From the NCBI GenBank assembly GCA_903896015.1, contig CAITWF010000030.1, positions 1 through 64,000 of the forward strand: DNA of 64,000 nucleotides. The letters run 5' to 3'. The notes beneath the pieces are model-generated. The model was not told the DNA's origin. It saw nothing but the letters and a program-made list of their open reading frames with translations, and did not search any database. Below, piece by piece: positions 1-64,000 of the stretch. This stretch comes from an uncultured Opitutia bacterium. Its GTDB lineage: Bacteria; Verrucomicrobiota; Verrucomicrobiia; Opitutales; Opitutaceae. A program made the position numbers and the translations under genes. Each line of letters starts with the position of its first letter. The stretch's first letter is position 1.

Positions 1-217
1 ACTGCGCAATCTGCGCCTGCACCTCGGCCAGCGGCAAGGGCCCGCGCTTCTTCGGGCCCGGCAAGGCGAGCGCGGGCGCACCCGCGCTCGCTCGCTGCCG
101 CCAACGCAGCAGTCGCCGATAACTCAGCTTCAGCGCCGCGCTGGCCGCCCGGGCGCTGACGCCCGTGCCATTTTGCAGTTCCTGGATCATGCGGAGGACT
201 TCGGGGATCGTCTGCGC
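1..217 (-). CDS. second integrase-like frame, partial (orfD, -1 frame)
   Basis: In the -1 frame after the slippery site, 72 codons are open to the window edge. The predicted protein has an HTH-like section (VSARAASAALKLSYRRLLRW) and then a linker with GPKKRGPLPLAEVQAQIAQ. From memory, this linker type precedes the rve catalytic core in a group of PVC-bacteria transposases. The catalytic residues would lie outside the window, so the integrase call is inference. If correct, the element carries two DDE proteins. Confidence 0.45.
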
Positions 218-537
218 TTTTTTTTAGCGCCCGCTCCCTCCATCGCCCGCAGGACGGCCCGGATCTCCGCCGTCTGCTCCGCGACTTTCAGCTTGGCTTC
301 GAGTTCCGCCACCTTCGCCGTCAGGGCCGTTTCCACCGGCGACACTTCCGCCGCTGGCCGCCCCGGGGCTTGATCTTCCAACTGACGCAGCATCGCCCCG
401 AGCCCCCGTTCCTCCCACTCGTAGTAGGTTTTCCGGGAGACCCCGAGCACTGCCGCCGCCTCCGTCACTGTCATCGCTCCGGCACGCACTTTCAGGATCA
501 CTGCCGCGCGCGCCCGCGCTGCCTGTTTGGTCTGCAT
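187..537 (-). CDS. HTH transposase subunit with frameshift site (orfC)
   Basis: A 116-residue protein with an N-terminal HTH (TVTEAAAVLGVSRKTYYEWE, residues 23-42) followed by a coiled-coil-like Glu/Ala/Lys helix around residues 65-95. This resembles OrfA proteins of IS elements, in which the leucine-zipper-like helix mediates multimerisation. It ends in Lys/Arg codons read from an A8 tract. A_AAA_AAG is in the correct register for -1 slippage, which would fuse it to the downstream integrase-like frame. Its natural stop also overlaps a downstream ATG (ATGA at 190-187), so translational coupling is the alternative route to the next frame. Confidence 0.65.
   Translation of the reverse strand: MQTKQAARARAAVILKVRAGAMTVTEAAAVLGVSRKTYYEWEERGLGAMLRQLEDQAPGRPAAEVSPVETALTAKVAELEAKLKVAEQTAEIRAVLRAMEGAGAKKKRRRSPKSSA
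217..225 (-). other. candidate -1 programmed ribosomal frameshift site (A_AAA_AAG)
   Basis: The minus strand has eight A residues followed by G. In the frame of orfC the codons are GCT AAA AAA AAG CGC, so the heptamer A_AAA_AAG is in exact slippery register. This is the heptamer used by E. coli dnaX and many IS3-type elements. Slipping back one base opens at least 72 further codons. No stimulatory stem was modelled. Confidence 0.55.
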
Positions 538-2038
538 GACTCACGGATTCGAGTCGCTCGGGGCCGCCGGTGCAACCTCCTGCAACTGCTCCAGTCGCGC
601 TGTCAGCTTCTCCCGGCCCGCAAGCAATTGCCGCTTCTGCAAGAGCGCCCGCAAGCGCGGCGACAGCGCCGCCCCGTCGGCCAGGTTCGTCCGGCTCTCC
701 AACGCCTGCAGCATCCCCTCCATCCCCCGTTCCTGCCACTGCTGCAGCGTCACGTAGTTGATGCCCATCGTGCGCATCACCTCCGCCGGTTTCACCCGCT
801 CGGTCCAGATTGCCAGGACCGCCTGCGCTTTCTCCGCCGCGGTGGGCGTCGCCGCGTTTGTCGGCCGCACCCGTTTCACCTTCGTCTTTTCCACCGTCGT
901 TTCCTTTTTCGAGGTCATAGCTCATCTCCTGATCGTTCACACTGAGTTTTAGTTTTCCTTTCTCCGCCTTCAGGACGACCGACTGGCCGTCCATCCGACC
1001 CACCAGATAAAAGGGCGCCTTCGGTTGGCCCCGCAGCGCCAGCTCCAGGAGGTTCTCCTGGATGCCGTGCTGGATCGTTTTCTTGATCTCCGAGTGGATC
1101 TCAAAATACCGATCCGCCGGACAGAGGCCGCCGATCCCCTGATGCGGCCGGCGATGGTTGTAGTATTTGACCCACAGGCGCAGGCGCTCCCGCGCCGACT
1201 CGAACGAGTCAAACTGCGCCCGGACCAAAAACTCCTGCCACATCGTCGCCCAGAACCGCTCCACCTTGCCGAGCGTCATCGGGTGCTGCGGCCGCGACAC
1301 CAGATGCGCGACCCGGTCCTTCGTGAGTTCGACTGCGAAGCGGCTTTTCCCCCGCCAGTTGGTATATTGCCGCCCACGGTCGGTCAGCATTTCCTTCGGC
1401 GGGTGGTATTCCCCGACCGCCACCCGGTAGGTCTCGATCACCGCCTCCGCCGTCGGGCTGCGGTACAGATCGAACCCCACGATGTACCGCGAGTAGTCGT
1501 CCATGAACGCCACGATGTAGGCGTATTTGCCGCCGAGGCGGAACGTGAACAGATCGCTCTGCCACATCTGATTCGGCGTCGCCCGTTCGAAGAACCGCGG
1601 CCGCGTCAGGTTGCGCCGGGCTTTCGCCGCCGGGTCCATCAGCTGCGCCTCGTGCAGCGTCTTACGCACCGTCTCCGGGCTGGCCTGGAGGAAGAACCAC
1701 CGCCGCAGCGCGTCGGCGATTTTCTTCACGCCGAACAATCGGTTCGTGCGTTTCAGCTCGACGATTTTCTCCAACACCGCAGGCGCAAGCCGGCGCCCCT
1801 GCTGGGGCGCCGGCTTACGCCGTAACCCAGCTTCGCCCTCTTTGCGGTAGTCCCGCACCCACACCGCTAGCGTGCTTTGGCTGACTCCGGTCTCTGCCAC
1901 CACGAGCGGTTGCGGGAACCCTTCCTGCACGTGCAACCGCACCGCCCTCAGCTTCTCGTCGAACGTATATCGACGCGTCTTCGGAGTGGTCCGCGGTTCG
2001 CGGACCACCTTGCTTTCCACTACCTCTTTCGTTTCCAT
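224..2038 (-). CDS. DDE transposase / integrase-core protein (orfA of the element)
   Basis: An rve/DDE transposase. Residues 25-65 form an HTH of the IS481/IS3 type. The integrase core follows with the triad D162 (QSDLF), D220 (TDRGRQY) and E260 (GKVERFW), and the usual YNHRRPHQ motif at 293-300. The ATG at 2038 is preceded by AAGGAG at suitable spacing. The open frame runs 604 codons, but everything after about residue 372 (downstream of ~920) is Gly/Ala/Asp-rich and lies over the next two HTH genes, so it is probably an unterminated GC-rich tail or non-functional overlap. The protein of biological interest is likely about 370-385 residues. The frame stops with a TAA that is part of the A8 slippery region. 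Upstream lies an RBS-masking hairpin. Confidence 0.8.
   Translation of the reverse strand: METKEVVESKVVREPRTTPKTRRYTFDEKLRAVRLHVQEGFPQPLVVAETGVSQSTLAVWVRDYRKEGEAGLRRKPAPQQGRRLAPAVLEKIVELKRTNRLFGVKKIADALRRWFFLQASPETVRKTLHEAQLMDPAAKARRNLTRPRFFERATPNQMWQSDLFTFRLGGKYAYIVAFMDDYSRYIVGFDLYRSPTAEAVIETYRVAVGEYHPPKEMLTDRGRQYTNWRGKSRFAVELTKDRVAHLVSRPQHPMTLGKVERFWATMWQEFLVRAQFDSFESARERLRLWVKYYNHRRPHQGIGGLCPADRYFEIHSEIKKTIQHGIQENLLELALRGQPKAPFYLVGRMDGQSVVLKAEKGKLKLSVNDQEMSYDLEKGNDGGKDEGETGAADKRGDAHRGGESAGGPGNLDRAGETGGGDAHDGHQLRDAAAVAGTGDGGDAAGVGEPDEPGRRGGAVAALAGALAEAAIACGPGEADSATGAVAGGCTGGPERLESVSHADQTGSAGARGSDPESACRSDDSDGGGGSARGLPENLLRVGGTGARGDAASVGRSSPGAASGGSVAGGNGPDGEGGGTRSQAESRGADGGDPGRPAGDGGSGR
541..918 (-). 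CDS. small HTH protein of the element (orfB)
   Basis: A 125-residue protein with a basic, Thr/Lys-rich N-terminus and a homeodomain-like HTH around residues 30-70 (the stretch EVMRTMGINYVTLQQWQERG), followed by a Leu/Arg/Glu-rich helical tail. The ATG at 918 sits inside the end of the transposase frame and has an AGGAG ribosome site 7 nt upstream, which supports real translation. It stops 3 nt before the ATG of the next HTH gene, so the two are probably translated together. The role is likely DNA-end recognition or regulation for the element; I do not recognise a named family. Confidence 0.6.
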   Translation of the reverse strand: MTSKKETTVEKTKVKRVRPTNAATPTAAEKAQAVLAIWTERVKPAEVMRTMGINYVTLQQWQERGMEGMLQALESRTNLADGAALSPRLRALLQKRQLLAGREKLTARLEQLQEVAPAAPSDSNP

Positions 2039-2039
2039 C

Positions 2040-2069
2040 GTAACACTCCTTCTTTCAATGAAGTGTTAC
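2040..2069 (-). promoter_or_regulatory. RBS-masking hairpin before transposase start
   Basis: A perfect 8-bp inverted repeat (GTAACACT / AGTGTTAC, 14-nt loop) ends one base before the transposase ATG. The second arm overlaps the AAGGAG ribosome site. Read-through transcripts from outside would fold and hide the RBS, as known for IS10/IS50-type elements. The regulatory role is inference; the repeat is seen directly. Confidence 0.5.
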
Positions 2070-2112
2070 CCAGTTTCGTCGCTAGCTTACGTCCATGATC
2101 TGGTAGTTAGCA

Positions 2113-2803
2113 CATGGATCAGAACCTGATTGGTGGCGAGTTCCCCACGGAAGGTGCCATAGTTATCCGTGCGATGAAGCAGACGGTATGTATCCTTGTA
2201 GAGGGTAGCGGGCTCGGTCTGAAAGTTGATGATGCCCGCCGGATTGGCGCTGCCGAAAAGAATCGAGTTGGCGCCGGCCGACAACGTAATGCGGTCGGTA
2301 TTGTAGCCGTCTGATGGCGGCATGTATTCGCCGACCGCCGAGGTGAAGAAATTGCGGCCGATGGATTCGGTAAAGATTCCACGGATGTTGAAGCGCTGGG
2401 CGCGGAACGGCCCGGACCCGTCACCCACGGCGACCTGACTCGATTCCTTCTCGGTGCTGGGCAGAAAATTCGCCAAGTCCATCACGTTCGAAATTCCGAG
2501 GTCGTTGATGAAATCCTTCGAAATCTCCGTAATGGACGCGCCAACGTCTCCAACGTCGGACCGCAGGCGCGTTCCAGCCAGGGTATCTTTGACCTTGTAG
2601 CCGGTCCCCGAGGTTTCGGTAACACTGAACGGCGAAAGTTCGACCACTTCCTCCGCCGTCTTCGCGGTAGGACTAGCCACAGGCGCCTGCTGCGCAACGA
2701 GGAGGAACGGAGTGAGGCACAGGCCGACACAAGCGGCTTTTGCCACAGTCATGGTTTTGGGCTGAAGGGGAAGGTTTCGTGGGGTTCCAATGGCGGATTT
2801 CAT
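2113..2803 (-). pseudogene. TonB-dependent receptor, 3'-truncated by the element
   Basis: The N-terminal about 230 residues of an outer-membrane TonB-dependent receptor: a signal peptide after a basic start, then EEVVELSPFSVTE (Ton-box region typical of Opitutaceae), and a plug domain with GTRLRSDVGDVGASI, FNIRGIFTE and ITLSAGANSILFGSANPAG. The frame matches the family until 'ELATNQVLI' and then enters the insertion element, ending at a fortuitous stop at 2087. The whole beta-barrel (normally 600-700 further residues) is missing, so the gene cannot make a functional receptor. The remaining part, if it survives, lies beyond the element's other end. Confidence 0.85.
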
Positions 2804-3130
2804 AATTCGTGATTGCTTCTCACTGGCAGATTGCGGGTGGGTTTGGGATTGAGCGGGTCACGATCAATCGAGGGGTTTTCGCGAACACCTGCTAGAAGCA
2901 GGAACGCGTCGTTCCCGTCGCGAAAAAAGCAGCGGTTAGCAGAAAGTTTAGTGGGATAGTTTAGTGTCGCTGAAGGCCGCCCAACTGTGCCGTCTATGCT
3001 AGCAAGCGAAAAACTCCCGATTGGCCCCAGCACCTAATCCGAGACTTTCCATCGTTCCAAAATGGAACGTCATGGGAACAGCGGCGCCCCGTTGCTTGAC
3101 ACGGTGAGTCACATTGAACACTTTTGAGTC
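2804..3130. promoter_or_regulatory. divergent intergenic region with direct repeats and two candidate operators
   Basis: No gene is seen in these 327 bases. Three symmetric or repeated motifs stand out. AGTTTAGTG occurs twice (2945-2953 and 2958-2966, 13-bp spacing), nearer the truncated receptor. A perfect palindrome with arms CGTTCCA/TGGAACG occupies 3053-3069. TGAGTCA occurs at 3105-3111 and again at 3125-3131, exactly 20 bp apart, the second overlapping the antitoxin ATG. The last pair suits a ribbon-helix-helix antitoxin binding one face of the helix. TTGACA at 3096-3101 could be the -35 of the toxin-antitoxin promoter, but the -10 is weak. Confidence 0.4.
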
Positions 3131-3433
3131 ATGGCAACTATTCAAATCCGAACACGCATCGATCGGAACCTGAAGAAAAAGAGCGACGATTTGCTGAAGG
3201 AACTTGGGCTAGATGCCGGGTCATTTGTCTCCATGGCGCTGACCCAACTCGTCAATCGTCGCGGGCTCCCTTTTGCGGTCACCGAGTCAGATGCGGGCTA
3301 CTTTGCGTCGGAATATGGGGTTACTGCCGCCCAAAGCATCAAGGCGGGCGCTGCCATGCAGCGGGAGAGCGACCGTGCTCGTCGCACGGGTAAACTGCGC
3401 GAGATTACCGAGCTAGCCGACCTCGCCCCATGA
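3131..3433 (+). CDS. RelB/DinJ-family antitoxin
   Basis: A 100-residue protein. Its N-terminal half (IQIRTRIDRNLKKKSDDLLK, then ELGLDAGSFVSMALTQLVNRRGLPF) is the classic RelB/DinJ ribbon-helix-helix DNA-binding module. The C-terminal half is a charged helix expected to wrap and neutralise the toxin. The start follows directly from the HTH/RHH alignment. The stop overlaps the next gene's start (ATGA), the standard arrangement for a type II pair. It probably represses its own promoter through the TGAGTCA repeats that touch its start codon. Confidence 0.85.
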   Translation: MATIQIRTRIDRNLKKKSDDLLKELGLDAGSFVSMALTQLVNRRGLPFAVTESDAGYFASEYGVTAAQSIKAGAAMQRESDRARRTGKLREITELADLAP

Positions 3434-3696
3434 AGTTGCTGGCGACGCCGCGCTTCCTGGCAAGCATTCCGGCTCACCGACGCGAGGAGGTATTAGCCGC
3501 CATGAGGGCTGCAGATGCCGCTTATGGCCAACCCCACCTGCACGCCGGGGTGGGGCTCAGACGCATCCAACCGTTCATGGAATGTCGCTGCGGGCTGGAT
3601 CTGCGGTTAGTTTTTCAGCGGGAGGGACAAGCTCTCGTATTCCACCTCTGCGGAACGCATGATGAGATCGAATCCTTCCTAAAGAACCGACGGTAA
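3430..3696 (+). CDS. RelE/ParE-superfamily-like toxin
   Basis: An 88-residue basic protein translationally coupled to the antitoxin. The pattern GVGLRRIQPFMECRCGLDLR, then LVFQREGQALVFHLCGTHDEI, fits the RelE/ParE beta-sheet core, where Arg and a C-terminal His/Glu contact the target. It would be a ribosome-dependent mRNA interferase or a gyrase poison; the sequence alone does not say which. The assignment rests on size, position after RelB/DinJ and the Arg-rich sheet. I did not see the exact catalytic set of E. coli RelE. Confidence 0.7.
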   Translation: MKLLATPRFLASIPAHRREEVLAAMRAADAAYGQPHLHAGVGLRRIQPFMECRCGLDLRLVFQREGQALVFHLCGTHDEIESFLKNRR

Positions 3697-3999
3697 ACCG
3701 CATCACCCCACGCTCTCTAGCGTCGCGAGAAAGTCGCGTCCCAGAAGGTCATCGAAACGCCGAAAGACCCGTAAACAGTGGACCGACGAACATGCGAACA
3801 GGATCTTCAAAGAATCAGGGCCGAGCGATTCTTGCCGTATCCGAGAAAATAAACACACAGGTTGCCCACAGGTTGCCCAATGAGCTGTTTTTGGCTTCAA
3901 CTCGTCGCAACTTTCTACTCTCATCTTCTCGTCCGAAAACATTAACCATCAACTAAGTCCGCGCGAACAAAGCGACTTAGCTTCAAGGCGGGATCCGGA
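3697..3999. other. non-coding island end with short repeats
   Basis: No convincing gene. A possible 79-codon minus-strand frame at 3703-3942 shows no domain. The stretch contains an 11-bp tandem repeat (ACAGGTTGCCC at 3857-3867 and 3868-3878) and an inverted repeat CTAAGTC/GACTTAG (3953-3959 and 3974-3980) just before the tRNA-like sequence. Such repeats near an att site are compatible with integrase arm or excisionase sites; this is inference only. Confidence 0.4.
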
Positions 4000-4022
4000 T
4001 TCAAATCCTATCCTCTCCGCCA
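4000..4022 (+). other. tRNA-Ser 3'-end fragment, candidate att site
   Basis: The 23 bases begin with the T-loop TTCAAAT, continue with a T-stem 3' arm CCTAT, then acceptor 3' strand CCTCTCC, discriminator G and CCA. This is the 3' end of a tRNA with GGAGAGG acceptor stem, typical of tRNA-Ser. The bases before the T-loop do not pair with CCTAT, and no GGAGAGG occurs in the preceding 90 bases, so the 5' three-quarters are absent. Site-specific integrases commonly cross over in the T-arm and leave such a fragment at the distal end of the island. Confidence 0.6.
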
Positions 4023-4025
4023 GGA

Positions 4026-5390
4026 CTATCCGCCCCAGACCGTCTTAACGTTCTGGAAGGCGCGGAGGCCACCGACGCCAAGTTCGCGACCGAAGCCGCT
4101 CTGCTTCGCGCCGCCAAACGGCAGCGCCGGATCGGAACGCACAAAATCATTTACCGCGATCGTGCCCGCGATGATCTGTGGAATGATTCGCCGCGCCCGC
4201 GTTCGGCTGCGCGTGAAGATCGTGGCGCCGAGTCCATAGGCTGTCGCGTTGGCGAGACGGATCGCGTCGGCCTCGTCGCGCGCCGCGACGATTGCCGCGA
4301 CGGGGCCAAACAGTTCCTCGTCGAACGCCGGCATCCCGGGAACGACATCGGTCAGGACGGTCGGCGGGTAGAAAAATCCCGCGCCCGGTTGCGGTGCACC
4401 GCCGAGGAGCACACGCGCGCCTCGCCGCACGCTCGCCTGCACCTGCGCGTGTAATTTATCGCGAAGGTCGGCACGGGCGAGCGGCCCGATGTCCGTCGCC
4501 GGATCGGTCGGATCGCCGACGCGACGCGCGGCCATTCGCGCGACAAATTTCCGCTCGAACTCTCGCCGCACGGGGCGCGTGACGATGAAGCGTTTCGCGC
4601 AGATGCAGCTTTGGCCGGAGTTGAGCAGGCGCGCTGTCGCGCATGTCTCCGCCGTCGCGTCGAGATCGGCGTCGTCGAAGATGAGCGCAGGATCGCTGCC
4701 GCCGAGTTCGAAGACGCCCGGCTTGAGCGAGGCGCCTGCGAGCGCCGCGACACTGCGGCCCGCCGCGGTGCTGCCCGTGAGCGTGACCGCGCCCACGCGC
4801 GGATCGGCGAGCAATCCGCCGACGGGCGACGTATCGGTGAGCAGCACCTGAAAGAGACCTGTCGGGAGACCTGCGTCCGTGAAGATTTTGTCGAGCGCAC
4901 GCGAGCAGCCGGGTAGGTTGGGCGCGTGTTTGAGGAGGAGCGCGTTGCCGCCCATCAGTGCGGGCAGCGCGGCGCGGAAGACCTGCCAGAACGGAAAATT
5001 CCATGGCATGATCGCGAGAACGACGCCGACGGGTTCGAACGTCACGCGCGTGTTCGCCGGCGCACCCGGTGGGTGTTCGTCCGCGAGCCAGCGTGGGCCA
5101 TACAACGCGTAGAATTCGCAGCCGAGCGCCGTCTTGTCGATCTCGGCAAGTGATTGGGTGATCGGTTTGCCCATCTCGGCGGTGGCGAGCGCCGCGAGTT
5201 CCTCGCGGCGCGCTCGGAGCACGCGCGCGAGAGCTTGGAGGTAGCGCGCCCGCACGGCGGGATTCTGTTCACGCCACGCACGCTGCGCAGCGTTTGCGCG
5301 ATCGATGGCATACCCGAGATCGGCGCGGGTATGCCCCGGATAGCTAGCGAGCCGCTGGCCGTTGGCCGGATTGATTGAAACAAATCGCAT
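4026..5390 (-). CDS. NAD(P)-dependent aldehyde dehydrogenase (succinate-semialdehyde type)
   Basis: A 454-residue ALDH-superfamily enzyme that oxidises an aldehyde to the acid with NAD(P)+. Visible catalytic residues are N131 (PWN), K154, E228 in FELGG and C262 in NSGQSC. The short form starting SINPANG resembles succinate-semialdehyde and alpha-ketoglutarate-semialdehyde dehydrogenases. The ATG at 5390 begins the family homology; the frame is open further upstream but would run under the regulator. It is divergent from the LacI-family gene, 112 bp apart. With the DHDPS-family lyase downstream, a non-phosphorylative sugar-acid route ending in a semialdehyde is a plausible context. It begins 3 bp after the tRNA-Ser fragment. 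Confidence 0.85.
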   Translation of the reverse strand: MRFVSINPANGQRLASYPGHTRADLGYAIDRANAAQRAWREQNPAVRARYLQALARVLRARREELAALATAEMGKPITQSLAEIDKTALGCEFYALYGPRWLADEHPPGAPANTRVTFEPVGVVLAIMPWNFPFWQVFRAALPALMGGNALLLKHAPNLPGCSRALDKIFTDAGLPTGLFQVLLTDTSPVGGLLADPRVGAVTLTGSTAAGRSVAALAGASLKPGVFELGGSDPALIFDDADLDATAETCATARLLNSGQSCICAKRFIVTRPVRREFERKFVARMAARRVGDPTDPATDIGPLARADLRDKLHAQVQASVRRGARVLLGGAPQPGAGFFYPPTVLTDVVPGMPAFDEELFGPVAAIVAARDEADAIRLANATAYGLGATIFTRSRTRARRIIPQIIAGTIAVNDFVRSDPALPFGGAKQSGFGRELGVGGLRAFQNVKTVWGG

Positions 5391-5502
5391 GGTCGAACTG
5401 TCGCCGGGTCGCGTGCGGTGACAAATGGAAATCTGGCGCGCGCACAACAGTGCCGCGATTTCTGCAAGAGACCACTTGCGGCGCATGGTGGGTTCGTGCG
5501 TG

Positions 5503-6546
5503 ATGCGCGCCATGGCTCGCGGCGAAAAACGTCCGGTGACAGTGCGCACGATCGCAGAACACGTGGGTGTTTCGACGGCGGCGGTGTCGACCGTGCTGGC
5601 GAACCGCCACGAGGAGCGTCGCCTCGCACCGGCCACAGTGGAAAAAATCCGCCAGGCGGTCCGTGATCTCGGTTACGTCCCCAACGTAGCCGGGCGCCGC
5701 CTCCGCGCGCACGACCCTGGTGTGCGTCATATCGATCTTGGCATTCTCACGACGTATGAAGCACCGTTGTTTTTGGTGAGCCGTGCCCTGCGCCAGGTGC
5801 AGCGGATGGCCGATGCGCGCACTGGGCCCGGTCGCCGCTTCTCGGTATCGATCGGTATGTATCACGCGGGGCGTCTGCGCGAGATGCCCGGCCTGCTCGA
5901 TGCGAGCCGTTGCAACGGCGTGATTGTCACGAACACGCTGCCGGAAGACGACGCGTTCCTCGCGTCGGTCACACTGCCTTACGCGGTGGTCGTGCTCGGC
6001 CGGCGCATCGCGAATTATTGCTGCGTGATTGAGACGCCGGGGGAGAGCGGCCGGCGCGCGGCGGAAATACTGCTCGCGGCACGGCGCGAGCACTTCGTCG
6101 TGCTCACGCCGGCGCTGCTCACGCAGAGCACGGCGGAACGCGCGGAGGCTTTTGCGGCGCTGGTTCTGGAGCGCACAGGCCGCCCGGTCACGCGCGTGAT
6201 CGCCGGCGGTTTTACGCCGGCCAACGCCGCCGACGCGATGCGGGCGCACCTCGCGGCTGGCCGCGGCTGCGATGCGCTTTACGCGGTCACGGACAGTCTC
6301 GCGCTCGGCGCCTACCAGGCGATCAAGGATGGTAACCGCCGGATCCCGCGCGACGTCGCGGTCGTCGGAGTCGGCGATCACGAGCACGCCGACTTTTTTG
6401 ATCCGCCGCTGACGTGTGTCGGACCGGCGAACGATGCGGTTGTCGAGCACGTCGTCACCTGGCTTTTTCACCTCATGAATCACCGGCGCGTGAAGCCCGC
6501 GGAGGTGCACGTGGCGCCATCGGTGGTGATGCGGGCTTCGACGTAA
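5503..6546 (+). CDS. LacI/GalR-family transcriptional regulator
   Basis: The N-terminal HTH reads VTVRTIAEHVGVSTAAVSTV and is followed by the hinge-type sequence DLGYVPNVAGRRLR. A periplasmic-binding-protein-like effector domain fills the rest and ends with the conserved VAVVGVGDHEHADFFDPPLT segment. The start was chosen a dozen residues before the HTH; ATGs at 5425, 5485 and 5512 are alternatives. It probably controls the TonB receptor operon that begins 122 bp downstream, since a perfect palindrome lies in that gap, and perhaps the divergent aldehyde dehydrogenase. The inducer is unknown, presumably the substrate imported by the operon. Confidence 0.85.
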   Translation: MRAMARGEKRPVTVRTIAEHVGVSTAAVSTVLANRHEERRLAPATVEKIRQAVRDLGYVPNVAGRRLRAHDPGVRHIDLGILTTYEAPLFLVSRALRQVQRMADARTGPGRRFSVSIGMYHAGRLREMPGLLDASRCNGVIVTNTLPEDDAFLASVTLPYAVVVLGRRIANYCCVIETPGESGRRAAEILLAARREHFVVLTPALLTQSTAERAEAFAALVLERTGRPVTRVIAGGFTPANAADAMRAHLAAGRGCDALYAVTDSLALGAYQAIKDGNRRIPRDVAVVGVGDHEHADFFDPPLTCVGPANDAVVEHVVTWLFHLMNHRRVKPAEVHVAPSVVMRAST

Positions 6547-6566
6547 GGGAAATTTTTCGCTTGCTC

Positions 6567-6580
6567 CTAAATCGATTTAG
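6567..6580. promoter_or_regulatory. LacI-type operator, perfect palindrome CTAAATCGATTTAG
   Basis: A 14-bp perfect palindrome with a central CG, the hallmark of LacI/GalR operators, in an AT-rich patch between the regulator stop and the TonB receptor start. Its position about 90 bp before the receptor ATG suits repression of the operon promoter. No matching site was found in the regulator/aldehyde dehydrogenase gap. Confidence 0.6.
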
Positions 6581-6668
6581 CATTTTTCCCGACGGCGTTG
6601 GTTAACCCGTCAGACCCCCCGCCCAGCGCACGCCGTGTGCCGGCACCCGCTCAAACCCTGCTTCCGCC

Positions 6669-9638
6669 ATGCAAACGCCCTTGTGTTTTTTCTTTGTCGT
6701 TCGCCGACGCCTTGCGCTGTCGTTGTTTTCCGTCCTCGCGTTCTTGTCCCCCTGCTTTTCGGCCCGCGCCGCGGACGGCGGATCGATCACCGGCACGGTG
6801 AGCAATGCGGCCACGCACAACCTGCTCGAGGGCGCCCAAGTTGAAATTCCCAAGCTGGGCCTCTTTGCGACGGCTGATCATACCGGCCAATTCCGGCTGA
6901 ACAATCTGCCCGCCGGTGACTTCGAGCTGCAGGTTTCCTACACCGGTCTCGATCCGCTGCGCAAAACCGTCCACGTGGACGCCAACGCGAGCGCCACAGC
7001 AAATTTCGATCTCACTTCCAGCACCTACCAGCTCGACAAGTTTGTCGTCTCCGGTCCGCGCGAAGGCAGCGCCGCCGCCATCACGGCCCAACGCAATGCC
7101 GACAACGTCAAGAACGTCGTCTCCATGGATTTCTTCGGCAGCATGCCGAACATGAGCGCCGGCGAAGTTGCGATCCGTTTGCCCGGCGTGGCCGGCCAGC
7201 TCGACGACGAGAACAATGTCACTGGTCTCATCATTCGCGGCCAGTCCTCGACTAACAACCGCGTGGAAGTGGATGGATTCCTTCTCGCCAGCTCTGCGGG
7301 CGCGAGCCGCCAGTTCCAGACGCATTCGCTAACAGGCGCGATGTTCGAGCAGCTCGAAGTCGTGAAGGGCCACTTGCCCGACCAGAGTTCGGATTCGCTC
7401 GGCGGCTCGGTGAACATGATTACGCGCTCGCCGCTCTCGATGGCGGAAAATCAACGTTTCGACTACAACGTCGGCGTGCGCTTCGCACCTTCTTTTACTG
7501 CGCAGGATCCGTTGCGCCGCGATCACCCATCGCACCCGTTGATTAATGCCAGCTATCAACGCGTGTTCAGCGTGCTGGGCGGCGAGCACAACCTCGGCAT
7601 CGCGGTCAACGCCTTCTACAGCGAAAACGTCGCCGGCTATTTCACGACCCAGCGCGATTTCCAGAACACCACCGCGCAGCCTGCGTATCTGTGGGACTAC
7701 CGCACGAGCGACAATTTCAACAACCGCAAACAGTCGAGCCTCAACGTGAAGGTCGACTACCGCCTCAATCCGAACACGAAGGTTTCTGTCACCGGCATCT
7801 ACAACGACGCATTCGAGCCGTTCAATCGCCTCTATGTTGCCCGGGCGTTCACCTCGCAGACTGTCGCAACGCTCGACTCCAGCGGCAAGCCCACCGGCAC
7901 CAATGCGATTCTGCCCAACTACACTTCTACGGTCACCCAAGTCCGCGGCGTCGCCGCCTCGACGATGGATATGAACGAGACGATGTTCAGCTTTATGAAC
8001 CGTTGGCGCACGGTGATCGGCACCGTCGAGCACAACTTCGATCGCTGGCACATCGACTACGCCGCGTCTTACAGCCAGGCACACGAAAATCTCGGCGTCG
8101 GCAACGGTGGCACTCTCGCGAACGACCTGACCGGCATCGGCTGGACCCTCGATCGCACGCAGAACGATCTCTTTCCGAAGTTCACCCAGACGGAAGGCCC
8201 CGACATGACGAACATCGCGAACTACAAGCCCGGCCAGCTCACGACGCGCAATGGCAAGCGCAACAACGAAAACACCGCTTACCGTGCGAACGTGAAATAC
8301 GATCTGCCGTTCGAATATAAATTCTACTTGAAGGCTGGCTTCGCCTACGAAAAACAGTTGTTCGGCACTGTGACGGACAATCAGCGTTGGAACTACACGA
8401 GCACCAAACCGCTCGCGGTGAACCCTTCGTTCGTCTCCTACGATCAACAGAAGACGGGCCGTTACCTGCCGTGGTTCGAGTCGTCCACACTCATCAACGA
8501 CAATAACCCCGTCGATCCGTCGCTCTGGAGTGCCGACCCTTATTTCCGTTATGCCTCGCAGTTCTCCGGCACTAACTCCCTAACCGAAGAAGACTACGCC
8601 GGTTATCTCATGACGCAGGGCAAAATCGGCAAATTCGGCATCGTGGCGGGTCTGCGCTCGGAGAAAACCGATGTCGATGCCTTCGGCTACGTCCGCGCGC
8701 ACACGCTCACGACCACCGCCCAAGAAGTCGCCGATCCGGTCGGCTCCGCGCTCAAAGACTACGGCAACAACGCGAAGCACAATCTCTCTTCCTACACCAA
8801 GTATTTTCCGAGCGTCCACACGAGCTACGACATCATGCCCGACCTCAAGGCGCGCGCGACCTACTCGACGAGCTTCGGCCGTCCGCCTCCCGGCAGCCTC
8901 ACGCCGAACGAAACCCCGAACGACACCGCGCAGACGCTCACCATCAACAACCAGAATTTGCTGCCCCAGCTCGCGACCAATTGGGATGCGGCGCTCGAAT
9001 ATTATTTCGAGCCCGTCGGCTCGCTCACCTTTGGCTGGTTCCACAAGGAGATTAAGAATTACATCCTCAGTGGGCAGCAGCTCGGCACGGTCGCGACGGG
9101 CGCCGACAACGGTTATAACGGCCAGTATGCCGGCTACACCATGATCTCATCCGTCAATGCCGGCGTTGCCGAGGTGCAGGGCTATGAGGCCGCCTACCAG
9201 CAGCAATTTACCTTTTTGCCCGGCCTCTGGCGTGGGATCGGCGTTTCATTGAACTACACCTATCTTCGCACCCACGGTGTGTATGGCGGCACCACGTATC
9301 TCGCTTCGAATCAGGTGACGGGCTTCGTTCCGCAGACGGGCAACGCCAATCTCTACTGGCGTTACCACGGTTTTACTGCGCGGATCCGAGCCAACTATAC
9401 CGGCCGCTACATCAACGCGTTCACCCTGGGCTCGCCCGCGCGCAGCGAATACCGCTTCGCCCGCACCATCACCGATTTGGATTTCTCCTACGATATCCGC
9501 CGCGGTGCTTCAATTTTCGTGGGCGTCTCGAATCTAACGAACGAGCCGCAGAAGTTCTTCCGCTTCATCACGAGCCAGGTGGATCTCGAAAAGCTCGACG
9601 GCACGACGATCACTGCGGGCGTCACCGGCCGCTTCTGA
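6669..9638 (+). CDS. TonB-dependent receptor with N-terminal carboxypeptidase-regulatory-like domain
   Basis: A 989-residue outer-membrane transporter. A signal peptide (cut after AARA-like Ala residues near 33) is followed by a transthyretin-like repeat domain (SITGTVSNAATHNLLEGAQV to about residue 115), a Ton-box-like segment LDKFVVSG, the plug with RLPGVAGQLDDENNVTGLII and VKGHLPDQSSDSLGGSVNMI, and a 22-strand-size barrel ending in the aromatic residue F required for outer-membrane assembly. It resembles SusC-type oligosaccharide importers and is the first gene of a tight operon, so it likely imports the carbohydrate processed by the following enzymes. LacI-type control is expected from the upstream palindrome. 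Confidence 0.9.
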   Translation: MQTPLCFFFVVRRRLALSLFSVLAFLSPCFSARAADGGSITGTVSNAATHNLLEGAQVEIPKLGLFATADHTGQFRLNNLPAGDFELQVSYTGLDPLRKTVHVDANASATANFDLTSSTYQLDKFVVSGPREGSAAAITAQRNADNVKNVVSMDFFGSMPNMSAGEVAIRLPGVAGQLDDENNVTGLIIRGQSSTNNRVEVDGFLLASSAGASRQFQTHSLTGAMFEQLEVVKGHLPDQSSDSLGGSVNMITRSPLSMAENQRFDYNVGVRFAPSFTAQDPLRRDHPSHPLINASYQRVFSVLGGEHNLGIAVNAFYSENVAGYFTTQRDFQNTTAQPAYLWDYRTSDNFNNRKQSSLNVKVDYRLNPNTKVSVTGIYNDAFEPFNRLYVARAFTSQTVATLDSSGKPTGTNAILPNYTSTVTQVRGVAASTMDMNETMFSFMNRWRTVIGTVEHNFDRWHIDYAASYSQAHENLGVGNGGTLANDLTGIGWTLDRTQNDLFPKFTQTEGPDMTNIANYKPGQLTTRNGKRNNENTAYRANVKYDLPFEYKFYLKAGFAYEKQLFGTVTDNQRWNYTSTKPLAVNPSFVSYDQQKTGRYLPWFESSTLINDNNPVDPSLWSADPYFRYASQFSGTNSLTEEDYAGYLMTQGKIGKFGIVAGLRSEKTDVDAFGYVRAHTLTTTAQEVADPVGSALKDYGNNAKHNLSSYTKYFPSVHTSYDIMPDLKARATYSTSFGRPPPGSLTPNETPNDTAQTLTINNQNLLPQLATNWDAALEYYFEPVGSLTFGWFHKEIKNYILSGQQLGTVATGADNGYNGQYAGYTMISSVNAGVAEVQGYEAAYQQQFTFLPGLWRGIGVSLNYTYLRTHGVYGGTTYLASNQVTGFVPQTGNANLYWRYHGFTARIRANYTGRYINAFTLGSPARSEYRFARTITDLDFSYDIRRGASIFVGVSNLTNEPQKFFRFITSQVDLEKLDGTTITAGVTGRF

Positions 9639-9688
9639 TCGAACCTGAACGATCAGCAGGCTCCGGCCCGCCGAGTTGTCTTCCGCTC

Positions 9689-10429
9689 ATGCCGCTCACG
9701 CACGCCGAACTCCTCAAGCTCAAGCGTTGGAACACCCCGACGATCGCCAACGCGATCGAACAGGTGAGCCGCGTCGATCCGATCGGGCTCTCGAACCTCG
9801 AGGAGGCGCACGACTTCATGCCCGAGATGGGCCCAATGATCGGCTACGCGATGACGGTCGTCATCTCCGGGCGCGATCCGCAGCCGAAGCGCGCGGAGCC
9901 GGAGAGCTTCCAGCGCTACCGCGAGTACCTCGCGTCGCGCCCCGGCCCGAAAATCGTCGTGATTCAGGATGCGGACAAGCCGCACTGTCACGGCGCGTTC
10001 TGGGGCGAGATCGGAGCGAACCACGCGCGCGCGCTCGGCTGCGTCGGCACCATCACCGACGGAGCGATTCGCGATCTCGCTGAGATGAAGAACTCCGGCT
10101 TCAAGGCGCTCGCGCGCCGGCTCGCCGTCAGCCACGCGCACACGTGGCCGCTGCGCTGGGGCGTCGAGGTCGAGATCTTTGGCACCAAGGTGAAGCCCGG
10201 CGATCTGCTTCACGCCGACGTCCACGGTTTCACGATCATTCCGAAGGACGCGCAGCCGCGCCTCCTCGAAGCCGCGCGTTTCATGGACGACAACGAATGC
10301 GCTGCGCTCCTGCCCGCGAGCCGCGGCGCGGCGGGGCGCAGTTTCAAGGAAACTCTCGCGGCGATGAAAAGCGGCGACGCGCGGTTCGCTGCCGCCGCGC
10401 GCCGTAAGTTTGGCCGCAGCACGGAATGA
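9689..10429 (+). CDS. RraA-family aldolase / demethylmenaquinone methyltransferase-like protein
   Basis: A 246-residue RraA-fold protein. The diagnostic segment is GCVGTITDGAIRDLAEM, which in HMG/CHA aldolases binds the divalent metal and pyruvyl group, and the C-terminal part carries VKPGDLLHADVHGFTIIP. Longer than E. coli RraA (about 160 aa), it matches the group found in sugar-acid clusters, where members act as retro-aldolases on 4-hydroxy-4-methyl-2-oxoglutarate-like or keto-deoxy sugar acids. Fifty bases after the TonB receptor and 19 before the next gene, it is part of the operon. The substrate is not determinable. Confidence 0.8.
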   Translation: MPLTHAELLKLKRWNTPTIANAIEQVSRVDPIGLSNLEEAHDFMPEMGPMIGYAMTVVISGRDPQPKRAEPESFQRYREYLASRPGPKIVVIQDADKPHCHGAFWGEIGANHARALGCVGTITDGAIRDLAEMKNSGFKALARRLAVSHAHTWPLRWGVEVEIFGTKVKPGDLLHADVHGFTIIPKDAQPRLLEAARFMDDNECAALLPASRGAAGRSFKETLAAMKSGDARFAAAARRKFGRSTE

Positions 10430-10448
10430 AACTAAGATCCAACCCACT

Positions 10449-12530
10449 ATGAATCTCCGTCACGTTTTCTCCCTGCTGTCGCTGTCCGTGATGTCGCTTT
10501 CGCTTTGCGCCGCCGAGGCGCCCGGTTTTGGCGCCACCCCGACGCGCATCCCGTACAACAATCCCGGCCTGCGCACCGATATCGGTGTCGGCCTCTGGGG
10601 CTGGCCGCTGCCGATGGACTACAACCACGACGGCCTCATCGACATGATCGTCGTGTGCTCCGGCAAGCCCTACAACGGGGTCTATTTCTACGAAAACACC
10701 GGCGCCACCGATCCCGAGAGTGGGCTGCCACTCTTCAAGGCCGGCGTGCGTCTTGGCAAAGGAATCGATTCGGCGCAGTTGTCGGTGGTCGCGGGCCAGC
10801 CGGTCGTCACGACGGCCGGCGAGGTTTATCCGGACTTCGTGCACTCGGCGCTTGAGCACCCGAAAAAACTCAATGCGCCCACAGTGCAGGAAATTTTTGG
10901 CTCCTCCGATCCGTCACTCACGAAGCCGGGCATCACCGGCATTCGCTCAAGCCAGTGGAAATATGTCGATTTCGACGGCGATGGGAAAACCGATCTGATT
11001 GTCGGCGTCGATTACTGGGGCGACTACAATTGGGGCAAAGCGAATAGTGGTGGCGCCGAATCGACGTATGACGAAAAGGGTCGGTGGAAATACGGCCCGC
11101 TGCGCGGCTATGTTTACCTGCTCAGGAACACGGGCACGAACGAGGCCCCGGTTTACGCGAAGCCCGTGCAACTCACCGCCGGCGGCAAACCGATCGATGT
11201 CTATGGCCGGCCCTCGCCGTGCTTCGGCGATTTTCGAGGCACTGGTAAACTCGATCTGATCTGCGGCGAGTTCATCGATGGCTTCACGTATTTCGAAAAC
11301 ATCGGCACGCGCACCGAGCCGCGCTATGCCCCGGGTCGTAAGCTTACCAACGCCGGCGAGCCGCTCACGATGGATCTCTGCATGATCTCGCCCGTCGAGT
11401 GCGACTTCAACGGTGATGGCAAACTCGATCTCGTCGTCGCACAGGAGGACGGGCGCGTGGCATTGCTGGAAAATACCGGCGTGGTCGTCGATGGGATGCC
11501 GCAGTTTTTGCCGCCGCGGTTTTTCCGACAGGAGGCCGACGAAGTAAAATTCGGCGCGCTCTCCGCTCCCGCCGCGGTCGATCTCGATGGTGACGGACTC
11601 GAGGATCTTGTGGTTGCGAACAGTGCGGGCTACATCGGCTTCATCAAGAATCTTGGAGGCTCGCCGCCCCGCTGGGCCGCGCCCGTCTACCTCGCGGGTG
11701 GCGGCCAGACGATCCACATCCAGGCCGGCTACAACGGCGATTGCCAGGGGCCGAGCGAAGTGAAGTGGGGCTACACCGATATCGCCGTCGGCGACTGGGA
11801 CATGGACGGGTTGCCCGACATCATGTGCAGCGACGTTTGGGGCAAAGTTTATTGGTATCGCAACCTCGGCACGCGCACCGCGCCGCGCTTCGCCGCCGCC
11901 GCACCGATCGAAGTGGAGTGGGGTGGCCCGGCGCCGAAGCCCGCGTGGAACTGGTGGAATCCCGCCGGCAAGGAACTGGTTATCGAGTGGCGCTGCACGC
12001 CGTATGTGATCGATTGGAACGGCGACGGCCTGCCCGATCTCGTAACACTTGATCACGAGGGCTACCTTGTGCTGTTCGAGCGCATGAAAACAGCGGATGG
12101 AAAGCTCGTGCTGCTGCCGGGAAAGCGCGTGTTCTGGGCCGAGGATATTTCGTCTTACGATTCCGCCGGTCGGCCGCTCGGCAAGCACGAGTCGGGACTG
12201 CTGCATCTCAACGCAAGTCTCGCCGGCGCCAGCGGCCGCCGCACGTTGTGCTTCTACGATTGGGACGGCGACGGCATCCTCGATCTGTTCGTCAACAGCG
12301 TGCCGAACATAAATTATTTTCGTGGACTCGGCCGCGATGCGCAGGGCCGGTGGCGTTTCAAGGACATGGGGCCGATCAACCCACTCGTGCTCGCGGGCCA
12401 CTCGACGGCGCCGACGATCGTGCATTGGAGCGACCGCAAGCTAGGCGACCTGCTGTTTGGCACCGAGGACGGGTTTCTTTATTTTGTGCCGCACCCGAAG
12501 AACCCGCCGCTGGCGCTTCGCAGCCCGTGA
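10449..12530 (+). CDS. secreted FG-GAP/VCBS repeat protein
   Basis: A 693-residue exported protein (signal peptide ending near CAAEAP). At least seven calcium-binding-like loops of the form D-x-D/N-x-DG-x-x-D are spread over the length, e.g. DYNHDGLIDM, DFDGDGKTDL, DFNGDGKLDL, DLDGDGLEDL, DWDMDGLPDI, DWNGDGLPDL and DWDGDGILDL, the integrin-alpha/FG-GAP beta-propeller pattern. Such proteins occur in Verrucomicrobiota carbohydrate clusters as surface or periplasmic binding proteins. No catalytic signature was recognised. The ATG at 10449 was preferred over an in-frame upstream codon because the signal peptide begins there. Confidence 0.85.
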   Translation: MNLRHVFSLLSLSVMSLSLCAAEAPGFGATPTRIPYNNPGLRTDIGVGLWGWPLPMDYNHDGLIDMIVVCSGKPYNGVYFYENTGATDPESGLPLFKAGVRLGKGIDSAQLSVVAGQPVVTTAGEVYPDFVHSALEHPKKLNAPTVQEIFGSSDPSLTKPGITGIRSSQWKYVDFDGDGKTDLIVGVDYWGDYNWGKANSGGAESTYDEKGRWKYGPLRGYVYLLRNTGTNEAPVYAKPVQLTAGGKPIDVYGRPSPCFGDFRGTGKLDLICGEFIDGFTYFENIGTRTEPRYAPGRKLTNAGEPLTMDLCMISPVECDFNGDGKLDLVVAQEDGRVALLENTGVVVDGMPQFLPPRFFRQEADEVKFGALSAPAAVDLDGDGLEDLVVANSAGYIGFIKNLGGSPPRWAAPVYLAGGGQTIHIQAGYNGDCQGPSEVKWGYTDIAVGDWDMDGLPDIMCSDVWGKVYWYRNLGTRTAPRFAAAAPIEVEWGGPAPKPAWNWWNPAGKELVIEWRCTPYVIDWNGDGLPDLVTLDHEGYLVLFERMKTADGKLVLLPGKRVFWAEDISSYDSAGRPLGKHESGLLHLNASLAGASGRRTLCFYDWDGDGILDLFVNSVPNINYFRGLGRDAQGRWRFKDMGPINPLVLAGHSTAPTIVHWSDRKLGDLLFGTEDGFLYFVPHPKNPPLALRSP

Positions 12531-12547
12531 TGTTTTTTTTCGTGCAC

Positions 12548-13603
12548 ATGAAGCGATTCATTTGGAGCATCGTTTTGGTCCTCGGCTGGATGGCGCAGTC
12601 CGGTTCCGGCGCGGATGCGATCGTGCGAGCCGAGTTTCTCAACGAACACGCGCCATATCCCGAGTGCCACGCCTCGACGATCGCGGAGGTGCCGGGGCAT
12701 TCGCTCGTCGCCGCATGGTTCGGTGGCACGAAGGAGCGCAACCCGGACGTCGGCATCTGGGTGACGCGTGAAAACGAGCGCCATTGGTTGCCCGCCGTCG
12801 AAGTGGCGAATGGCGTGCAACCGAGTGGTCCGCGCCTACCGACTTGGAATCCGGTTTTGTTTCAGCCGCGCGACGGCCCGCTCACGCTCTTCTACAAGGT
12901 TGGTCCGTCGCCCTCGACGTGGTGGGGCATGATGATGACTTCGACCGACGGTGGAAAGACGTGGAGCGTGCCGCACGCTTTGCCCGAAGGAATTCTCGGT
13001 CCGATCAAAAATAAGCCGGTCGTGCTCGCCGACGGCGCGTGGCTGGCGGGTTCAAGCACGGAGGGGGGGGCGACCGGCTGGCGCGTGCACTTCGAGGTGT
13101 CGCGCGACGCGGGAAAAACCTGGCGGATCATCGGTCCAATTGATCGAGGCGAGGGAGCGGGATTCGCGGCTATTCAGCCGAGCATTTTGTTTCACGGTGA
13201 CGGCCGGTTGCAGGCGCTCTGCCGCACGAGCAACGGGGTGCTGGCCACCACGTGGTCGAGTGACGGTGGCCAGACCTGGACCCCGCTCGCGCGCACCGCA
13301 TTGCCGAACCCGAGTTCCGGCACCGATGCGCTCACCCTCGCGGATGGACGCCAGTTGCTCGTCTATAATCCTTCGGCCGGTCCGCCGGAAAATCCATCCA
13401 AAGGAAAACGTTATCCACTCGACGTCGCGCTTTCGACTGACGGCACGGCGTGGCGGCACGCGCTGACGCTCGAATCCGAACCGATCGGCAACGGCTACGC
13501 TTATCCCGCGGTGATTCAAACCGCGGACGGTCTCGTGCACGTCACCTACACGTGGGATCGCAAGATGATCAAGCACGTCGTGCTCGATCCGAAAAAACTC
13601 TGA
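12548..13603 (+). CDS. exported sialidase-fold (BNR/Asp-box) glycosidase-like protein
   Basis: A 351-residue protein with a signal peptide (MKRFIWSIVLVLGWMAQS) and a six-bladed sialidase fold. Three Asp boxes are visible: STDGGKTWS, SRDAGKTWR and SSDGGQTWT. The motif HASTIAEVPGHSLVAAWFGG is the common entry of the exo-alpha-sialidase-like family widespread in Verrucomicrobiota and Planctomycetota, many members of which are not proven neuraminidases. Thus true sialic-acid release is only one possibility. An ATG at 12530 overlapping the previous stop is an alternative start. It lies within the operon. Confidence 0.8.
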   Translation: MKRFIWSIVLVLGWMAQSGSGADAIVRAEFLNEHAPYPECHASTIAEVPGHSLVAAWFGGTKERNPDVGIWVTRENERHWLPAVEVANGVQPSGPRLPTWNPVLFQPRDGPLTLFYKVGPSPSTWWGMMMTSTDGGKTWSVPHALPEGILGPIKNKPVVLADGAWLAGSSTEGGATGWRVHFEVSRDAGKTWRIIGPIDRGEGAGFAAIQPSILFHGDGRLQALCRTSNGVLATTWSSDGGQTWTPLARTALPNPSSGTDALTLADGRQLLVYNPSAGPPENPSKGKRYPLDVALSTDGTAWRHALTLESEPIGNGYAYPAVIQTADGLVHVTYTWDRKMIKHVVLDPKKL

Positions 13604-13615
13604 TTCGTCCTTCGC

Positions 13616-14539
13616 ATGTCTTCTTCCTTTCAACTTGGCGGAGTCTATTCGGCGCAGTGGATCCCGATCGATATTGCTGGGCGGTTGGATCGCGGGAGCC
13701 TCGCGGCTCACGTCGAATTCGAACGGCAGCACGGCATCGCCGGCGTGCTGGCGCTCGGCAGCACGGGGGAGTTTCCGCATTTTTCGATCGAGGAGCGCAA
13801 GCAGGTGCTCACGACGGTGGCGGAACTGGCCGCGCCGCTGCCGGTGATAGCCAACGTGAGCGACATCCGGCCGCGCGCGGCGGTGGAACTCGGCCGGTTC
13901 GCGAAATCGCTCGGCCTGCCGGCGATCGCGTTGATGCCGCCGCCGTTCTTTCCGCTGTCGCAGGCGGACATCCTGGCGTTTTTCCTGCACGTGGCGGACG
14001 CCGTCGGGCTGCCCGTAATGCTCTATAATTTTCCCGAGCTTACCGGCAAGCGCATCGATCTCGAAACGGTCGCGGCGTTTGCAGACCGAGCGCCGATGAT
14101 TGCGATTAAGCAGAGTGGGGCGGAGTTCGACTACCACCGGAAGCTAATCACGCTTGGGCGGGAGAAACAGTTTGTCGTGATGTCGGGTGCCGACACGCGG
14201 CTGCCTGAGGTCTTCGCGCTCGGGGCGGCAGGCTGCATCGGTGGATTGGTTAATATCGTGCCCGAACTCATGGTCGAGATCGAGCGGGCGAGTCGCACCG
14301 GCCAGCCCGAGTCCGCCGTGATCGCCGCGGGGCGGATGGTCGAGTTGGGCCGCGTGATCGATCAACTTGAGTTTCCACTGAACGTCGCGGCGGGACTCGA
14401 AGCCCGCGGACTGCGAGCCGGCGCACCCAAGTCGATCGTGTCTTCAGAGTCGCGCCGGATCTACGCGAAAATTGTGCAGGAACTCAGCGCACTGTTTGCG
14501 CAGTGGCTACTCACGCCGGTTGGCGCCGCAGTGGCTTAG
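13616..14539 (+). CDS. dihydrodipicolinate synthase-family lyase
   Basis: A 307-residue class I aldolase/dehydratase of the DapA/NanA family. GSTGE at 48-52 binds the pyruvyl carboxylate, Y137 is in MLYNFPE and the Schiff-base lysine is K165 in IAIKQSG. It is not expected to be the biosynthetic DapA because it sits in a catabolic operon; candidates are N-acetylneuraminate lyase, keto-deoxy-sugar-acid aldolase or dehydratase. Together with the RraA homologue, the anion symporter and the divergent semialdehyde dehydrogenase, a 2-keto-3-deoxy acid pathway is likely. Spacing from the sialidase-fold gene is 12 bp. Confidence 0.8.
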   Translation: MSSSFQLGGVYSAQWIPIDIAGRLDRGSLAAHVEFERQHGIAGVLALGSTGEFPHFSIEERKQVLTTVAELAAPLPVIANVSDIRPRAAVELGRFAKSLGLPAIALMPPPFFPLSQADILAFFLHVADAVGLPVMLYNFPELTGKRIDLETVAAFADRAPMIAIKQSGAEFDYHRKLITLGREKQFVVMSGADTRLPEVFALGAAGCIGGLVNIVPELMVEIERASRTGQPESAVIAAGRMVELGRVIDQLEFPLNVAAGLEARGLRAGAPKSIVSSESRRIYAKIVQELSALFAQWLLTPVGAAVA

Positions 14540-14606
14540 TGCGGATACCACCAGATCGACCGTTGCTTCGCTTGCCTGTGGCGAAAACGCATGTTGCCAT
14601 CGCGCG

Positions 14607-15851
14607 ATGAACCCCAGCCCCGCCACGAATCCGCTGCGCTATGCGTGGTGGATCGTCGTGCTGTTGTTTCCGGTCGCCCTGCTGAACTACCTCGATCGGC
14701 AGATGTTGGCGACGATGAAGGCGTCAATGGTCGGCGACATTCCAAGCATCGCCAACAAGGCCGACTGGGGTCTCGTGCTGGGTGGCTTCAAGTGGACCTA
14801 TGCGGTGCTCAGTCCGTTCGCAGGCTACGTCGCCGATCGGTTTGGCCGGCGCTACGTCATCGGCACCAGCCTGCTGGTTTGGTCGATGATCACGTGGTGG
14901 ACCGGTCATGTGACGACGTTTCACGAACTGCTCACTGCGCGCGCGCTGATGGGCGTGAGCGAGGCGTTCTACATCCCGGCGGCGCTGGCGCTGATCGCGG
15001 ACTATCATCCGGGTGACACGCGGTCACGGGCCGTCGGCGTCCATCAGACCGGAATTTACCTTGGGCAAATTTGCGGCGGCTTCGCTGGCTACATCGCGGA
15101 TTCGCCGGACCACGGCTGGCGTTGGGCGTTTTCAACGTGCGGCATGGTGGGCGCGATCTATGCACTCCCGCTGTTCGCGCTCCTGCGCGACCCGCCGCGG
15201 GCGGCCGCGCCGGTGGATGCGCCCGGCGAACCGCGTGGCGTGATCCGCGGGCTGCTCGGCCACCGCAACTTCATTCTGCTCGTGCTCTACTTCACGCTGC
15301 CGGCGATCGCGGGTTGGGTGGTGCGCGACTGGATGCCGGAGATCCTGCGCGAGAAATTTCATCTCGGTCAGGGTAAAGCGGGAGTGAGCGCGATTCTTTA
15401 CGTGCAAATCGCTTCGCTGATCGGCGCGGTGGCCGGCGGCTTCCTCGCTGATCGCTGGATGCGCACGACCTCGCGCGGCCGGATCTTCACGAGCGCGATC
15501 GGCATGGTGCTGTTTTTGCCGGCACTCTTCAGCGTGGGCAATGCCGGCACGCTCGGCGTCGCGATTGCGGGGTTGGTCGTGTTTGGCTTCGGCTGGGGTT
15601 TTTTCGACTGCAACAACATGCCGATCCTTTGCCAGATCGCGCGGCCCGAGTGGCGCGCGACGGGCTACGGCATCATGAATCTCGTGAGCATCAGTTGCGG
15701 CGGCTTTGGCGACGTGGCATTTGGCGCCCTGCGCGATCGGCACGTACCGCTCAACCTGATCTTTGGGGCGTTCGCAGGGGTCGCGCTGCTCTCCGTCGTG
15801 ATCGTTTTGCTGATCAAGCCGCGCGCGGAGGTTTCGGCAGCGGCGGCGTGA
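14607..15851 (+). CDS. MFS transporter, anion:cation symporter type
   Basis: A 414-residue inner-membrane protein with 12 predicted helices. The N-terminus LLNYLDRQMLA and the loop DRFGRRYVIG are the signature of the ACS branch (hexuronate, glucarate and related organic acid transporters); a second cytoplasmic motif follows in ADRWMRTTSRGR. The ATG at 14607 starts just before the first helix; the open frame extends upstream into the lyase gene but carries no membrane sequence. As the last gene of the operon it likely moves the acidic monomer into the cytoplasm for the lyases. Confidence 0.85.
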   Translation: MNPSPATNPLRYAWWIVVLLFPVALLNYLDRQMLATMKASMVGDIPSIANKADWGLVLGGFKWTYAVLSPFAGYVADRFGRRYVIGTSLLVWSMITWWTGHVTTFHELLTARALMGVSEAFYIPAALALIADYHPGDTRSRAVGVHQTGIYLGQICGGFAGYIADSPDHGWRWAFSTCGMVGAIYALPLFALLRDPPRAAAPVDAPGEPRGVIRGLLGHRNFILLVLYFTLPAIAGWVVRDWMPEILREKFHLGQGKAGVSAILYVQIASLIGAVAGGFLADRWMRTTSRGRIFTSAIGMVLFLPALFSVGNAGTLGVAIAGLVVFGFGWGFFDCNNMPILCQIARPEWRATGYGIMNLVSISCGGFGDVAFGALRDRHVPLNLIFGAFAGVALLSVVIVLLIKPRAEVSAAAA

Positions 15852-16035
15852 CCTGACAATTGCGAAGCTCAAGGTGGCTCTTCACTGTGCGGAACGCGAA
15901 CCACGCGCTCGTCAAGGGCGCGGGATCGCGGAAGGTGAAAAACTTTCGCCGTCGCGCCCGAACTCCGCCACGCCCTCGCGCGCGACGAGCCGGATGTGAT
16001 AGGGGCGGTTCGACTTAAGGAGGAATTACTTCTCC
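15852..16035 (-). pseudogene. remnant of a DUF6250-like secreted protein (C-terminal piece)
   Basis: Minus-strand translation gives PYHIRLVAREGVAEFGRDGE in one frame and FFTFRDPAPLTSAWFAFRTV followed by KSHLELRNCQV in the next. Together they read as one continuous C-terminus of the concanavalin-like DUF6250 type (pattern from memory: RLVxRDGxxxxxxDGE, DPxPLTxGxFxFRTxxSH). One base is missing near 15946. A stop lies just before the fragment at about 16036 and nothing of the rest survives. The remainder of this 344-bp gap, 16036-16195, shows no feature. Confidence 0.5.
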
Positions 16036-16195
16036 CTCAAATCATGCTCGCGTAATATGAGTTGCGCTGCTCACGTGGTGAGGTTCGTACGAAATCATGC
16101 GGTGCAGTCGGCGTGCCGGCTGGCCCGTCGAGCGCGAATCGACGACCGGTGACTTCGGACTGGCGCGCGATGGCAGGGTTTTGTAGGGAAGCACG

Positions 16196-16807
16196 ATGAA
16201 ACCCAAAACTGATCCTCGGGTGGAGGCCTACATCGTGGAAGCGGCGGAATTCGCGCAACCGATCCTGCGCCACTTGCGGAGGCTGGTGCATGAGGCGTGC
16301 CCCGCGGTGGAGGAGACGATCAAGTGGAATCATGCCAGCTTCGTGCTGAATGGGAAAATCCTGTGCATGGCGGGGACGTTTAAGGCGCATTGCACGTTTG
16401 GTTTCTGGCACAAGGACGTGCAGCGACTTGTCGAGCGCGAACTCGGGAAGTCCGCCGAAGCGGGCGGCATGTTGGGCCGGATCACGAAAATCGCCGACCT
16501 GCCGGACGACGCCACGATGCGGCGCTACGTCACGTTGGCGGCGTCGCTGGTGGATTCCGGTGCGCCCGCGCGACCGCCGAGCAAGCCGAAGCCCGTGCTG
16601 CCGGTGCCCGCAGATCTCGCGGCAGCGTTGAAAAAGAACGCGAAGGCGGCGAAGGCGTTCGCGGATTTTCCTCCCAGCCACCGGCGGGAATACATCGTGT
16701 GGATCACAGAGGCGAAACGTGAGGCAACGCGGGCGTCGCGCCTTGCAACGGCTGTGGCGTGGATCGCCGCGGGGAAGCAGCGGAACTGGAAATATCAGAA
16801 TTGCTGA
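16196..16807 (+). CDS. YdeI-like / DUF1801-type protein
   Basis: A 203-residue cytoplasmic protein. The N-terminal half (KWNHASFVLNGKILCMAGTF, FGFWHKD) is the DUF1801 fold. The C-terminal half (LKKNAKAAKAFADFPPSHRR, EYIVWITEAK) is the YdeI/OmpD-associated helical segment. The family has no firmly established biochemical role; E. coli YdeI is linked to bacteriocin and stress resistance. The ATG has GGGA upstream. Its neighbours are decaying genes, so it appears monocistronic. Confidence 0.75.
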   Translation: MKPKTDPRVEAYIVEAAEFAQPILRHLRRLVHEACPAVEETIKWNHASFVLNGKILCMAGTFKAHCTFGFWHKDVQRLVERELGKSAEAGGMLGRITKIADLPDDATMRRYVTLAASLVDSGAPARPPSKPKPVLPVPADLAAALKKNAKAAKAFADFPPSHRREYIVWITEAKREATRASRLATAVAWIAAGKQRNWKYQNC

Positions 16808-16862
16808 GCGCGCGATTCGGGATTGGCGCGGACGGCGCGATCCGTTTGAGTGGCGGCTCCAG

Positions 16863-17368
16863 ATGAAGACGAAAACGTTCGGGATCGTCTTGTGTTTGCT
16901 TGTGTCTGTTTCCCACGCTCGCGCTGCGTACCTCGCCGCACTCAGGGCCGAGTTGGTTAAACCGAGGCGGAGTTTTTCGACTTCGCGCTCGCGCATGGCT
17001 TCAGCGAAGCGGTGCATGCCTCCATCGCGGATGACGGTTTTGTCGCACCCAGCCTGACGCTCGGTCGCGATGCGCAAGCGGAGCGAATGAAGTCGGAGCC
17101 GGCAAAATCGCCACGACGCGCCGAGGTGATACACTGGCGGCCGTTGCATGCCGAGATCGCCGCGGCGGCTGACTTGGGCTACACGTGGGGCATCGCGGAA
17201 TCAGCGCCGACGAACGATGGGCCGTTCAAACCCTACGGCGTCTATGTGACAATCTGGAAGAGGCAGGCCGACGGAAAATGGAAATTTGTCTCCGATGCGG
17301 CGACGATTCTCTCGGCTGATTGGCTCGAGGCGTTCGTGCGCGAACTTTTTCCGAACGCGGCGCGGTGA
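16863..17368 (+). pseudogene. secreted NTF2-like (DUF4440-type) protein, frameshifted
   Basis: The start encodes a clear signal peptide (MKTKTFGIVLCLLVSVSHARA), then AYLAALRAELVK. After the AAA at 16959-16961 the frame is lost. The -1-shifted frame continues sensibly as TEAEFFDFALAHGFSEAVHA, later GYTWGIAESAPTNDGPFKPY and GVYVTIWKRQADGKWKFVSD, the NTF2-like core ending at 17368. Restoring one A (GTT AAA ACC GAG) repairs the gene. In the broken frame the protein ends at 17057. It could be a sequencing error as easily as a real mutation. Confidence 0.65.
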
Positions 17369-17491
17369 CTCAGCTGGCGGGGTCGGCGAAAAAATGATGC
17401 AGGGTGGGGCCGCCAACTTGGCCGAAACGCTCTCCGGGCCGCTGCGTCTGGCCTGTGTCCCAGCGTCCGCTGCAATTCGTTGCCCCTCCCC

Positions 17492-20146
17492 ATGCTTTTT
17501 CGTTTCCGGCTCCCTGCCACGCTCATTCTCATCGCGCTGTCGTTTTGCTTAGACTCCCTGCCGGCCGTCGCGGCGCCGGAAGTCGGGCCGTTCTTCGAGC
17601 GGGACCAGCCTTTCTTTCAATCGCAGGTGCAGCTGACGCCGCCGCCCAAGGGCGAACTGGTGGGCGGCAACTTCGTCATTCGCGGCATCGTGCTGCCTTT
17701 GCCGTCGGGTCATGCGCTCGTCTTTGATCAGGAACTCATGCGCGTGGCGGGCCTGTGGAAAATGTCGGCTCCGGATAAGCCGGTCACGGCCATGACGATG
17801 GCGCAGATCTCGTATGTGAATCCGCGAAAAAAAGCGGGTGCCGAGCATCCGCTGCCGACCGGCCCTTTGCTGCTGACCACCGGGATGCATCCGGGCGTCA
17901 GCAGCGAACGCGACGCCCTTTTCGTCGATCCGCGCCCGTCGCGTTCCTATGGCGACGAGGGACGCGGCGCGTTGCCGGCGGACTTGGCGCGCTTCGATGG
18001 GATCGAACTCGCCGGTGCCACTGCAGTGTTGAACTACCACATCGGCGGCACCGCGGTGAAGGAGTGGCACGAGTCGCGCGACAACGCGGGCGAGATTCAG
18101 ATTCTCCGCCACCTCGAAATCGCGCCGCATGCGAAGCCGCTGCACTTCGCGCTCGGTGCGCCGGGCGCTGAAAACATGCGCCTCGCAGCAAATTCCGCCG
18201 CCGTGACGATCAACGAACTCAAGGGTGAATCGATCGCGGCGGTCGCAGCGTCGGCGCAGCCGCAGCGCGTGAGTTTCGCGATAATTTTCAATCCGGGTGC
18301 CCCTGAAACAACGATCGGCATGACGCCCACATTGCCCCAAAAATCCGGCGCGCTCCGCTGGCCGGGCACGGCGACCGCGCCGGCGCAACTGGCCACGCTC
18401 CAGCAAAACGGCCTCATCCTGGACAAGATTGCGACACCCGACGAAAACCCGTGGAAACGGCGCGTGCGCGTGGCCGACCTCGGGTTTCTCACCGACGATC
18501 GCGCCGCCGTGCTGGGCTACGATGGCGACGTGTGGATCGTCGACGGCTTCGCCGATTCCGCGCTCGCGAAGCTGACGTGGCGGCGATTCGCCTCGGGCTT
18601 GCACGAGCCGCTCGCGATCGCGGTGACAAACGGCGGCATCATTCAGGTTGCGACGAAAAACGGCGTCGTGCGGCTCTACGATCGCGACGGCGATGGCGAG
18701 GCGGATTGGTTTGAGAACTTCAACGACCAGTTGATCCAGAGCCAGACAACGCGGTCGTTTCCGCTCGGCATGGGCATCGGGCCCGACGGCTCGACCTATA
18801 TTTCGCAGGGTGGGATCGTCACGCGCAGCGGCCTTGTCTCCGGCGGCGAAGGCACCGCTCACACCGGCGGCATCCTGAAAATTTCACCCGATGGCCGCAC
18901 ATCGGAGTTGTTTGCCGCCGGGGCGCGCGAGCCGTTCGTCAACGTGCACCCGAAAACGGGCGTGGTCACCGCGACCGACCAGCAGGGCAACTACATCCCA
19001 TCGTCCGTGAGCTATCTGGTCCGTCAGGGCGACAACTTCGGCTTCGTGCAGGACAACCCGGTCAAGCTCACGCCGCCGCTCGCGTGGGTGCCCTACGATC
19101 AGGACAGTTCGTCCACGTCTGAGGCGTGGATTCTCGGTCAGGGGATGGGTCCGTGGGACGGTAAACTCGTCCACCTCTCGTATGGCACCGGCCGGATGTT
19201 CGTCATCTCGCCGGACCTTGATGCGCCCGTGCCACAGGCCGCCGTGATCCCACTCGATCTCAAGACGGACCTGCCGCTGCTGCATGCGACGATGAACCTG
19301 CGCGGCGATGCGCTTTATCTCGTGGGCTTTCAGATCTGGGGCACGCGGACGACCACGAACTGGGCGTTGGGCCGCCTGCGTCGCGGCGAAGCGCCGGTCT
19401 TGACCGCGATTGCCGCTCGCTCCTTGGCGGATGGCGTCATTCTGGAATTCGCCACGCCGCTCGATCCGGCGTCGATCGCGCCGGAGAAAGTCGCGGTGCG
19501 CGCCTGGAACTACAAACGCAGCTCCGCCTACGGCAGCGGTCGCTACGCGCTCGACGGCGCGCCTGGCACGACGCCGTGGGGCGTCGCTCAGACGGTGCTC
19601 TCGACGGACAAGAAATCGGTTTTCGTGCATCTGCCGAAGCTGCCGGCCGTCGCGCAGCTTGAGGTGCGGCATGATTTCAAACTCGTCGATGGCACCGCGG
19701 CGCGCGGCGTCGCTTACTTCACGATCCACCAGCAGCGTCCGCTGGATCTGGTCGCAGCTGGATTTCGAAATGTCGATCTCACCAAGGCCGCGGCGGTCGC
19801 GGTGAAGGAAAAGGAGGAGCCCGCCTCGATCGCACAGGGTAAGGCACTCTCGGAAAGCCTCGGCTGCATCGCGTGTCATTCGAGCGACGGCACCACTGAG
19901 GGCAAAGTCGGCCCGACCTGGCGCCGGATGTTCGGCACTAAGCGCACCTTCGTCGACGGCACGAGCGACATCGCCGACGATATCTACATCCGCGAAAAAA
20001 TTCTCGATCCGCAGCAGAAGAAAATGAAAGCCGGTCAGATCGAGATGCCGACCTACCGCGGCGTCCTCGGTGAACAGCAGATCGAATCGCTGGTGCTTTA
20101 CATTAGGAGCCTGTCGGGCCGGCAGGTGCCACGGGACGGGGAATAG
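17492..20146 (+). CDS. secreted DUF6797 / beta-propeller protein with C-terminal cytochrome c domain
   Basis: An 884-residue exported protein. A signal peptide (MLFRFRLPATLILIALSFCL) is followed by a DUF6797-type N-terminal region, a propeller resembling soluble glucose/sorbosone dehydrogenases (DRDGDGEADWFENF, LGMGIGPDGSTYISQGG), a beta-sandwich, and a c-type cytochrome with the haem site CIACH (around residue 791) and a distal Met in KAGQIEMPTYRG. It belongs to a class abundant in Planctomycetota/Verrucomicrobiota and probably transfers electrons in the periplasm during sugar or alcohol oxidation; the substrate is unknown. The ATG at 17492 was preferred to an in-frame TTG at 17480. Single gene, ended by a strong inverted repeat. 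Confidence 0.85.
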   Translation: MLFRFRLPATLILIALSFCLDSLPAVAAPEVGPFFERDQPFFQSQVQLTPPPKGELVGGNFVIRGIVLPLPSGHALVFDQELMRVAGLWKMSAPDKPVTAMTMAQISYVNPRKKAGAEHPLPTGPLLLTTGMHPGVSSERDALFVDPRPSRSYGDEGRGALPADLARFDGIELAGATAVLNYHIGGTAVKEWHESRDNAGEIQILRHLEIAPHAKPLHFALGAPGAENMRLAANSAAVTINELKGESIAAVAASAQPQRVSFAIIFNPGAPETTIGMTPTLPQKSGALRWPGTATAPAQLATLQQNGLILDKIATPDENPWKRRVRVADLGFLTDDRAAVLGYDGDVWIVDGFADSALAKLTWRRFASGLHEPLAIAVTNGGIIQVATKNGVVRLYDRDGDGEADWFENFNDQLIQSQTTRSFPLGMGIGPDGSTYISQGGIVTRSGLVSGGEGTAHTGGILKISPDGRTSELFAAGAREPFVNVHPKTGVVTATDQQGNYIPSSVSYLVRQGDNFGFVQDNPVKLTPPLAWVPYDQDSSSTSEAWILGQGMGPWDGKLVHLSYGTGRMFVISPDLDAPVPQAAVIPLDLKTDLPLLHATMNLRGDALYLVGFQIWGTRTTTNWALGRLRRGEAPVLTAIAARSLADGVILEFATPLDPASIAPEKVAVRAWNYKRSSAYGSGRYALDGAPGTTPWGVAQTVLSTDKKSVFVHLPKLPAVAQLEVRHDFKLVDGTAARGVAYFTIHQQRPLDLVAAGFRNVDLTKAAAVAVKEKEEPASIAQGKALSESLGCIACHSSDGTTEGKVGPTWRRMFGTKRTFVDGTSDIADDIYIREKILDPQQKKMKAGQIEMPTYRGVLGEQQIESLVLYIRSLSGRQVPRDGE

Positions 20147-20176
20147 TCGGCTGGTGACAGTCGGGGTCGATCGAAC

Positions 20177-20207
20177 TGTAGGGCGTCTGCAAGACAGACG
20201 CCCTACA
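20177..20207. terminator. perfect 13-bp inverted repeat between convergent genes
   Basis: TGTAGGGCGTCTG, loop CAAGA, CAGACGCCCTACA. It lies between the convergent DUF6797 gene and htpG and can stop transcription from both sides, although neither side has a T tract. The stem is longer and more GC-rich than most terminators, and may be a genome-wide REP-like repeat. Confidence 0.55.
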
Positions 20208-20229
20208 AGTCAAAACCCGTGTTGGACGC

Positions 20230-22071
20230 TCAGACGCTCTCCAGCAGCTTGTTCAAGCGCGCGACCATGGCTGTCGCATCGTCGAGCAGGCCGGCGCTGA
20301 TGAGGGCGTTGTCGAGAAGTTGCTCCGTGACGAGCTTGGCTTTCTCGGGTGACGAGGTGTGCAATTCGAAGAGGCGCTTGATGACGGCGTGGCGCGGATT
20401 GATTTCAAGATTCACGCGAAGCGGCGTCTCGGTGCCGTCCTTGTTCATGGCCTTCATCATGCGGCGCATGTGGGGCGACATGAACTTGTCGGCGTTGAGC
20501 GCGAGCACGGGTGAATCCACCAGGCGATCGCTGGCTTTCACTTCGGCGACGCGGGCGTCGAGGGTTTCCTTCATCCACTTCGTGAGCGTGGCGACGTCGG
20601 CGTCGCTGAGTGCGCCCTCGGGTTTCGGAATGTCGGAGAGTTTGACGTCGGCGTGATCGGCAGCGGTGAGCTTTTTGCCGTCGAACTCGCGGACGTTATT
20701 CATCACGTATTCGTCGACCGCTTCGTAGCAGAAGAGCACCTCGAGGTTGCGGGCCTTGAAGGCCTCCAAGTAAGGGCCGCTCTCGATCGCGGCGCGGTTC
20801 GGGCCGACGAGGTAATAGATTTCTTTCGCGTCGCCAGTCATGCGCGAGGCGTAGTCGGCGAGCGAAGTGGTCTTACCCTTCTCGGTGAGCGAAGACTCGA
20901 AACGGAGGAGCTTCACGATTTGATCCTTGTGCGTGAAATCCATCGCGGCGCCCTCCTTCAGGAAAATGCCGAACTCGGTGTAGAACTCCGCGTAGGCTTC
21001 GGCGTGGTTCTTCGCCTCGTCTTCGAGGAATTTCAGGAAGCGTTTAGTGATGACCTTGTTCAGCTTCTCGATCAGCGCCTTGTCCTGCATGGTCTCGCGC
21101 GAGATGTTGAGCGGCAGGTCTTCGCTATCGACGACGCCCTTCAGGAATCGGAGCCACTCGGGGAGGAGGTTCTTCGGCTTCGCATCGATCATTACCTTGC
21201 GGCAGTAGAGCGCGACGGACGGCTCGAGCCGGGAAAACCCGAGTTTCTCGGTATTATCCTTGGGCACGAAGAGCAGCGCGTTGATCGAGAGCGGGGCATC
21301 GGCGCTGAAGTGGAGGCGCAGGCGCGGCTCGTCGAAGGCGTGGGCCTGGAACTTGTAGAACGCGTTGTATTCTTCGTCTTTGATTTCGTTCTTGTTGCGG
21401 AGCCAGAGCGCCTGGATGGCGTTGACGTGCTTTCCGTTGAGATTGATCGGGAACGAGACGAACGCGCTGTAGCGCTCGAGGATTTCCTTCACCTTCCAGT
21501 CCTGCGCGAAATCGGCGCAGTCATCCTTCAATTCGATGACGATCTTGGAGCCGCGGCGCTGGCCCTCGCTTTCCTCGATTTCGTAGCTGCCGGAGCCGGT
21601 GCTCGTCCAGACGTGGCCGGGCTCGCTGGCGCGCCACGAGTGCGAGTAGACCTTCACGGATTTAGCGACCATGAAGGCCGAGTAGAAACCGACGCCAAAC
21701 TGGCCGATGAGGTTAGTGTTTTTCTGGTCGCCCTCAGCGAGGGACTTCAAGAATGCTTTCGAGCCCGAGTGGGCGATGGTGCCGAGGTTTTCGACGAGCT
21801 CGGCGCGCGTCATGCCAATGCCAAAGTCCTGGATGGTGATCGTCTTGGCCTTGTCGTCGGTGGTGACGTTGATTTCGAGGGTGAGCGTATCGTCGAAGAT
21901 GTCCTTTTCGGTGAGCTGCGTATGGCGGAGTTTCTCCAGGGCGTCGGAGGCGTTGGACACCAACTCGCGGATGAAAATTTCTTTTTCCGTGTAGAGCGAG
22001 TGGGTGACGATATCGAGGAGCTGGCTGATCTCGGCTTGGAACTCGAATTTTTGCGGCGTGGCGGTGGACAT
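20230..22071 (-). CDS. htpG: molecular chaperone HtpG (Hsp90)
   Basis: A 613-residue cytoplasmic ATP-dependent chaperone, the normal HtpG length. The GHKL ATPase domain shows IRELVSNASDALEKLR (catalytic Glu and Mg-binding Asn), QDFGIGMTRAELVENLGTIA and IGQFGVGFYSAFMVA. The middle domain has the catalytic-loop Arg region LPLNISRETMQ, and the C-terminal dimerisation domain includes LNADKFMSPHMRRMMKAMN. The ATG at 22071 precedes the standard opening FEFQAEISQLLDIVTHSLYT. It stands alone, with a terminator upstream for the preceding gene. Confidence 0.97.
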   Translation of the reverse strand: MSTATPQKFEFQAEISQLLDIVTHSLYTEKEIFIRELVSNASDALEKLRHTQLTEKDIFDDTLTLEINVTTDDKAKTITIQDFGIGMTRAELVENLGTIAHSGSKAFLKSLAEGDQKNTNLIGQFGVGFYSAFMVAKSVKVYSHSWRASEPGHVWTSTGSGSYEIEESEGQRRGSKIVIELKDDCADFAQDWKVKEILERYSAFVSFPINLNGKHVNAIQALWLRNKNEIKDEEYNAFYKFQAHAFDEPRLRLHFSADAPLSINALLFVPKDNTEKLGFSRLEPSVALYCRKVMIDAKPKNLLPEWLRFLKGVVDSEDLPLNISRETMQDKALIEKLNKVITKRFLKFLEDEAKNHAEAYAEFYTEFGIFLKEGAAMDFTHKDQIVKLLRFESSLTEKGKTTSLADYASRMTGDAKEIYYLVGPNRAAIESGPYLEAFKARNLEVLFCYEAVDEYVMNNVREFDGKKLTAADHADVKLSDIPKPEGALSDADVATLTKWMKETLDARVAEVKASDRLVDSPVLALNADKFMSPHMRRMMKAMNKDGTETPLRVNLEINPRHAVIKRLFELHTSSPEKAKLVTEQLLDNALISAGLLDDATAMVARLNKLLESV

Positions 22072-22126
22072 GGAGGTTTTTAGTAGAGTTGTGACAGGTG
22101 ACAGTGGAAAGGCCCGAATAGCAAAA

Positions 22127-22149
22127 GAGCCCGCTAGTTTAGCGGGCTC
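22127..22149 (-). terminator. intrinsic terminator of the GH106 gene
   Basis: Minus-strand RNA forms a perfect 10-bp stem GAGCCCGCTA/TAGCGGGCTC with a 3-nt loop, immediately followed by TTTT. It lies 30 bp past the rhamnosidase stop and before htpG. Confidence 0.8.
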
Positions 22150-22177
22150 CGGAAAAAATCAAGCGGGAGATAAGCGC

Positions 22178-24793
22178 CTACAACTTCGACGGGTCAATCG
22201 TCCGCAGCGGCGTCAGGGTCACGGGGCTGAGCAGGCCGCTGGGTTGCAACGGCCACTTGGAGCCGTCGAAATTCTGGTAGAAAATGTTCACGAAATTGAT
22301 TTCATGGAACTTCTTCCACTCGACTTTCCGGATTTCGAGATCGCGGATGCGGTTGGCGGCGAGGTTGGTGACTTCGAGCGCGATCTTGTTTTTACCGGGC
22401 GCAAGGAGCGCGCCGATTTTCGCGCGCATCGGGAGCGACCAGATCAAATCGGCCTCCCGGCCGTTGACGAAGACCCGGGCGGTTTCGCGGACGTCGCCGA
22501 CATCGAGCAGCCAGTCGTCAGCCTTCGCGTTGGCGGGCAGCGTGAACTCCGTCTCATAGCGTGCGGTGCCGCTGAAGCGTTCCCATTCGCCGCCCTGAGT
22601 GGTCCAAGAGGTGAGGGCTTTGGTCGAAAACGCCTGCGGCAACTCCGGTCCACCCCGTGTCGCGGTGACGCGCCAGTCGCCATCAAGGGCGATCGGGCCA
22701 CCGGCCTTTTCGACGTAGCGCGAGGGCGTTCCGTTCGCGGGGCGCAGATCGAGCGTTTTGATGAAGATCGATTCGCCGGGCTCGATTTGTACGTAGATCT
22801 CGGCGGCACCTTCACGCTGGCGCACGGCAGCCACACCGGCGGCACCGCGGCGCGGTTCCATCTGCGCGGCGGCGCTCGCTGGACGGGCAAGCCGCATCCA
22901 GCCCTCGACGGGCTGGCCCGTTTGGTTGACGATGAAGTAGATGTAGCCGTCGGTGGTCCGGCGGCGGATCGACCTCAGCCCGAAACCGGCGAGCGGTTCG
23001 CGAGAGACGCTCGCGGTCGCGAGTAACGCGGGCAACGCGCTGCCGATTACGACCCGTCCATTGCCGATTTTCGCGGTGCGCAGGCCCGTCGCATCCGCCG
23101 TCGAAAAGGAAAGTTTATCGGCGGTGGCTTTGAGTTGGGCGCGGCGATAGGCGAGTTTGTTCAGGCCGGGAACGTCGGCGGGCAGCGCGTCTTGAAATAG
23201 CACCGTCGCGCCGTCGCTCGCGAGGGCGAGAAACCGCTGGAATGTCTCGACCTGCATGTGCTCCGTTTTCGGCACAAGGATCGTGCGGTAAAGTCCGCCG
23301 GGCACTCGGAGGTTGCCGTGATCCACTTTCGCATCGACCAGTATCGCGTCAGAAATCAGGTCGTAGGAGTAACCTTTGGCCGGCAGTTCGATCATGAGTT
23401 TGCCGGTGGCCGAGGCCTCAAGCCAGCTCGCGTGGACCGTGAGTTGAATCTGCAGGCCTTCGGAGTTGTGCCAGAGATCGTCGGCGGGCCAGAATACGAG
23501 GAGATCGTTGTCGGGCTTGCCGGACTGGAGCAGCGACTGGGCGCGACCGATGTAGGCGTTGAGGCCGTCGCCGAAATCGCGCCAAAGGGGATTGCGGGTG
23601 TTGAATTGCGTAGAGGCGTAGAACAGCCAGCCGGGCCAGGGCGCGTCCTCGGGCGAGTAGGCGTCGCCGTGATAGAAGACGTGGTTGATGCCGGCGAGAA
23701 ACAGTTCATCGAGTTCGGGCTTCATCTCGGAGGGCGACTCGTGGAAATGTTCGCGCATCCACGTGAACGTCTCTGAAGATGCGTAGGGTTTGCCCGTCAC
23801 GTGCGCCGCCGACGAGGCGAAGTGATGTATGATCGGCGGATGGCCGGGCCGGCCGATCTCGGCAGGATCGCGGCGAAAGCCGGGAATCGGAAACGCGATC
23901 GAGCCGAAGATTTCCGTCTCGGGGATGTCGGCCGCCGCATAAAGATCGAGGAGATTGCCGGGAGAGCCGTGCGCCTGTTCGCGCGCGGTGTCGCCACGCG
24001 AGTGGGCCCATGCGACCCAGGCGTGGACGTAATCGAGGTGGAGCGTGCTGAGTGTCGTGCGGTAGTCAGCCTTTACGCGCGCGACGGTGTCGGGATCGCC
24101 CTTGCCGCTGAGTTCGGTGGTGTGATCGAGGATGCTGTAGCCGTGGAGTGCCTGAAATTTTTCGGGGACTTCCGTGGCCCAGTTCGCGGTGTATTCGAAC
24201 GAATCGTGAAACTGCGAGTTGATCGTGCCGGCGGGGAGCGCAGCGAGAGCTTTTGTGAAGGGCTCGACGTAGCGCTTCATCGCGGCGGCGGAGTAGGGGT
24301 TGAGGACGAAGCCTTCGCCTCCGGGCGCGGAGCGCTTTACCTTGAAGCCGCTGGGCCGCGGCGCGAGTTTGCCGTCTTTGTCGAACGCGACGCGGAATTC
24401 GACATCCTGCGGCCCAACCCACGGGCCACCGAACGGCCAGCCGGTGCCGGTCGCCATGTCGACGCCGAGACCCAGGCGCTTTGCCTCTGCGCCGACGTGC
24501 GCGAGCATCTCTATGTATTTTGGGGAGAGAAACGGGATGAAGCGCTCCTCGTAACCCTTCGCGCCGTAGATCGGCGTGATCTCGACTCCGCCGAAACCCG
24601 CGGCGGAGATGGCCTCTAGTTCGCGAGTGAGATTGGGTTTGTCGACCGCGCTGCCGAGCCACCACCAGCGGGCCCACGGTTTGTTTTCCTTCGTGAGCGT
24701 CGGCCAGGTGAGGTCTGTGGAGTCGGCGGCGCGCAAGACGGGCGCCAACAAGCTGGCAAGGATCAGGGCAAAAGCGAAGCGGGGGGGGCGCAT
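22178..24793 (-). CDS. GH106-type alpha-L-rhamnosidase
   Basis: An 871-residue secreted glycoside hydrolase. A signal peptide ends at about LRAADS. The catalytic (beta/alpha)8 region opens with the GH106 signature WARWWWLGSAVDKPNLTREL and GFGGVEITPIYG, continues with MATGTGWPFGGPWVG, and the later segments with FHDSFEYTANWATEVPEKFQ and HFASSAAHVTGKPYASSETF belong to the same family. The C-terminus is a beta-sandwich with a galactose-binding-like FLLDVGDVRETARVFVNGRE pattern. It releases terminal L-rhamnose from pectic or glycosidic substrates, in line with the PL10 and GH78 genes 20 kb away. Single gene with its own terminator. Confidence 0.85.
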   Translation of the reverse strand: MRPPRFAFALILASLLAPVLRAADSTDLTWPTLTKENKPWARWWWLGSAVDKPNLTRELEAISAAGFGGVEITPIYGAKGYEERFIPFLSPKYIEMLAHVGAEAKRLGLGVDMATGTGWPFGGPWVGPQDVEFRVAFDKDGKLAPRPSGFKVKRSAPGGEGFVLNPYSAAAMKRYVEPFTKALAALPAGTINSQFHDSFEYTANWATEVPEKFQALHGYSILDHTTELSGKGDPDTVARVKADYRTTLSTLHLDYVHAWVAWAHSRGDTAREQAHGSPGNLLDLYAAADIPETEIFGSIAFPIPGFRRDPAEIGRPGHPPIIHHFASSAAHVTGKPYASSETFTWMREHFHESPSEMKPELDELFLAGINHVFYHGDAYSPEDAPWPGWLFYASTQFNTRNPLWRDFGDGLNAYIGRAQSLLQSGKPDNDLLVFWPADDLWHNSEGLQIQLTVHASWLEASATGKLMIELPAKGYSYDLISDAILVDAKVDHGNLRVPGGLYRTILVPKTEHMQVETFQRFLALASDGATVLFQDALPADVPGLNKLAYRRAQLKATADKLSFSTADATGLRTAKIGNGRVVIGSALPALLATASVSREPLAGFGLRSIRRRTTDGYIYFIVNQTGQPVEGWMRLARPASAAAQMEPRRGAAGVAAVRQREGAAEIYVQIEPGESIFIKTLDLRPANGTPSRYVEKAGGPIALDGDWRVTATRGGPELPQAFSTKALTSWTTQGGEWERFSGTARYETEFTLPANAKADDWLLDVGDVRETARVFVNGREADLIWSLPMRAKIGALLAPGKNKIALEVTNLAANRIRDLEIRKVEWKKFHEINFVNIFYQNFDGSKWPLQPSGLLSPVTLTPLRTIDPSKL

Positions 24794-24892
24794 GAGTTCG
24801 TTGTGCTATGCCCCGTTGCGCCGGGCCGCAACGTTTCGCTGTCTCGGACAGTCACGAAAAATCTTCGCGCCTCTTTGCCGATCCGCACAGCC

Positions 24893-24920
24893 ACCATGCC
24901 GCAATCACCATGCCGCAATC
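24893..24920. repeat. 14-bp tandem duplication at the end of the DUF6640-like gene
   Basis: The unit ACCATGCCGCAATC occurs at 24893-24906 and 24907-24920, followed by a partial third copy. It lies across the stop codon of the decayed membrane-protein gene, so it may be a slippage event that altered its C-terminus. Confidence 0.6.
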
Positions 24921-25370
24921 ACCATGGCGACAAAAACTCCGGCCACGACGAGGTTCGGATAGACGATTGCGCCAAACCAGTGAGGCTCGTGGCCGGGTTC
25001 ACCGGCCCAAAGCGACGAGTCGGGGACGAGAGAGTTGACGTAGAATAGCGTCGTCCAAAACGATAGGGCGAGCAGCGAGGCCGCCTTCACGGCGACGAGG
25101 GGTTCGGGCGAGCGGCGCCAGAGGAGCCATAGCGCGGTGGCGGTCATCCCCGCAAGGGTGAAGAGCAGCAAACCACCGTGGAACCGTGCGTGCGGATGCC
25201 ACGCCGGGCTCAGTAGGTGATTGAACGGGCTTGTCCAACAAACGTCCTGTGTTGCGCTACGGCGACACAGAACCCTCTGGGTTGGGCTGCCAATCCAAAA
25301 TGAACGACGAGATCGTGCCAATGACGAGCACCACGGTTAGCAGCCATTTGCCGACGAGAAAGCGATTCAT
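24905..25370 (-). pseudogene. DUF6640-like membrane protein, disrupted by a 61-bp insert
   Basis: From an ATG at 25370 the minus strand encodes a membrane helix (MNRFLVGKWLLTVVLVIGTI) then SSFILDWQP. A stop follows within an insert. In the next frame the protein resumes as NHLLSPAWHPHARFHGGLLL, with three more helices, and ends ...FVAMVIAAW. The DW-x-x-NHL-x-x-P-x-W-x-PHARFH pattern is that of DUF6640 integral membrane proteins. Removing 61 bases restores DWQPNHLLSPAWHPH in one frame. The family function is unknown. Confidence 0.7.
25223..25283. repeat. 61-bp palindrome-rich inserted repeat (REP/MITE-like)
   Basis: The insert that breaks the DUF6640-like gene contains three consecutive inverted repeats: AACCC-AGA-GGGTT, CTGTGTCGC paired with GCAACACAG across a short loop with one mismatch, and TTGT-TGG-ACAA. 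Its length is not a multiple of three, which exactly accounts for the frame change. It has no coding capacity. Being a defined insertion with secondary structure, it is likely a mobile or mobilised small repeat. Confidence 0.6.
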
Positions 25371-25434
25371 GCCGCCAAGTATAGCGGCGCGCCCGTCGCT
25401 CGACTACTCGCGTTCCCCCCTTTATTCATCAGCC

Positions 25435-25781
25435 GTGAAATCCTGCCGTCCACCGAGGAGAAGTCCGCGTCAGCAGCGATCGAAAATCACGGTCGACGCA
25501 ATCTGCGAGGCGGCAATTCGCGGAAAAGCGCATTGGAATTTCAGACCGCGCTGCGGGAGTTGCTGGTGGCGAACCGGCGCGAATTGCGGATCGTCGATCA
25601 CGATCTCGCGCCCTTCATGCCGCGCAATCTGGGTCGTTCGATCATGGAAGGCGCGGCGGAGGCGCGGCCGGCGGATTTGGCAAACGACCCGATGGCCCGC
25701 GAGCTAGTTGCCTCGACGATGGCGTTTCTGACCGGCGACCGGAAAACGCGCGGCTCGAAACGGTCTCAGCCGCCGAGATAG
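25435..25781 (+). pseudogene. TetR-family regulator, internally deleted and frameshifted
   Basis: One frame gives PRRSPRQQRSKITVDAICEA and then AIR, the N-terminal arm and first helix of a TetR-type HTH. The adjacent frame (25533-25781) gives FQTALRELLVANRRELRIVD, MPRNLGRSIMEG and LVASTMAFLTGD, which looks like the C-terminal ligand/dimerisation part. The HTH recognition helix and about 80-100 residues are missing for a family that is usually about 200 long. It is divergent from the DUF6640-like pseudogene with 64 bp between starts, so a regulator and its target appear to be decaying together. Its 3' end overlaps the livF stop. Confidence 0.5.
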
Positions 25782-26473
25782 GTCGCCTTGAGCTGCGGAT
25801 CGGCGCGGAGCTTTTTGCTCTCGCCCTCCATCACGATGCGGCCCGTTTCCAAGACGTAGGCATAGCTCGAAACTTCGAGCGCGAGATTCGCGTTTTGCTC
25901 GACGAGGAGAATCGTGATGCCGTGATGCTTGTTTATCTCGACGATTTTTTCAAAGATCGTGCTGATGAGGCGCGGGGCGATGCCGAGTGACGGCTCGTCG
26001 AGCATCAGAAATTTCGGGTTGCTCATCAACGCGCGGCCGATGGCTAACATCTGCTGTTCGCCGCCGGAGAGTGTGCCGGCGGTTTGTTTGAGGCGTTCCT
26101 TCAGCCGCGGGAAAATCGAAAAGACGTAGTCGCGGTTCTTCGCGATAAGAGCCGCATCGGTCTGGAGGTAGGCGCCCATCGCGAGGTTTTCGTCGACGGT
26201 GAGATTGGAGAAAATCATCCGGCCTTCGGGGACGTGGCAGAGTCCGCGCGCGACGATTTTGTGCGGGGCGAGGGCGGTGATGTCCTCGCCAAGAAATTCG
26301 ATCTTCCCGGTCTTCGCCCGGAGCAGGCCGGAAATGGTGCGGAGCGTGGTGGTCTTGCCGGCGCCATTGCCGCCGATTAGCGTGACGATGGAGCCTTGCT
26401 CAATCTTGAAGGAGATGCCGCCGAGCGCGCTGATCGCACCATACGAAACCTGGAGATCGGAAACGGAAAGCAT
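25766..26473 (-). CDS. livF: branched-chain amino acid ABC transporter ATPase LivF
   Basis: A 235-residue ATPase with Walker A GGNGAGKT (34-41), Q-loop, signature LSGGEQQMLAIGRAL and Walker B FLMLDEPSLG. Length and the C-terminal YVLETGRIVMEG match LivF. It pairs with LivG to drive the LivH/LivM channel that imports branched-chain amino acids or related amides. It is the last gene of an eight-gene operon, 1 bp after livG. Confidence 0.92.
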   Translation of the reverse strand: MLSVSDLQVSYGAISALGGISFKIEQGSIVTLIGGNGAGKTTTLRTISGLLRAKTGKIEFLGEDITALAPHKIVARGLCHVPEGRMIFSNLTVDENLAMGAYLQTDAALIAKNRDYVFSIFPRLKERLKQTAGTLSGGEQQMLAIGRALMSNPKFLMLDEPSLGIAPRLISTIFEKIVEINKHHGITILLVEQNANLALEVSSYAYVLETGRIVMEGESKKLRADPQLKATYLGG

Positions 26474-26474
26474 G

Positions 26475-27260
26475 TCAGTGGTGCGCGAGCGAGTCGGCTT
26501 CGCCCAGGTAGGCCTCGATCACTTTCGGATCGCTTTGGATTTGTGCGGGACCGCCCTCGGCGATCTTCACGCCGTAGTCGAGGACGGCGATGCGTTCGCA
26601 GCAGCCCATGACAACTTTCATCGAGTGCTCAACGAGGAGGATCGAGAGCGAGAATTGCTTTTGGATCTGCTGGATCAGGCGGACAAGTTCGACCTTCTCC
26701 GTCGGGTTCATGCCGGCGGCGGGTTCGTCGAGCAGCAGGAGTTTCGGCTGCGTGGCAAGGCAGCGGACAATTTCGAGGCGGCGCTGTTCCCCGTAGGGGA
26801 GGCTCTTCGCGGGGGCGTCGCGGAAGCGGCGGAGGTTGAAAATATCGAGCAAATCCTCGACCCGCTTCGCGATCGCGGCCTCGTCGGCGCGGAAGGCCTT
26901 CATCCGCACCAACGACTGGAACGGACTCGTGGCGCGGTGGAGGTTGCAGGCGACGCGGACGTTGTCGAATACGGAGAGCGAGCCGAAGAGCCGGATGTTT
27001 TGAAATGTGCGCGCGATGCCGAGTTCGACGATTTCGTTGACGCGTTTCCCGGCGATGGTCTGGCCGTTAAACGAGACCGTGCCCTCCGTCGGTTGGTAGA
27101 CGCCGGTGATCAGATTGAAAACAGTGGTCTTGCCGGCGCCGTTGGGGCCGATCAGCCCGCAGAGTTCACCCTGGCCGACGGTGAAATCGACGGCGTTGAC
27201 CGCGGTGAGGCCGCCGAAACGGATCGTGGCCTTGTCGAGTTGGAGAAGCGGCGCGGGCAT
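26475..27260 (-). CDS. livG: branched-chain amino acid ABC transporter ATPase LivG
   Basis: A 261-residue ATPase: Walker A GPNGAGKT (38-45), signature LPYGEQRRLEIVR, Walker B LLLLDEPAAGMNPTE, and the C-terminal LivG-specific tail ending IEAYLGE. The start ATG overlaps the stop region of livM at 27260, showing translational coupling. Partner of LivF on the cytoplasmic side of the transporter. Confidence 0.92.
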   Translation of the reverse strand: MPAPLLQLDKATIRFGGLTAVNAVDFTVGQGELCGLIGPNGAGKTTVFNLITGVYQPTEGTVSFNGQTIAGKRVNEIVELGIARTFQNIRLFGSLSVFDNVRVACNLHRATSPFQSLVRMKAFRADEAAIAKRVEDLLDIFNLRRFRDAPAKSLPYGEQRRLEIVRCLATQPKLLLLDEPAAGMNPTEKVELVRLIQQIQKQFSLSILLVEHSMKVVMGCCERIAVLDYGVKIAEGGPAQIQSDPKVIEAYLGEADSLAHH

Positions 27261-28201
27261 CAGAGCTTCACCTTTCCATATTTGAAATTAAACAGTCCCT
27301 GTGGCCGCATGATCATCAGCACGATCAGCATGAAGGAGTAGAGCACCATGCGGTATTCGGCGATCGGGCGGAGCAACTCGGGGAGCAAGGTGAGCAGCAC
27401 CGCGGCGAGGACGACGCCGATGGTATTGCCCATGCCGCCGAGTATGACCATCACGACGATCTCGATCGATTTGGTGAAATCGAAACCGGTGGGCGTGATG
27501 GTGAGTTTGAAGTGGCCGTAGAGTCCGCCCGCGATGCCGGCGAAAAATGCGCTGACGACGAACGCGACGATCTTGTAGCGGGTCGTGTCGAGACCGACGG
27601 CCTCGCTCGCAATTTCGTCGTCGTGCGTGGCGAGGAAGCCGCGGCCGTAGGTGGAGTGAACGAGGCAGGTGACGATGAAGATCGTGATTGCGACGAAGGC
27701 CAGCACCCAGAAGGGCGTCGTGTACGCGGGAATGCCGTTGAGGCCGAGCGCGCCACCGAGAAATTCGACGTTTTGAAAAATCACGCGGATGATTTCGCCA
27801 AAGCCGAGCGTGACGAGCGCGAGATAGTCGCCTTTCAGCCGGAGCGAAGGCACGCCGACGAGCAGGCCGGCGAGCGCGGCCGCGGTGCCGCCGACAAGGA
27901 GCGCAGCGAGGAAGACGAGTCCCTGTTGCAGGGCGGAGCCGCTGTCTTCTCCGAGAAATTTTGGCCCGACGAAAACGGAGACGGCCGCGGCGAGGTACGC
28001 GCCGACCGACATAAAGCCGGCGTGGCCGAGCGAGAACTGGCCCGTATAGCCGTTCACCAAGTTGAGCGAGACGGCGAGGATGACGTTGATGCCGATGCCG
28101 GTCATCACGTCGAGGTAGTAGGGATCGATCTGGTCGGAAAAATGGGAGATCCCGAGCGCCGCCAGCAACGCCGCGAGGAGCAGGAGGTGCGGTTTGGGCA
28201 T
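27260..28201 (-). CDS. livM: branched-chain amino acid ABC transporter permease LivM
   Basis: A 313-residue inner-membrane permease with 8-9 hydrophobic helices and the family motif NLVNGYTGQFSLGHAGFMSV near residue 45. The coupling segment GDYLALVTLGFGEIIR, then GLNGIP, contacts the ATPase. It has the usual LivM length. It follows livH by 3 bp and overlaps livG by one base. Confidence 0.92.
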   Translation of the reverse strand: MPKPHLLLLAALLAALGISHFSDQIDPYYLDVMTGIGINVILAVSLNLVNGYTGQFSLGHAGFMSVGAYLAAAVSVFVGPKFLGEDSGSALQQGLVFLAALLVGGTAAALAGLLVGVPSLRLKGDYLALVTLGFGEIIRVIFQNVEFLGGALGLNGIPAYTTPFWVLAFVAITIFIVTCLVHSTYGRGFLATHDDEIASEAVGLDTTRYKIVAFVVSAFFAGIAGGLYGHFKLTITPTGFDFTKSIEIVVMVILGGMGNTIGVVLAAVLLTLLPELLRPIAEYRMVLYSFMLIVLMIMRPQGLFNFKYGKVKL

Positions 28202-28204
28202 GGC

Positions 28205-29095
28205 TCAGACTTTCTCCACCGTGAATTTTCCGAGCAAGCCGGCCGGCCGGAAAAGCAAAATAATGATCAGAATCGCGAAAGCGATCGCGTCCTTGTAGGT
28301 CGACCATTGGCTGCCGTTCACGAACGTCTCGACGGTGCCGAGGATGAGGCCGCCGAGCGCGGCGCCGGGAATGTTGCCGATGCCGCCAAGCACGGCGGCG
28401 ACGAACGCCTTGAGGCCGGGCATCACGCCCATCAGCGGATCGATCGAGGGATAATTGAGCGCGTAGAGGATGCCACCAGCGGCGGCGAGCGCGGAGCCGA
28501 GCCCGAAGGTGAACGAGATCACGACGTCGTTGTTCACGCCCACAAGCTGAGCGGCCTTCGGGTTGAGCGAGACCGCCCGCATCGCAGTGCCGATCTTGGT
28601 GCGATAAACGATGAACTGGAGGCCGATCATCAGCAGCACCGCGACGAGAATCACGGCGAGTTGGTTGGTCGAGATGACGAGGCCGCCGACGCTGAAGTTG
28701 GCCGAGGGGAAAATCTGCGGGAAGGTGCGCGGCGCGGCGCCAAAGAAAACCTGGCCGGAATACTCAAGCAGGAGTGACACCCCGATCGCGGTGATGAGGA
28801 CGTTCAGCGTCGCCGCGCCGCGGAGGGGGCGGTAGGCGAGGCGCTCGATCGTCATTCCGAGGATCGCGCAGCCGACCATCGAGGCAATCAGCACAATCAT
28901 GCCGCCCCAGAGCGTGCCTTCGGGGACGAGTTTACCGACGTAGTAGCCGATAAATGCGCCGACCATGAAGACGTCGGAGTGCGCGAAATTAATGAAGCGC
29001 AGCACGCCATAAACCATCGTGTAGCCGAGCGCGATGAGCGCGTAAATCGCGCCAAGGGACAGACCGTTGAGGAGCTGTTGGAGGAATTCGGACAC
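28205..29095 (-). CDS. livH: branched-chain amino acid ABC transporter permease LivH
   Basis: A 296-residue inner-membrane permease. It opens with FLQQLLNGLSLGAIYALIAL and GYTMVYGVLRFINFAHSDVF, the LivH hallmark, and ends with a short basic tail. The start is a GTG at 29095; no ATG is available before the first helix. It is separated by 43 bp from the last of four binding-protein genes. Confidence 0.92.
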   Translation of the reverse strand: MSEFLQQLLNGLSLGAIYALIALGYTMVYGVLRFINFAHSDVFMVGAFIGYYVGKLVPEGTLWGGMIVLIASMVGCAILGMTIERLAYRPLRGAATLNVLITAIGVSLLLEYSGQVFFGAAPRTFPQIFPSANFSVGGLVISTNQLAVILVAVLLMIGLQFIVYRTKIGTAMRAVSLNPKAAQLVGVNNDVVISFTFGLGSALAAAGGILYALNYPSIDPLMGVMPGLKAFVAAVLGGIGNIPGAALGGLILGTVETFVNGSQWSTYKDAIAFAILIIILLFRPAGLLGKFTVEKV

Positions 29096-29138
29096 AATAA
29101 AGCGCGAGACTTAGGAGCCGCCGGTCGCTCGTCAACGC

Positions 29139-30269
29139 CTACGGCGTGACCGCTTCGAAGAAGGCGCTGTGGCCGTTTTTCACGGCGAGCATGACGGCGG
29201 CTTTCTGGCTGTTGCGCTTTTCGTCGATGGTCGTCCGACCGGTGACGCCCGGGAAATTTTTGGTCGCTGCGATGGCGTCGCGGAGTTTTGGGCCGTCGGT
29301 GGTGCCGACCTTGGTCATCGCCTGCGTGACGAGATAAACGGCGTCGTAGCCAAGCGCGGAAACGGCCTCGGGCACCTCGCCGCCCCAGCGTGCACGGTAG
29401 CGTTCGACGAACGAGCGGACTTCGGGCGCGTCATTTTCGGCGGAGAAATAGGTTGAGTAATAGGTGCCCTCGACGGCCTTGCCGCCGAGTTCGATCAGCT
29501 GAGGGGCTTCCCAGCCGTCGCCACCGATGAACGGCACATTAAGGCCGAGCGAGCGCGCCTGAATGCAGATAAGCGCGGCCTCGGTGTAGAACCCGGTGGC
29601 GGCGATCACGTCGGGCTTGGCGGCGCGGATCGCGGTGAGCTGGGCGCGGAAATCCTTGTCGCCCTCGGCATATTTTTGCTCGGCCACAATTTCTCCGCCG
29701 CGGGCCGTGAAGTCCCTCCGCAAAACATCGGAGAGGCCGATACTGTAGGGCGAGTTGACGGCGGTCATCAACGCGACGCGTTTCGCGTGCAGCGAGTCGC
29801 GCGCGAACTTGCCAAGCACCGCGCCCTGAAACGGATCGATGAAGCAGATGCGGAAGATGTAATTGCCGACTTCCGTGACCGCCGGGTTGGTCGATGAAAT
29901 CGCCATCATTGGAATCTTCGCCTTCTGACAGATCGGTGCGGCTTCGAGGGAGTTGAGCGAAGCGTTGGCGCCGAACATCGCGACAACCTTGTCGCGTGAA
30001 ATGAGCTTCTTAACGGCCGTGGCGGATTCGCCCGGCTTCGACTGGATGTCCTCCACAAGGTATTCAAGCGGGCGGCCGAGCACGCCGCCCTTCGCGTTGA
30101 TTTCCTCGATCGCGAGGAGGATGCCCTTGCGGGTGGCGACACCGAAGGCGGCTTCCTTGCCGGTGAGCGAGGCGTAGTGGCCGAGCTTGATTGGTTCGGC
30201 GGCGATGGCGAAAGCTCCGAACGTGAGCACGAGCGAAAACGTGAAGGCGGAGCGGAGAAGGGAAATCAT
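29139..30269 (-). CDS. Liv-type substrate-binding protein, paralogue 4
   Basis: A 376-residue periplasmic binding protein of the type I (LivJ/LivK-like) fold, with a signal peptide ending at about FAIAAE. Shared blocks with its three neighbours: IKLGHYASLTGKEAAFG, EDIQSKPGESATAVKKLISR, SLEAAPICQKAKIPMM, RICFIDPFQGAVLGKFA, AEGDKDFRAQLTAI and ALGYDAVYLV. It delivers a branched-chain amino acid or similar ligand to the LivHM channel. Four-base overlap with the preceding paralogue. Confidence 0.88.
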   Translation of the reverse strand: MISLLRSAFTFSLVLTFGAFAIAAEPIKLGHYASLTGKEAAFGVATRKGILLAIEEINAKGGVLGRPLEYLVEDIQSKPGESATAVKKLISRDKVVAMFGANASLNSLEAAPICQKAKIPMMAISSTNPAVTEVGNYIFRICFIDPFQGAVLGKFARDSLHAKRVALMTAVNSPYSIGLSDVLRRDFTARGGEIVAEQKYAEGDKDFRAQLTAIRAAKPDVIAATGFYTEAALICIQARSLGLNVPFIGGDGWEAPQLIELGGKAVEGTYYSTYFSAENDAPEVRSFVERYRARWGGEVPEAVSALGYDAVYLVTQAMTKVGTTDGPKLRDAIAATKNFPGVTGRTTIDEKRNSQKAAVMLAVKNGHSAFFEAVTP

Positions 30270-31375
30270 GGCGCGATGGATTCGACGAATTGCGGTTTGC
30301 CGTTTTTCACGGTCAGGAGCACGGCAGGCTTCGAGGCGTTCCGCTGCGAATCGATGGTGGTGACTCCAGTGACGCCGGGAAAATTTTTCGTGGCGGCGAG
30401 AGCGTCGCGCAGTTTCGGGCCCTCGGTCGAACCGGCGCGTGCAATGGCGTCGGCGACGATCAACGTGGCATCGTAGCCAAGCGGGGCCATAGAGTCGGGT
30501 GTCTCGCCACTAAAGCGTGCGCGATATTTTTTAACGAACTCGCGCACCTCGGGTGCGGTGCTTTCGGACGAATAGTGGCTGACGTAAAACACGCCCTCGA
30601 CGGCCTTGCCGCCGATTTCCATCAATTCGGGCGCTTCCCAGCCATCGCCGCCGAAGAGCGGGCAGGAGAGGCCGAGGTCACGGGCTTGTTTGCAGATGAG
30701 TGCCGCCTCTGTGTAGAAACCAGTCGCGATAATCGCGTCGGGCGCTGCGGCTTTGATTGTCGTGAGCTGTGCGCGAAAATCCTTGTCGCCCTCGGCGTAT
30801 TTTTGGTCCGCGGCGATCGTCCCGCCGAGCGCGAGGAAGCGGTCGCGGAAGACGCGGGAGAGTCCGACGCTGTAGGGCGTCGTCACCGAGGTCAGTACGG
30901 CGACGCGTTTGGCGCCGAGCTTGGTAAGCGCGAATTTCGCGAGCATCGCGCCTTGAAACGGATCGATGAAGCAATTCCTGAAAATGTAGTCCCGCTTCTC
31001 CGTCACCTCGGGAGCGGTCGCCTGATCGGCTACGAAGGGAACGCGGGCAGCCTGACAAATCGGCGCGGCCTCCAGACACGCGCTCGACGTGCCTCCGCTG
31101 ACGATGGCGGCGACTTTGTCGCGGCCGACGAGTTTTTTTGCGATGGTCGCGGTGTCGCCGGGTTTCGACTGGTTGTCGTCGTCCACGAGCAGGAGCAGCC
31201 GACCGAGCACGCCACCGCGCGCGTTGATTTCGTCGATCGCCATCTGAACGCCGCGATGCGAGGACTGGCCGAAGGCCGCATCTTTGCCTGTCATCGGCTC
31301 GATTTCGCCGATCTTGATGGGCTCGACAGCGCGGACGAGCGTGACGAGCGCGAGGAGCGCGGCGGCAAGGCGCAT
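30266..31375 (-). CDS. Liv-type substrate-binding protein, paralogue 3
   Basis: A 369-residue periplasmic binding protein, signal peptide MRLAAALLALVTLVRA. It has the same block order as its paralogues but differs in the pocket region: VSGGTSSACLEAAPICQAAR, and VPFVADQATAPEVTEKRDYI where the others have ISSTNP or APAATNP, which suggests a different ligand. The ATG at 31375 overlaps the previous stop (TGATG); a GTG one codon earlier is possible. Confidence 0.88.
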   Translation of the reverse strand: MRLAAALLALVTLVRAVEPIKIGEIEPMTGKDAAFGQSSHRGVQMAIDEINARGGVLGRLLLLVDDDNQSKPGDTATIAKKLVGRDKVAAIVSGGTSSACLEAAPICQAARVPFVADQATAPEVTEKRDYIFRNCFIDPFQGAMLAKFALTKLGAKRVAVLTSVTTPYSVGLSRVFRDRFLALGGTIAADQKYAEGDKDFRAQLTTIKAAAPDAIIATGFYTEAALICKQARDLGLSCPLFGGDGWEAPELMEIGGKAVEGVFYVSHYSSESTAPEVREFVKKYRARFSGETPDSMAPLGYDATLIVADAIARAGSTEGPKLRDALAATKNFPGVTGVTTIDSQRNASKPAVLLTVKNGKPQFVESIAP

Positions 31376-32493
31376 CACGGGGCGACGGTTTTGAAGAACA
31401 CTGCCTTGCCGCCCTTGAGCGCGATGATCGTGGCGGCTTTCGAGGCGTTGCGATCTTTGTCGAGCGTTGTGATGCCGCTCGGTCCGGCGATGCCTTTGGT
31501 CGCGGCCAGCGCATCGCGCAGCTTAGCGCTTTCGGTGGTGCCAGCCCGTTTAATGGCATCGGCGAGCACGTAAATCGCGTCGTAGCCGAGCGCGGAAAAG
31601 GCGCCGGGGACTTCCGCGTTCCAACGGGATTTGTATTTCGTGACGAATTTCGCGACAGCCGGATCGGTGTTTTCGGCGGAGAAGTGAGTGGAGTAGAAGC
31701 AGCCGTTGAGCGCCTCGCCGCCGATGCCGAGTAGCTGTTCGTCCTCCCAGCCGTCGCCGCCGAGGAACGGCACGGTGATGCCGAGGTCACGGGCTTGGCG
31801 GACGATGAGCGCGCACTCGGTGTAGTAGCCGGGCACGAAGACGGCATCGACTCCCGCGGCCTTCACGGCCGTGAGCTGGGCGCGGAAATCCTTGTCGCCC
31901 TCGGAGAAATTTTTCTCGGTCGCGATCTCGCCGCCGCCGGCGATGAAGGTTTCCTTGAAGAACTTGGCGAGGCCGAGCGAGTAGGCGTTGGAGACGCTCG
32001 ACATGACCGCGACGCGTTTGGCGTGGACCTCCTCCTTCGCGAACTTCGCCATCACGGTGCCCTGAAAGGGATCGATGAAGCAGACGCGGAAAATGTAATT
32101 GCCGGTTTGCGTGACCTTCGGGTTGGTCGCGGCGGGCGCAATCATCGGGACGTGCGCCGCCTGGGCGATGGGCGCGGCCTCGAGTGACCTCGTGGAGGAC
32201 ACCTCGCCGATGAGCGCGATGACTTTGTCGCGCGAGATGAGTTTCTTCGCGGCAGTGGCGGATTCGCCGGGTTTGGTCTGGTTGTCCTCGTAGGCGAGTT
32301 CGAGTTTTTTGCCGAGCACGCCGCCGGCGGCGTTGATTTCCTCTATCGCGAGGACGACGCCGTGGTGGGAGGTCTGACCAAAGCCGGCTTCCTTGCCGGT
32401 AAGCGAGGCGTATTCGCCGACTTTAATCGTATCTTGGGCCCGGCCGGCAACGGCGAGCGCGGCGAGGGCGAGGAGGAGGCGGGGAGTCTTCAT
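31375..32493 (-). CDS. Liv-type substrate-binding protein, paralogue 2
   Basis: A 372-residue periplasmic binding protein with signal peptide MKTPRLLLALAALAVAGRA. Blocks IKVGEYASLTGKEAGFGQTS, SLEAAPIAQAAHVPMIAPAA, RVCFIDPFQGTVMAKFAKEE and SEGDKDFRAQLTAVKAAGVD are colinear with the other three. It lies 31 bp after paralogue 1 and is translationally coupled to paralogue 3. Confidence 0.88.
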   Translation of the reverse strand: MKTPRLLLALAALAVAGRAQDTIKVGEYASLTGKEAGFGQTSHHGVVLAIEEINAAGGVLGKKLELAYEDNQTKPGESATAAKKLISRDKVIALIGEVSSTRSLEAAPIAQAAHVPMIAPAATNPKVTQTGNYIFRVCFIDPFQGTVMAKFAKEEVHAKRVAVMSSVSNAYSLGLAKFFKETFIAGGGEIATEKNFSEGDKDFRAQLTAVKAAGVDAVFVPGYYTECALIVRQARDLGITVPFLGGDGWEDEQLLGIGGEALNGCFYSTHFSAENTDPAVAKFVTKYKSRWNAEVPGAFSALGYDAIYVLADAIKRAGTTESAKLRDALAATKGIAGPSGITTLDKDRNASKAATIIALKGGKAVFFKTVAP

Positions 32494-32524
32494 GATGTAA
32501 AGGGGAGCTCGGTACAGAATTTGA

Positions 32525-33652
32525 TCAAGGACTGACGTCTTGGAGGAAAGCGAACTTGCCGTTCTTCACGGTGAGCACGACGGCCGACTTGGTGGGATTG
32601 CGGTTCGCGTCGAGCGTGATCGTGCCGGCGGCGCCGGGAAAGTTTTTCGTCGCCGCGAGGGCGTCGCGGAGTTTGGGGCCGTCGGTGGTGCCGGCGCGCT
32701 TGATGGCGTCGATCAGCATCATTGCGGAGTCGTAGCCGAGGGCGGAGAGGGCGTTGGAGGGCGAGCCCCAGCGCTTGAGGAAGTGAGCGTTGAACGCGGC
32801 GACGAGCGGCGACTGGTTTTCGGGTGAGTAGTGCGTGACAATGAAGCAGCCCTCGACGGCCGTGCCGCCGATGCCTACGAGATCGGCGGATTCCCAGCCG
32901 TCGGTGCCGAGAAAGGGAGCGGTGAGGCCGAGGTCGCGGGCCTGTTTGCAGATGAGCGCAGCCTCCGCGTAGTAAGCGGGGGCGAAGACGGCCTCGGCCC
33001 CCGCGGCCTTGATCGCGGTGAGCTGGGCGCGGAAGTCCTTGTCGCCCTCGGAAAATTTTTGATCGGCGACGATCGTGCCGCCGTCGGCGGTGAAGCGCTC
33101 ACGGAAAAATTTGGCGATGCCCACGCTCTGCGCCGACGAGACCGACGAGAGCACGGCGACGCGGCGCGCCTTGAGCGTGTCCTTCGCAAACTTTGCCATG
33201 ATGGTTCCCGCAAACGGATCGATGAAGCATGCGCGGAAAATATAGTCGCCCTTGGACGTGAATTCCGGCGCGGTAGCGCCAGGCGAAATGAGCGGGATTT
33301 TCGCGTTCTGGCAGATCGGAGCGGCTTCCAGCGAACGGCTCGAAACGATCTCGCCGAGGACGGCGACGACTTTGTCGCGGGAGATGAATTTTTTGACGAT
33401 GGTCGCGGACTCGCCTGGCTTCGACTGGTTGTCCTCGAGGAGGAGCTCGATTTTTTTACCGAGGATGCCGCCGGCGGCGTTGACCTCCTCGATTGCCTGC
33501 AGCGTGCCTTTGTGGGCGAACTGGCCGAAGGTCGCCTCTTTTCCGGTCATCGAGGCGAACTCGCCGATCTTGATTGTGTCTTGGGCACGGAGGGCGGGCG
33601 CGACAAGTGCGAAGAGACTTAGCAGCGAAAGAGTCCGGAAAAGGCGACGCAT
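32525..33652 (-). CDS. Liv-type substrate-binding protein, paralogue 1 (first gene of operon)
   Basis: A 375-residue periplasmic binding protein with signal peptide ending at about APALRAQ. Blocks IKIGEFASMTGKEATFGQFA, SLEAAPICQNAKIPLISPGA, RACFIDPFAGTIMAKFAKDT and SEGDKDFRAQLTAIKAAGAE match the family. As the promoter-proximal gene it should be the most strongly expressed. The upstream 169 bp to the divergent LptF/G gene must hold the operon promoter; I saw no clear operator there. Confidence 0.88.
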   Translation of the reverse strand: MRRLFRTLSLLSLFALVAPALRAQDTIKIGEFASMTGKEATFGQFAHKGTLQAIEEVNAAGGILGKKIELLLEDNQSKPGESATIVKKFISRDKVVAVLGEIVSSRSLEAAPICQNAKIPLISPGATAPEFTSKGDYIFRACFIDPFAGTIMAKFAKDTLKARRVAVLSSVSSAQSVGIAKFFRERFTADGGTIVADQKFSEGDKDFRAQLTAIKAAGAEAVFAPAYYAEAALICKQARDLGLTAPFLGTDGWESADLVGIGGTAVEGCFIVTHYSPENQSPLVAAFNAHFLKRWGSPSNALSALGYDSAMMLIDAIKRAGTTDGPKLRDALAATKNFPGAAGTITLDANRNPTKSAVVLTVKNGKFAFLQDVSP

Positions 33653-33821
33653 GGGAAGGGAGCGCGGGAAAAAGAAGGCGGCGAGCCAAGGGAAGGCCTA
33701 GCAGGTTTTCAACCAATCTGTTTTCCGTGGACGGTTGCGAAACCGCGCGGGTTTGTTCCCGCGACCGGAGTTTTTCGGGATTGGGCTTTGCGTCGGCCAG
33801 CGGCGGGGTTTTGCTCGGGGC

Positions 33822-34934
33822 GTGAACACCTTCGATCGCCACCTGCTGCGCGAGTGGCTGCAAATCTTCGCGATGGTCCTCGTGGCGACGTGCGGGCTGC
33901 TCGTCGTGCAGGTGCTCTACGACGATTTTCGCGCCTTGCGCGAACTCGGCGCAGGTGGCTGGGTGCTGTGGGAATACCTCGGCGTCACACTGCCGAGTTT
34001 TCTCGCGCTCGTGCTGCCGATGGCTCTGCTGATTTCGTTGCTCTACGGGCTGGGGAAGCTGCACCGCGCAAACGAGTTCACCGCGATGCGTGCGGCGGGG
34101 GTCGGCTTCGGTCGCCTGATGACGCCGATCTGGATCGCAGGCCTGCTGTGCTGCGGACTTTCGTGGTGGCTCAACACTAGCATCGTGCCGTGGTCGGTGG
34201 AAAAATCGCGCGAGCTGAAGGACGAACTGCAATTCCGCCACGATGCAAAATTGCAAAGCGCCGATCGCACGGGTGCAGCCTATAGCGTCGCGTTCGACAA
34301 CCAGCGCGCGCGGCGCATGTGGTTCTTCAATCGCTTCAGCCGGTTCACGCGGCACGCGTATGGCGTGTCGGTTTCCGAACTCGACGCACGCCGCCACGAA
34401 ACCGCGCGCCTTGTCGCCGCAGAAGCCTGGCCTGACGCGACGCGTGGCGGCTGGATGTTCAAAAACGGACGCGCATTGTCCTTCGCCGTCGACACAGGTG
34501 AACTCGTCGCCGATCAACCGTTCGCCGAAAAATTCGTCGCAAACTACGACGAGAAACCCGATCTCATGCTCCTAATCGACCAGCGGCCGATCGATCTTTC
34601 GCTGCGGCAGCTGCGCGTGCTGATCGACTATCTTGAGAGCGAGCACAGCCCGAAGTCAGTCGCCTACGCGGTGCGCTATTTTGGGCTGATCGCTGATACG
34701 CTCAGCCCGCTCATTGTGATCGCGATCGCGATTCCGTTCGCGGTGGCGGGCGTCCGCGTCAACCCGGCGGTCGGCGTCTCAAAATCGATCGGGCTGTTTT
34801 TCCTCTATTACATGCTCGCCAATTTTGCCTCGTCACTCGCGACGAAAGGCATCCTGGAGCCCGACCTCGCGGCCTGGGTGCCGAACATCGGGCTCGCCGC
34901 GCTGGCCGCGTGGTTCTTCGCGCGGCTGCGGTGA
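33822..34934 (+). CDS. LptF/LptG-family lipopolysaccharide export permease
   Basis: A 370-residue inner-membrane protein with six helices in the LptF/G pattern: three at the N-terminus (FDRHLLREWLQIFAMVLVAT..., LALVLPMALLISLLYGLGKL, LMTPIWIAGLLCCGLSWWLN), a large periplasmic beta-jellyroll, and three at the C-terminus (IADTLSPLIVIAIAIPFAVA...). The coupling segment HRANEFTAMRAAGVGFGRLM contacts LptB. It moves LPS out of the inner membrane together with its partner permease, LptB and LptC, which are not in the window. A GTG at 33822 is taken as the start because no ATG precedes the first helix in a sensible position. It could be LptF or LptG; I lean to LptG-like. Confidence 0.82.
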   Translation: MNTFDRHLLREWLQIFAMVLVATCGLLVVQVLYDDFRALRELGAGGWVLWEYLGVTLPSFLALVLPMALLISLLYGLGKLHRANEFTAMRAAGVGFGRLMTPIWIAGLLCCGLSWWLNTSIVPWSVEKSRELKDELQFRHDAKLQSADRTGAAYSVAFDNQRARRMWFFNRFSRFTRHAYGVSVSELDARRHETARLVAAEAWPDATRGGWMFKNGRALSFAVDTGELVADQPFAEKFVANYDEKPDLMLLIDQRPIDLSLRQLRVLIDYLESEHSPKSVAYAVRYFGLIADTLSPLIVIAIAIPFAVAGVRVNPAVGVSKSIGLFFLYYMLANFASSLATKGILEPDLAAWVPNIGLAALAAWFFARLR

Positions 34935-34942
34935 GCGCGGCG

Positions 34943-36514
34943 CTATTTTTTCCAGAGGCGATCGAGGAAGAGATAGCGGGCGCGAAAATCATCGGGCCGT
35001 GCGGCAGCCGTGGGCTCGAGATACATCACCGGCCAGTCGCCCTTGGCCGAGTAGGCGGGCCACGCCGGTACGCCGGCGCCGTTGGGATTTCCGGTGCGCG
35101 CAAAGTTCGTCCAGTAGCTTTGCATGAGATCGCTCGTGACGCGATCGGCGTCCTCCCACGGCACTTGCGGTTGGGCGTCGAACGAACCGAACACGTAGAG
35201 AATGTCGGCCGAGTGGTAGGCGCCGCTCGTCTTGCTGCCAAAAAAGTTCGTCGGTGGCGCGCGATCGAAACGATAGCGGTAAACGGCTTGGTGGCCGGTC
35301 TTGGCGTGGGCCTCCAACCACGACCACGTGCCGTAAGCGATAAACTTGTCGGCGGCGAACTCGGCCCCCGAGCGGACCGCCTGATCCGGCGTGGCGGCGG
35401 GGTAGAGGCGCAAAAATTCCTCTGCGTTGGTGCCGAATTCATCATGAGCGGTTTGCTGCATCGCCCCTATGGGCGCCGTTTTCCCGGCGAGGGCGATGCC
35501 TTGCTCGTCATGATTCCAGCCGGCGAGCAGCGGCACATCGTTCTGTTTACCCGCAGCGAAAATCGCGGCCATGGTTTCCGGCAGAAAATGGCCGTCGACA
35601 TTGGGGCCAAACCGCATGCCTCCGGCGCCCGGGGCTTTGGCCACGGCTTCGAGCAGCGCCTGGGCCGGTAAAGCGCGCAGTCCGGCAAGCGTCGTTTGGC
35701 CGGTGGTCTTGCCGAGCAGTTCCGCGTCGTCGTCGGCGCGGATGGCGAGCGGTTTCTGGCCCGGACCGCCGCCGATGAATGACAATGCGCCGCTCTCGCC
35801 GATGGCTTTGTGGACAAATCCCTTCGCGAGGGGCGACGCCATCTGTGCGCTGACCGATGCCGAGCCTGCGCTCTCGCCGAAGATCGTGACGTTGCCCGGA
35901 TCGCCGCCAAACGCCACGATGTTTTCCTTCACCCAGCGGAGTGCGGCGAGTTGGTCCATCAGTCCGTAGTTGCCGGCGGCGTGCCAGGGCGACTCCTTGA
36001 TGAGATCCGGGTGAACGAAAAATCCAAAGAGTCCGAGCCGGTAATTCATCGACACCACGACGACCCCGAGCCCGGCGAGGTGCGCACCGTCCTGGCGTTG
36101 CTCGGAAGTTCCGCCGGCGAGAAATCCACCACCAAAGATCCAGACCATCACGGGCAGCTTGGCGTTTGCGGCTTTTGCCGGCGTCCAGATGTTGAGCGAC
36201 AGGCAATCCTCGCTGCAGCCCGGATCGCGAAAAATCATGTCCTTGTAAATGGACGGCTGCATGGGGCGCGGCCCAAACTCCGTCGCCATGCGCACGCCGT
36301 CCCATTTCGCGGCGGGTTGCGGAGGCTTCCAGCGCAGCTCGCCGACGGGCGGCGCGGCGAAGGGAATACCGAGGAACGCGCGGACAGCTCCCTGGCTTTT
36401 ACCCTGCAGGATACCCTGATCGGTGGTGACTTGAAGATTGGAATCGGCGGCGCGCACGGCGACCGACGCGAGCATGACTCCACACGAGACCGCGAGTGCT
36501 TGGGGAAGCTTCAT
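34943..36514 (-). CDS. secreted type-B carboxylesterase
   Basis: A 523-residue alpha/beta-hydrolase with a signal peptide (cut near VRAADS). Nucleophile elbow FGESAGSAS with S215; oxyanion hole WIFGGGFLAGG; the N-terminal RAFLGIPFAAPPVGELRW and EDCLSLNIWTP motifs define the carboxylesterase type B/para-nitrobenzyl esterase family. The catalytic His is probably in GAYHSADILYVFG. It hydrolyses carboxylic esters, possibly acetyl or feruloyl groups on plant polymers given the pectinolytic neighbours. It follows the SDR gene by 50 bp on the same strand. Confidence 0.87.
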   Translation of the reverse strand: MKLPQALAVSCGVMLASVAVRAADSNLQVTTDQGILQGKSQGAVRAFLGIPFAAPPVGELRWKPPQPAAKWDGVRMATEFGPRPMQPSIYKDMIFRDPGCSEDCLSLNIWTPAKAANAKLPVMVWIFGGGFLAGGTSEQRQDGAHLAGLGVVVVSMNYRLGLFGFFVHPDLIKESPWHAAGNYGLMDQLAALRWVKENIVAFGGDPGNVTIFGESAGSASVSAQMASPLAKGFVHKAIGESGALSFIGGGPGQKPLAIRADDDAELLGKTTGQTTLAGLRALPAQALLEAVAKAPGAGGMRFGPNVDGHFLPETMAAIFAAGKQNDVPLLAGWNHDEQGIALAGKTAPIGAMQQTAHDEFGTNAEEFLRLYPAATPDQAVRSGAEFAADKFIAYGTWSWLEAHAKTGHQAVYRYRFDRAPPTNFFGSKTSGAYHSADILYVFGSFDAQPQVPWEDADRVTSDLMQSYWTNFARTGNPNGAGVPAWPAYSAKGDWPVMYLEPTAAARPDDFRARYLFLDRLWKK

Positions 36515-36564
36515 GGGCCTTCACTTTGCGGGCACTCGGCCGCGGAGACCAGTCCGCTTTTCGT

Positions 36565-37344
36565 TCAGGTCCGCAGATAACTCGCGCCGTTGATGTCGAT
36601 GATGCTGCCCGTCATTGTCGCGGGCGCGTCGAGGCCGCAGAAAACGGCGGCGTTTGCGATTTCGTCGGCGGTGGCCACGCGGCCGAGCGGATGCTGCGCT
36701 TTAATCTCCGCCGCCCGCGGCCCCGTGAGATATTCGGACGCCATGTCGGTGTCGACCCAGCCGGGCGCGAGGCAAAAAATGTAAATCTGTTTCGGCGCCA
36801 GTTCTAGGGCGAGCGATTGGCTGAGGGAATTTAGTCCGGCTTTGCTCGCGCCGTAAGCCGGCGCGCGCGGCTCGCCGCGAAATGCGCCACGCGAAGAAAT
36901 GTTCACGATGCGACCGCGGCCAAAGGCGGCACTCACGGGTGCGGCGGTGGCCATCGCGTTGGCGGCGAAGTGGCAAAGGTTCGCGGGGCCGAAAAGATTG
37001 GCCGCGAGCGTGCGCTGCCATTCGTGCTGCCACGCCGCATAATCCGTCGCGAGCGGCGCGTGATCGCCGTAGGTGCCGGCGTTGTTGACAACGAGATCGA
37101 TGCGACCAAACGCAGCCGTGACGTCGCGCCACAATTTTTCCACGGCGGAGGCGTCGCTGAGATCGGCGGCGAAGATCGCGTGACTGGTACCCTGGAGCGT
37201 GGCGAGCGTCGCCTCGGCGGCGGCTCGATTCTTTTGGAAATGCACGGCAACGCGACTGCCGCGGGCGGCGAGTTGCTGCGCGATCGCACGGCCGATTCCG
37301 CGTGAGGCTCCGGTAACGAGGGCGTAGACAGGGGAATTGCTCAT
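36565..37344 (-). CDS. short-chain dehydrogenase/reductase
   Basis: A 259-residue classical SDR: TGASRGIG cofactor motif at 11-18, NNAG in the middle, Ser in IVNISSRGAF, and catalytic YGASK. The C-terminal half resembles 3-oxoacyl-ACP reductase (FabG-like) enzymes: APGWVDTDMASEYL, then VFCGLDAPATMTGSIIDING. The exact substrate is unknown; lipid or sugar ketone reduction are both possible. It lies upstream of the esterase on the same strand. Confidence 0.85.
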   Translation of the reverse strand: MSNSPVYALVTGASRGIGRAIAQQLAARGSRVAVHFQKNRAAAEATLATLQGTSHAIFAADLSDASAVEKLWRDVTAAFGRIDLVVNNAGTYGDHAPLATDYAAWQHEWQRTLAANLFGPANLCHFAANAMATAAPVSAAFGRGRIVNISSRGAFRGEPRAPAYGASKAGLNSLSQSLALELAPKQIYIFCLAPGWVDTDMASEYLTGPRAAEIKAQHPLGRVATADEIANAAVFCGLDAPATMTGSIIDINGASYLRT

Positions 37345-37506
37345 GGTGGTTCGTTATCGCTTATCGATCGTTTTCCGAGGCAGAAACAGGGTGCTTTTTT
37401 TGTGGCCCGATGCGCGATGGCCAATGCGTGCCACCGACAAGCTATGGGCGCGTGGCGCGCAGATGATTGGAACTCTTTGCGGACCCCGGGGGTCAGACGC
37501 ATTGCC

Positions 37507-38004
37507 ATGAAATCCATCCTTCTCGCCCTTTCGCTGGTGGCCGCGGGTGTCAGCACCGCGACCGCGCAAGTTTACCAACCGAACGTCGTCAACGGCTCGA
37601 TCCTCGGCGGTATCGCCGGGGCGATCATTGGCGGTCATAACCACGATCGCTGGGGCGAGGGCGCTTTGATCGGTGCCGCTGCCGGCGCGCTCATCGGCTC
37701 GGCGGTCGAGCAGCCGCGCGCCGTGGTTTATCAGCAGCCGCCGGCCACGGTCGTGCAGACGGTGCCGACCGCGCAGGTGGTGCCGCAAGCGCCGGTCTAC
37801 ACCACCGCGGGCACGCCGCAAGTGGTCTACGTCCAACAGCAGCCCGCGCAAGTGATTTACGTGCAGCAACCGGCCCAAGTTGTCTACGCGCCGTATTACG
37901 CCCCGGGGTATTACTATCCGGCGCCCGTCGTGAGCGTGGGGCTCGGCTACTCGTGGGGTCCGCGTGGCAGTGGCTACTACGGTCGCGGCTACCGACATTG
38001 GTGA
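37507..38004 (+). CDS. exported glycine-zipper protein with Pro/Gln/Val-rich tail
   Basis: A 166-residue protein with signal peptide MKSILLALSLVAAGVSTATA, then a glycine-zipper pair (ILGGIAGAIIGG, ALIGAAAGALIGSAVE) that should insert in or associate with a membrane. The rest repeats QQP-A-QVVY-type units (VVYVQQQPAQVIYVQQPAQV) and ends Tyr/Gly-rich. Such proteins are common envelope components without known function. The ATG at 37507 was chosen for the signal peptide. It ends in a strong intrinsic terminator. Confidence 0.75.
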   Translation: MKSILLALSLVAAGVSTATAQVYQPNVVNGSILGGIAGAIIGGHNHDRWGEGALIGAAAGALIGSAVEQPRAVVYQQPPATVVQTVPTAQVVPQAPVYTTAGTPQVVYVQQQPAQVIYVQQPAQVVYAPYYAPGYYYPAPVVSVGLGYSWGPRGSGYYGRGYRHW

Positions 38005-38038
38005 AATTTTTCGCGCAACCAAAACCCGCTAGCCTAAC

Positions 38039-38074
38039 CCCGCCGTGGTCAATCCGCGGCGGGTTTATTTTTTT
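38039..38074 (+). terminator. intrinsic terminator of the glycine-zipper gene
   Basis: A 10-bp stem CCCGCCGTGG / CCGCGGCGGG (one G-T pair), 5-nt loop TCAAT, then TTTATTTTTTT. It lies 34 bp past the stop. Confidence 0.85.
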
Positions 38075-38270
38075 CCGGCAACGAGTCGCGGCCGATCGCG
38101 AAGTCCGAAAAATCGTTGTGCACGCCCTCGTAGGGCCGATCCTGTTTGTAGATTTGCAGGATGCGCGCGTGTTCGTGATCGGTGGTGGGGAAAATCTTCG
38201 GTGGCTCGCCAGGCAGGAAAATCCCCGTGTAGGACCGGTGGCGATCGACGAGGCGGCGGATGACGAGCAT
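38049..38270 (-). CDS. small hypothetical protein
   Basis: A possible 73-residue protein, 23 bp downstream of thpR on the same strand. The sequence (e.g. RSYTGIFLPGEPPKIFPTTD, DRPYEGVHNDFSDFAIGRD) is balanced in composition and not like an antisense shadow, but I recognise no family. Its stop lies in the loop of the terminator of the convergent gene, and its last codons are read from the terminator T tract, which lowers confidence. Confidence 0.4.
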   Translation of the reverse strand: MLVIRRLVDRHRSYTGIFLPGEPPKIFPTTDHEHARILQIYKQDRPYEGVHNDFSDFAIGRDSLPEKNKPAAD

Positions 38271-38293
38271 GGCGAAACGGAAACGCGACCGGG

Positions 38294-38848
38294 CTATTTC
38301 GCCAGTGCGAATCGCTGCACGAGCGTGTGCACGGCGCCGGTGGGTTTCAGCTCGCTCGCGTAGAGGCCGAAGGCGTCGACGCGAAACGGCGGCGCGGCAA
38401 ATTCCTTGTGCGCGAGCAGCCACTTCGCGATCGGTTTCGCGCTGGCGATCGCGCCGCAGTGCGCGAGCGTGACGTGCGGGTGAAACGATCGCACGTCGAG
38501 TTCAAGCAGCCCGGCGGCGAGGAGTGCGTCGTCGACGCGTTGTCGGAGTTGATGCAGCCGGGGGTGGCCGCGACCGACGCCGATCCACAGCACGCGTGGC
38601 GGCGCCTTGGGTGGAAACGCGCCCACATCTTCGATCGGCAGCACGAACGGCTCGACGCGCACGGTGGCCAGATGCGTCGTCACGCTCTCGATTTTCTTGT
38701 CAGACACGTCGCCGAGAAAGCGCAGCGTGAGATGGCGTTGGGCGCACGGAGCCCATGTCACGCCGTCCGTGGGTTCCACGAGCACATCAAGCGACTCGCA
38801 GACCGGTGCCGGCAACGCGAGCGCGACAAACATCCGCGACGTTTTCAT
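38294..38848 (-). CDS. thpR: RNA 2',3'-cyclic phosphodiesterase (2'-5' RNA ligase family)
   Basis: A 184-residue member of the 2H phosphoesterase family. The two H-x-T-x motifs are HLTL (39-42) and HVTL (about residue 125). RMFVALALP at the N-terminus and RFLGDV after the first motif are typical. It opens 2',3'-cyclic phosphates or ligates tRNA halves in vitro; the physiological role is unclear. The length is standard for ThpR. Confidence 0.9.
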   Translation of the reverse strand: MKTSRMFVALALPAPVCESLDVLVEPTDGVTWAPCAQRHLTLRFLGDVSDKKIESVTTHLATVRVEPFVLPIEDVGAFPPKAPPRVLWIGVGRGHPRLHQLRQRVDDALLAAGLLELDVRSFHPHVTLAHCGAIASAKPIAKWLLAHKEFAAPPFRVDAFGLYASELKPTGAVHTLVQRFALAK

Positions 38849-38866
38849 CCAGGCCGCCAGCGCGCA

Positions 38867-39484
38867 TCACGCCCAGTTAAAATTGAAACTGACGCTGATC
38901 CGCTCCTCGTCGACGCGATTGGCCGCGACTTCGTGGCGCAGCCAGCTTTCAAATAATATCACATTGCCGGCCTCGGCGGGGTAGGTGACATGGATTTGAT
39001 TTTCCCTCCTCGCGCCGGGCAACTTTGGCGGGGCTGCCATGAACTTGCTCAGTCGCGGATCTTCGAACTTTAGGCCGGAGCAGCCTTTCGGAGTGGCTAC
39101 ATAATAGGTGCCACTGATGAACGACAACGGATGCAGGTGTAGCGAGTGCGCGGCGGTCGGCGGCATGATGTTAACCCAAATGTCGCTCAGGCGAATGGTC
39201 CGTCCGCGCAGATCCATGTCGAGCGTCCGGGAAAACGCGCGGACGTGCCGCGTCAGTTTCTTCTCCAGATCGGCGAACGTGCTCGAGAAGCGGTGTAGCT
39301 CGTTCATCGAAGCGTAGCTTGTGTAGCCGTCGGGATAATTTTTCGCTGACCACTTCCGGCCTGCTGTGTCGAACTCGCGCAGACGGTGGCACTCGTCGAT
39401 GAGTTCGGCGTTGAGTCGGGCGAGTCCGCTTTTTTGCAATGGCTCGCAATAGATGAACGTCGGATACCAGGCACGGATCGGCAT
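38867..39484 (-). CDS. TIGR02466-like putative 2OG-Fe(II) oxygenase
   Basis: A 205-residue protein opening MPIRAWYPTFIYCEPL. The core has DIWVNIMPPTAAHSLHLHPL, SFISGTYYVATPKGCSGLKF, EDPR, and a C-terminal GNVILFESWLRHEVAANR, i.e. the double-stranded beta-helix with H-x-H/D...H metal and Arg 2-oxoglutarate ligands of this family. Phage-like and bacterial members of unknown substrate exist. The start at 39484 was chosen because upstream in-frame sequence overlaps the exporter gene and has no homology. It lies 14 bp after the stop of sugE/gdx. Confidence 0.8.
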   Translation of the reverse strand: MPIRAWYPTFIYCEPLQKSGLARLNAELIDECHRLREFDTAGRKWSAKNYPDGYTSYASMNELHRFSSTFADLEKKLTRHVRAFSRTLDMDLRGRTIRLSDIWVNIMPPTAAHSLHLHPLSFISGTYYVATPKGCSGLKFEDPRLSKFMAAPPKLPGARRENQIHVTYPAEAGNVILFESWLRHEVAANRVDEERISVSFNFNWA

Positions 39485-39498
39485 GACGCGAGCGAGGC

Positions 39499-39816
39499 CT
39501 ATTTGCCCAGAAATTTCAACCCGACAACGCCCGCCACGATCAGCGCGAGGCAAGCGAGCCGGGCGGGAGAAGCGCTTTCGTGAAACAGAAAAATTCCCGC
39601 GACCGCCGTGCCCGCGGCGCCGATGCCGGTCCAAACGGCGTAAGCCGTGCCGATTGGCAGGCCGCGGGCGGCAAGCGCGAGCAGTCCCATGCTGGCGATC
39701 ATTGCCGCACCGACGCCGACGCTTGGCCAGAGACGGGTGAAGCCGTCGGTAAATTTTAGCCCGGCGGCCCAGACGATTTCGAACAGCGCTGCGACGAGGA
39801 GGAGGGTCCAGTGCAT
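39499..39816 (-). CDS. sugE: SMR-family guanidinium exporter (Gdx/SugE)
   Basis: A 105-residue four-helix inner-membrane protein. Glu in helix 1 ([12 protein letters not shown]), then [12 protein letters not shown], and [20 protein letters not shown] are the signatures of the SugE/Gdx branch, shown in other bacteria to export guanidinium in exchange for protons. I looked for a guanidine riboswitch in the 139 bases upstream and did not find a convincing one. The ATG at 39816 fits the family start. Confidence 0.88.
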
Positions 39817-39955
39817 GCGCCGAGCGTGGAGCGCCGTCGGCGACCAGCGAGCGCAATTCGCCCGATCCGCCTCGCAGTTCACCTATTGAGTGCTCAACCC
39901 GCCCACCCAAAAGCGTAACGTCATACGTGACACTCAATTTTGGGGCCGGGGGATG

Positions 39956-40732
39956 TCAGCGGTAGGCGATCACGAAGAGCCGGCGGAAGGGGAGCAGCAC
40001 TTTGCCGTCCGCCTGTCGTGGATAGTGCGGCGTGATCGCGGCGAGGTAGTCGGCGAGAAATTCCGCGCGCGTTGGCTCGTCTGGGAGTAATTGGAGAAAC
40101 GGCAGCAGCGCCGCGCCCTGGTGCCATTCGACGATGCCCTCCGGGCCGTTGAAGATGTAAATGTAATCGGTCAGCCAGAGATCGACACGGGTGGCCGACT
40201 GAGAAAGGAGATCATAGTAGAAGTCGACGGACTCGACGAGCCACACGGCGGGCTTTGTGGGAAAACGCGCGCGCCACTTCGCGGTCGCGGGTAGTTCGCG
40301 CATGCAGGTCTGATGCGGCGAAGCGAGGCTGTGCGGTACTTGAAATGCGAGCGCACCGCCTGGCGCAACGGCAGAAAATATTTTCGGCAGCGTCGTTGCG
40401 TGTTCGGGCACCCAATGGAGCGCGGCGTTGGAGAAAACCAGATCGAATTTTTCGGTGTTGGCGCCGGCCCATGTGGCAATGTCGCTCTGCACCCACGTGA
40501 AATTCGGGTGATCCGTTTTCGCCGTGGCGAGCATGGTGGCCGAACTGTCGAGACCGGTGATTGCGGCGCGCGGCCAGCGGCGCGCGACGGCCGCAGTACT
40601 GTTGCCCGGTCCGCAGCCGAGATCGATCGCGCGGGCGGGGGCGTCGAGCGCAACGCGCGCCGTGAGATCGACCGAAGGGCGCGTGCGCTCGTCGGCGAAT
40701 TTGAGGTACTGTTGGCTGTCCCAAGCGTTCAT
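39956..40732 (-). CDS. tam: trans-aconitate 2-methyltransferase
   Basis: A 258-residue class I SAM methyltransferase. Motif I is AIDLGCGPGNSTAAVARRWP; the post-motifs GLDSSATMLATAK, FDLVFSNAALHWVPEH and GGALAFQVPHS match Tam closely, as do the opening WDSQQYLKFADERTRPSVDL and the C-terminal YYDLLSQSATRVDLWLTDYI. It methylates trans-aconitate, a spontaneous by-product that inhibits the TCA cycle. Single gene. Confidence 0.9.
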   Translation of the reverse strand: MNAWDSQQYLKFADERTRPSVDLTARVALDAPARAIDLGCGPGNSTAAVARRWPRAAITGLDSSATMLATAKTDHPNFTWVQSDIATWAGANTEKFDLVFSNAALHWVPEHATTLPKIFSAVAPGGALAFQVPHSLASPHQTCMRELPATAKWRARFPTKPAVWLVESVDFYYDLLSQSATRVDLWLTDYIYIFNGPEGIVEWHQGAALLPFLQLLPDEPTRAEFLADYLAAITPHYPRQADGKVLLPFRRLFVIAYR

Positions 40733-40851
40733 GCGTCGGGGAATTTCCGAACTCCCGCGCGAAGCTCCAGCAGAAAGGTGCGGTGGGGCGATTTAAGTAG
40801 CTCGCGGAATTTTCTCCGGCGTGGCGGCATAAGTTTTCCGCACCGTGCGGA

Positions 40852-42369
40852 TTACTTCACGCCGCACATGAGTTTTTTCGTCCACGGCACGAGTGCGAAG
40901 AGCACGAGCGTGGCGACCCCGACGCCGAGCGCCTGGTGCCAGAAGAACGTCGCAAGTTCGCCGGCGTTTTCGCTCTTAAAGTCGCCCGCGAGCACGCCGG
41001 CGAGTTTGTTGCCGAGCGCGGCGGCGAGGAACCAGATGCCCATGACGAGTCCTAGCAGGCGTGGTGGCGCGAGCTTGGTCATCGTCGAGAGACCGACGGG
41101 GCTGAGGCAGAGTTCGCCGACCGTCTGGAGAAAGAAAAGCCCGACCAGCCACAGCGGGCCGATCTTGCCGGCGGCGGTGAGCTTCGCGGCCGGCACCATG
41201 AGGACGAACGACAGTGCGACGAACAGGAGCCCGAGCGTGAACTTGAGCGGGCTTGAGGGCTGACGCGCGCCGAGCTTGATCCAGAGAAACGCGAACACCG
41301 GCGCGAGCAGGATGACCCACACGGAGTTGACCGACTGCCACCACGACGAGGGAAACGCGTGGCCGAGCACTTCGTTTTGCGTGAGTTGATCGGCGAATAG
41401 CGAGATAGTGGAGCCCGTCTGCTCGAAGATCGCCCAGAAGATTTCGGCGGCGAAAAAGAAAATCAGGATGGCGGCGACGCGTTTGCTTTCCTGATCGGGG
41501 CGAAACGCGAAGAAGAGGACGGCGGCGATTTGCAGCGCGAAGAGCGCGTAGACGAGCGCGTGATATTCGTCGCTGAGTTTCATCACGATGATGAGCGCGA
41601 ACGAGGCGAGGGCGACGAGGCCGAGTTTGCCCCACGGCCGCGCGAGATGGGCGGCAGGCGCGTGGCCGACCTGCGCGAGCCGCTCGCGTTGGAGCACGTA
41701 GGCGATCAGGCCGAGCGTCATGCCGACGCCGGCGGCCGCGAAGCCCCAGTGCCAGCTGTGCATGGGATCGAGGCCCCACGCGGCGAGCTGCGCTTTCCAC
41801 GCAGCGCTTTGGGCGAGCCAACCGGTGACGAGCGGCGAGAGAAACGCGCCGAGGTTGATGCCCATGTAGAAAATCGAGAAGCCTGCGTCGCGGCGCGCGT
41901 CGCCCGGTGCATACAGACTGCCGACCATCGTGGAGATGTTCGGCTTCAGTAGTCCCGTGCCGATCGCGATCAACACGAGGCCGGCGTAGAACGTCGTCAC
42001 CGAACTGAACGCCATTGCGTAGTGGCCGCAGGCGATCACGATGCCGCCGATCAGCACGGCGCGACGTGCGCCGATGAAATTGTCCGCGATAAAGCCGCCG
42101 AGGATCGAGAGCAGATAAACGCTCATCGTGTAGGTGCCGTAGATGCCGGCGGCCTTTTTCGTCTCGAACCCGAGCCCGCCGTCCACGGCTGCTTTCGTCA
42201 TGAACAGAATGAGCAGCGCGCGCATTCCGTAATACGAAAAACGCTCCCACATCTCCGTCATGAAAAGCGTGGTGAGGCCGCGGGGCTGGCCGCCAATGCC
42301 ATTCTTATCGAGCGGCGATTCGGGTTCGGTTTCGATGGGAACGGGGCTGGGTTCGGGGGCAGAACTCAT
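40852..42369 (-). CDS. POT/PTR-family proton-dependent peptide transporter
   Basis: A 505-residue MFS protein of the proton-oligopeptide group. The family motif EMWERFSYYGMRALLILFMT is in helix 1, followed by GGFIADNFIGARRAVLIGGI, then FYMGINLGAFLSPLVTGWLA, and the C-terminal QTVGELCLSPVGLSTMTKLA signature. It imports di- and tripeptides. The chosen ATG leaves a short acidic, Pro-rich cytoplasmic tail of about 35 residues before helix 1; the open frame further upstream is not membrane-like. It lies 126 bp downstream of the pectate lyase on the same strand. Confidence 0.9.
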   Translation of the reverse strand: MSSAPEPSPVPIETEPESPLDKNGIGGQPRGLTTLFMTEMWERFSYYGMRALLILFMTKAAVDGGLGFETKKAAGIYGTYTMSVYLLSILGGFIADNFIGARRAVLIGGIVIACGHYAMAFSSVTTFYAGLVLIAIGTGLLKPNISTMVGSLYAPGDARRDAGFSIFYMGINLGAFLSPLVTGWLAQSAAWKAQLAAWGLDPMHSWHWGFAAAGVGMTLGLIAYVLQRERLAQVGHAPAAHLARPWGKLGLVALASFALIIVMKLSDEYHALVYALFALQIAAVLFFAFRPDQESKRVAAILIFFFAAEIFWAIFEQTGSTISLFADQLTQNEVLGHAFPSSWWQSVNSVWVILLAPVFAFLWIKLGARQPSSPLKFTLGLLFVALSFVLMVPAAKLTAAGKIGPLWLVGLFFLQTVGELCLSPVGLSTMTKLAPPRLLGLVMGIWFLAAALGNKLAGVLAGDFKSENAGELATFFWHQALGVGVATLVLFALVPWTKKLMCGVK

Positions 42370-42495
42370 TTGCGCGCGAGCTTGCGACGGACTTTTCGAC
42401 GGGCAACGCCGAAAACCGCGAGGCCTCCTCCTCGGTTTGGGCAAATGAAAAATCGCGGATGACTCGGAAGGCATCCCTACCGCCGCTGCGCGTTC

Positions 42496-43818
42496 TCAGG
42501 ACGCCTTCGGATGCGATTTCGCCCACTTCGCGTAAAGCGTGAGGGCGCGCTCGGGGCCGTTGTTGAACCAGGAGTAGCCATTGCGGCGTTCGCGGGAAAT
42601 CTCACCAACGTCGTCGTGGATCGATTTGTCGCGATCGCCGAAGAGCGGTCGGTCGGTGCCTATCTCATAGTAGCGCGCCCAGAGCGGTTCTGCGGTCGGA
42701 TCTTTCAGCAGCGCACGATCGCCGGTGGCGGGATCGCGGCGGAAGGCAAAGCCGTGCAGTGCGGTTTTCTGAAACCACGCGGCGGCGGCGTGCACGGACG
42801 CGACGATTTCGGGCGACGGGTTCGGCAGGTCCATCAGGAAGATCATCACGTCGTCGCTCTCGCTTCCGGATTGCGAGGGCATTTCGTAATTGCGCGCAGA
42901 GGCGGGCGCGAGCGTGAGCGCGTCGTGCTGCTGGCACCAGACGGTGCGGTGGCCGTCGACGACGATTTGGCAGGCGAGAATGCACGCCACTCCGCGCTGC
43001 ACGGCGGCGGCGGCCTGCGCGCGCTGGTCGGCGGTGAGAAAGTTGAAGCCGTCCTTCGCCTCGGCGACTTCGGTGAGAAACGAGAGGATGTTGACCAGCG
43101 CGTTGTCGTTGTAGGTGATCGTATCGTGGTAGCTGCCCTCGAGCGGGTAGACCTGGGGGAAGCCGCCGTTGGGAAATTGCGCGGCGAGAACGTAGACGAG
43201 TCCGCGCACGATCGACGCGCGATACGGCGCGCCGGACTTTTCGTCGAGCGTGGCGGCGACCCGCGCGAGGAAGCGCAGTTGGGTGATCGTGGCGTCGTTG
43301 TCGAAGGTGCCGACGTAATGCCAGGTCGGATCGTGCGCGGCGTCGTTGTCACCACCCGGTGCGCCCGCGCTGATGGCGGTCGCGGCCGGCGAAGCGGTGT
43401 TGCCAGGCGCGAAGCGTTCGCCGGGCTGGCGCGCATGATCGGTGTAGCTCATGTTTTTGCTCCAGCCGCCCGCGGGGGTCTGAAACGAAAGCACGTTGTC
43501 GGCGATTTTTTTCGCTTCGGCGCTGGCCCACCAATCGGCGGGGCGATTGAGCGAAAGGCCGCCGCGACCCTCCTTGGGCATGGTCGGCGCGGTGATGTGA
43601 TTTACGCGCAGCTCCTCGGCGAAAAACGCCTTGTCCTTGGCCCGCAGCTCAAGCGAGCGCGCGAGATAGGCTTGCCAAGCAGGTTGCGCGGCGGGTGGAA
43701 GGGCGGCGATGCGCTCGGCAGTGATCGGAAGCGAGGGCGGGTTGGTGCCGATAATAGCAGCGGGAAGCAGAGCCGGAAAGACGAGTGCTGTGGCGAGGAC
43801 CAACGGGAGAAGTTTCAT
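42496..43818 (-). CDS. secreted pectate lyase, PL10 family
   Basis: A 440-residue exported enzyme. The signal peptide is MKLLPLVLATALVFPALLPA. PL10 traits are ADWWASAEAKKIADNVLSFQ, TPAGGWSKNMSY, FDNDATITQLRFLARVAATL, FPNGGFPQVYPLEGSYHDTI, TYNDNALVNILSFLTEVAE and the C-terminal RNGYSWFNNGPERAL. The DND/D-type calcium site and the catalytic Arg of this family are in the central helical region. It cleaves unesterified polygalacturonate by beta-elimination. It is divergent from the GH78 gene and shares a 139-bp promoter region that contains an ACACGTGT palindrome at 43872-43879. Confidence 0.88.
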   Translation of the reverse strand: MKLLPLVLATALVFPALLPAAIIGTNPPSLPITAERIAALPPAAQPAWQAYLARSLELRAKDKAFFAEELRVNHITAPTMPKEGRGGLSLNRPADWWASAEAKKIADNVLSFQTPAGGWSKNMSYTDHARQPGERFAPGNTASPAATAISAGAPGGDNDAAHDPTWHYVGTFDNDATITQLRFLARVAATLDEKSGAPYRASIVRGLVYVLAAQFPNGGFPQVYPLEGSYHDTITYNDNALVNILSFLTEVAEAKDGFNFLTADQRAQAAAAVQRGVACILACQIVVDGHRTVWCQQHDALTLAPASARNYEMPSQSGSESDDVMIFLMDLPNPSPEIVASVHAAAAWFQKTALHGFAFRRDPATGDRALLKDPTAEPLWARYYEIGTDRPLFGDRDKSIHDDVGEISRERRNGYSWFNNGPERALTLYAKWAKSHPKAS

Positions 43819-43957
43819 GCGAGGTTGCCGGCGAGACGCTCGGCGGCGGTCGCGCGTTGCGAAAAATAAGGACACGTGTTTGAAATACTTCTGACCGCTG
43901 GATGCGGGGGATTTGCCGTTGAGTCGTCGCGTCGCGATCACACGATGATCGAACCCC

Positions 43958-46900
43958 ATGAACGTGAACCCTGTTCTCCGCTCCGCGGCGCTGGTGGCAG
44001 CCGCAATCTTCATCTCGGTGGTGCCTGCGTCGCGGGCTGCATCTTCGATCTCGCCGGTCGATCTGCGGTGTGAATTTCGTGCCAATCCGATCGGGCTCGG
44101 CGAAACGCAGCCGCGACTCTCGTGGAAAATCGCCGCGAGCGACGCCACGGCCCGCGGGCTGCGCCAGGCCGCGTGGCAGATCCGGGTCGCTGCCACCGCG
44201 GAGGCGCTTGCGGCCGGGCGCGCGGATTTGTGGGACTCGGGAAAAGTTGCCTCCGACGCCACCAATAACCTCGTCTATGGCGGCGCGCCGCTGAAGTCGC
44301 GCGCCGCGTGCGTCTGGTCAGTGCGCGTGTGGGATCAGGAGGGCGAGGCTTCGGCATGGAGCGCGCCGGCGAGCTGGACGATCGGTTTGCTTGACGTCGC
44401 CGAATGGAACGCCGACTGGATCGGGCTCGACGCTCCGCCGCCGACCGACGGCTCGATCGTGAGCGACGCGGCGCGTGCGCGGCTTTTCCAAACCGAATGG
44501 GTGCGCGCGGGCCTCGAGCCGTCGACGAAGAGCCCGCTCGCGGCGAGCTTTCGGAAACAATTTGCACTGCCGGTCGATCGGAAAGTGGTCCGTGCCGCCC
44601 TGCTGCTCACGCCGGACATGCGGTGCGCGGTCACCGTTAACGACCTCGCGTTCGGCGAAGTCACGCGCTCGGATCGGATGCGGCCAATCGATGTCACGGC
44701 CGCACTTGCGCCCGGTGAAAACCGGCTCGGCCTCGCGATCACGCAGGACGATGGCTATCCGCCCGCGGTGCTTGGCGAGCTGATGGTGGAGTTTGCCGAG
44801 GGCGAACCACTGCGCGTGGCGATCGACAAGACTTGGGAATTCTCGACCGACGGAACCGAGTGGAAACCGGTCGTCGCCACCGACACGCAGCGCCGCGAGG
44901 GTGGTTTCCATACGCCCTGGGGCACGCCGGACGATTCGACGCACTGGCTCGCGCCGGCGCCGTGGCTGCGGAAAAGTTTTGCAATCGCGAAGTCGGTGAA
45001 GCGCGCGACGGTTTACGCCGCGGCGCTGGGATTTTATGAGCTGCGCGTGAACGGTGGGCGCGTGAGCCGTGATGTGTTCACGCCGGGGTGGACGGAATAT
45101 ACGAAGCGCGTCCACTACCAGACCTACGACGTGACCGCGCAGCTCAAGCCCGGTGCGAATGCGATTGGCGCGTTGCTCGGCGACGGCTGGTTTGCGGGTG
45201 TCGCGGCCTACACGGGCAAACGCCACTACTACGGGGGCAACCCGCGGCTCCGCGTCCAGCTCGAGGTCGAATATGCTGACGGCACGCGCGACACGATCGC
45301 GACAGATGGATCGTGGCGCGGAAACTTCGGCGCGGTGCGCTATGCCGACCTCTATCTCGGGTGCGCCTACGATGCGCGGTTGGAACGTGATGATTGGGCG
45401 CGGGGGAATTTCGAGGACAAGGCGTGGACTCCGGTGATGGTCGGATTGAGCGCCGACTCGCCAAAGAATTTTGTGCTCGAAGCGGCGACCCTTGAGCCGG
45501 TGCGCGTGCAGGACGTGTTGCCGGCGAAGAGCGTCACGCAACCGCGCCCCGGCGTTTACGTGTTCGATCTTGGACAGAACATGGTCGGCTGGGCGCGGCT
45601 AAACGTGCGCGGCACGGCCGGGCAGAAACTCACCGTGCGCCACGGCGAGATGCTCAATCCGAATGGCACGCTCTACACCTCCAATCTCCGCGCGGCGACT
45701 GCGACGGACATATTCTGGCTGCGTGACGGAGAGCAAACCCTTGAGCCGTGGGGCACGCTGCACGGGTTTCGCTACGTCGAGATTATCGGTCTCACGGCGG
45801 CGCCGAAGCCGGCGATGGTCACGGGCATCGTGGTGCACAGCCCGATGGAGCGCGTGGGAGAATTCGCGTGCTCGGATCTGCGGGTGAACCAGCTTTTTCA
45901 CAACATCATCTGGGGCCAAATGGGAAATTGCATTGAGGCGCCGACCGACTGTCCGCAGCGCGACGAGCGGCTCGGCTGGACGGGCGACACCCAATTTTTT
46001 GTGCGCACGGGGCTCTTCAATTTCGAGGCCGCAAGTTTCATCGAGCGCTGGCTCGTGACGATCGCGACGGATTCGCAGGGCGAGGACGGGACGTTTCCCG
46101 ACACTGTTCCCGCGATTGGGCACAAGCCGCACGCGGTCACGGCGTGGGGAGACGCGGCGCTCGTGGTCACCCATGCGCTGTGGAAAGTCTACGGCGACAC
46201 GCGTGCGGTTGAGAAACACTATGACGAACTCGCGCGCTACATCGCGAACCTGCGCGGCCGCGCGAAGGATGGCATTGTGAAAGTCGGCGGCTACGGTGAC
46301 TGGCTCAACAAGGGCGGCGGCGCGAAGACCGAAGTAATGGACACGGCCTACTACGCGTATCTCTGCGGAATCATGGCCGAGATGGGCCGCGCGATCGGGC
46401 GCGATGCGGACGCGGCGAAATTTTCCGATGAGCAGCACGCGGTGACCGAGGCATGGCGGAAGAGTTTTCTGAAGCCGGACGGATCGATTCTAGAAAGCAG
46501 CCAGACGGGTTTCGCGCTGGCGTTCACGATGGGGTTGCTGCCGGACGAGATCAGAGCGGCGGCGGCGGAGAAATTTGTCGCGGACATCGCGGAAAAAAAC
46601 TGGCACCTCGCGACCGGCTTCATCGGCACGCCGCGGTTGCTGCCGGCGCTGCACGCAGCGGGGCGCGATGACGTGGCGTATCGGCTGCTCCTACAGGACA
46701 CTTATCCCTCGTGGCTTTTCCAAGTGAAGCTCGGAGCGACGACGATGTGGGAGCGGTGGGATGGCTGGACGCCCGAGCAGGGCTTCCAGTCCATCGGGAT
46801 GAACTCTTTCAACCATTATGCCTTCGGTTCGGTCGGCGAGTATCTCTACCGCTTCGTTGGCGGGATCGACACGGATGGCGCCGGTTTCCGAAAAATTTCG

Positions 46901-47200
46901 ATCGCGCCGCAGCCGGGTGATGGCCTGACCGCGGCGCGGACGAGCTACGAGGCGCCGACGGGAAAAGTTTCGAGCGCATGGAAACTCGCCGGAGATCAGC
47001 TCACGCTGGACGTGACCGTGCCGCCGAACACGACCGCGACCGTTCGCGTGCCGACGTCGGATGCGTCTTCCGTCAAGGAGGGCGGGATCGCGGCAGCGAA
47101 GGCGAGGGGCGTCGAACCTCTCGCGCCCGAGGCGGGCGCGGCGATTTTCCGCGTGGGGTCGGGGACGTATCAATTTTCCGCGACCGCGCCAAAAACGTGA
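43958..47200 (+). CDS. GH78 alpha-L-rhamnosidase
   Basis: A 1080-residue secreted glycoside hydrolase. The N-terminal beta domains begin with VDLRCEFRANPIGLGETQPR LSW-type sequence and include AAALGFYELRVNGGRVSRDV and LGDGWFAG. The (alpha/alpha)6 catalytic domain has the GH78 signature DCPQRDERLGWTGD (about residues 663-676), in which the Asp/Glu residues provide the general acid and water activation, and the C-terminal sheet contains WERWDGW and GMNSFNHYAFGSVGEYLYR. It removes L-rhamnose from rhamnogalacturonan or glycosides. It is divergent from a PL10 pectate lyase. Confidence 0.92.
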   Translation: MNVNPVLRSAALVAAAIFISVVPASRAASSISPVDLRCEFRANPIGLGETQPRLSWKIAASDATARGLRQAAWQIRVAATAEALAAGRADLWDSGKVASDATNNLVYGGAPLKSRAACVWSVRVWDQEGEASAWSAPASWTIGLLDVAEWNADWIGLDAPPPTDGSIVSDAARARLFQTEWVRAGLEPSTKSPLAASFRKQFALPVDRKVVRAALLLTPDMRCAVTVNDLAFGEVTRSDRMRPIDVTAALAPGENRLGLAITQDDGYPPAVLGELMVEFAEGEPLRVAIDKTWEFSTDGTEWKPVVATDTQRREGGFHTPWGTPDDSTHWLAPAPWLRKSFAIAKSVKRATVYAAALGFYELRVNGGRVSRDVFTPGWTEYTKRVHYQTYDVTAQLKPGANAIGALLGDGWFAGVAAYTGKRHYYGGNPRLRVQLEVEYADGTRDTIATDGSWRGNFGAVRYADLYLGCAYDARLERDDWARGNFEDKAWTPVMVGLSADSPKNFVLEAATLEPVRVQDVLPAKSVTQPRPGVYVFDLGQNMVGWARLNVRGTAGQKLTVRHGEMLNPNGTLYTSNLRAATATDIFWLRDGEQTLEPWGTLHGFRYVEIIGLTAAPKPAMVTGIVVHSPMERVGEFACSDLRVNQLFHNIIWGQMGNCIEAPTDCPQRDERLGWTGDTQFFVRTGLFNFEAASFIERWLVTIATDSQGEDGTFPDTVPAIGHKPHAVTAWGDAALVVTHALWKVYGDTRAVEKHYDELARYIANLRGRAKDGIVKVGGYGDWLNKGGGAKTEVMDTAYYAYLCGIMAEMGRAIGRDADAAKFSDEQHAVTEAWRKSFLKPDGSILESSQTGFALAFTMGLLPDEIRAAAAEKFVADIAEKNWHLATGFIGTPRLLPALHAAGRDDVAYRLLLQDTYPSWLFQVKLGATTMWERWDGWTPEQGFQSIGMNSFNHYAFGSVGEYLYRFVGGIDTDGAGFRKISIAPQPGDGLTAARTSYEAPTGKVSSAWKLAGDQLTLDVTVPPNTTATVRVPTSDASSVKEGGIAAAKARGVEPLAPEAGAAIFRVGSGTYQFSATAPKT

Positions 47201-47248
47201 TGCTCGTCAAGCGAAGTTGGGGCACTTTCGCTCGCGCGACCGGCGCGC

Positions 47249-47638
47249 TCACGGGCTCGGGCGGGCGGGCGGCGGCTCGGCGAGCACGGCCTTGACGGTG
47301 TCGATCAGTTCCTGCGGCAAGAAGGGTTTGGCGAGGGCGCGGCGCGCGCCAATTTTCGCGGCAATCTCAAGATACATCGTCGAGCGCGGCATGCCGCCGG
47401 ACATCGCGATGATCGGCAGGCGGGGGTTGGCGCGGTGGAGCTCGATGATCGTTTCGACGCCCTCTTTGCCTGGCATCACGAGATCCGTGAGCACGAGATC
47501 GATCGGCGTGGTGCGAAACAGTTCGATGCCTTGCTGTCCGTCGGCGGCTTCGATCGTCTCGTGGCCCGCGATTGCCAGCGTCTGGGCGACCGCCGAGCGT
47601 AGCAGATCGTCGTCATCGATGATGAGAATTCGGGCCAT
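47249..47638 (-). CDS. single-domain response regulator (CheY-like)
   Basis: A 129-residue receiver domain with acidic pocket D8-D10, phosphoacceptor D52 (LVLTDLVMPG), Ser at MSGG and Lys in LAKPF. There is no output domain. It could serve the hybrid histidine kinase or a chemotaxis/other phosphorelay; no partner is adjacent. The following 301 bases (47639-47939) contain no convincing gene or RNA. Confidence 0.88.
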   Translation of the reverse strand: MARILIIDDDDLLRSAVAQTLAIAGHETIEAADGQQGIELFRTTPIDLVLTDLVMPGKEGVETIIELHRANPRLPIIAMSGGMPRSTMYLEIAAKIGARRALAKPFLPQELIDTVKAVLAEPPPARPSP

Positions 47639-47939
47639 GTCAGAAAAGGGGGAGGGAAGACGCAGCGGGTCTCGGCTGGGTGTCTTGCCATGACGCCACG
47701 CCCGCTCCGCGGTGACAGCGGAGCGAAGGAAAGTGCGGCGGTGGCAGGAGAGAATTCATGGCGGAGCAACGGATGGCTTCCCTAGAGAATACCCAACATG
47801 GCTGCTTCGTCACATTCCGCGAACGGCTCCAGCGATTTCATTCAAAAAAGCTACGCAGGGCGGGGGCGGGCATTGCGTGCGCTTTTCCCCAACAGTTTGC
47901 GCGGTTCGTGCCGATGCCACACTGCGAAAACCGCCCTAA

Positions 47940-48869
47940 ATGATTGCGGACGTTAACCATCCGGCCAGTTCGACGCTTACGCCCGAAGACATCGTGCGCG
48001 AGGTGAAGCATTTGCCGTCCGCGCCGAAGGTGCTGCCGCGCCTGAAGCAGCTGCTGGGCGACGGCAACTCGGCGATGCACGAAATCGTCTCGCTCATCCG
48101 GCTCGACCCGGGGATCGCGGTGCGGGTGCTGCAGACCGCGAACAGCGCCTATTTCAGCAAGGGAGTGCGTTGCGTGACGGTCGACGAGGCCGTGAACCGC
48201 GTGGGCTACAACCAAGTTTACGAACTCGTCTCGTTCGCCGTCGCCTCGCAGGTGCTGGTGCGCCCGCTGGAAGTTTACGGCCTCGAGGCCGACGAACTGT
48301 GGAAAATGTCGGTCGCGTGTGCGCTGGCGACCGAGGAGCTGGCAGCGCTCAGCGGTCAGGAGCGCGACGCCGCCTATACGATCGGATTGCTGCACTCGGT
48401 CGGCATGGTCGCGATCGATGAGTGGGCGCTGCGCAACGCGCGGGTGCTGCGACTGTCGACGGCGGGCTACCCGCGGGAGGCGACGGAAAGCGAGCGGGCG
48501 GCCTTCGGGTTTAATTCGGCGCAGGTCGGCGGCGCGTTGCTGATCGACTGGGGTTTTCCGCGTTCGATCGCGGAGCCGGTGCGATGGCAATACTCACCGC
48601 GCAGTTCCTTGAGCCAAGCGAAGATGGCGATCACGCTGCACGTCGCGAAATGGCTGCGGACCACGGTATGCGCGCCGCAGAAGGAAGTGCCTTGGCCGGA
48701 GGAGACGCACTTGAATGCGCTGTCGCTTACCAAACCAAAACTTTCCGCGCTGGTCGCCGAGGTGTCGCACCGCATCGCGGCGGTGAGCTCACTGCTGGAC
48801 GCAGCGGCAGACGACGCGGCGGGGCAGAAGCGGCTGTTTCCGGCAGGCGCCGACGACTGGAAGATCTGA
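47940..48869 (+). CDS. HDOD-domain signalling protein
   Basis: A 309-residue protein built almost entirely of an HDOD domain: VREVKHLPSAPKVLPRLKQL, VSLIRLDPGIAVRVLQTANS, the conserved VDEAVNRVGYNQVYELVSFA and TIGLLHSVGMVAIDEWAL. HDOD proteins lack the catalytic HD metal site and act as scaffolds in motility, chemotaxis and stress signalling. One of four HDOD genes in 14 kb. Confidence 0.85.
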   Translation: MIADVNHPASSTLTPEDIVREVKHLPSAPKVLPRLKQLLGDGNSAMHEIVSLIRLDPGIAVRVLQTANSAYFSKGVRCVTVDEAVNRVGYNQVYELVSFAVASQVLVRPLEVYGLEADELWKMSVACALATEELAALSGQERDAAYTIGLLHSVGMVAIDEWALRNARVLRLSTAGYPREATESERAAFGFNSAQVGGALLIDWGFPRSIAEPVRWQYSPRSSLSQAKMAITLHVAKWLRTTVCAPQKEVPWPEETHLNALSLTKPKLSALVAEVSHRIAAVSSLLDAAADDAAGQKRLFPAGADDWKI

Positions 48870-48948
48870 GTGATTCGGGGGCAAAGGCTGTCCTTCCGAG
48901 CGCCGCGGCCCGGCGGCCCCGGTAAACCGCCGGAGGAAGCCGCGCGGC

Positions 48949-49320
48949 TTACTCGCAGCGCGCGTAGATTTTTTGCAGCATCGAGACCGACGGCGCGGGG
49001 CCGGCGGCCGGGCGCGCGTTGGCGCCGAGGCTGCAGCGTAGGAGCAGCTGTTCGTTTTCCTTGTCGAGCTGGAGAATTTGCAGGATGCGGCCGCGGGTCT
49101 GCTCGAGTTGCGCGCGCGCTTCCGGGTCGCGGACGGAGGCGGCAGGGAGGGCGCGGAGGGCGGCGAGCGAGACGTCGAGTTTTTCGAGGAGCGAGCGTTT
49201 GCGCTCAAGCAGCGCGGCGTCGGGCACGCGCTGGTACTGGCGGAGGAAACGGTTTTCGTCGAGGACCGCCTGGTGGATTTCGTCGCAGAGCGCGTGGTGT
49301 TGATGGAGGGCGGAGCTCAT
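48949..49320 (-). CDS. small coiled-coil protein, FlgN-like
   Basis: A 123-residue mostly helical protein: HQHHALCDEIHQAVLDENRF, then LLERKRSLLEKLDVSLAALR and a second helix rich in Leu/Glu (DPEARAQLEQTRGRILQILQ LDKENEQLL-type). The size and helix pattern resemble FlgN flagellar export chaperones, but FlgN sequences diverge widely and I would not name it firmly. Its ATG overlaps the stop of the TPR gene upstream (ATGA), so production is coupled. Confidence 0.55.
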   Translation of the reverse strand: MSSALHQHHALCDEIHQAVLDENRFLRQYQRVPDAALLERKRSLLEKLDVSLAALRALPAASVRDPEARAQLEQTRGRILQILQLDKENEQLLLRCSLGANARPAAGPAPSVSMLQKIYARCE

Positions 49321-50717
49321 GGGGTAGCGGCGGTTTTGGCGAGCGGCGCTTCGGGCTTGAGTGAGTCGGTGGGAACTGGGGATTTTCCGGTGCTGGTGTC
49401 GAAGAAGGCAGTGACCTTTTGCACGGTTCGATCGCGCCAGGCAAGGTGTTCGATGCGCCAGGCGGACATGCGGGACAGTTCGGCGAGCTCGGGCGGCGGG
49501 GTCGCACCCGCGGTATCGATGATGCTTTGGTAGGAGCTGTGGGCGCGCTCGGGCAGGCCCAAGCGCTCGTAGCAGAGCGCGAGCTGGTAAACGATCGGGA
49601 GACGCCAAGCGGGCTCGGGCGAAAGTTCGACCAGTCCGGTGTAGATCGCGTGAGCGTTGATCATGTCGCCACTCTCGAAGAAATCGTTGGCGAGCTGGTT
49701 GCCGGTGCGGCGTTGCCAGTAGGCCCAGCGTTTCGGATCGGTGGCGACGCGGGATTTTTCAGCGTGGAGCAGATCGAGCACGGCGCGAAAGGCGTCCTGC
49801 GGGCGCTTGAGCTCGCGCAGCGTGACGGCGAGGAGATAGCGGGCCTCGGGGACGTTTTCGTCGTCGGGCCACTGGTCGATGAAGCTCTTGAACGCGCCGA
49901 GCGCATTCTCGAGATCGCCCTGGAGCCGGAGTGAGTAGGCGGACTTGAACGCGGCTCGCGCACGATCGGCGGGCGCGAGATCGAGGAGGCGGAGGCGGGC
50001 AAAGAATTTTGCGGCCTCGGCAAACTCGCCGGCTTGGAAATGCGTCTCGGCGATCTCGAACTGCGCGGTCTTCGCGAGGACTTGATAGCGCGCAAAGCCG
50101 TCGCTCGTCGGGAGCTTGAGGGTGGAGTTGATGACGTTGTAGAAGCGGGCGATCGCGAGCTTGTAGACGCCCATGGTGCGGAGCGTGCGGCCGAGCTCGA
50201 GGTAGGCGTCGGGTGTGCGCTCGTCGCCGGGATAATCCTTGAGGTAGCGCTCGTAGATCGCGGCGGCCTTGGTGAGGGCGCCCTGGCGGCGGTGCATGTG
50301 CGCGAGGCCGAGGAGCGCGGTCTTCAGCTCGGGCGTTGCGACGCGCGGTGCGTTGAGCACCTGACGGTAGGCGATCTCGGCGGCTTCGTAGTCGCCACGG
50401 TCGGTGAGCGAGACGCCGAGGTTGAGGAGGCCGTGAATTTCGTCGGCGGCGTGCGCGGGCTTTTTTCCCTCCGCCGATTTTTCGCTCGGCGCGGGAGCCT
50501 CCGTGGCCGGCTCGGATTGAGCCCCGGCGGGTGACGCTTTTTCCGCCCCGGACGTCGGGGCGTTTTTTTCCGCCGGTTTCGGCGAAAGCGGCCCGACGTC
50601 GAGCTTTTCCAGTTTCGATTCGAATTTCGCCGTTTCGTCCGCCCGCGCCGCGACCGTGAGTGCGAGCGCGAGGCAGGCGACAGCGGTGGCGAGCGGCAAA
50701 CGGGGGCGGCGGATCAT
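49317..50717 (-). CDS. exported TPR-repeat protein
   Basis: A 466-residue protein with signal peptide (ending near AARADET), a Pro/Ala/Glu-rich linker to about residue 90, then at least six TPR-like helical hairpins, e.g. GVSLTDRGDYEAAEIAYRQV, AAIYERYLKDYPGDERTPDA and YLELGRTLRTMGVYKLAIAR. It would be a periplasmic scaffold. Coupled by 4-bp overlaps to the genes on both sides, so the three products probably form or build one structure. Function unknown; a motility role is guessed from neighbours. Confidence 0.7.
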   Translation of the reverse strand: MIRRPRLPLATAVACLALALTVAARADETAKFESKLEKLDVGPLSPKPAEKNAPTSGAEKASPAGAQSEPATEAPAPSEKSAEGKKPAHAADEIHGLLNLGVSLTDRGDYEAAEIAYRQVLNAPRVATPELKTALLGLAHMHRRQGALTKAAAIYERYLKDYPGDERTPDAYLELGRTLRTMGVYKLAIARFYNVINSTLKLPTSDGFARYQVLAKTAQFEIAETHFQAGEFAEAAKFFARLRLLDLAPADRARAAFKSAYSLRLQGDLENALGAFKSFIDQWPDDENVPEARYLLAVTLRELKRPQDAFRAVLDLLHAEKSRVATDPKRWAYWQRRTGNQLANDFFESGDMINAHAIYTGLVELSPEPAWRLPIVYQLALCYERLGLPERAHSSYQSIIDTAGATPPPELAELSRMSAWRIEHLAWRDRTVQKVTAFFDTSTGKSPVPTDSLKPEAPLAKTAATP

Positions 50718-51301
50718 TTCGACTGGGTGTAGGTGGCGGAGCTAGGAGCGACAGGTAGGGAGCCGGAGCCGCCGCGCAGTGCGGAGGCGGGCACGATCAT
50801 GTTAACGTCGCCGGGCTTGCCGGAGCCGGGGATTTGGAAATACGGCAGGAAGTCTTCCGGCCGGATGGAGGGACGCGCATCATCGGGAATGATCGCGGGC
50901 GGCGGCGCTTTCGCGGTGGCCGGCGCGGACTTCTCGACGTTCGCCGCGACTTCGATCGACGCGGGCGCGGTTTTCGTTTCGGGCGGAGCGACGGGCACGG
51001 CCGCGATCGAGTCGTGCGGCATGGCGCCGGGAATCGGCGGTGGGCCGGCGGGAGGGCGCACGGTCAGGTCCGGCGGTGGTTGTGGCGCCTGAAAACGCAG
51101 TGGCGGAGGGCCCAGGACGGGGAGGTAGGGCAGAAGCCGCGGCGTTTGTTCCTGGAGGTCGAGCGCCGCATCCGCGTTCGGATGGGTGCGCGCGCCTCCG
51201 GAGACGCTTTTTGGCACCAGCGTTGGGACCAGCAGGAGCGAGACAAAGCGCAAAGCCCTGCGTAGACCCGCCGCTCGGTGCGGTGGTTCGCGATGATTCA
51301 T
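50714..51301 (-). CDS. proline-rich exported protein of unknown function
   Basis: A 195-residue protein starting with a basic/hydrophobic leader (LRFVSLLLVPTLV), then more than 100 residues dominated by Pro and Ala (e.g. LRFQAPQPPPDLTVRPPAGP), ending in a more ordered FLPYFQIPGSGKPGDVNMIV segment. It is the first gene of a translationally coupled trio. No family recognised. A 140-bp gap without features separates it from the histidine kinase gene. Confidence 0.6.
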   Translation of the reverse strand: MNHREPPHRAAGLRRALRFVSLLLVPTLVPKSVSGGARTHPNADAALDLQEQTPRLLPYLPVLGPPPLRFQAPQPPPDLTVRPPAGPPPIPGAMPHDSIAAVPVAPPETKTAPASIEVAANVEKSAPATAKAPPPAIIPDDARPSIRPEDFLPYFQIPGSGKPGDVNMIVPASALRGGSGSLPVAPSSATYTQSK

Positions 51302-51441
51302 TTCGTGTGAGACATTCCATGGTGGTGGATGGTCTTGATTGTGCCCGTCGCTCCTATCGGCACGCGGACGGCGTCACTGAAATGAATTTGCGCCGGGAAA
51401 ATATCTCCCGCCCAGACACGGCCCCGCTCCACCCGGAAAAA

Positions 51442-53364
51442 TCACCCAATCGTTCGCGCGCCGAGCAGGGAGCGGAGGCGGCGGCCGATGTCGTCAAGCC
51501 GGTAGGGCTTTTGGATAAACTCGCGCTGACCCAGCGCCTCGAGCTCTTTGCGAGCCTCGGGCGTGATATGGCCGCTGATCACGATGACTGGAACATGCGG
51601 CCGGCAAACGCGGATAATCTTGAGCACGTCGATCCCGCTGGCCCCGGGCATGTTGAGATCGAGGAGCACCGCTTGGAAAGGCCGCGTGGTGTCCTGCACG
51701 TGCGCGATCGCATCGAGACCGGAGGCGGCGGTGGCCACGCGATAGCCCTTTTGGGTAAACGCCGTGGCGAGCAGTTCGCGCAACGGATCCTCGTCGTCGA
51801 CGATCAGGAGTTGCTCCGTGCCGCCCGGAAACGCATCGGGCGCCGCCAGCAGCGCGGCGGGTGCGGAATGGTTTTCCGCAAGCGGCAGGTAGGCGCTGAA
51901 TGCGCTGCCCACACCCAACGTGCTCTCGACATCGATGCAGCCATGGTGCGCGGTGACAATTCCGTAGACGACAGCGAGCCCGAGGCCGGTGCCTTGGTTG
52001 ACGGGTTTCGTGGTGAAAAACGGTTCGAAGAGCCGCGCGCGCACTTCCGGGCTCATGCCCGTGCCGGTGTCGGCAATACGCAGGCGGGCGTAGCGCTTGG
52101 CCGGATCGACGTGGAGGTGCGGTAGGCTCGCCCCCGCGTGAGTGTCGGTGGTAAGCGTGATTGTGCCGCCCTGCGGCATGGCGTCGCGTGCATTCACGCA
52201 GAGATTGAGCACGATCTGCTGGAGCTGAATTTGATCGGCGAGGAGCGGTGGCAGTCGGTCCTGCAGTTTCAACTGAAAGGTGACGGTGCGCGGAAACGTC
52301 TCCGCGAGGAGCGAGATGAGTTCGCGCGCGAGCTGGTTGAGATCGACGGGAGAAAATCTCACCTCGGTCTTGCGGCTGAACGTGAGGATTTGCTTCACGA
52401 GCCCACTGGCGCGCTGCGCGGCGCGGTGGATTTCACGGAGGCTCTTGTCGAGCAGTTCCGGCGGCGGCGTCCCCTGCTGGCAGAATTCGGCGTAGCCGTT
52501 GATGATCGCGAGGAGGTTGTTGAAATCGTGCGCGATGCCGCCAGCGAGCGTGCCGAGGCTTTCCATTTTCTGCACCTGCCGGAGCTCCTGTTCGAGCTTC
52601 TTGCGCTCGGTGATGTCTTCGCGGAGGCAGAGAAAATTCGTGATCTCTCCCGATGGGCTGCGGAGGCAGGAAACCTTGACCGACTCCCACACCGTGTTGT
52701 GCGCATCGCGGCGCGTGGCGAGCTCGCCGCGCCACTCTTCGCCGCGGCGGATCGTTTCCCAGAAGGCGCGGTAGGAGGCCTCGTCGGGATGGCCGGCGCG
52801 CAGGATTTCGATTTGTTGATCGATGATGTCTTCGAGCGTGTGGCCCGTGACGGCGATGAACTTCGAGTTCACGTAGAGCGGACGTCCGTCGAGATCCGTG
52901 ATGACGATCGAGACGGGGGACTGCTCGACCGCGCGAGAGAGGCGGTAGAATTGCTCCTCGGCGAGACGCTGGCGGGTGATGTCGCGGCCGACGGCACGGA
53001 AGGCGACGATCACGCCGGCTTCGTCGAGCAACGCGGTCTCATCCCAGGCGAACCAGCGCATGCCCTGCGGGGTGACCCAGCGGTGCTGGCTGGTGGCGCG
53101 GTGCGGGTCGCGCGCGAGCTCGGCATTGGTCGCGAGCACCGCGGCGAGATCGTCAGCGTGAACGAAGTCGGCGACGTGCGCGGCGGCGAGGGCGTGCGAA
53201 GTGCGGCCGAACTTGCGGGCGAAGGAGAGGTTGGCGGCGAGGAGGCGGCCGGCGGTATCGCGGCAATACGCGCAGTCGGCGCTGGTTTCCCAAGCGCCCA
53301 GCCACGACTCGGACGCGGGCGGGCCGGCCAAGTCGACAAACGGTGCAATCGTCGCGACAGACAT
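51442..53364 (-). CDS. hybrid sensor histidine kinase (PAS-PAS-HisKA-HATPase-REC)
   Basis: A 640-residue soluble kinase without membrane helices. PAS 1 spans about 20-130 and PAS 2 about 140-255 (ITDLDGRPLYVNSKFIAVTG), each with a PAC end (VGRDIT, REDITERKK). The HisKA box is GTLAGGIAHDFNNLLAIING with H279. The ATPase part shows VLNLCVNARDAM (N box), RIADTGTGM (G1) and GTGLGLAVVYGIV (G2). A C-terminal receiver domain has VLLDLNMPG with the phosphoacceptor Asp. It senses a cytoplasmic signal and may pass phosphate to the single-domain regulator at 47249. Confidence 0.92.
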   Translation of the reverse strand: MSVATIAPFVDLAGPPASESWLGAWETSADCAYCRDTAGRLLAANLSFARKFGRTSHALAAAHVADFVHADDLAAVLATNAELARDPHRATSQHRWVTPQGMRWFAWDETALLDEAGVIVAFRAVGRDITRQRLAEEQFYRLSRAVEQSPVSIVITDLDGRPLYVNSKFIAVTGHTLEDIIDQQIEILRAGHPDEASYRAFWETIRRGEEWRGELATRRDAHNTVWESVKVSCLRSPSGEITNFLCLREDITERKKLEQELRQVQKMESLGTLAGGIAHDFNNLLAIINGYAEFCQQGTPPPELLDKSLREIHRAAQRASGLVKQILTFSRKTEVRFSPVDLNQLARELISLLAETFPRTVTFQLKLQDRLPPLLADQIQLQQIVLNLCVNARDAMPQGGTITLTTDTHAGASLPHLHVDPAKRYARLRIADTGTGMSPEVRARLFEPFFTTKPVNQGTGLGLAVVYGIVTAHHGCIDVESTLGVGSAFSAYLPLAENHSAPAALLAAPDAFPGGTEQLLIVDDEDPLRELLATAFTQKGYRVATAASGLDAIAHVQDTTRPFQAVLLDLNMPGASGIDVLKIIRVCRPHVPVIVISGHITPEARKELEALGQREFIQKPYRLDDIGRRLRSLLGARTIG

Positions 53365-53398
53365 TTAGAGGTAGCTATCGACGCACGCGGGCAGGACT

Positions 53399-54886
53399 TT
53401 AGGCGAGGACGTGCGCTCGGGTGGACGCGGAGCGGCGCAGCGGCGGAGTTTTTAGGCCAGCGGTTGGCTGGCGTTCGGTGCTGAGGGTCGCGGAGGCGGG
53501 CAGGCCGAGCAACGCGTGCAATTCTTCGACGAGGGTGTTGAGCGTGCCGACTTCCGTCTTCATATCGGAGGTGGCGGCGGCGGTTTCCTGGGCGCCGGCG
53601 GCGTTTGACTGGGTGACCTTGTCGACCTCGGTGACAGCGGCGAGCACCTGGGTGATGCCCTGGTTTTGCTCGCGCGTGGCGCCGGCGATCTGGCCGACGA
53701 GTTCGTCGACCTCGCGGATTTGGCGGACGATTTCGTCGAGGCGGATGGCGACCGTGCCGCTGAGTGTGGCGCCGCGCTGACTTTTATCAATCGAGTCGGC
53801 AATTTTCGCGGAGGTTTCCTGGGCCGCTGTGGCGGCGCGCTGCGCAAGGGCGCGGACCTCCTCAGCAACGACGGCGAAGCCGAGGCCGGCTTCGCCCGCG
53901 CGGGCGGCCTCGACGGCGGCGTTGAGCGCGAGGATGTTGGTTTGAAACGCGATCTCGTCGATCGTCTTGATGATTTTTCCGATGTTGGCGCTGGCGGTCT
54001 TGATCGCGTCCATGGCGTCGGTCATCGCGCGCATATCGGCGGCGCCGGCGTCGGCGGTGGCGCGGGTCTGTGCGGCGAGCGCCGTGGCGCGGGCGGTGTG
54101 CTCGGCGTTGCGGCTGGTCATGCTGGACATCTCGTTGAGCGAGGCGCTGGTCTCTTCGAGGGAAGCGGCTTGGTTGCTCGCTCCGTCGGAAACATGATGG
54201 CTGGTTTGCGCGATTGTGTCCGCCTGGGTGGCGACGGTGGCGGCGGCGCGATCAAGGCGCGTGGCGATACGGGTGAGCGGACGGGTGATCGCGCGCTGGC
54301 TGCTCCAGCCGGCGAAGCCGAGGGCGACGAGCAGCAGGCCAAACGCCGCGCTGGCGATCGTCAGCATGCGGTTGGTGGTGGCGTCCTGCGCAGTGATCGC
54401 GCCGGTGACTTCGCGGTCGACGGCGTCGGTGTGCTGACGGAGTGCGGCGACGGTTTGAGCGAACTGCGGGTTGTATTTCCCGACGTAGAGTTCGAGGGCG
54501 CCGGCGTTGTTGCCCTTCATCAGTTCGTTGAGCACAAGGCGGCCGGAGTCGCCGAGGGTTGTAAAAGAGGTCTTTAGTGCGGCGTCGGCGGCGACGAGCG
54601 CATCGGCGGCGGCGCGGCTTTCCTCGTAGCGCTTGATTCCGGTTTCAAGTTCGTCAGGGTCGGTCAGGCGCAGGAGGCCCTGCAGCGCCACCTGAGTGGA
54701 GGACAGTTGGGCGAGTGCGGTGTGCGAACTGCGATAGGCTGCGGCGACGCGCGCGGTGAGCGCGGTGTCGTGCGCGTGAGTGGTGCGCACGAGCCACACG
54801 GCGCCAGCGACGGCTGCCGCCATGCCTCCCAGTGCGAGCGTGGTGAAGAGAACGAGACGCGTCCGAATGGTGGAGAGCGCGCGCAC
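53399..54886 (-). CDS. methyl-accepting chemotaxis protein
   Basis: A 495-residue chemoreceptor: helix 1 at about 10-32, a four-helix-bundle type periplasmic domain (about 140 residues), helix 2 ([20 protein letters not shown]), HAMP, and the signalling hairpin with tip [19 protein letters not shown] and [17 protein letters not shown]. No C-terminal CheR/CheB pentapeptide is apparent (ends RAHVLA). The start is a GTG. It lies 6 bp downstream of a small periplasmic sensor gene and so probably belongs to one operon with it and the next receptor. Confidence 0.92.
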
Positions 54887-54892
54887 AGCAGG

Positions 54893-55441
54893 TTATTGGG
54901 CGAGCTTGCTCAAGCTGAGGCCGACCACGAGCGAACCGATGGGCTTGCCGGCGTCGAGAACAGGCACGGCGATCTGGACCTGTTGGAGGCCGGTGGCCTG
55001 ATTCACTTCGATCGGGCCCTGCCAGGTCTTACCGGTCATCGGCACTTCGTGCTTGGGCATGCCCTTGTGGCACCAGTTGGTCGTCTTGGCGGTGAAGGCG
55101 ACCTTGCAGCCGGCTGCATCGGACAAAAAGGGCAAGGTGACGACGTCGTCCTTTTTGGCTTTCAGGAAGACGCCGGCGGGATTTTTCGAGAAACTCCGCA
55201 CGAGCGGATCAAGGACGGTGAGGGCGGTCCATTTTTCCTGGGTGAGCCCCACCTGATCGGACGGCAGCGCGGTATTGTGGGCGCGGACGGCCTCGACGAT
55301 GATCGGATCGGCGGCCCACGCGGTGATCTCCTGAAACTTGGTATCGATCTTCGCCTGAATGGCGGGCGTGATCGTTTGAGCGGAGGCGTCGAGGGCGGCG
55401 AGCGCGAGCGCTCCGAGTAGGAAGGTGAAGCAGGATTTCAT
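54893..55441 (-). CDS. stand-alone periplasmic sensor (Cache/PDC-like) protein
   Basis: A 182-residue exported protein (signal peptide to ASAQ). The order is a helix (KIDTKFQEITAWAADPIIVE), then KWTALTVLDPLVRSFSKNPA, GVFLKAKKDDVVTLPFLSD and the closing IAVPVLDAGKPIGSLVVGLS, which is the PAS-like strand set of Cache/PDC sensor domains, here without any membrane anchor or signalling domain. Two Cys (CKV, WCH) could form a disulphide. Placed between two chemoreceptors, it may bind ligand and dock on them. Confidence 0.65.
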   Translation of the reverse strand: MKSCFTFLLGALALAALDASAQTITPAIQAKIDTKFQEITAWAADPIIVEAVRAHNTALPSDQVGLTQEKWTALTVLDPLVRSFSKNPAGVFLKAKKDDVVTLPFLSDAAGCKVAFTAKTTNWCHKGMPKHEVPMTGKTWQGPIEVNQATGLQQVQIAVPVLDAGKPIGSLVVGLSLSKLAQ

Positions 55442-55466
55442 GACAGCGAGATTTCGGCGGATGGAG

Positions 55467-57311
55467 TTAATTGGAGACTTCGACCGCAAAGGGTGCTGCT
55501 TTAGCAATGAGTAGCCGGGACGGGCCGGTGGCATTAGGCGCGGTTGTCACCGCTGCTCTTGCAGTTTTTTTAGTGGTCGCAGTCGTAGTTGCGCGCGGGC
55601 TTTGATCGGCCCGGCCGCCGACCATCGCGATGAGATCGGCCGCCGCGCGTTGCAGGGTCGCGGCCTGCGCGTTGAGCTCTTCGGCGGCGCTCGCGCTTTC
55701 TTCCGCGGCCGCTGTGTTGGTTTGGGTGATCTGATCGATTTGGGAGACAGCGGAGTTGACTTGGCCGATGCCCTGCGACTGCTCGCCGGACGCGGTGGCG
55801 ATTTCGGCGACGAGCGCATCTACCTCGCGTGCCTTTGCGACGATTTCCCCGAGGGAAGCGGCCACGCGCTGCGTGATCGCGACTCCGTTTTCGCTTTTGG
55901 CGACGGAGCCTTCGATCTTCGCGGCCGTTTCCCGGGCGGACTGCGCGGCGCGCTGGGCGAGGTTGCGGACTTCCTCGGCGACGACGGCGAAGCCCATGCC
56001 CGCCTCGCCGGCGCGCGCGGCCTCGACGGCAGCGTTGAGCGCGAGGATGTTGGTCTGAAACGCGATCTCGTCGATCGTCTTGATGATTTTCGAAATGTCG
56101 TCGGACGAAGCCTTGATGTCATCCATCGCGCGCTTCATTTGATCCATCTCGGTCGCGCCGGTGTCGGCGGCGGAGCGGGTTTGCGCTGCGAGCTCCTTGG
56201 CGCGGCTGGCACTGTCGGCGTTGCGCTTGGTCATCGAGGACATTTCCTCGAGCGAGGCACTGGTTTCCTCGACGGAGGCAGCCTGCTCGCTGGAGCCGTG
56301 CGCGAGCGACTGGCTCGCGGCGGTGAGCTGCTCGCTGGCCGCGAGCACTTCGGCCGAACCGCGATTGACCTGATCGGCGGCGAGATGGAGGCCGCGGTTG
56401 AGCGTGCGGAGACTCAGGGCGATCCACGCGGCCATGAGCGCACCGATCGCGCCGGAGACGATCCCGGCGCCGAGGACGGATTGGCGGCCGGAGGCAAGTT
56501 CAACAAGCGTCGCGGCTTGCGCGGTGTCGATGTCCTGCGCGCACGCGGCGGCGAGTTCGCCGACGAGAAGTTCCACGGTGTCGCCCTCGCGATCGAGTTG
56601 CTCGTCGGCGCGCTTCAGCTCGAGCGTCGTGTCGACGAGCGTCTTCATGGCGGTGCCGTAGGTGGTCCAGAGAGCGGTGAGTTCGGTTTGGGCGGTCGGG
56701 GGCAGGTTGGCTGTGCGCATCTGCTCGCCGAATTCACGGATGCGGGTGTTGACCTGATCGAGGTAGGCGGGATCGCCACGCAGCATGAAATCTTTTTCGT
56801 GCCGGCGGGCCATGAGCATGGTGACGTCGAGCGCGGGCTGTTTAAGCTCCTTGACCTTGGCTTCGACGGCGTGGACGGCGGTGCGGAGTTCTCCCTCAAG
56901 GCCGGTCTCGGGAGTGAGGCCGCGGCGCACGGCGAGCTCGCGCACGTGATCGAACGTCGTGAAATAGCGATCAGTGGCGGCGAGAATGTCCCTTGCTTTC
57001 GCGCTGCGCGCGGCGTCGGCGGACGAGGCCTGGAGACTGGTGATGGCGGCTTTGACGTGATCGATCTCGGTTTTGACGAGCGGAACTTCGGCGGCGTTTT
57101 TGCGCGCGGTGAAGCGTTGCTCGTGGATGCGGGCCATCGAGATCGCTTCGTCGGCATCCTCGGCGGCGCGGAATTGCGCTAGGTATTCGCGCACGAGGCG
57201 CGTGCTGGCGCGCTCGGCGCCGCGGGATTTGTAGTAGCCCAGCGTCGCGCCGACCCCGACGAGGGCGAGCACGGAGCCGAAGCCGAGCCAGATTTTTTGC
57301 GTGACGTTCAT
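55467..57311 (-). CDS. methyl-accepting chemotaxis protein with helical bimodular-type sensor domain
   Basis: A 614-residue chemoreceptor. Helix 1 is [20 protein letters not shown]. The periplasmic region of about 230 residues is wholly helical with [20 protein letters not shown] and [20 protein letters not shown], as in HBM domains that bind organic acids. A second membrane helix near 285 is followed by the long coiled coil with tip [19 protein letters not shown]. The C-terminus has a Thr/Ala-rich linker. Close spacing (25 bp) to the Cache-like gene suggests co-expression. Confidence 0.92.
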
Positions 57312-57349
57312 GAGTGCGGTGGGAAAAACGGATGGGAGGCGCGTCGCGC

Positions 57350-58552
57350 TCAGAACATCACCTGCAGCCGGCCGATGACGCGATCGCCGTGCGGGGCGGG
57401 CACGGGTTGGCTGCCGGATAGGTAGTCGAGGGAGAGCTTCAGATCATCGCCGCGGATGAGGTAGTTCACGCCGTAGGTCCAGAGGTTGGTCGTGGTGCCG
57501 GGCAGAAGCGTGTTGCTGTCGAAGGTTTCGTAGCGGGCGATACCCTGCCAGTGGGCGGAGAAGTTGAGTGCGCCGAGCAGCGCCCAGCCGGCGGCGGCCG
57601 TCGGCCGGCCGACGATGGGATGCGAGTCGTTCCGGAGCCATTCCGCGTCGATTTCGGCAGGACCGAAGACGATTTGCGTGTCCACGCCCCAGCCTTCGCG
57701 ACGGCCGTTGAATGTGCCCTTGTCGATCGTGGTGAAGTAATTCGTGCTAGTTGAAATTTTGAATTTCTGGCCCGCGGCCTTGCTGTCGAGTGCGACGACA
57801 CCGGCGCGGCCGACCCACATGAATTTTTGGTTGTCGTTACTGCTGATGTTGACGCCGGTGCCGTCGAACGCGCCGACGGAGTAGCTGACGCGCTTGTCGG
57901 CGACATCGCCGAAGAGCATGGCGCCGATTTGGCGGCCTTGCGTGAGTTTGTCGTTCGGAAGCGAACGCTCGATGGTAAAGATCTTTGTGTCGGGGAGGAG
58001 TTGCTCGTAGCCGAAGGGCGTTTTGAACTGGCCGAGCTTCACGCTGGCGGCGGGATATTTTGCCCACGCGAGAAACGCATCGGTGAGCTGGCCGGAAAGG
58101 CCGGTCTTGGCGGCGAGCGAGTTGTTGCCGAAGTCGGACTCAAACTTGAAGGAGAAATTTTCCGCGAAGGCGCCGGTGGCGGAAAGCCGGGCGCGGCGGA
58201 GGAGAAAGCGATCGTTGATCCCGGCCCAGCGCGCGTCGGGAGCAGTACCGCTTTCGTAGTTGGCCTGGACGAAGCCGCCGAGAGCGAGCTTGGTTTCGAC
58301 GCCGGCCGTCTTGACGACGTTGAGCGGTGTCTTGCCGTCGTAGCCGAGCTGATGCTCGAGATCGGACAGCTCCTTAAGCGCGGGAGAGAGTTCGTCGGCG
58401 CTGACCGTTTGGCTGAGTTGGCGTTCGATGCGGGCCAGCGAAGCCTCGAGACGGGCGAGACGATCTTCGACGGAAACCGCCGGTTGGGCGGAGAGGGACG
58501 ACGGTAGAACGAGAAGGAAGGCGAGAGCTGGGACGGTGATGCGTGAGTTCAT
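57350..58552 (-). CDS. OprO/OprP-type porin
   Basis: A 400-residue outer-membrane beta-barrel. After the signal peptide (to SLSAQ) comes a coiled-coil segment ([20 protein letters not shown]) typical of trimeric OprP-like porins, then the barrel with [27 protein letters not shown] and [14 protein letters not shown], ending in the outer-membrane signature RLQVMF. It may pass phosphate or other anions. The gene is preceded by a hairpin-rich leader of about 200 bp ending in a terminator-like stem. Confidence 0.88.
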
Positions 58553-58594
58553 GTGGTTGGCAGGTTTGCAGTGCGCCGCGCGGGAAATAAGAAA

Positions 58595-58636
58595 GGCACG
58601 CCATGGTCCCGGGAGTAACGGGAGATTCGGCGTGCC
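58595..58636 (-). terminator. hairpin with T-rich tail before the porin gene
   Basis: GGCACGCC and GGCGTGCC pair across a 26-nt loop that can itself pair (TCCCG/CGGGA). On the minus strand the stem is followed by TTTCTTATTT, so it can end transcription about 45 nt before the porin ATG. It may terminate the HDOD transcript or be the switchable terminator of a leader RNA. Confidence 0.6.
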
Positions 58637-58659
58637 GTTTCTGACCGGTCAGATACCGG

Positions 58660-58747
58660 CCCGCTTGGGCTACTCGAAGGCGACCTTCGAGCCTGCTGAG
58701 ATGATCGGACGAGCTGACGGAAGCTTGAGCCGTTTCCGTCGAGCGGG
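58660..58747 (-). ncRNA. candidate structured leader (multi-branch) upstream of porin
   Basis: CCCGCT (58660-58665) pairs with AGCGGG (58742-58747) and encloses two perfect hairpins: CTCGAAGG/CCTTCGAG (58673-58691, 3-nt loop) and GACGGAA/TTCCGTC (58716-58740). A palindrome CTGACCGGTCAG (58641-58652) separates this multi-branched fold from the terminator-like stem. The arrangement aptamer-terminator-ATG on the minus strand looks like a riboswitch leader, but it matches none of the c-di-GMP, SAM, TPP, ZTP or glycine consensus patterns I know. Confidence 0.35.
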
Positions 58748-58756
58748 TGCTGAAGG

Positions 58757-59680
58757 CTAGAGCAAGCCCTGCAACATCGCGGGCAGGCGCTGGAGCGAGT
58801 TGGCGATCGCGGCGCGCGCGAGGGCGGACTCGGGGCCGTCGGCACCGTAGAGAATTTTCCAGCCGTCGAGCGCGAGCCACGCATCTTGCTCGATCGGGGC
58901 GACACGCTCGAAGCCGCCGGTCACGCCCGAGTGGCGCACGAGCAGATCGGCGACCTGCACGGCGGCGGCGAAGAGCCGGTGCCGCGGCGCGTGATCGGGA
59001 TAATTGTGATAGTGGACGGCGGTGATGATTTCCTCGGAGAGTTGGTGGCGCTCGAGATAGCGCGCGCCAATCTGGCCGTGATCCCAGCCGATGAGTTCGC
59101 GTTCGAATGAACAAAATTCCGCGGGCGACTTCGCCGGCCGCGTGACGAGCACGCGCAGCTCATCGGGAAACGCATACGCCATGACGACCTTGCCGACGTT
59201 GTGGAGCAGGCCGACGAGGTAGTCGGTGTCGTCGTCAATCTGGAGCGGGGTGGCGGCGAGAATCTCGCGCGTGAGGATCGCGGTGCTGATGCTGTGGCTC
59301 CAAAGTTCCTTCCACGGCAGGGTGGTGGAGGTGCTTTGTTGCAGACGGTCGAGTTCCTCGAGGACGGGCGTGGCCATCGAGAGTTCGCGTATCTGGCGCA
59401 GGCCGAGGAAGAAGACGGCTTCCTCGATGTTGTTCACGCGCGTGGAGAGGCCGAAGTAGACCGAGTTGACCATCCGCAGTAGTCGGGCGGAGAGCGACGG
59501 ATCGCGGCGGATGACCTCGGCGATCTGCGAGTTGAGGCTCCCGTCGGAGCGGACGAGCTCGCCGAGCGCGCGGTTGATGCTCTGGAGCGAGGCCAGGCGC
59601 GGGCAGGCGTCGATGCGCCGGATGATGTCGGCTTCGGAGTAGGGAGTGGCGTTGGCCGTGACGGAGGATTCGGTAAACAT
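58757..59680 (-). CDS. HDOD-domain signalling protein
   Basis: A 307-residue HDOD protein: ACPRLASLQSINRALGELVR, VIRRDPSLSARLLRMVNSVY, then NNIEEAVFFLGLRQIRELSM, and YLVGLLHNVGKVVMAYAFPD with HNVGK, a relict of the HD motif. A His-rich segment (YLERHQLSEEIITAVHYHNY) follows. The ATG at 59680 begins the family homology; ATG 59695 is possible. It is divergent from the frameshifted HDOD gene. Confidence 0.85.
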   Translation of the reverse strand: MFTESSVTANATPYSEADIIRRIDACPRLASLQSINRALGELVRSDGSLNSQIAEVIRRDPSLSARLLRMVNSVYFGLSTRVNNIEEAVFFLGLRQIRELSMATPVLEELDRLQQSTSTTLPWKELWSHSISTAILTREILAATPLQIDDDTDYLVGLLHNVGKVVMAYAFPDELRVLVTRPAKSPAEFCSFERELIGWDHGQIGARYLERHQLSEEIITAVHYHNYPDHAPRHRLFAAAVQVADLLVRHSGVTGGFERVAPIEQDAWLALDGWKILYGADGPESALARAAIANSLQRLPAMLQGLL

Positions 59681-59824
59681 GCGCGGCTTTCTCATCGGCG
59701 CGCGCGCGCCAAACTTCAGCGGCTTCACGCAGGCAGATGGCGACAACGGAGAAGTTTTTTCACGCACGGCGGGCTTAGCGCTCAAACATTCCGCGCCGGC
59801 GCCGATATGTGACTAAATTTTTAT

Positions 59825-60680
59825 ATGTCCGCTGCCACTGCCCTGACTTGCGCCCGTGCCGTGCAAGTCGCCGAAAACCTGCCGTCGTCGCCCCGCGTGC
59901 TCGCGGATCTCCAGGAGCGCCTGCGCGATCCCAACACCAGTTTTGACGACGTGACGGAACTCCTTCAGCGCGACGCCGGCGCTAACGGCGCGCATCATCC
60001 GCATCGCGAACGGCGTGGTCTACAATAAGGGCGAACCCGTCGCGACGCTCGACGAGGCGCTCGGCCGAGTCGGCTTCGAGGAGGTTTTCCGGCTGACGAG
60101 TCTTGCCTCGATCGCGGGTCTCGTGAATTTCCAGCTTCGTTTCTACGGGGTGTCGGCGCAGCGGCTCCGGGAAAATTCCGTGTTCACGGCGGTGGTGATG
60201 GAGGAACTCGCGCCCTTCGTGGGCGCCGAGGGGCGGGTGAGCTACACCGCGGGGCTGCTTCGGTCCGCCGGAAAAATCGCGCTCGACGTCACCGCGCAAC
60301 GCGACCTGCGCTTCGTGCGGCCACCGGCGATGTCGCCGCTCGGCCTGCTCGCGTGGGAGCAGGAGTTGTTTGGGCCGGCCAATCCGGAGGTCGCGGCCGC
60401 GCTGCTCCGCGCGTGGCGACTGCCCTTCGAGGTCTACGTGCCGATCCGCGATCACTACCTGCACGCCCTCGCGATCGATCCGGTGCCAATGGCGAAGCAA
60501 CTCAACCTCGCGGCGGGCGTCGTCGAGGAGGCGGGCCTCGGCTTGCCCGGTGAAGCGATGTATTGGAGCGAACGGCGCGCGGGGCTGCTCGCGCAATTTC
60601 AGCTCTCCCCAGAGGTGTTCGCGCGGATCAGCACGCGCGCGACGGCGCGGTTCGATAAGATGCGCGCGGCCCTCACATGA
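59825..60680 (+). pseudogene. HDOD-domain protein with a one-base insertion
   Basis: The first frame gives AVQVAENLPSSPRVLADLQE and VTELLQRDAG, then degenerates and stops at 60028. The frame that starts at 59979 continues exactly as expected: ALTARIIRIANGVVYNKGEP, VATLDEALGRVGFEEVFRLT, to 60680. The neighbouring paralogue reads CDAALTARLMRIANSAAYNT at the same place, so the original was GAC GCC GCG CTA; an extra G sits at 59978. The rest of the reading frame is intact, so the lesion is recent or a sequencing error. If repaired the protein has about 284 residues. Confidence 0.75.
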
Positions 60681-60746
60681 GTTTTATTCGCGGGCGCGCG
60701 TTCTCCGCTCAATCTTTCCGCACTTCGCGCCGATAGCCTTCCCGTC

Positions 60747-61589
60747 ATGCTCGCCACCTCCTTCCCGCGCGAAAGCCTGCTGCACGTCGTCAAGACGTTG
60801 CCCGCCGCGCCCCTCATCCTCGCGCGCCTCGGCCGCATGCTCCTCGATCTCAACGCCGATCTTTCGGACGTGACCGCGCTCCTGCGCTGCGATGCGGCCC
60901 TCACCGCGCGCCTAATGCGCATCGCCAACAGCGCTGCCTACAACACCGGCGCGCCCTTCGCCTCGCTCGAACAGGCGCTCGCGCGCGTGGGCTTTAGTGA
61001 AGTTTACCGGCTTACCGGGTTTGCCGCGACCGCGCAGCTCACCGATGAACAGCTCCCGCTTTACGGCCTGGCTGGCGCGCGTGTGCGCGAAAATTCGCTG
61101 CTCACCGCGCTGGTGATGGAGTCGCTGGCCCCCGCAATTGGCGTCGATCAGCGCGCCGCCTACACCGCCGGCCTGCTGCGCTCCACCGGCAAGATCGCGC
61201 TCAACCGCCTCACGCGCGATCCGGCCTACACCGGCCGCTATCCGGAAAACGAGAGCGTGCCGCTGGCGCACTGGGAAACCGATTTCACCGGCCTCAACAA
61301 CTGCGAGGCCGCTGCCTTTATTCTGAACGAGTGGCGCTTCCCGCCCGCCACGATCAACGCGATTCAGCAGCACTACGCGCCGCACGGCGCTTCGCCGGCG
61401 CTGGCCCACGTGCTCAATCTCGCGGCCGGCGCCGCCGCCGGCGCGGGCTATGCACTTCCCGGCGAAAGTTCCTACTGGGCGGTCACGCCTGAGAAACTCG
61501 CCGCAGCGAAAGCGACCGAGGCCGATCTCGAAGCGGCCGTGCAGGCCGCGCTGATGGAATTCAGTCGACTGCGCGCAGCGGTGGCCTGA
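60747..61589 (+). CDS. HDOD-domain signalling protein
   Basis: A 280-residue HDOD protein closely related to the frameshifted gene just upstream, clearly a tandem duplicate: VKTLPAAPLILARLGRMLLD, VTALLRCDAALTARLMRIAN, ALARVGFSEVYRLTGFAATA, and YTAGLLRSTGKIALNRLTRD. No HD metal ligands remain, as usual for HDOD. The following 207 bases hold no recognised feature. Confidence 0.85.
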   Translation: MLATSFPRESLLHVVKTLPAAPLILARLGRMLLDLNADLSDVTALLRCDAALTARLMRIANSAAYNTGAPFASLEQALARVGFSEVYRLTGFAATAQLTDEQLPLYGLAGARVRENSLLTALVMESLAPAIGVDQRAAYTAGLLRSTGKIALNRLTRDPAYTGRYPENESVPLAHWETDFTGLNNCEAAAFILNEWRFPPATINAIQQHYAPHGASPALAHVLNLAAGAAAGAGYALPGESSYWAVTPEKLAAAKATEADLEAAVQAALMEFSRLRAAVA

Positions 61590-61796
61590 GCCGGCGCCGG
61601 AAACGCCCGGCGAGTTACCGCGCTTGGCATTCCGAATTTTTTCTCGACCGCTGGACCGGATTTTTGCGGGCGGGCCAAGGCTTCCCCGCGACTGGATTTT
61701 GGCTGAGTGGGACGCTTTGCCCACCACGCGCGCCCGCTCCACGGCGATACCGGCCATGCGTTCCCCTGCGGCGTGCGCGTAACAACTCCGTGTCGA

Positions 61797-63302
61797 TCAG
61801 CGCAGCTCGCGTGCGCGTTCGACCAGCATTTCGCATTCCGCGATCAGCTGCGTCCAGGCCTCGGCGTCAACGCGCTCGGGCCGCACCAGGTGCGGCATCA
61901 GCTTGAGGCTGAAATTGCCGAACAAGAGGCTGAATTCCTTTTCGCGAAACATCGTCGCAAGCCGGTCGGCCGCGCCGAGGTGGTTGCCGGCGGCGAGTTC
62001 CTGCCGCGCTTCGAGGAGAATGCCGGTTGCACGTTCGGCGATCACGTGGAGTGCGGTGCGTGCGTCTGCCCACGTCACTTCGTCAAACGCGTCCGGTGAA
62101 TCGAGCGCGTCAAGGCGCGGTTCTTTCGCGCCACCGCCCTCAAGTGGAGCAAACACCTCGGGATGCACGAGCGTCGTGTTGCTCAGGCGGGCACCGCGAT
62201 CAGTGACGTTGAACAGCGTGCCGGCGGGGAGCGCGGCGCAACGTGCGTCCAGTGCGCGCCACTCACGAAACAGGGGCGTCGCAATCTCGTCCTGATAGTT
62301 GCCCGGCACTTTGGGGAGCGGGCGGTTGGAGTTGAGCGGAGTCTTTAACTCGAGCGACGGATCGGCGTGGCGCTGGTGCCAGCGATTGGGGCGCTTGCTG
62401 TCGACCGCGTGGTCCATGCCGAAAAGATAAATCGGGCCGCAGCCGAGATGCAGTGCGAGGGCGAGCGCGGTGATGCCACAGTTCTCCTCGACACCGATCG
62501 CGGTTTTGCGGATGCCCATCCGGTGCAGCCCATCCTCGGACAACTGGCGGCCGGAAAGAAAATGCAGCTTTCGCTCCGCGACGGAGTATTGCCAGCTCGA
62601 CGGGCTGATCCCGGCGAGGATCACGCGACCAGCGGATGCATGGCCCGGTGCGAGGCATTTTTCGGGTAGCTTGCGTGCGTCGACGGTGACCGCAAAATCC
62701 GCCGTCACGCCGACGTGCGCCAGCGCCTTCAACGCCGAATCCGCCGCGAAGATCACGCCCTCCTTCGCAAAGATTTTCAGGCTCGGCAGTGAGGCATCAA
62801 GCGACGGGCCGGCGCCGCAGATATACGCCGGTAACCCTTGCAACGCGCCTGCCCACGTGTCCGGCACCCGGCGGCGGGCGTAGGCCGAAAAGTTTTCGAG
62901 CAAGTGGCTCTGCCACAGAAAACCGTCTTCCTGGCGCGTCGTGCGCGCACGCTGGTGCGATTCGAACTGTGCGAGCAGCGCGTCGATCACCGGCGCGAAC
63001 GGCTCGGCGTCGGGTTCGAGCACCTCGTCGGTCACGAAGAGTGACGGCAGGTGCAGCGCGTCGCGCCGAATCAAGTTGTCGATCGAGGCGTGCGTGCGGG
63101 TCGCGTCGAGGGTGTTGACCGGCTCAATGAGTGTTTCGCCCGGGCCGAGGTTGAAACGCGCGACCGACGAGGCTGAGTCGCGGGTGAACCACAGCACCGA
63201 GCGGTAGCCGCGCAGATCGAGATTTTCCAGGCCGTCGACGGCCCCGACGACCACGGCTGTCTGCGCGCGCGGCGAGATCTGCGTGGAGGCTAGGCTGCGC
63301 AT
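61797..63302 (-). CDS. DUF115 / motility accessory factor-like protein
   Basis: A 501-residue protein with the MptE-like DUF115 core: LPAYICGAGPSLDASLPSLK, GVIFAADSALKALAHVGVTA, DFAVTVDA, and GITALALALHLGCGPIYLFG MDHA-type sequence. In Campylobacter, Helicobacter, Aeromonas and others, Maf proteins with this core transfer nonulosonic acids (pseudaminic or legionaminic acid) to flagellin. The ATG at 63302 overlaps the end of the cytidylyltransferase gene by 13 bp, supporting a shared pathway. The open frame upstream is the shadow of that gene. Confidence 0.8.
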   Translation of the reverse strand: MRSLASTQISPRAQTAVVVGAVDGLENLDLRGYRSVLWFTRDSASSVARFNLGPGETLIEPVNTLDATRTHASIDNLIRRDALHLPSLFVTDEVLEPDAEPFAPVIDALLAQFESHQRARTTRQEDGFLWQSHLLENFSAYARRRVPDTWAGALQGLPAYICGAGPSLDASLPSLKIFAKEGVIFAADSALKALAHVGVTADFAVTVDARKLPEKCLAPGHASAGRVILAGISPSSWQYSVAERKLHFLSGRQLSEDGLHRMGIRKTAIGVEENCGITALALALHLGCGPIYLFGMDHAVDSKRPNRWHQRHADPSLELKTPLNSNRPLPKVPGNYQDEIATPLFREWRALDARCAALPAGTLFNVTDRGARLSNTTLVHPEVFAPLEGGGAKEPRLDALDSPDAFDEVTWADARTALHVIAERATGILLEARQELAAGNHLGAADRLATMFREKEFSLLFGNFSLKLMPHLVRPERVDAEAWTQLIAECEMLVERARELR

Positions 63303-64000
63303 GCGGGACGGAAGGTCAGCGCCGCGAGCGGTTCGCGCGGGAGGAGAAACGCGCGGCCCGTCGTGACGAGCCAATCGAGATAAACAAAATCCTCCTCGGT
63401 GTTGAGATCGACCGCCTCGATTTTTGACACGGGGAAAAAGTGCGGCCGCGCGCCGATGCGGCAGCGGTATTTCAGGATCGACGCACGCGTAATGCCGTAG
63501 AGCGCGGTCGTCTCCTCCTCGATCGGCACGAGATCCTGGCTGCGCGGCAGCATGTTCGGCTGATAGCTGATTGGCAGGCCAGAGCGCCAAAAGAAACCCT
63601 TGTGCGCGATCGTCGTGAGCACGGAGTCGTGCGTGCCGGACTCAAGAAGTGCGCTCACGGCGCCGCGGATGCTTTCGATTTTCAGAAGTGGCGCGGTGAC
63701 GAAGAGCTGGAAATAAAAATCATACGTCGGCTCGATCTCGGCGTGGTGGATGAGGAGGTCGTTGCCGTTGGCGGTCGCTTGCGCGAGTTCGGGCTTCCGT
63801 GCGATTGGCGTGGCGCCTTCGCGGCGCGCGAAGTCGGCGACTTCGTCGCTGTTGGTGTCGACGAACACGGTGGAGAAACAGCCGCTCGCGATCGCCTTCG
63901 TGACGATCGCCTGGTAGAGGGGCAGGCCGCCGACGAGACGGAAATTTTTCCCGGGGACGCGTTCACTGTTCTGCTTAACGGGGATGAAACAGGCGGTTTT
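63290..64000 (-). CDS. CMP-nonulosonate cytidylyltransferase (NeuA/PseF-like), 5' end outside window
   Basis: At least 236 residues, continuing past the right edge. The conserved nucleotide-binding start is visible in frame at the window end: FIPVKQNSERVPGKNFRLVG GLPLYQAIV-type sequence, followed by VFVDTNSDEVADFA, QLFVTAPLLKIESIRGAVSA, and the C-terminal VSKIEAVDLNTEEDFVYLDW. This family activates sialic acid-like sugars with CTP. Coupled to the DUF115 gene, it likely supplies the activated sugar for flagellin glycosylation. Only a few N-terminal residues should be missing. Confidence 0.85.
   Translation of the reverse strand, partial: KTACFIPVKQNSERVPGKNFRLVGGLPLYQAIVTKAIASGCFSTVFVDTNSDEVADFARREGATPIARKPELAQATANGNDLLIHHAEIEPTYDFYFQLFVTAPLLKIESIRGAVSALLESGTHDSVLTTIAHKGFFWRSGLPISYQPNMLPRSQDLVPIEEETTALYGITRASILKYRCRIGARPHFFPVSKIEAVDLNTEEDFVYLDWLVTTGRAFLLPREPLAALTFRPACAA

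Follow-up and report, generated by a model that had tools for sequence, protein, structure and literature searches.

The window, by which we mean the whole stretch of DNA analysed, covers 64 kb from the start of contig C30, in a host genome of 4.96 Mb and 123 contigs. Its left part carries an element with four genes on the minus strand, in the order DDE1, HTH1, HTH2 and DDE2, which extends from its left boundary at 2114 to position 1. This amounts to approximately 70% of the full element; full-length copies measured 2961-3178 bp (n=6). As the first position of the window is also the first base of the contig, DDE2 is severed by the contig edge. The original prediction had placed an insertion element at 1-918; the feature is real, but that interval covers only part of it. 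The features are listed below in window coordinates, with labels such as L003 denoting the loci of relatives.

2117-2803, minus strand: host gene interrupted by the element, TonB-dependent receptor as judged by eye
2097-2114, minus strand: left terminus (TGTGCTAACTACCAGATC...), 18 bases repeated in the host genome, with the element boundary at 2114
2060-2071, minus strand: inner terminal repeat GGGTAACACTTC, with an inverted copy near the right end of relatives
905-2038, minus strand: DDE1, IS481-like transposase, 378 aa of homology, D162, D220 and E260
541-918, minus strand: HTH1, 125 aa, conserved in relatives; Pfam HTH_23 match of the window copy weak and below cut-off
224-904, minus strand: continuation of the DDE1 frame, approximately 226 codons, a putative acidic tail overlapping HTH1 and HTH2 in a different frame
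187-537, minus strand: HTH2, 116 aa, conserved; Pfam HTH_29, HTH_23 and HTH_28 above cut-off
217-225, minus strand: A8-G slippage run, with A_AAA_AAG in the HTH2 register; in register in 25 of 26 loci
1-190, minus strand: DDE2, first 63 codons, the rest cut off by the contig edge; 77% identical to the DDE2 of L003 over 62 residues

The interrupted receptor gene has a 60% identical paralogue of 1013 codons on contig C62. Its own remainder had no match beside the four right flanks of the element (seven stretches, best tblastn E 0.30), so that left and right flanks could not be paired, and the gene had no match in one genome of the same genus. Deletion, rearrangement or an unassembled flank are all possible reasons for the missing remainder. 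Approximately 1 kb past the receptor gene, two short genes with a 4-base overlap lie on the plus strand at 3131-3696; on inspection by eye, they resemble a RelB/DinJ-type antitoxin and a RelE/YoeB-type toxin.

DDE1 is a complete DDE transposase, and the triad D162, D220 and E260 that had been read from the window was confirmed. The window copy matched the NCBIfam IS481 model at 1.3e-59 and 202 bits, just below the curated cut-off of 224, while the L003 copy scored 208.5 bits (below) and that of L017 239 (above). Against the IS3 model, with its cut-off of 160 bits, the same three copies scored 148.8, 153.9 and 162.1 bits, respectively; the match to Pfam rve was 1.1e-17, and the IS21 model gave 35.4 of 160 bits. 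DDE1 forms the front of a 604-codon open reading frame (ORF1, 224-2038), which overlaps HTH1 and nearly all of HTH2 in a different frame. The two small HTH genes predicted behind DDE1 were found at 541-918 and 187-537, and in the L017 relative HTH1 matched HTH_Tnp_1 above cut-off. Two loci depart from this arrangement. In L020 (1390-2409), from a Kiritimatiellae MAG, an extra HTH1-like gene brings the number of HTH genes to three. In L089 (G214:C259), HTH1 contains a frame break (by eye) that shifts most of the gene into the DDE1 frame; either sequencing error or a natural DDE1-HTH1 fusion may be the cause.

Of DDE2, the host assembly contains only the 5' piece in the window and four 3' pieces located at contig edges, a pattern that a multi-copy repeat would be expected to give. 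Since the DDE2 core is unassembled there, we infer the core of the window copy from relatives. The frame behind the A-run had been predicted to encode a second integrase-type protein, and rather than ending early without a catalytic core it leads in relatives into a complete, integrase-like DDE protein of approximately 340 aa. D124, D184 and E220 were invariant in all 17 hand-picked proteins aligned, among 24 invariant columns overall. By sequence, DDE2 is only a distant relative of integrase and transposase models. The Pfam rve match passed its cut-off for L003 (6.8e-10), fell below it for L010 (1.2e-4) and was unlisted for L017; scores against the IS481 model were 69.2 and 43 of 224 bits, and against the IS3 model L003 reached 53.7 bits (cut-off 160) with L017 again unlisted. 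An AlphaFold2 model of the L003 protein (pLDDT 83.6, pTM 0.68) has a retroviral-integrase core. Foldseek returned a best match at 3.8e-11 for this model, VIA-align gave Z scores of 15.9-17.2 over 138-204 residues among the matches listed, and the IstA structure 8b4h was also matched (E 2.5e-9).

We next consider how widely this layout is kept. A DDE1 search of a species-genome collection yielded 39 loci, and 43 stretches were examined, namely the window and 42 hand-picked loci, with L018 (identical to L017), L031-L041 (DDE1 matches only) and duplicates from whole-genome searches omitted. The four genes occurred in the same order in 26 of the 43, which bears out the synteny that the original prediction proposed to look for; the rest were contig-cut, fragments or a diverged Myxococcota set. 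Both HTH genes were found in all 26 loci counted, so that neither was absent from other copies. These loci are not independent, as L021 and L022 come from one MAG and several Opitutae copies are close, and the hosts are mostly MAGs whose taxon labels may be wrong. The element had been suggested to represent a little-described family in PVC bacteria, but it is not confined to them: hosts outside that group include Desulfosarcina widdelii and MAGs labelled Deltaproteobacteria, Chromatiaceae and Myxococcaceae. At E 1e-15, a DDE2 profile had matches in 11 of 387 genomes from the phylum to which the window belongs and in 7 of 395 from that of D. widdelii, the latter count including weak and partial matches, while a profile of the fused Myxococcota HTH2-DDE2 detected 3 of 377 genomes at 1e-20; a further count of 9 of 288 genomes was largely a resampling of the window's phylum. 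The L017 DDE2, used as the one query, had no match in plasmid or phage collections at E 1e-5. In IMG/VR, the DDE2 alignment gave 21 pattern matches with no confirmed relative among them, and the exact 18-base terminus had no match. Separately, the Acidimicrobiales chromosome OX638350.1 carries seven of the retrieved loci (L031-L035, L037 and L041), with plain IS481-like transposases approximately 30% identical to DDE1, some of them as two or three copies within 11 kb.

The overlap of the DDE1 frame with the HTH genes follows a fixed pattern. Relative to DDE1, both HTH genes are in the +1 frame in 25 of the 26 loci, the exception being L089, and they share a common frame in all 26 despite a gap of 0-45 nt between them (25 loci with start found). 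The same frame relation of DDE1, HTH1 and HTH2 holds in Myxococcota L026, L027, L028 and L116. In 21 of 26 loci, the open DDE1 frame comes within 100 nt of the HTH2 stop, whereas it falls short in L004, L012, L015, L089 and L092; in L020 it spans nearly all three HTH genes. Across the HTH genes of 24 loci, 15 stops occurred in the DDE1 frame compared with 85.3 +/- 7.0 expected from synonymous-codon shuffles, whereas the third frame held 236 compared with 227.7 expected. L020, with its extra HTH gene, and L089, with its frame break, were omitted from the tests on stops, T-ending codons and charge, and all shuffles and permutations take loci as independent though they are related. Most of the stop-avoidance signal came from loci of 42-64% G+C; in G+C-rich copies, that of the window among them, an open tail frame is by itself unremarkable (window P 0.40).

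Two readings of this open frame were weighed, a translated acidic tail on DDE1 and a purely translational role. Under the latter, which we regard as possible though the less probable of the two, the frame would be kept open, for example, to let ribosomes reach the DDE2 start region or to sustain expression of the message, and no tail protein would be involved. The codon data speak for it: T-ending codons of HTH1 and HTH2 were strongly avoided only where they would form stops, that is, before AA, AG or GA (14 compared with 126.9 expected), and far less elsewhere (333 compared with 373.1; controls, 215 compared with 277.1 in DDE1 and 227 compared with 256.4 in DDE2). Third-base excess in HTH1 and HTH2 was likewise only slightly above that in DDE1 and DDE2, and in two of four divergence bins, so that strong selection at the level of residues was unsupported (L089 omitted). 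However, the tail carries a net negative charge in each of the 24 loci, and its net charge of -394 is more acidic than the -205.5 predicted by synonymous shuffles (mean z -2.0). The -1 frames of the controls gave a weaker negative shift for DDE1 (mean z -0.72) and +0.5 for DDE2; the window was omitted from the DDE2 rows of both the charge-shuffle and the third-base test. Moreover, in Myxococcota L026, L028 and L116, ORF1 likewise stops close to where HTH2 passes into DDE2, even though DDE2 lacks a separate start there. We therefore lean moderately towards a translated acidic tail.

We then turned to the ends of the element. Four sites in the host genome carry an exact copy of the 18-base terminus TGTGCTAACTACCAGATC; their outer flanks all differ, and the element sequence inside is the same. 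On four further contigs, a right end (...GGCAGCACA) lies close to the contig edge; the host genome thus carries at least four insertions. On the closed chromosome of Desulfosarcina widdelii, two copies are identical over 2961 bp and have unrelated flanks. Terminal repeats and target duplications had both been proposed as checks. Imperfect inverted repeats were found: an outer repeat at both ends, and an inner GGGTRACACT repeat at both ends in most copies, its right member in Opitutae copies lying inside the 3' end of DDE2. No clear target duplication was seen. None of at least 4 bp abutted the ends of the six measured copies, none longer than 2 bp was present in the 16 possible left/right pairings of host-genome ends, and inspection by eye revealed none in L012, L088 or L095 and an abutting 3-bp TTC in L011. 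Since no empty insertion site was found, this lack is an observation short of proof. Candidate 4-bp duplications offset by 0-3 nt from the ends, suspected by eye (GATC, ATCA and AAGC in some pairings of the host's own genome, GTTA in L003), are not claimed here because the pairing had been picked post hoc and the flanks could not be matched up. As observations in their own right, several left/right flank pairs of the host share 4-bp words slightly off the ends, and an A lies just outside the element at all four host right ends (L069-L072).

These ends also bear on which genes belong to the element. It could be that DDE1 alone mobilises it, with HTH1, HTH2 and DDE2 being regulators or a trapped second insertion sequence that is now co-inherited. 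DDE1 is indeed better conserved than the other three genes (lowest pairwise identity 0.36, compared with 0.22-0.27) and scores near the IS481 cut-off, and some loci have DDE1 only, yet these are fragments, contig-cut or plain IS481 relatives. We consider this explanation unlikely given that the DDE2 triad is invariant, that the position of the right inner repeat in Opitutae copies means that the outer ends bracket all four genes, and that divergence runs in parallel across all four genes (Mantel r 0.62-0.81; 24 loci, L089 and the window omitted).

How DDE2 is expressed may depend on the A-run near the 3' end of HTH2. In the window, this A8 run reads as T8 at 218-225 on the plus strand, and A_AAA_AAG occupies 217-223 with HTH2 codons GCT AAA AAA AAG, confirming the exact slippery register that had been claimed. 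The -1 frame behind it is open to the window edge as described, but for 74 codons instead of 72. The site is kept in relatives: an A8 or A9 run has the exact heptamer register in 25 of 26 loci, L088 being the exception with AAA AAA GGC only and no full slippery run. From the run onwards, the DDE2 frame is open in all 26, lying at -1 relative to HTH2 in 12 and at +1 in 14. AAA makes up 0.45-0.48 of the lysine codons of DDE1 and DDE2 in the window, L003 and L008, and only 0.18-0.21 in L005, L007, L009 and L012, where the run is still kept. In Myxococcota L026 (428 aa to the contig edge), L028 (490 aa) and L116 (500 aa), HTH2-DDE2 is a single open reading frame, and chiefly on account of these natural fusions we take the fusion to be functional. 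It is not forced, since most loci also offer DDE2 a separate start codon close to the run. Two further Myxococcota loci differ in detail: L117 keeps the gene order but has a break in the HTH2 frame, and L027 stops before DDE2.

Runs of A8-A9 in insertion elements are described by Baranov and colleagues as serving to make fusions by slippage (PMC1088944), and the A9 run of IS1447 is reported to slip both ways, with +1 yielding the full transposase (PMC6211511). Mixed directions at poly-A within one transposase family are linked to transcriptional realignment in the account of Antonov and colleagues (PMC3711429). Because relatives differ in the shift needed, -1 for some and +1 for others, slippage by RNA polymerase appears more likely than slippage by the ribosome, although the A8-G site of the window copy would equally suit -1 ribosomal frameshifting. 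A fusion of DDE1, its tail and DDE2 by slippage from the DDE1 frame was rejected as not general, ORF1 passing the A-run only in L014 and L017. The ATGA overlap of the HTH2 TGA (187-189) with the DDE2 ATG (188-190), raised originally as a simpler alternative to frameshifting, proved insufficient, as it is confined to some loci (the window, L003, L004, L005 and L008, with separate start codons in others) whereas the A-run and an open path into DDE2 occur in nearly all. That there is no recoding at all, with DDE2 translation beginning at a separate start codon, coupled to the termination of HTH2, and the A-run encoding only a lysine tail, would suit these start codons but is highly doubtful in view of the run staying in register although AAA is a minority lysine codon in many loci, the open frame in every locus, the Myxococcota fusions, and L011 and L013, which by eye lack an ATG separating the run from conserved DDE2.

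Taking the sequence comparisons together, we think it reasonably probable that this is an autonomous bacterial insertion sequence of about 3.0-3.2 kb with a two-transposase system, in which slippage produces an HTH2-DDE2 fusion. HTH2 alone would be an OrfA-like DNA-binding or regulatory protein, presumably made in excess and binding the element ends. Slippage at the A-run would add a smaller amount of HTH2-DDE2 as the second transposase, comparable to OrfAB in IS3. The first, partner transposase would be DDE1, whose acidic tail would be encoded by overprinting of HTH1 and HTH2, and the two transposases might act together on two similar but unequal ends. More tentatively, the element may constitute a distinct transposon class, with a two-DDE transpososome, the overprinted acidic tail, a slippage-made HTH2-DDE2 and insertion without the usual target duplication.

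The common view is that a simple insertion sequence requires one DDE transposase. With two of them retained, the present element would allow a test of whether DDE enzymes can function in dedicated pairs. Its nested, frame-locked layout, present in Verrucomicrobiota and Lentisphaerae MAGs, Desulfosarcina and Myxococcota, is also a clear example of extensive coding overlap on one strand of bacterial mobile DNA. Moreover, fused (Myxococcota) and slippage-dependent versions of one protein are available for comparison. Among the literature titles listed, 10-20 for the larger result sets, no element with two DDE and two HTH genes was seen; the subscription literature lay mostly outside the scope of the search. 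The element may be a little-known kind of mobile element, though an existing ISfinder entry is possible.

Comparison with known systems shows both likenesses and differences. Its likeness to IS481 lies in DDE1, which has an IS481-type HTH and an rve core and finds its best match in the IS481 model (1.3e-59), and in ends that begin with TGT. However, in IS481 elements a single transposase gene makes up the element, whereas here two DDE and two HTH genes occupy approximately 3 kb. IS481 target duplications are given as mostly 6 bp, with a range of 2-15 (PMC10045372), compared with no clear duplication in this element. The IS3 likeness is one of sequence layout only, HTH2 being followed by an integrase-type DDE2 frame behind an in-register A-run. 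In contrast to this element, with DDE1 present upstream in 26 loci, IS3 has a single OrfAB transposase and no further DDE gene; HTH1 also lies upstream, and DDE2 falls far below the IS3 model cut-off. The shift required, -1 in some relatives and +1 in others, sets the element apart from both IS3 and IS1447. As originally proposed, the layout is not the standard one of IS481 or IS3, and we file the element under neither because it has two DDE genes and because DDE2 falls below both cut-offs. Multi-gene transposition is known from Tn7, and the element resembles IS21 (IstA/IstB) and Tn7-like systems in having more than one transposition gene and in the match of the DDE2 model to IstA (8b4h). No ATPase family occurred among the Pfam matches of the four proteins, so that the IstB-type ATPase of IS21 has no counterpart among them; unlike in IS21 and Tn7-like systems, both large proteins of the element are integrase-type DDE enzymes.
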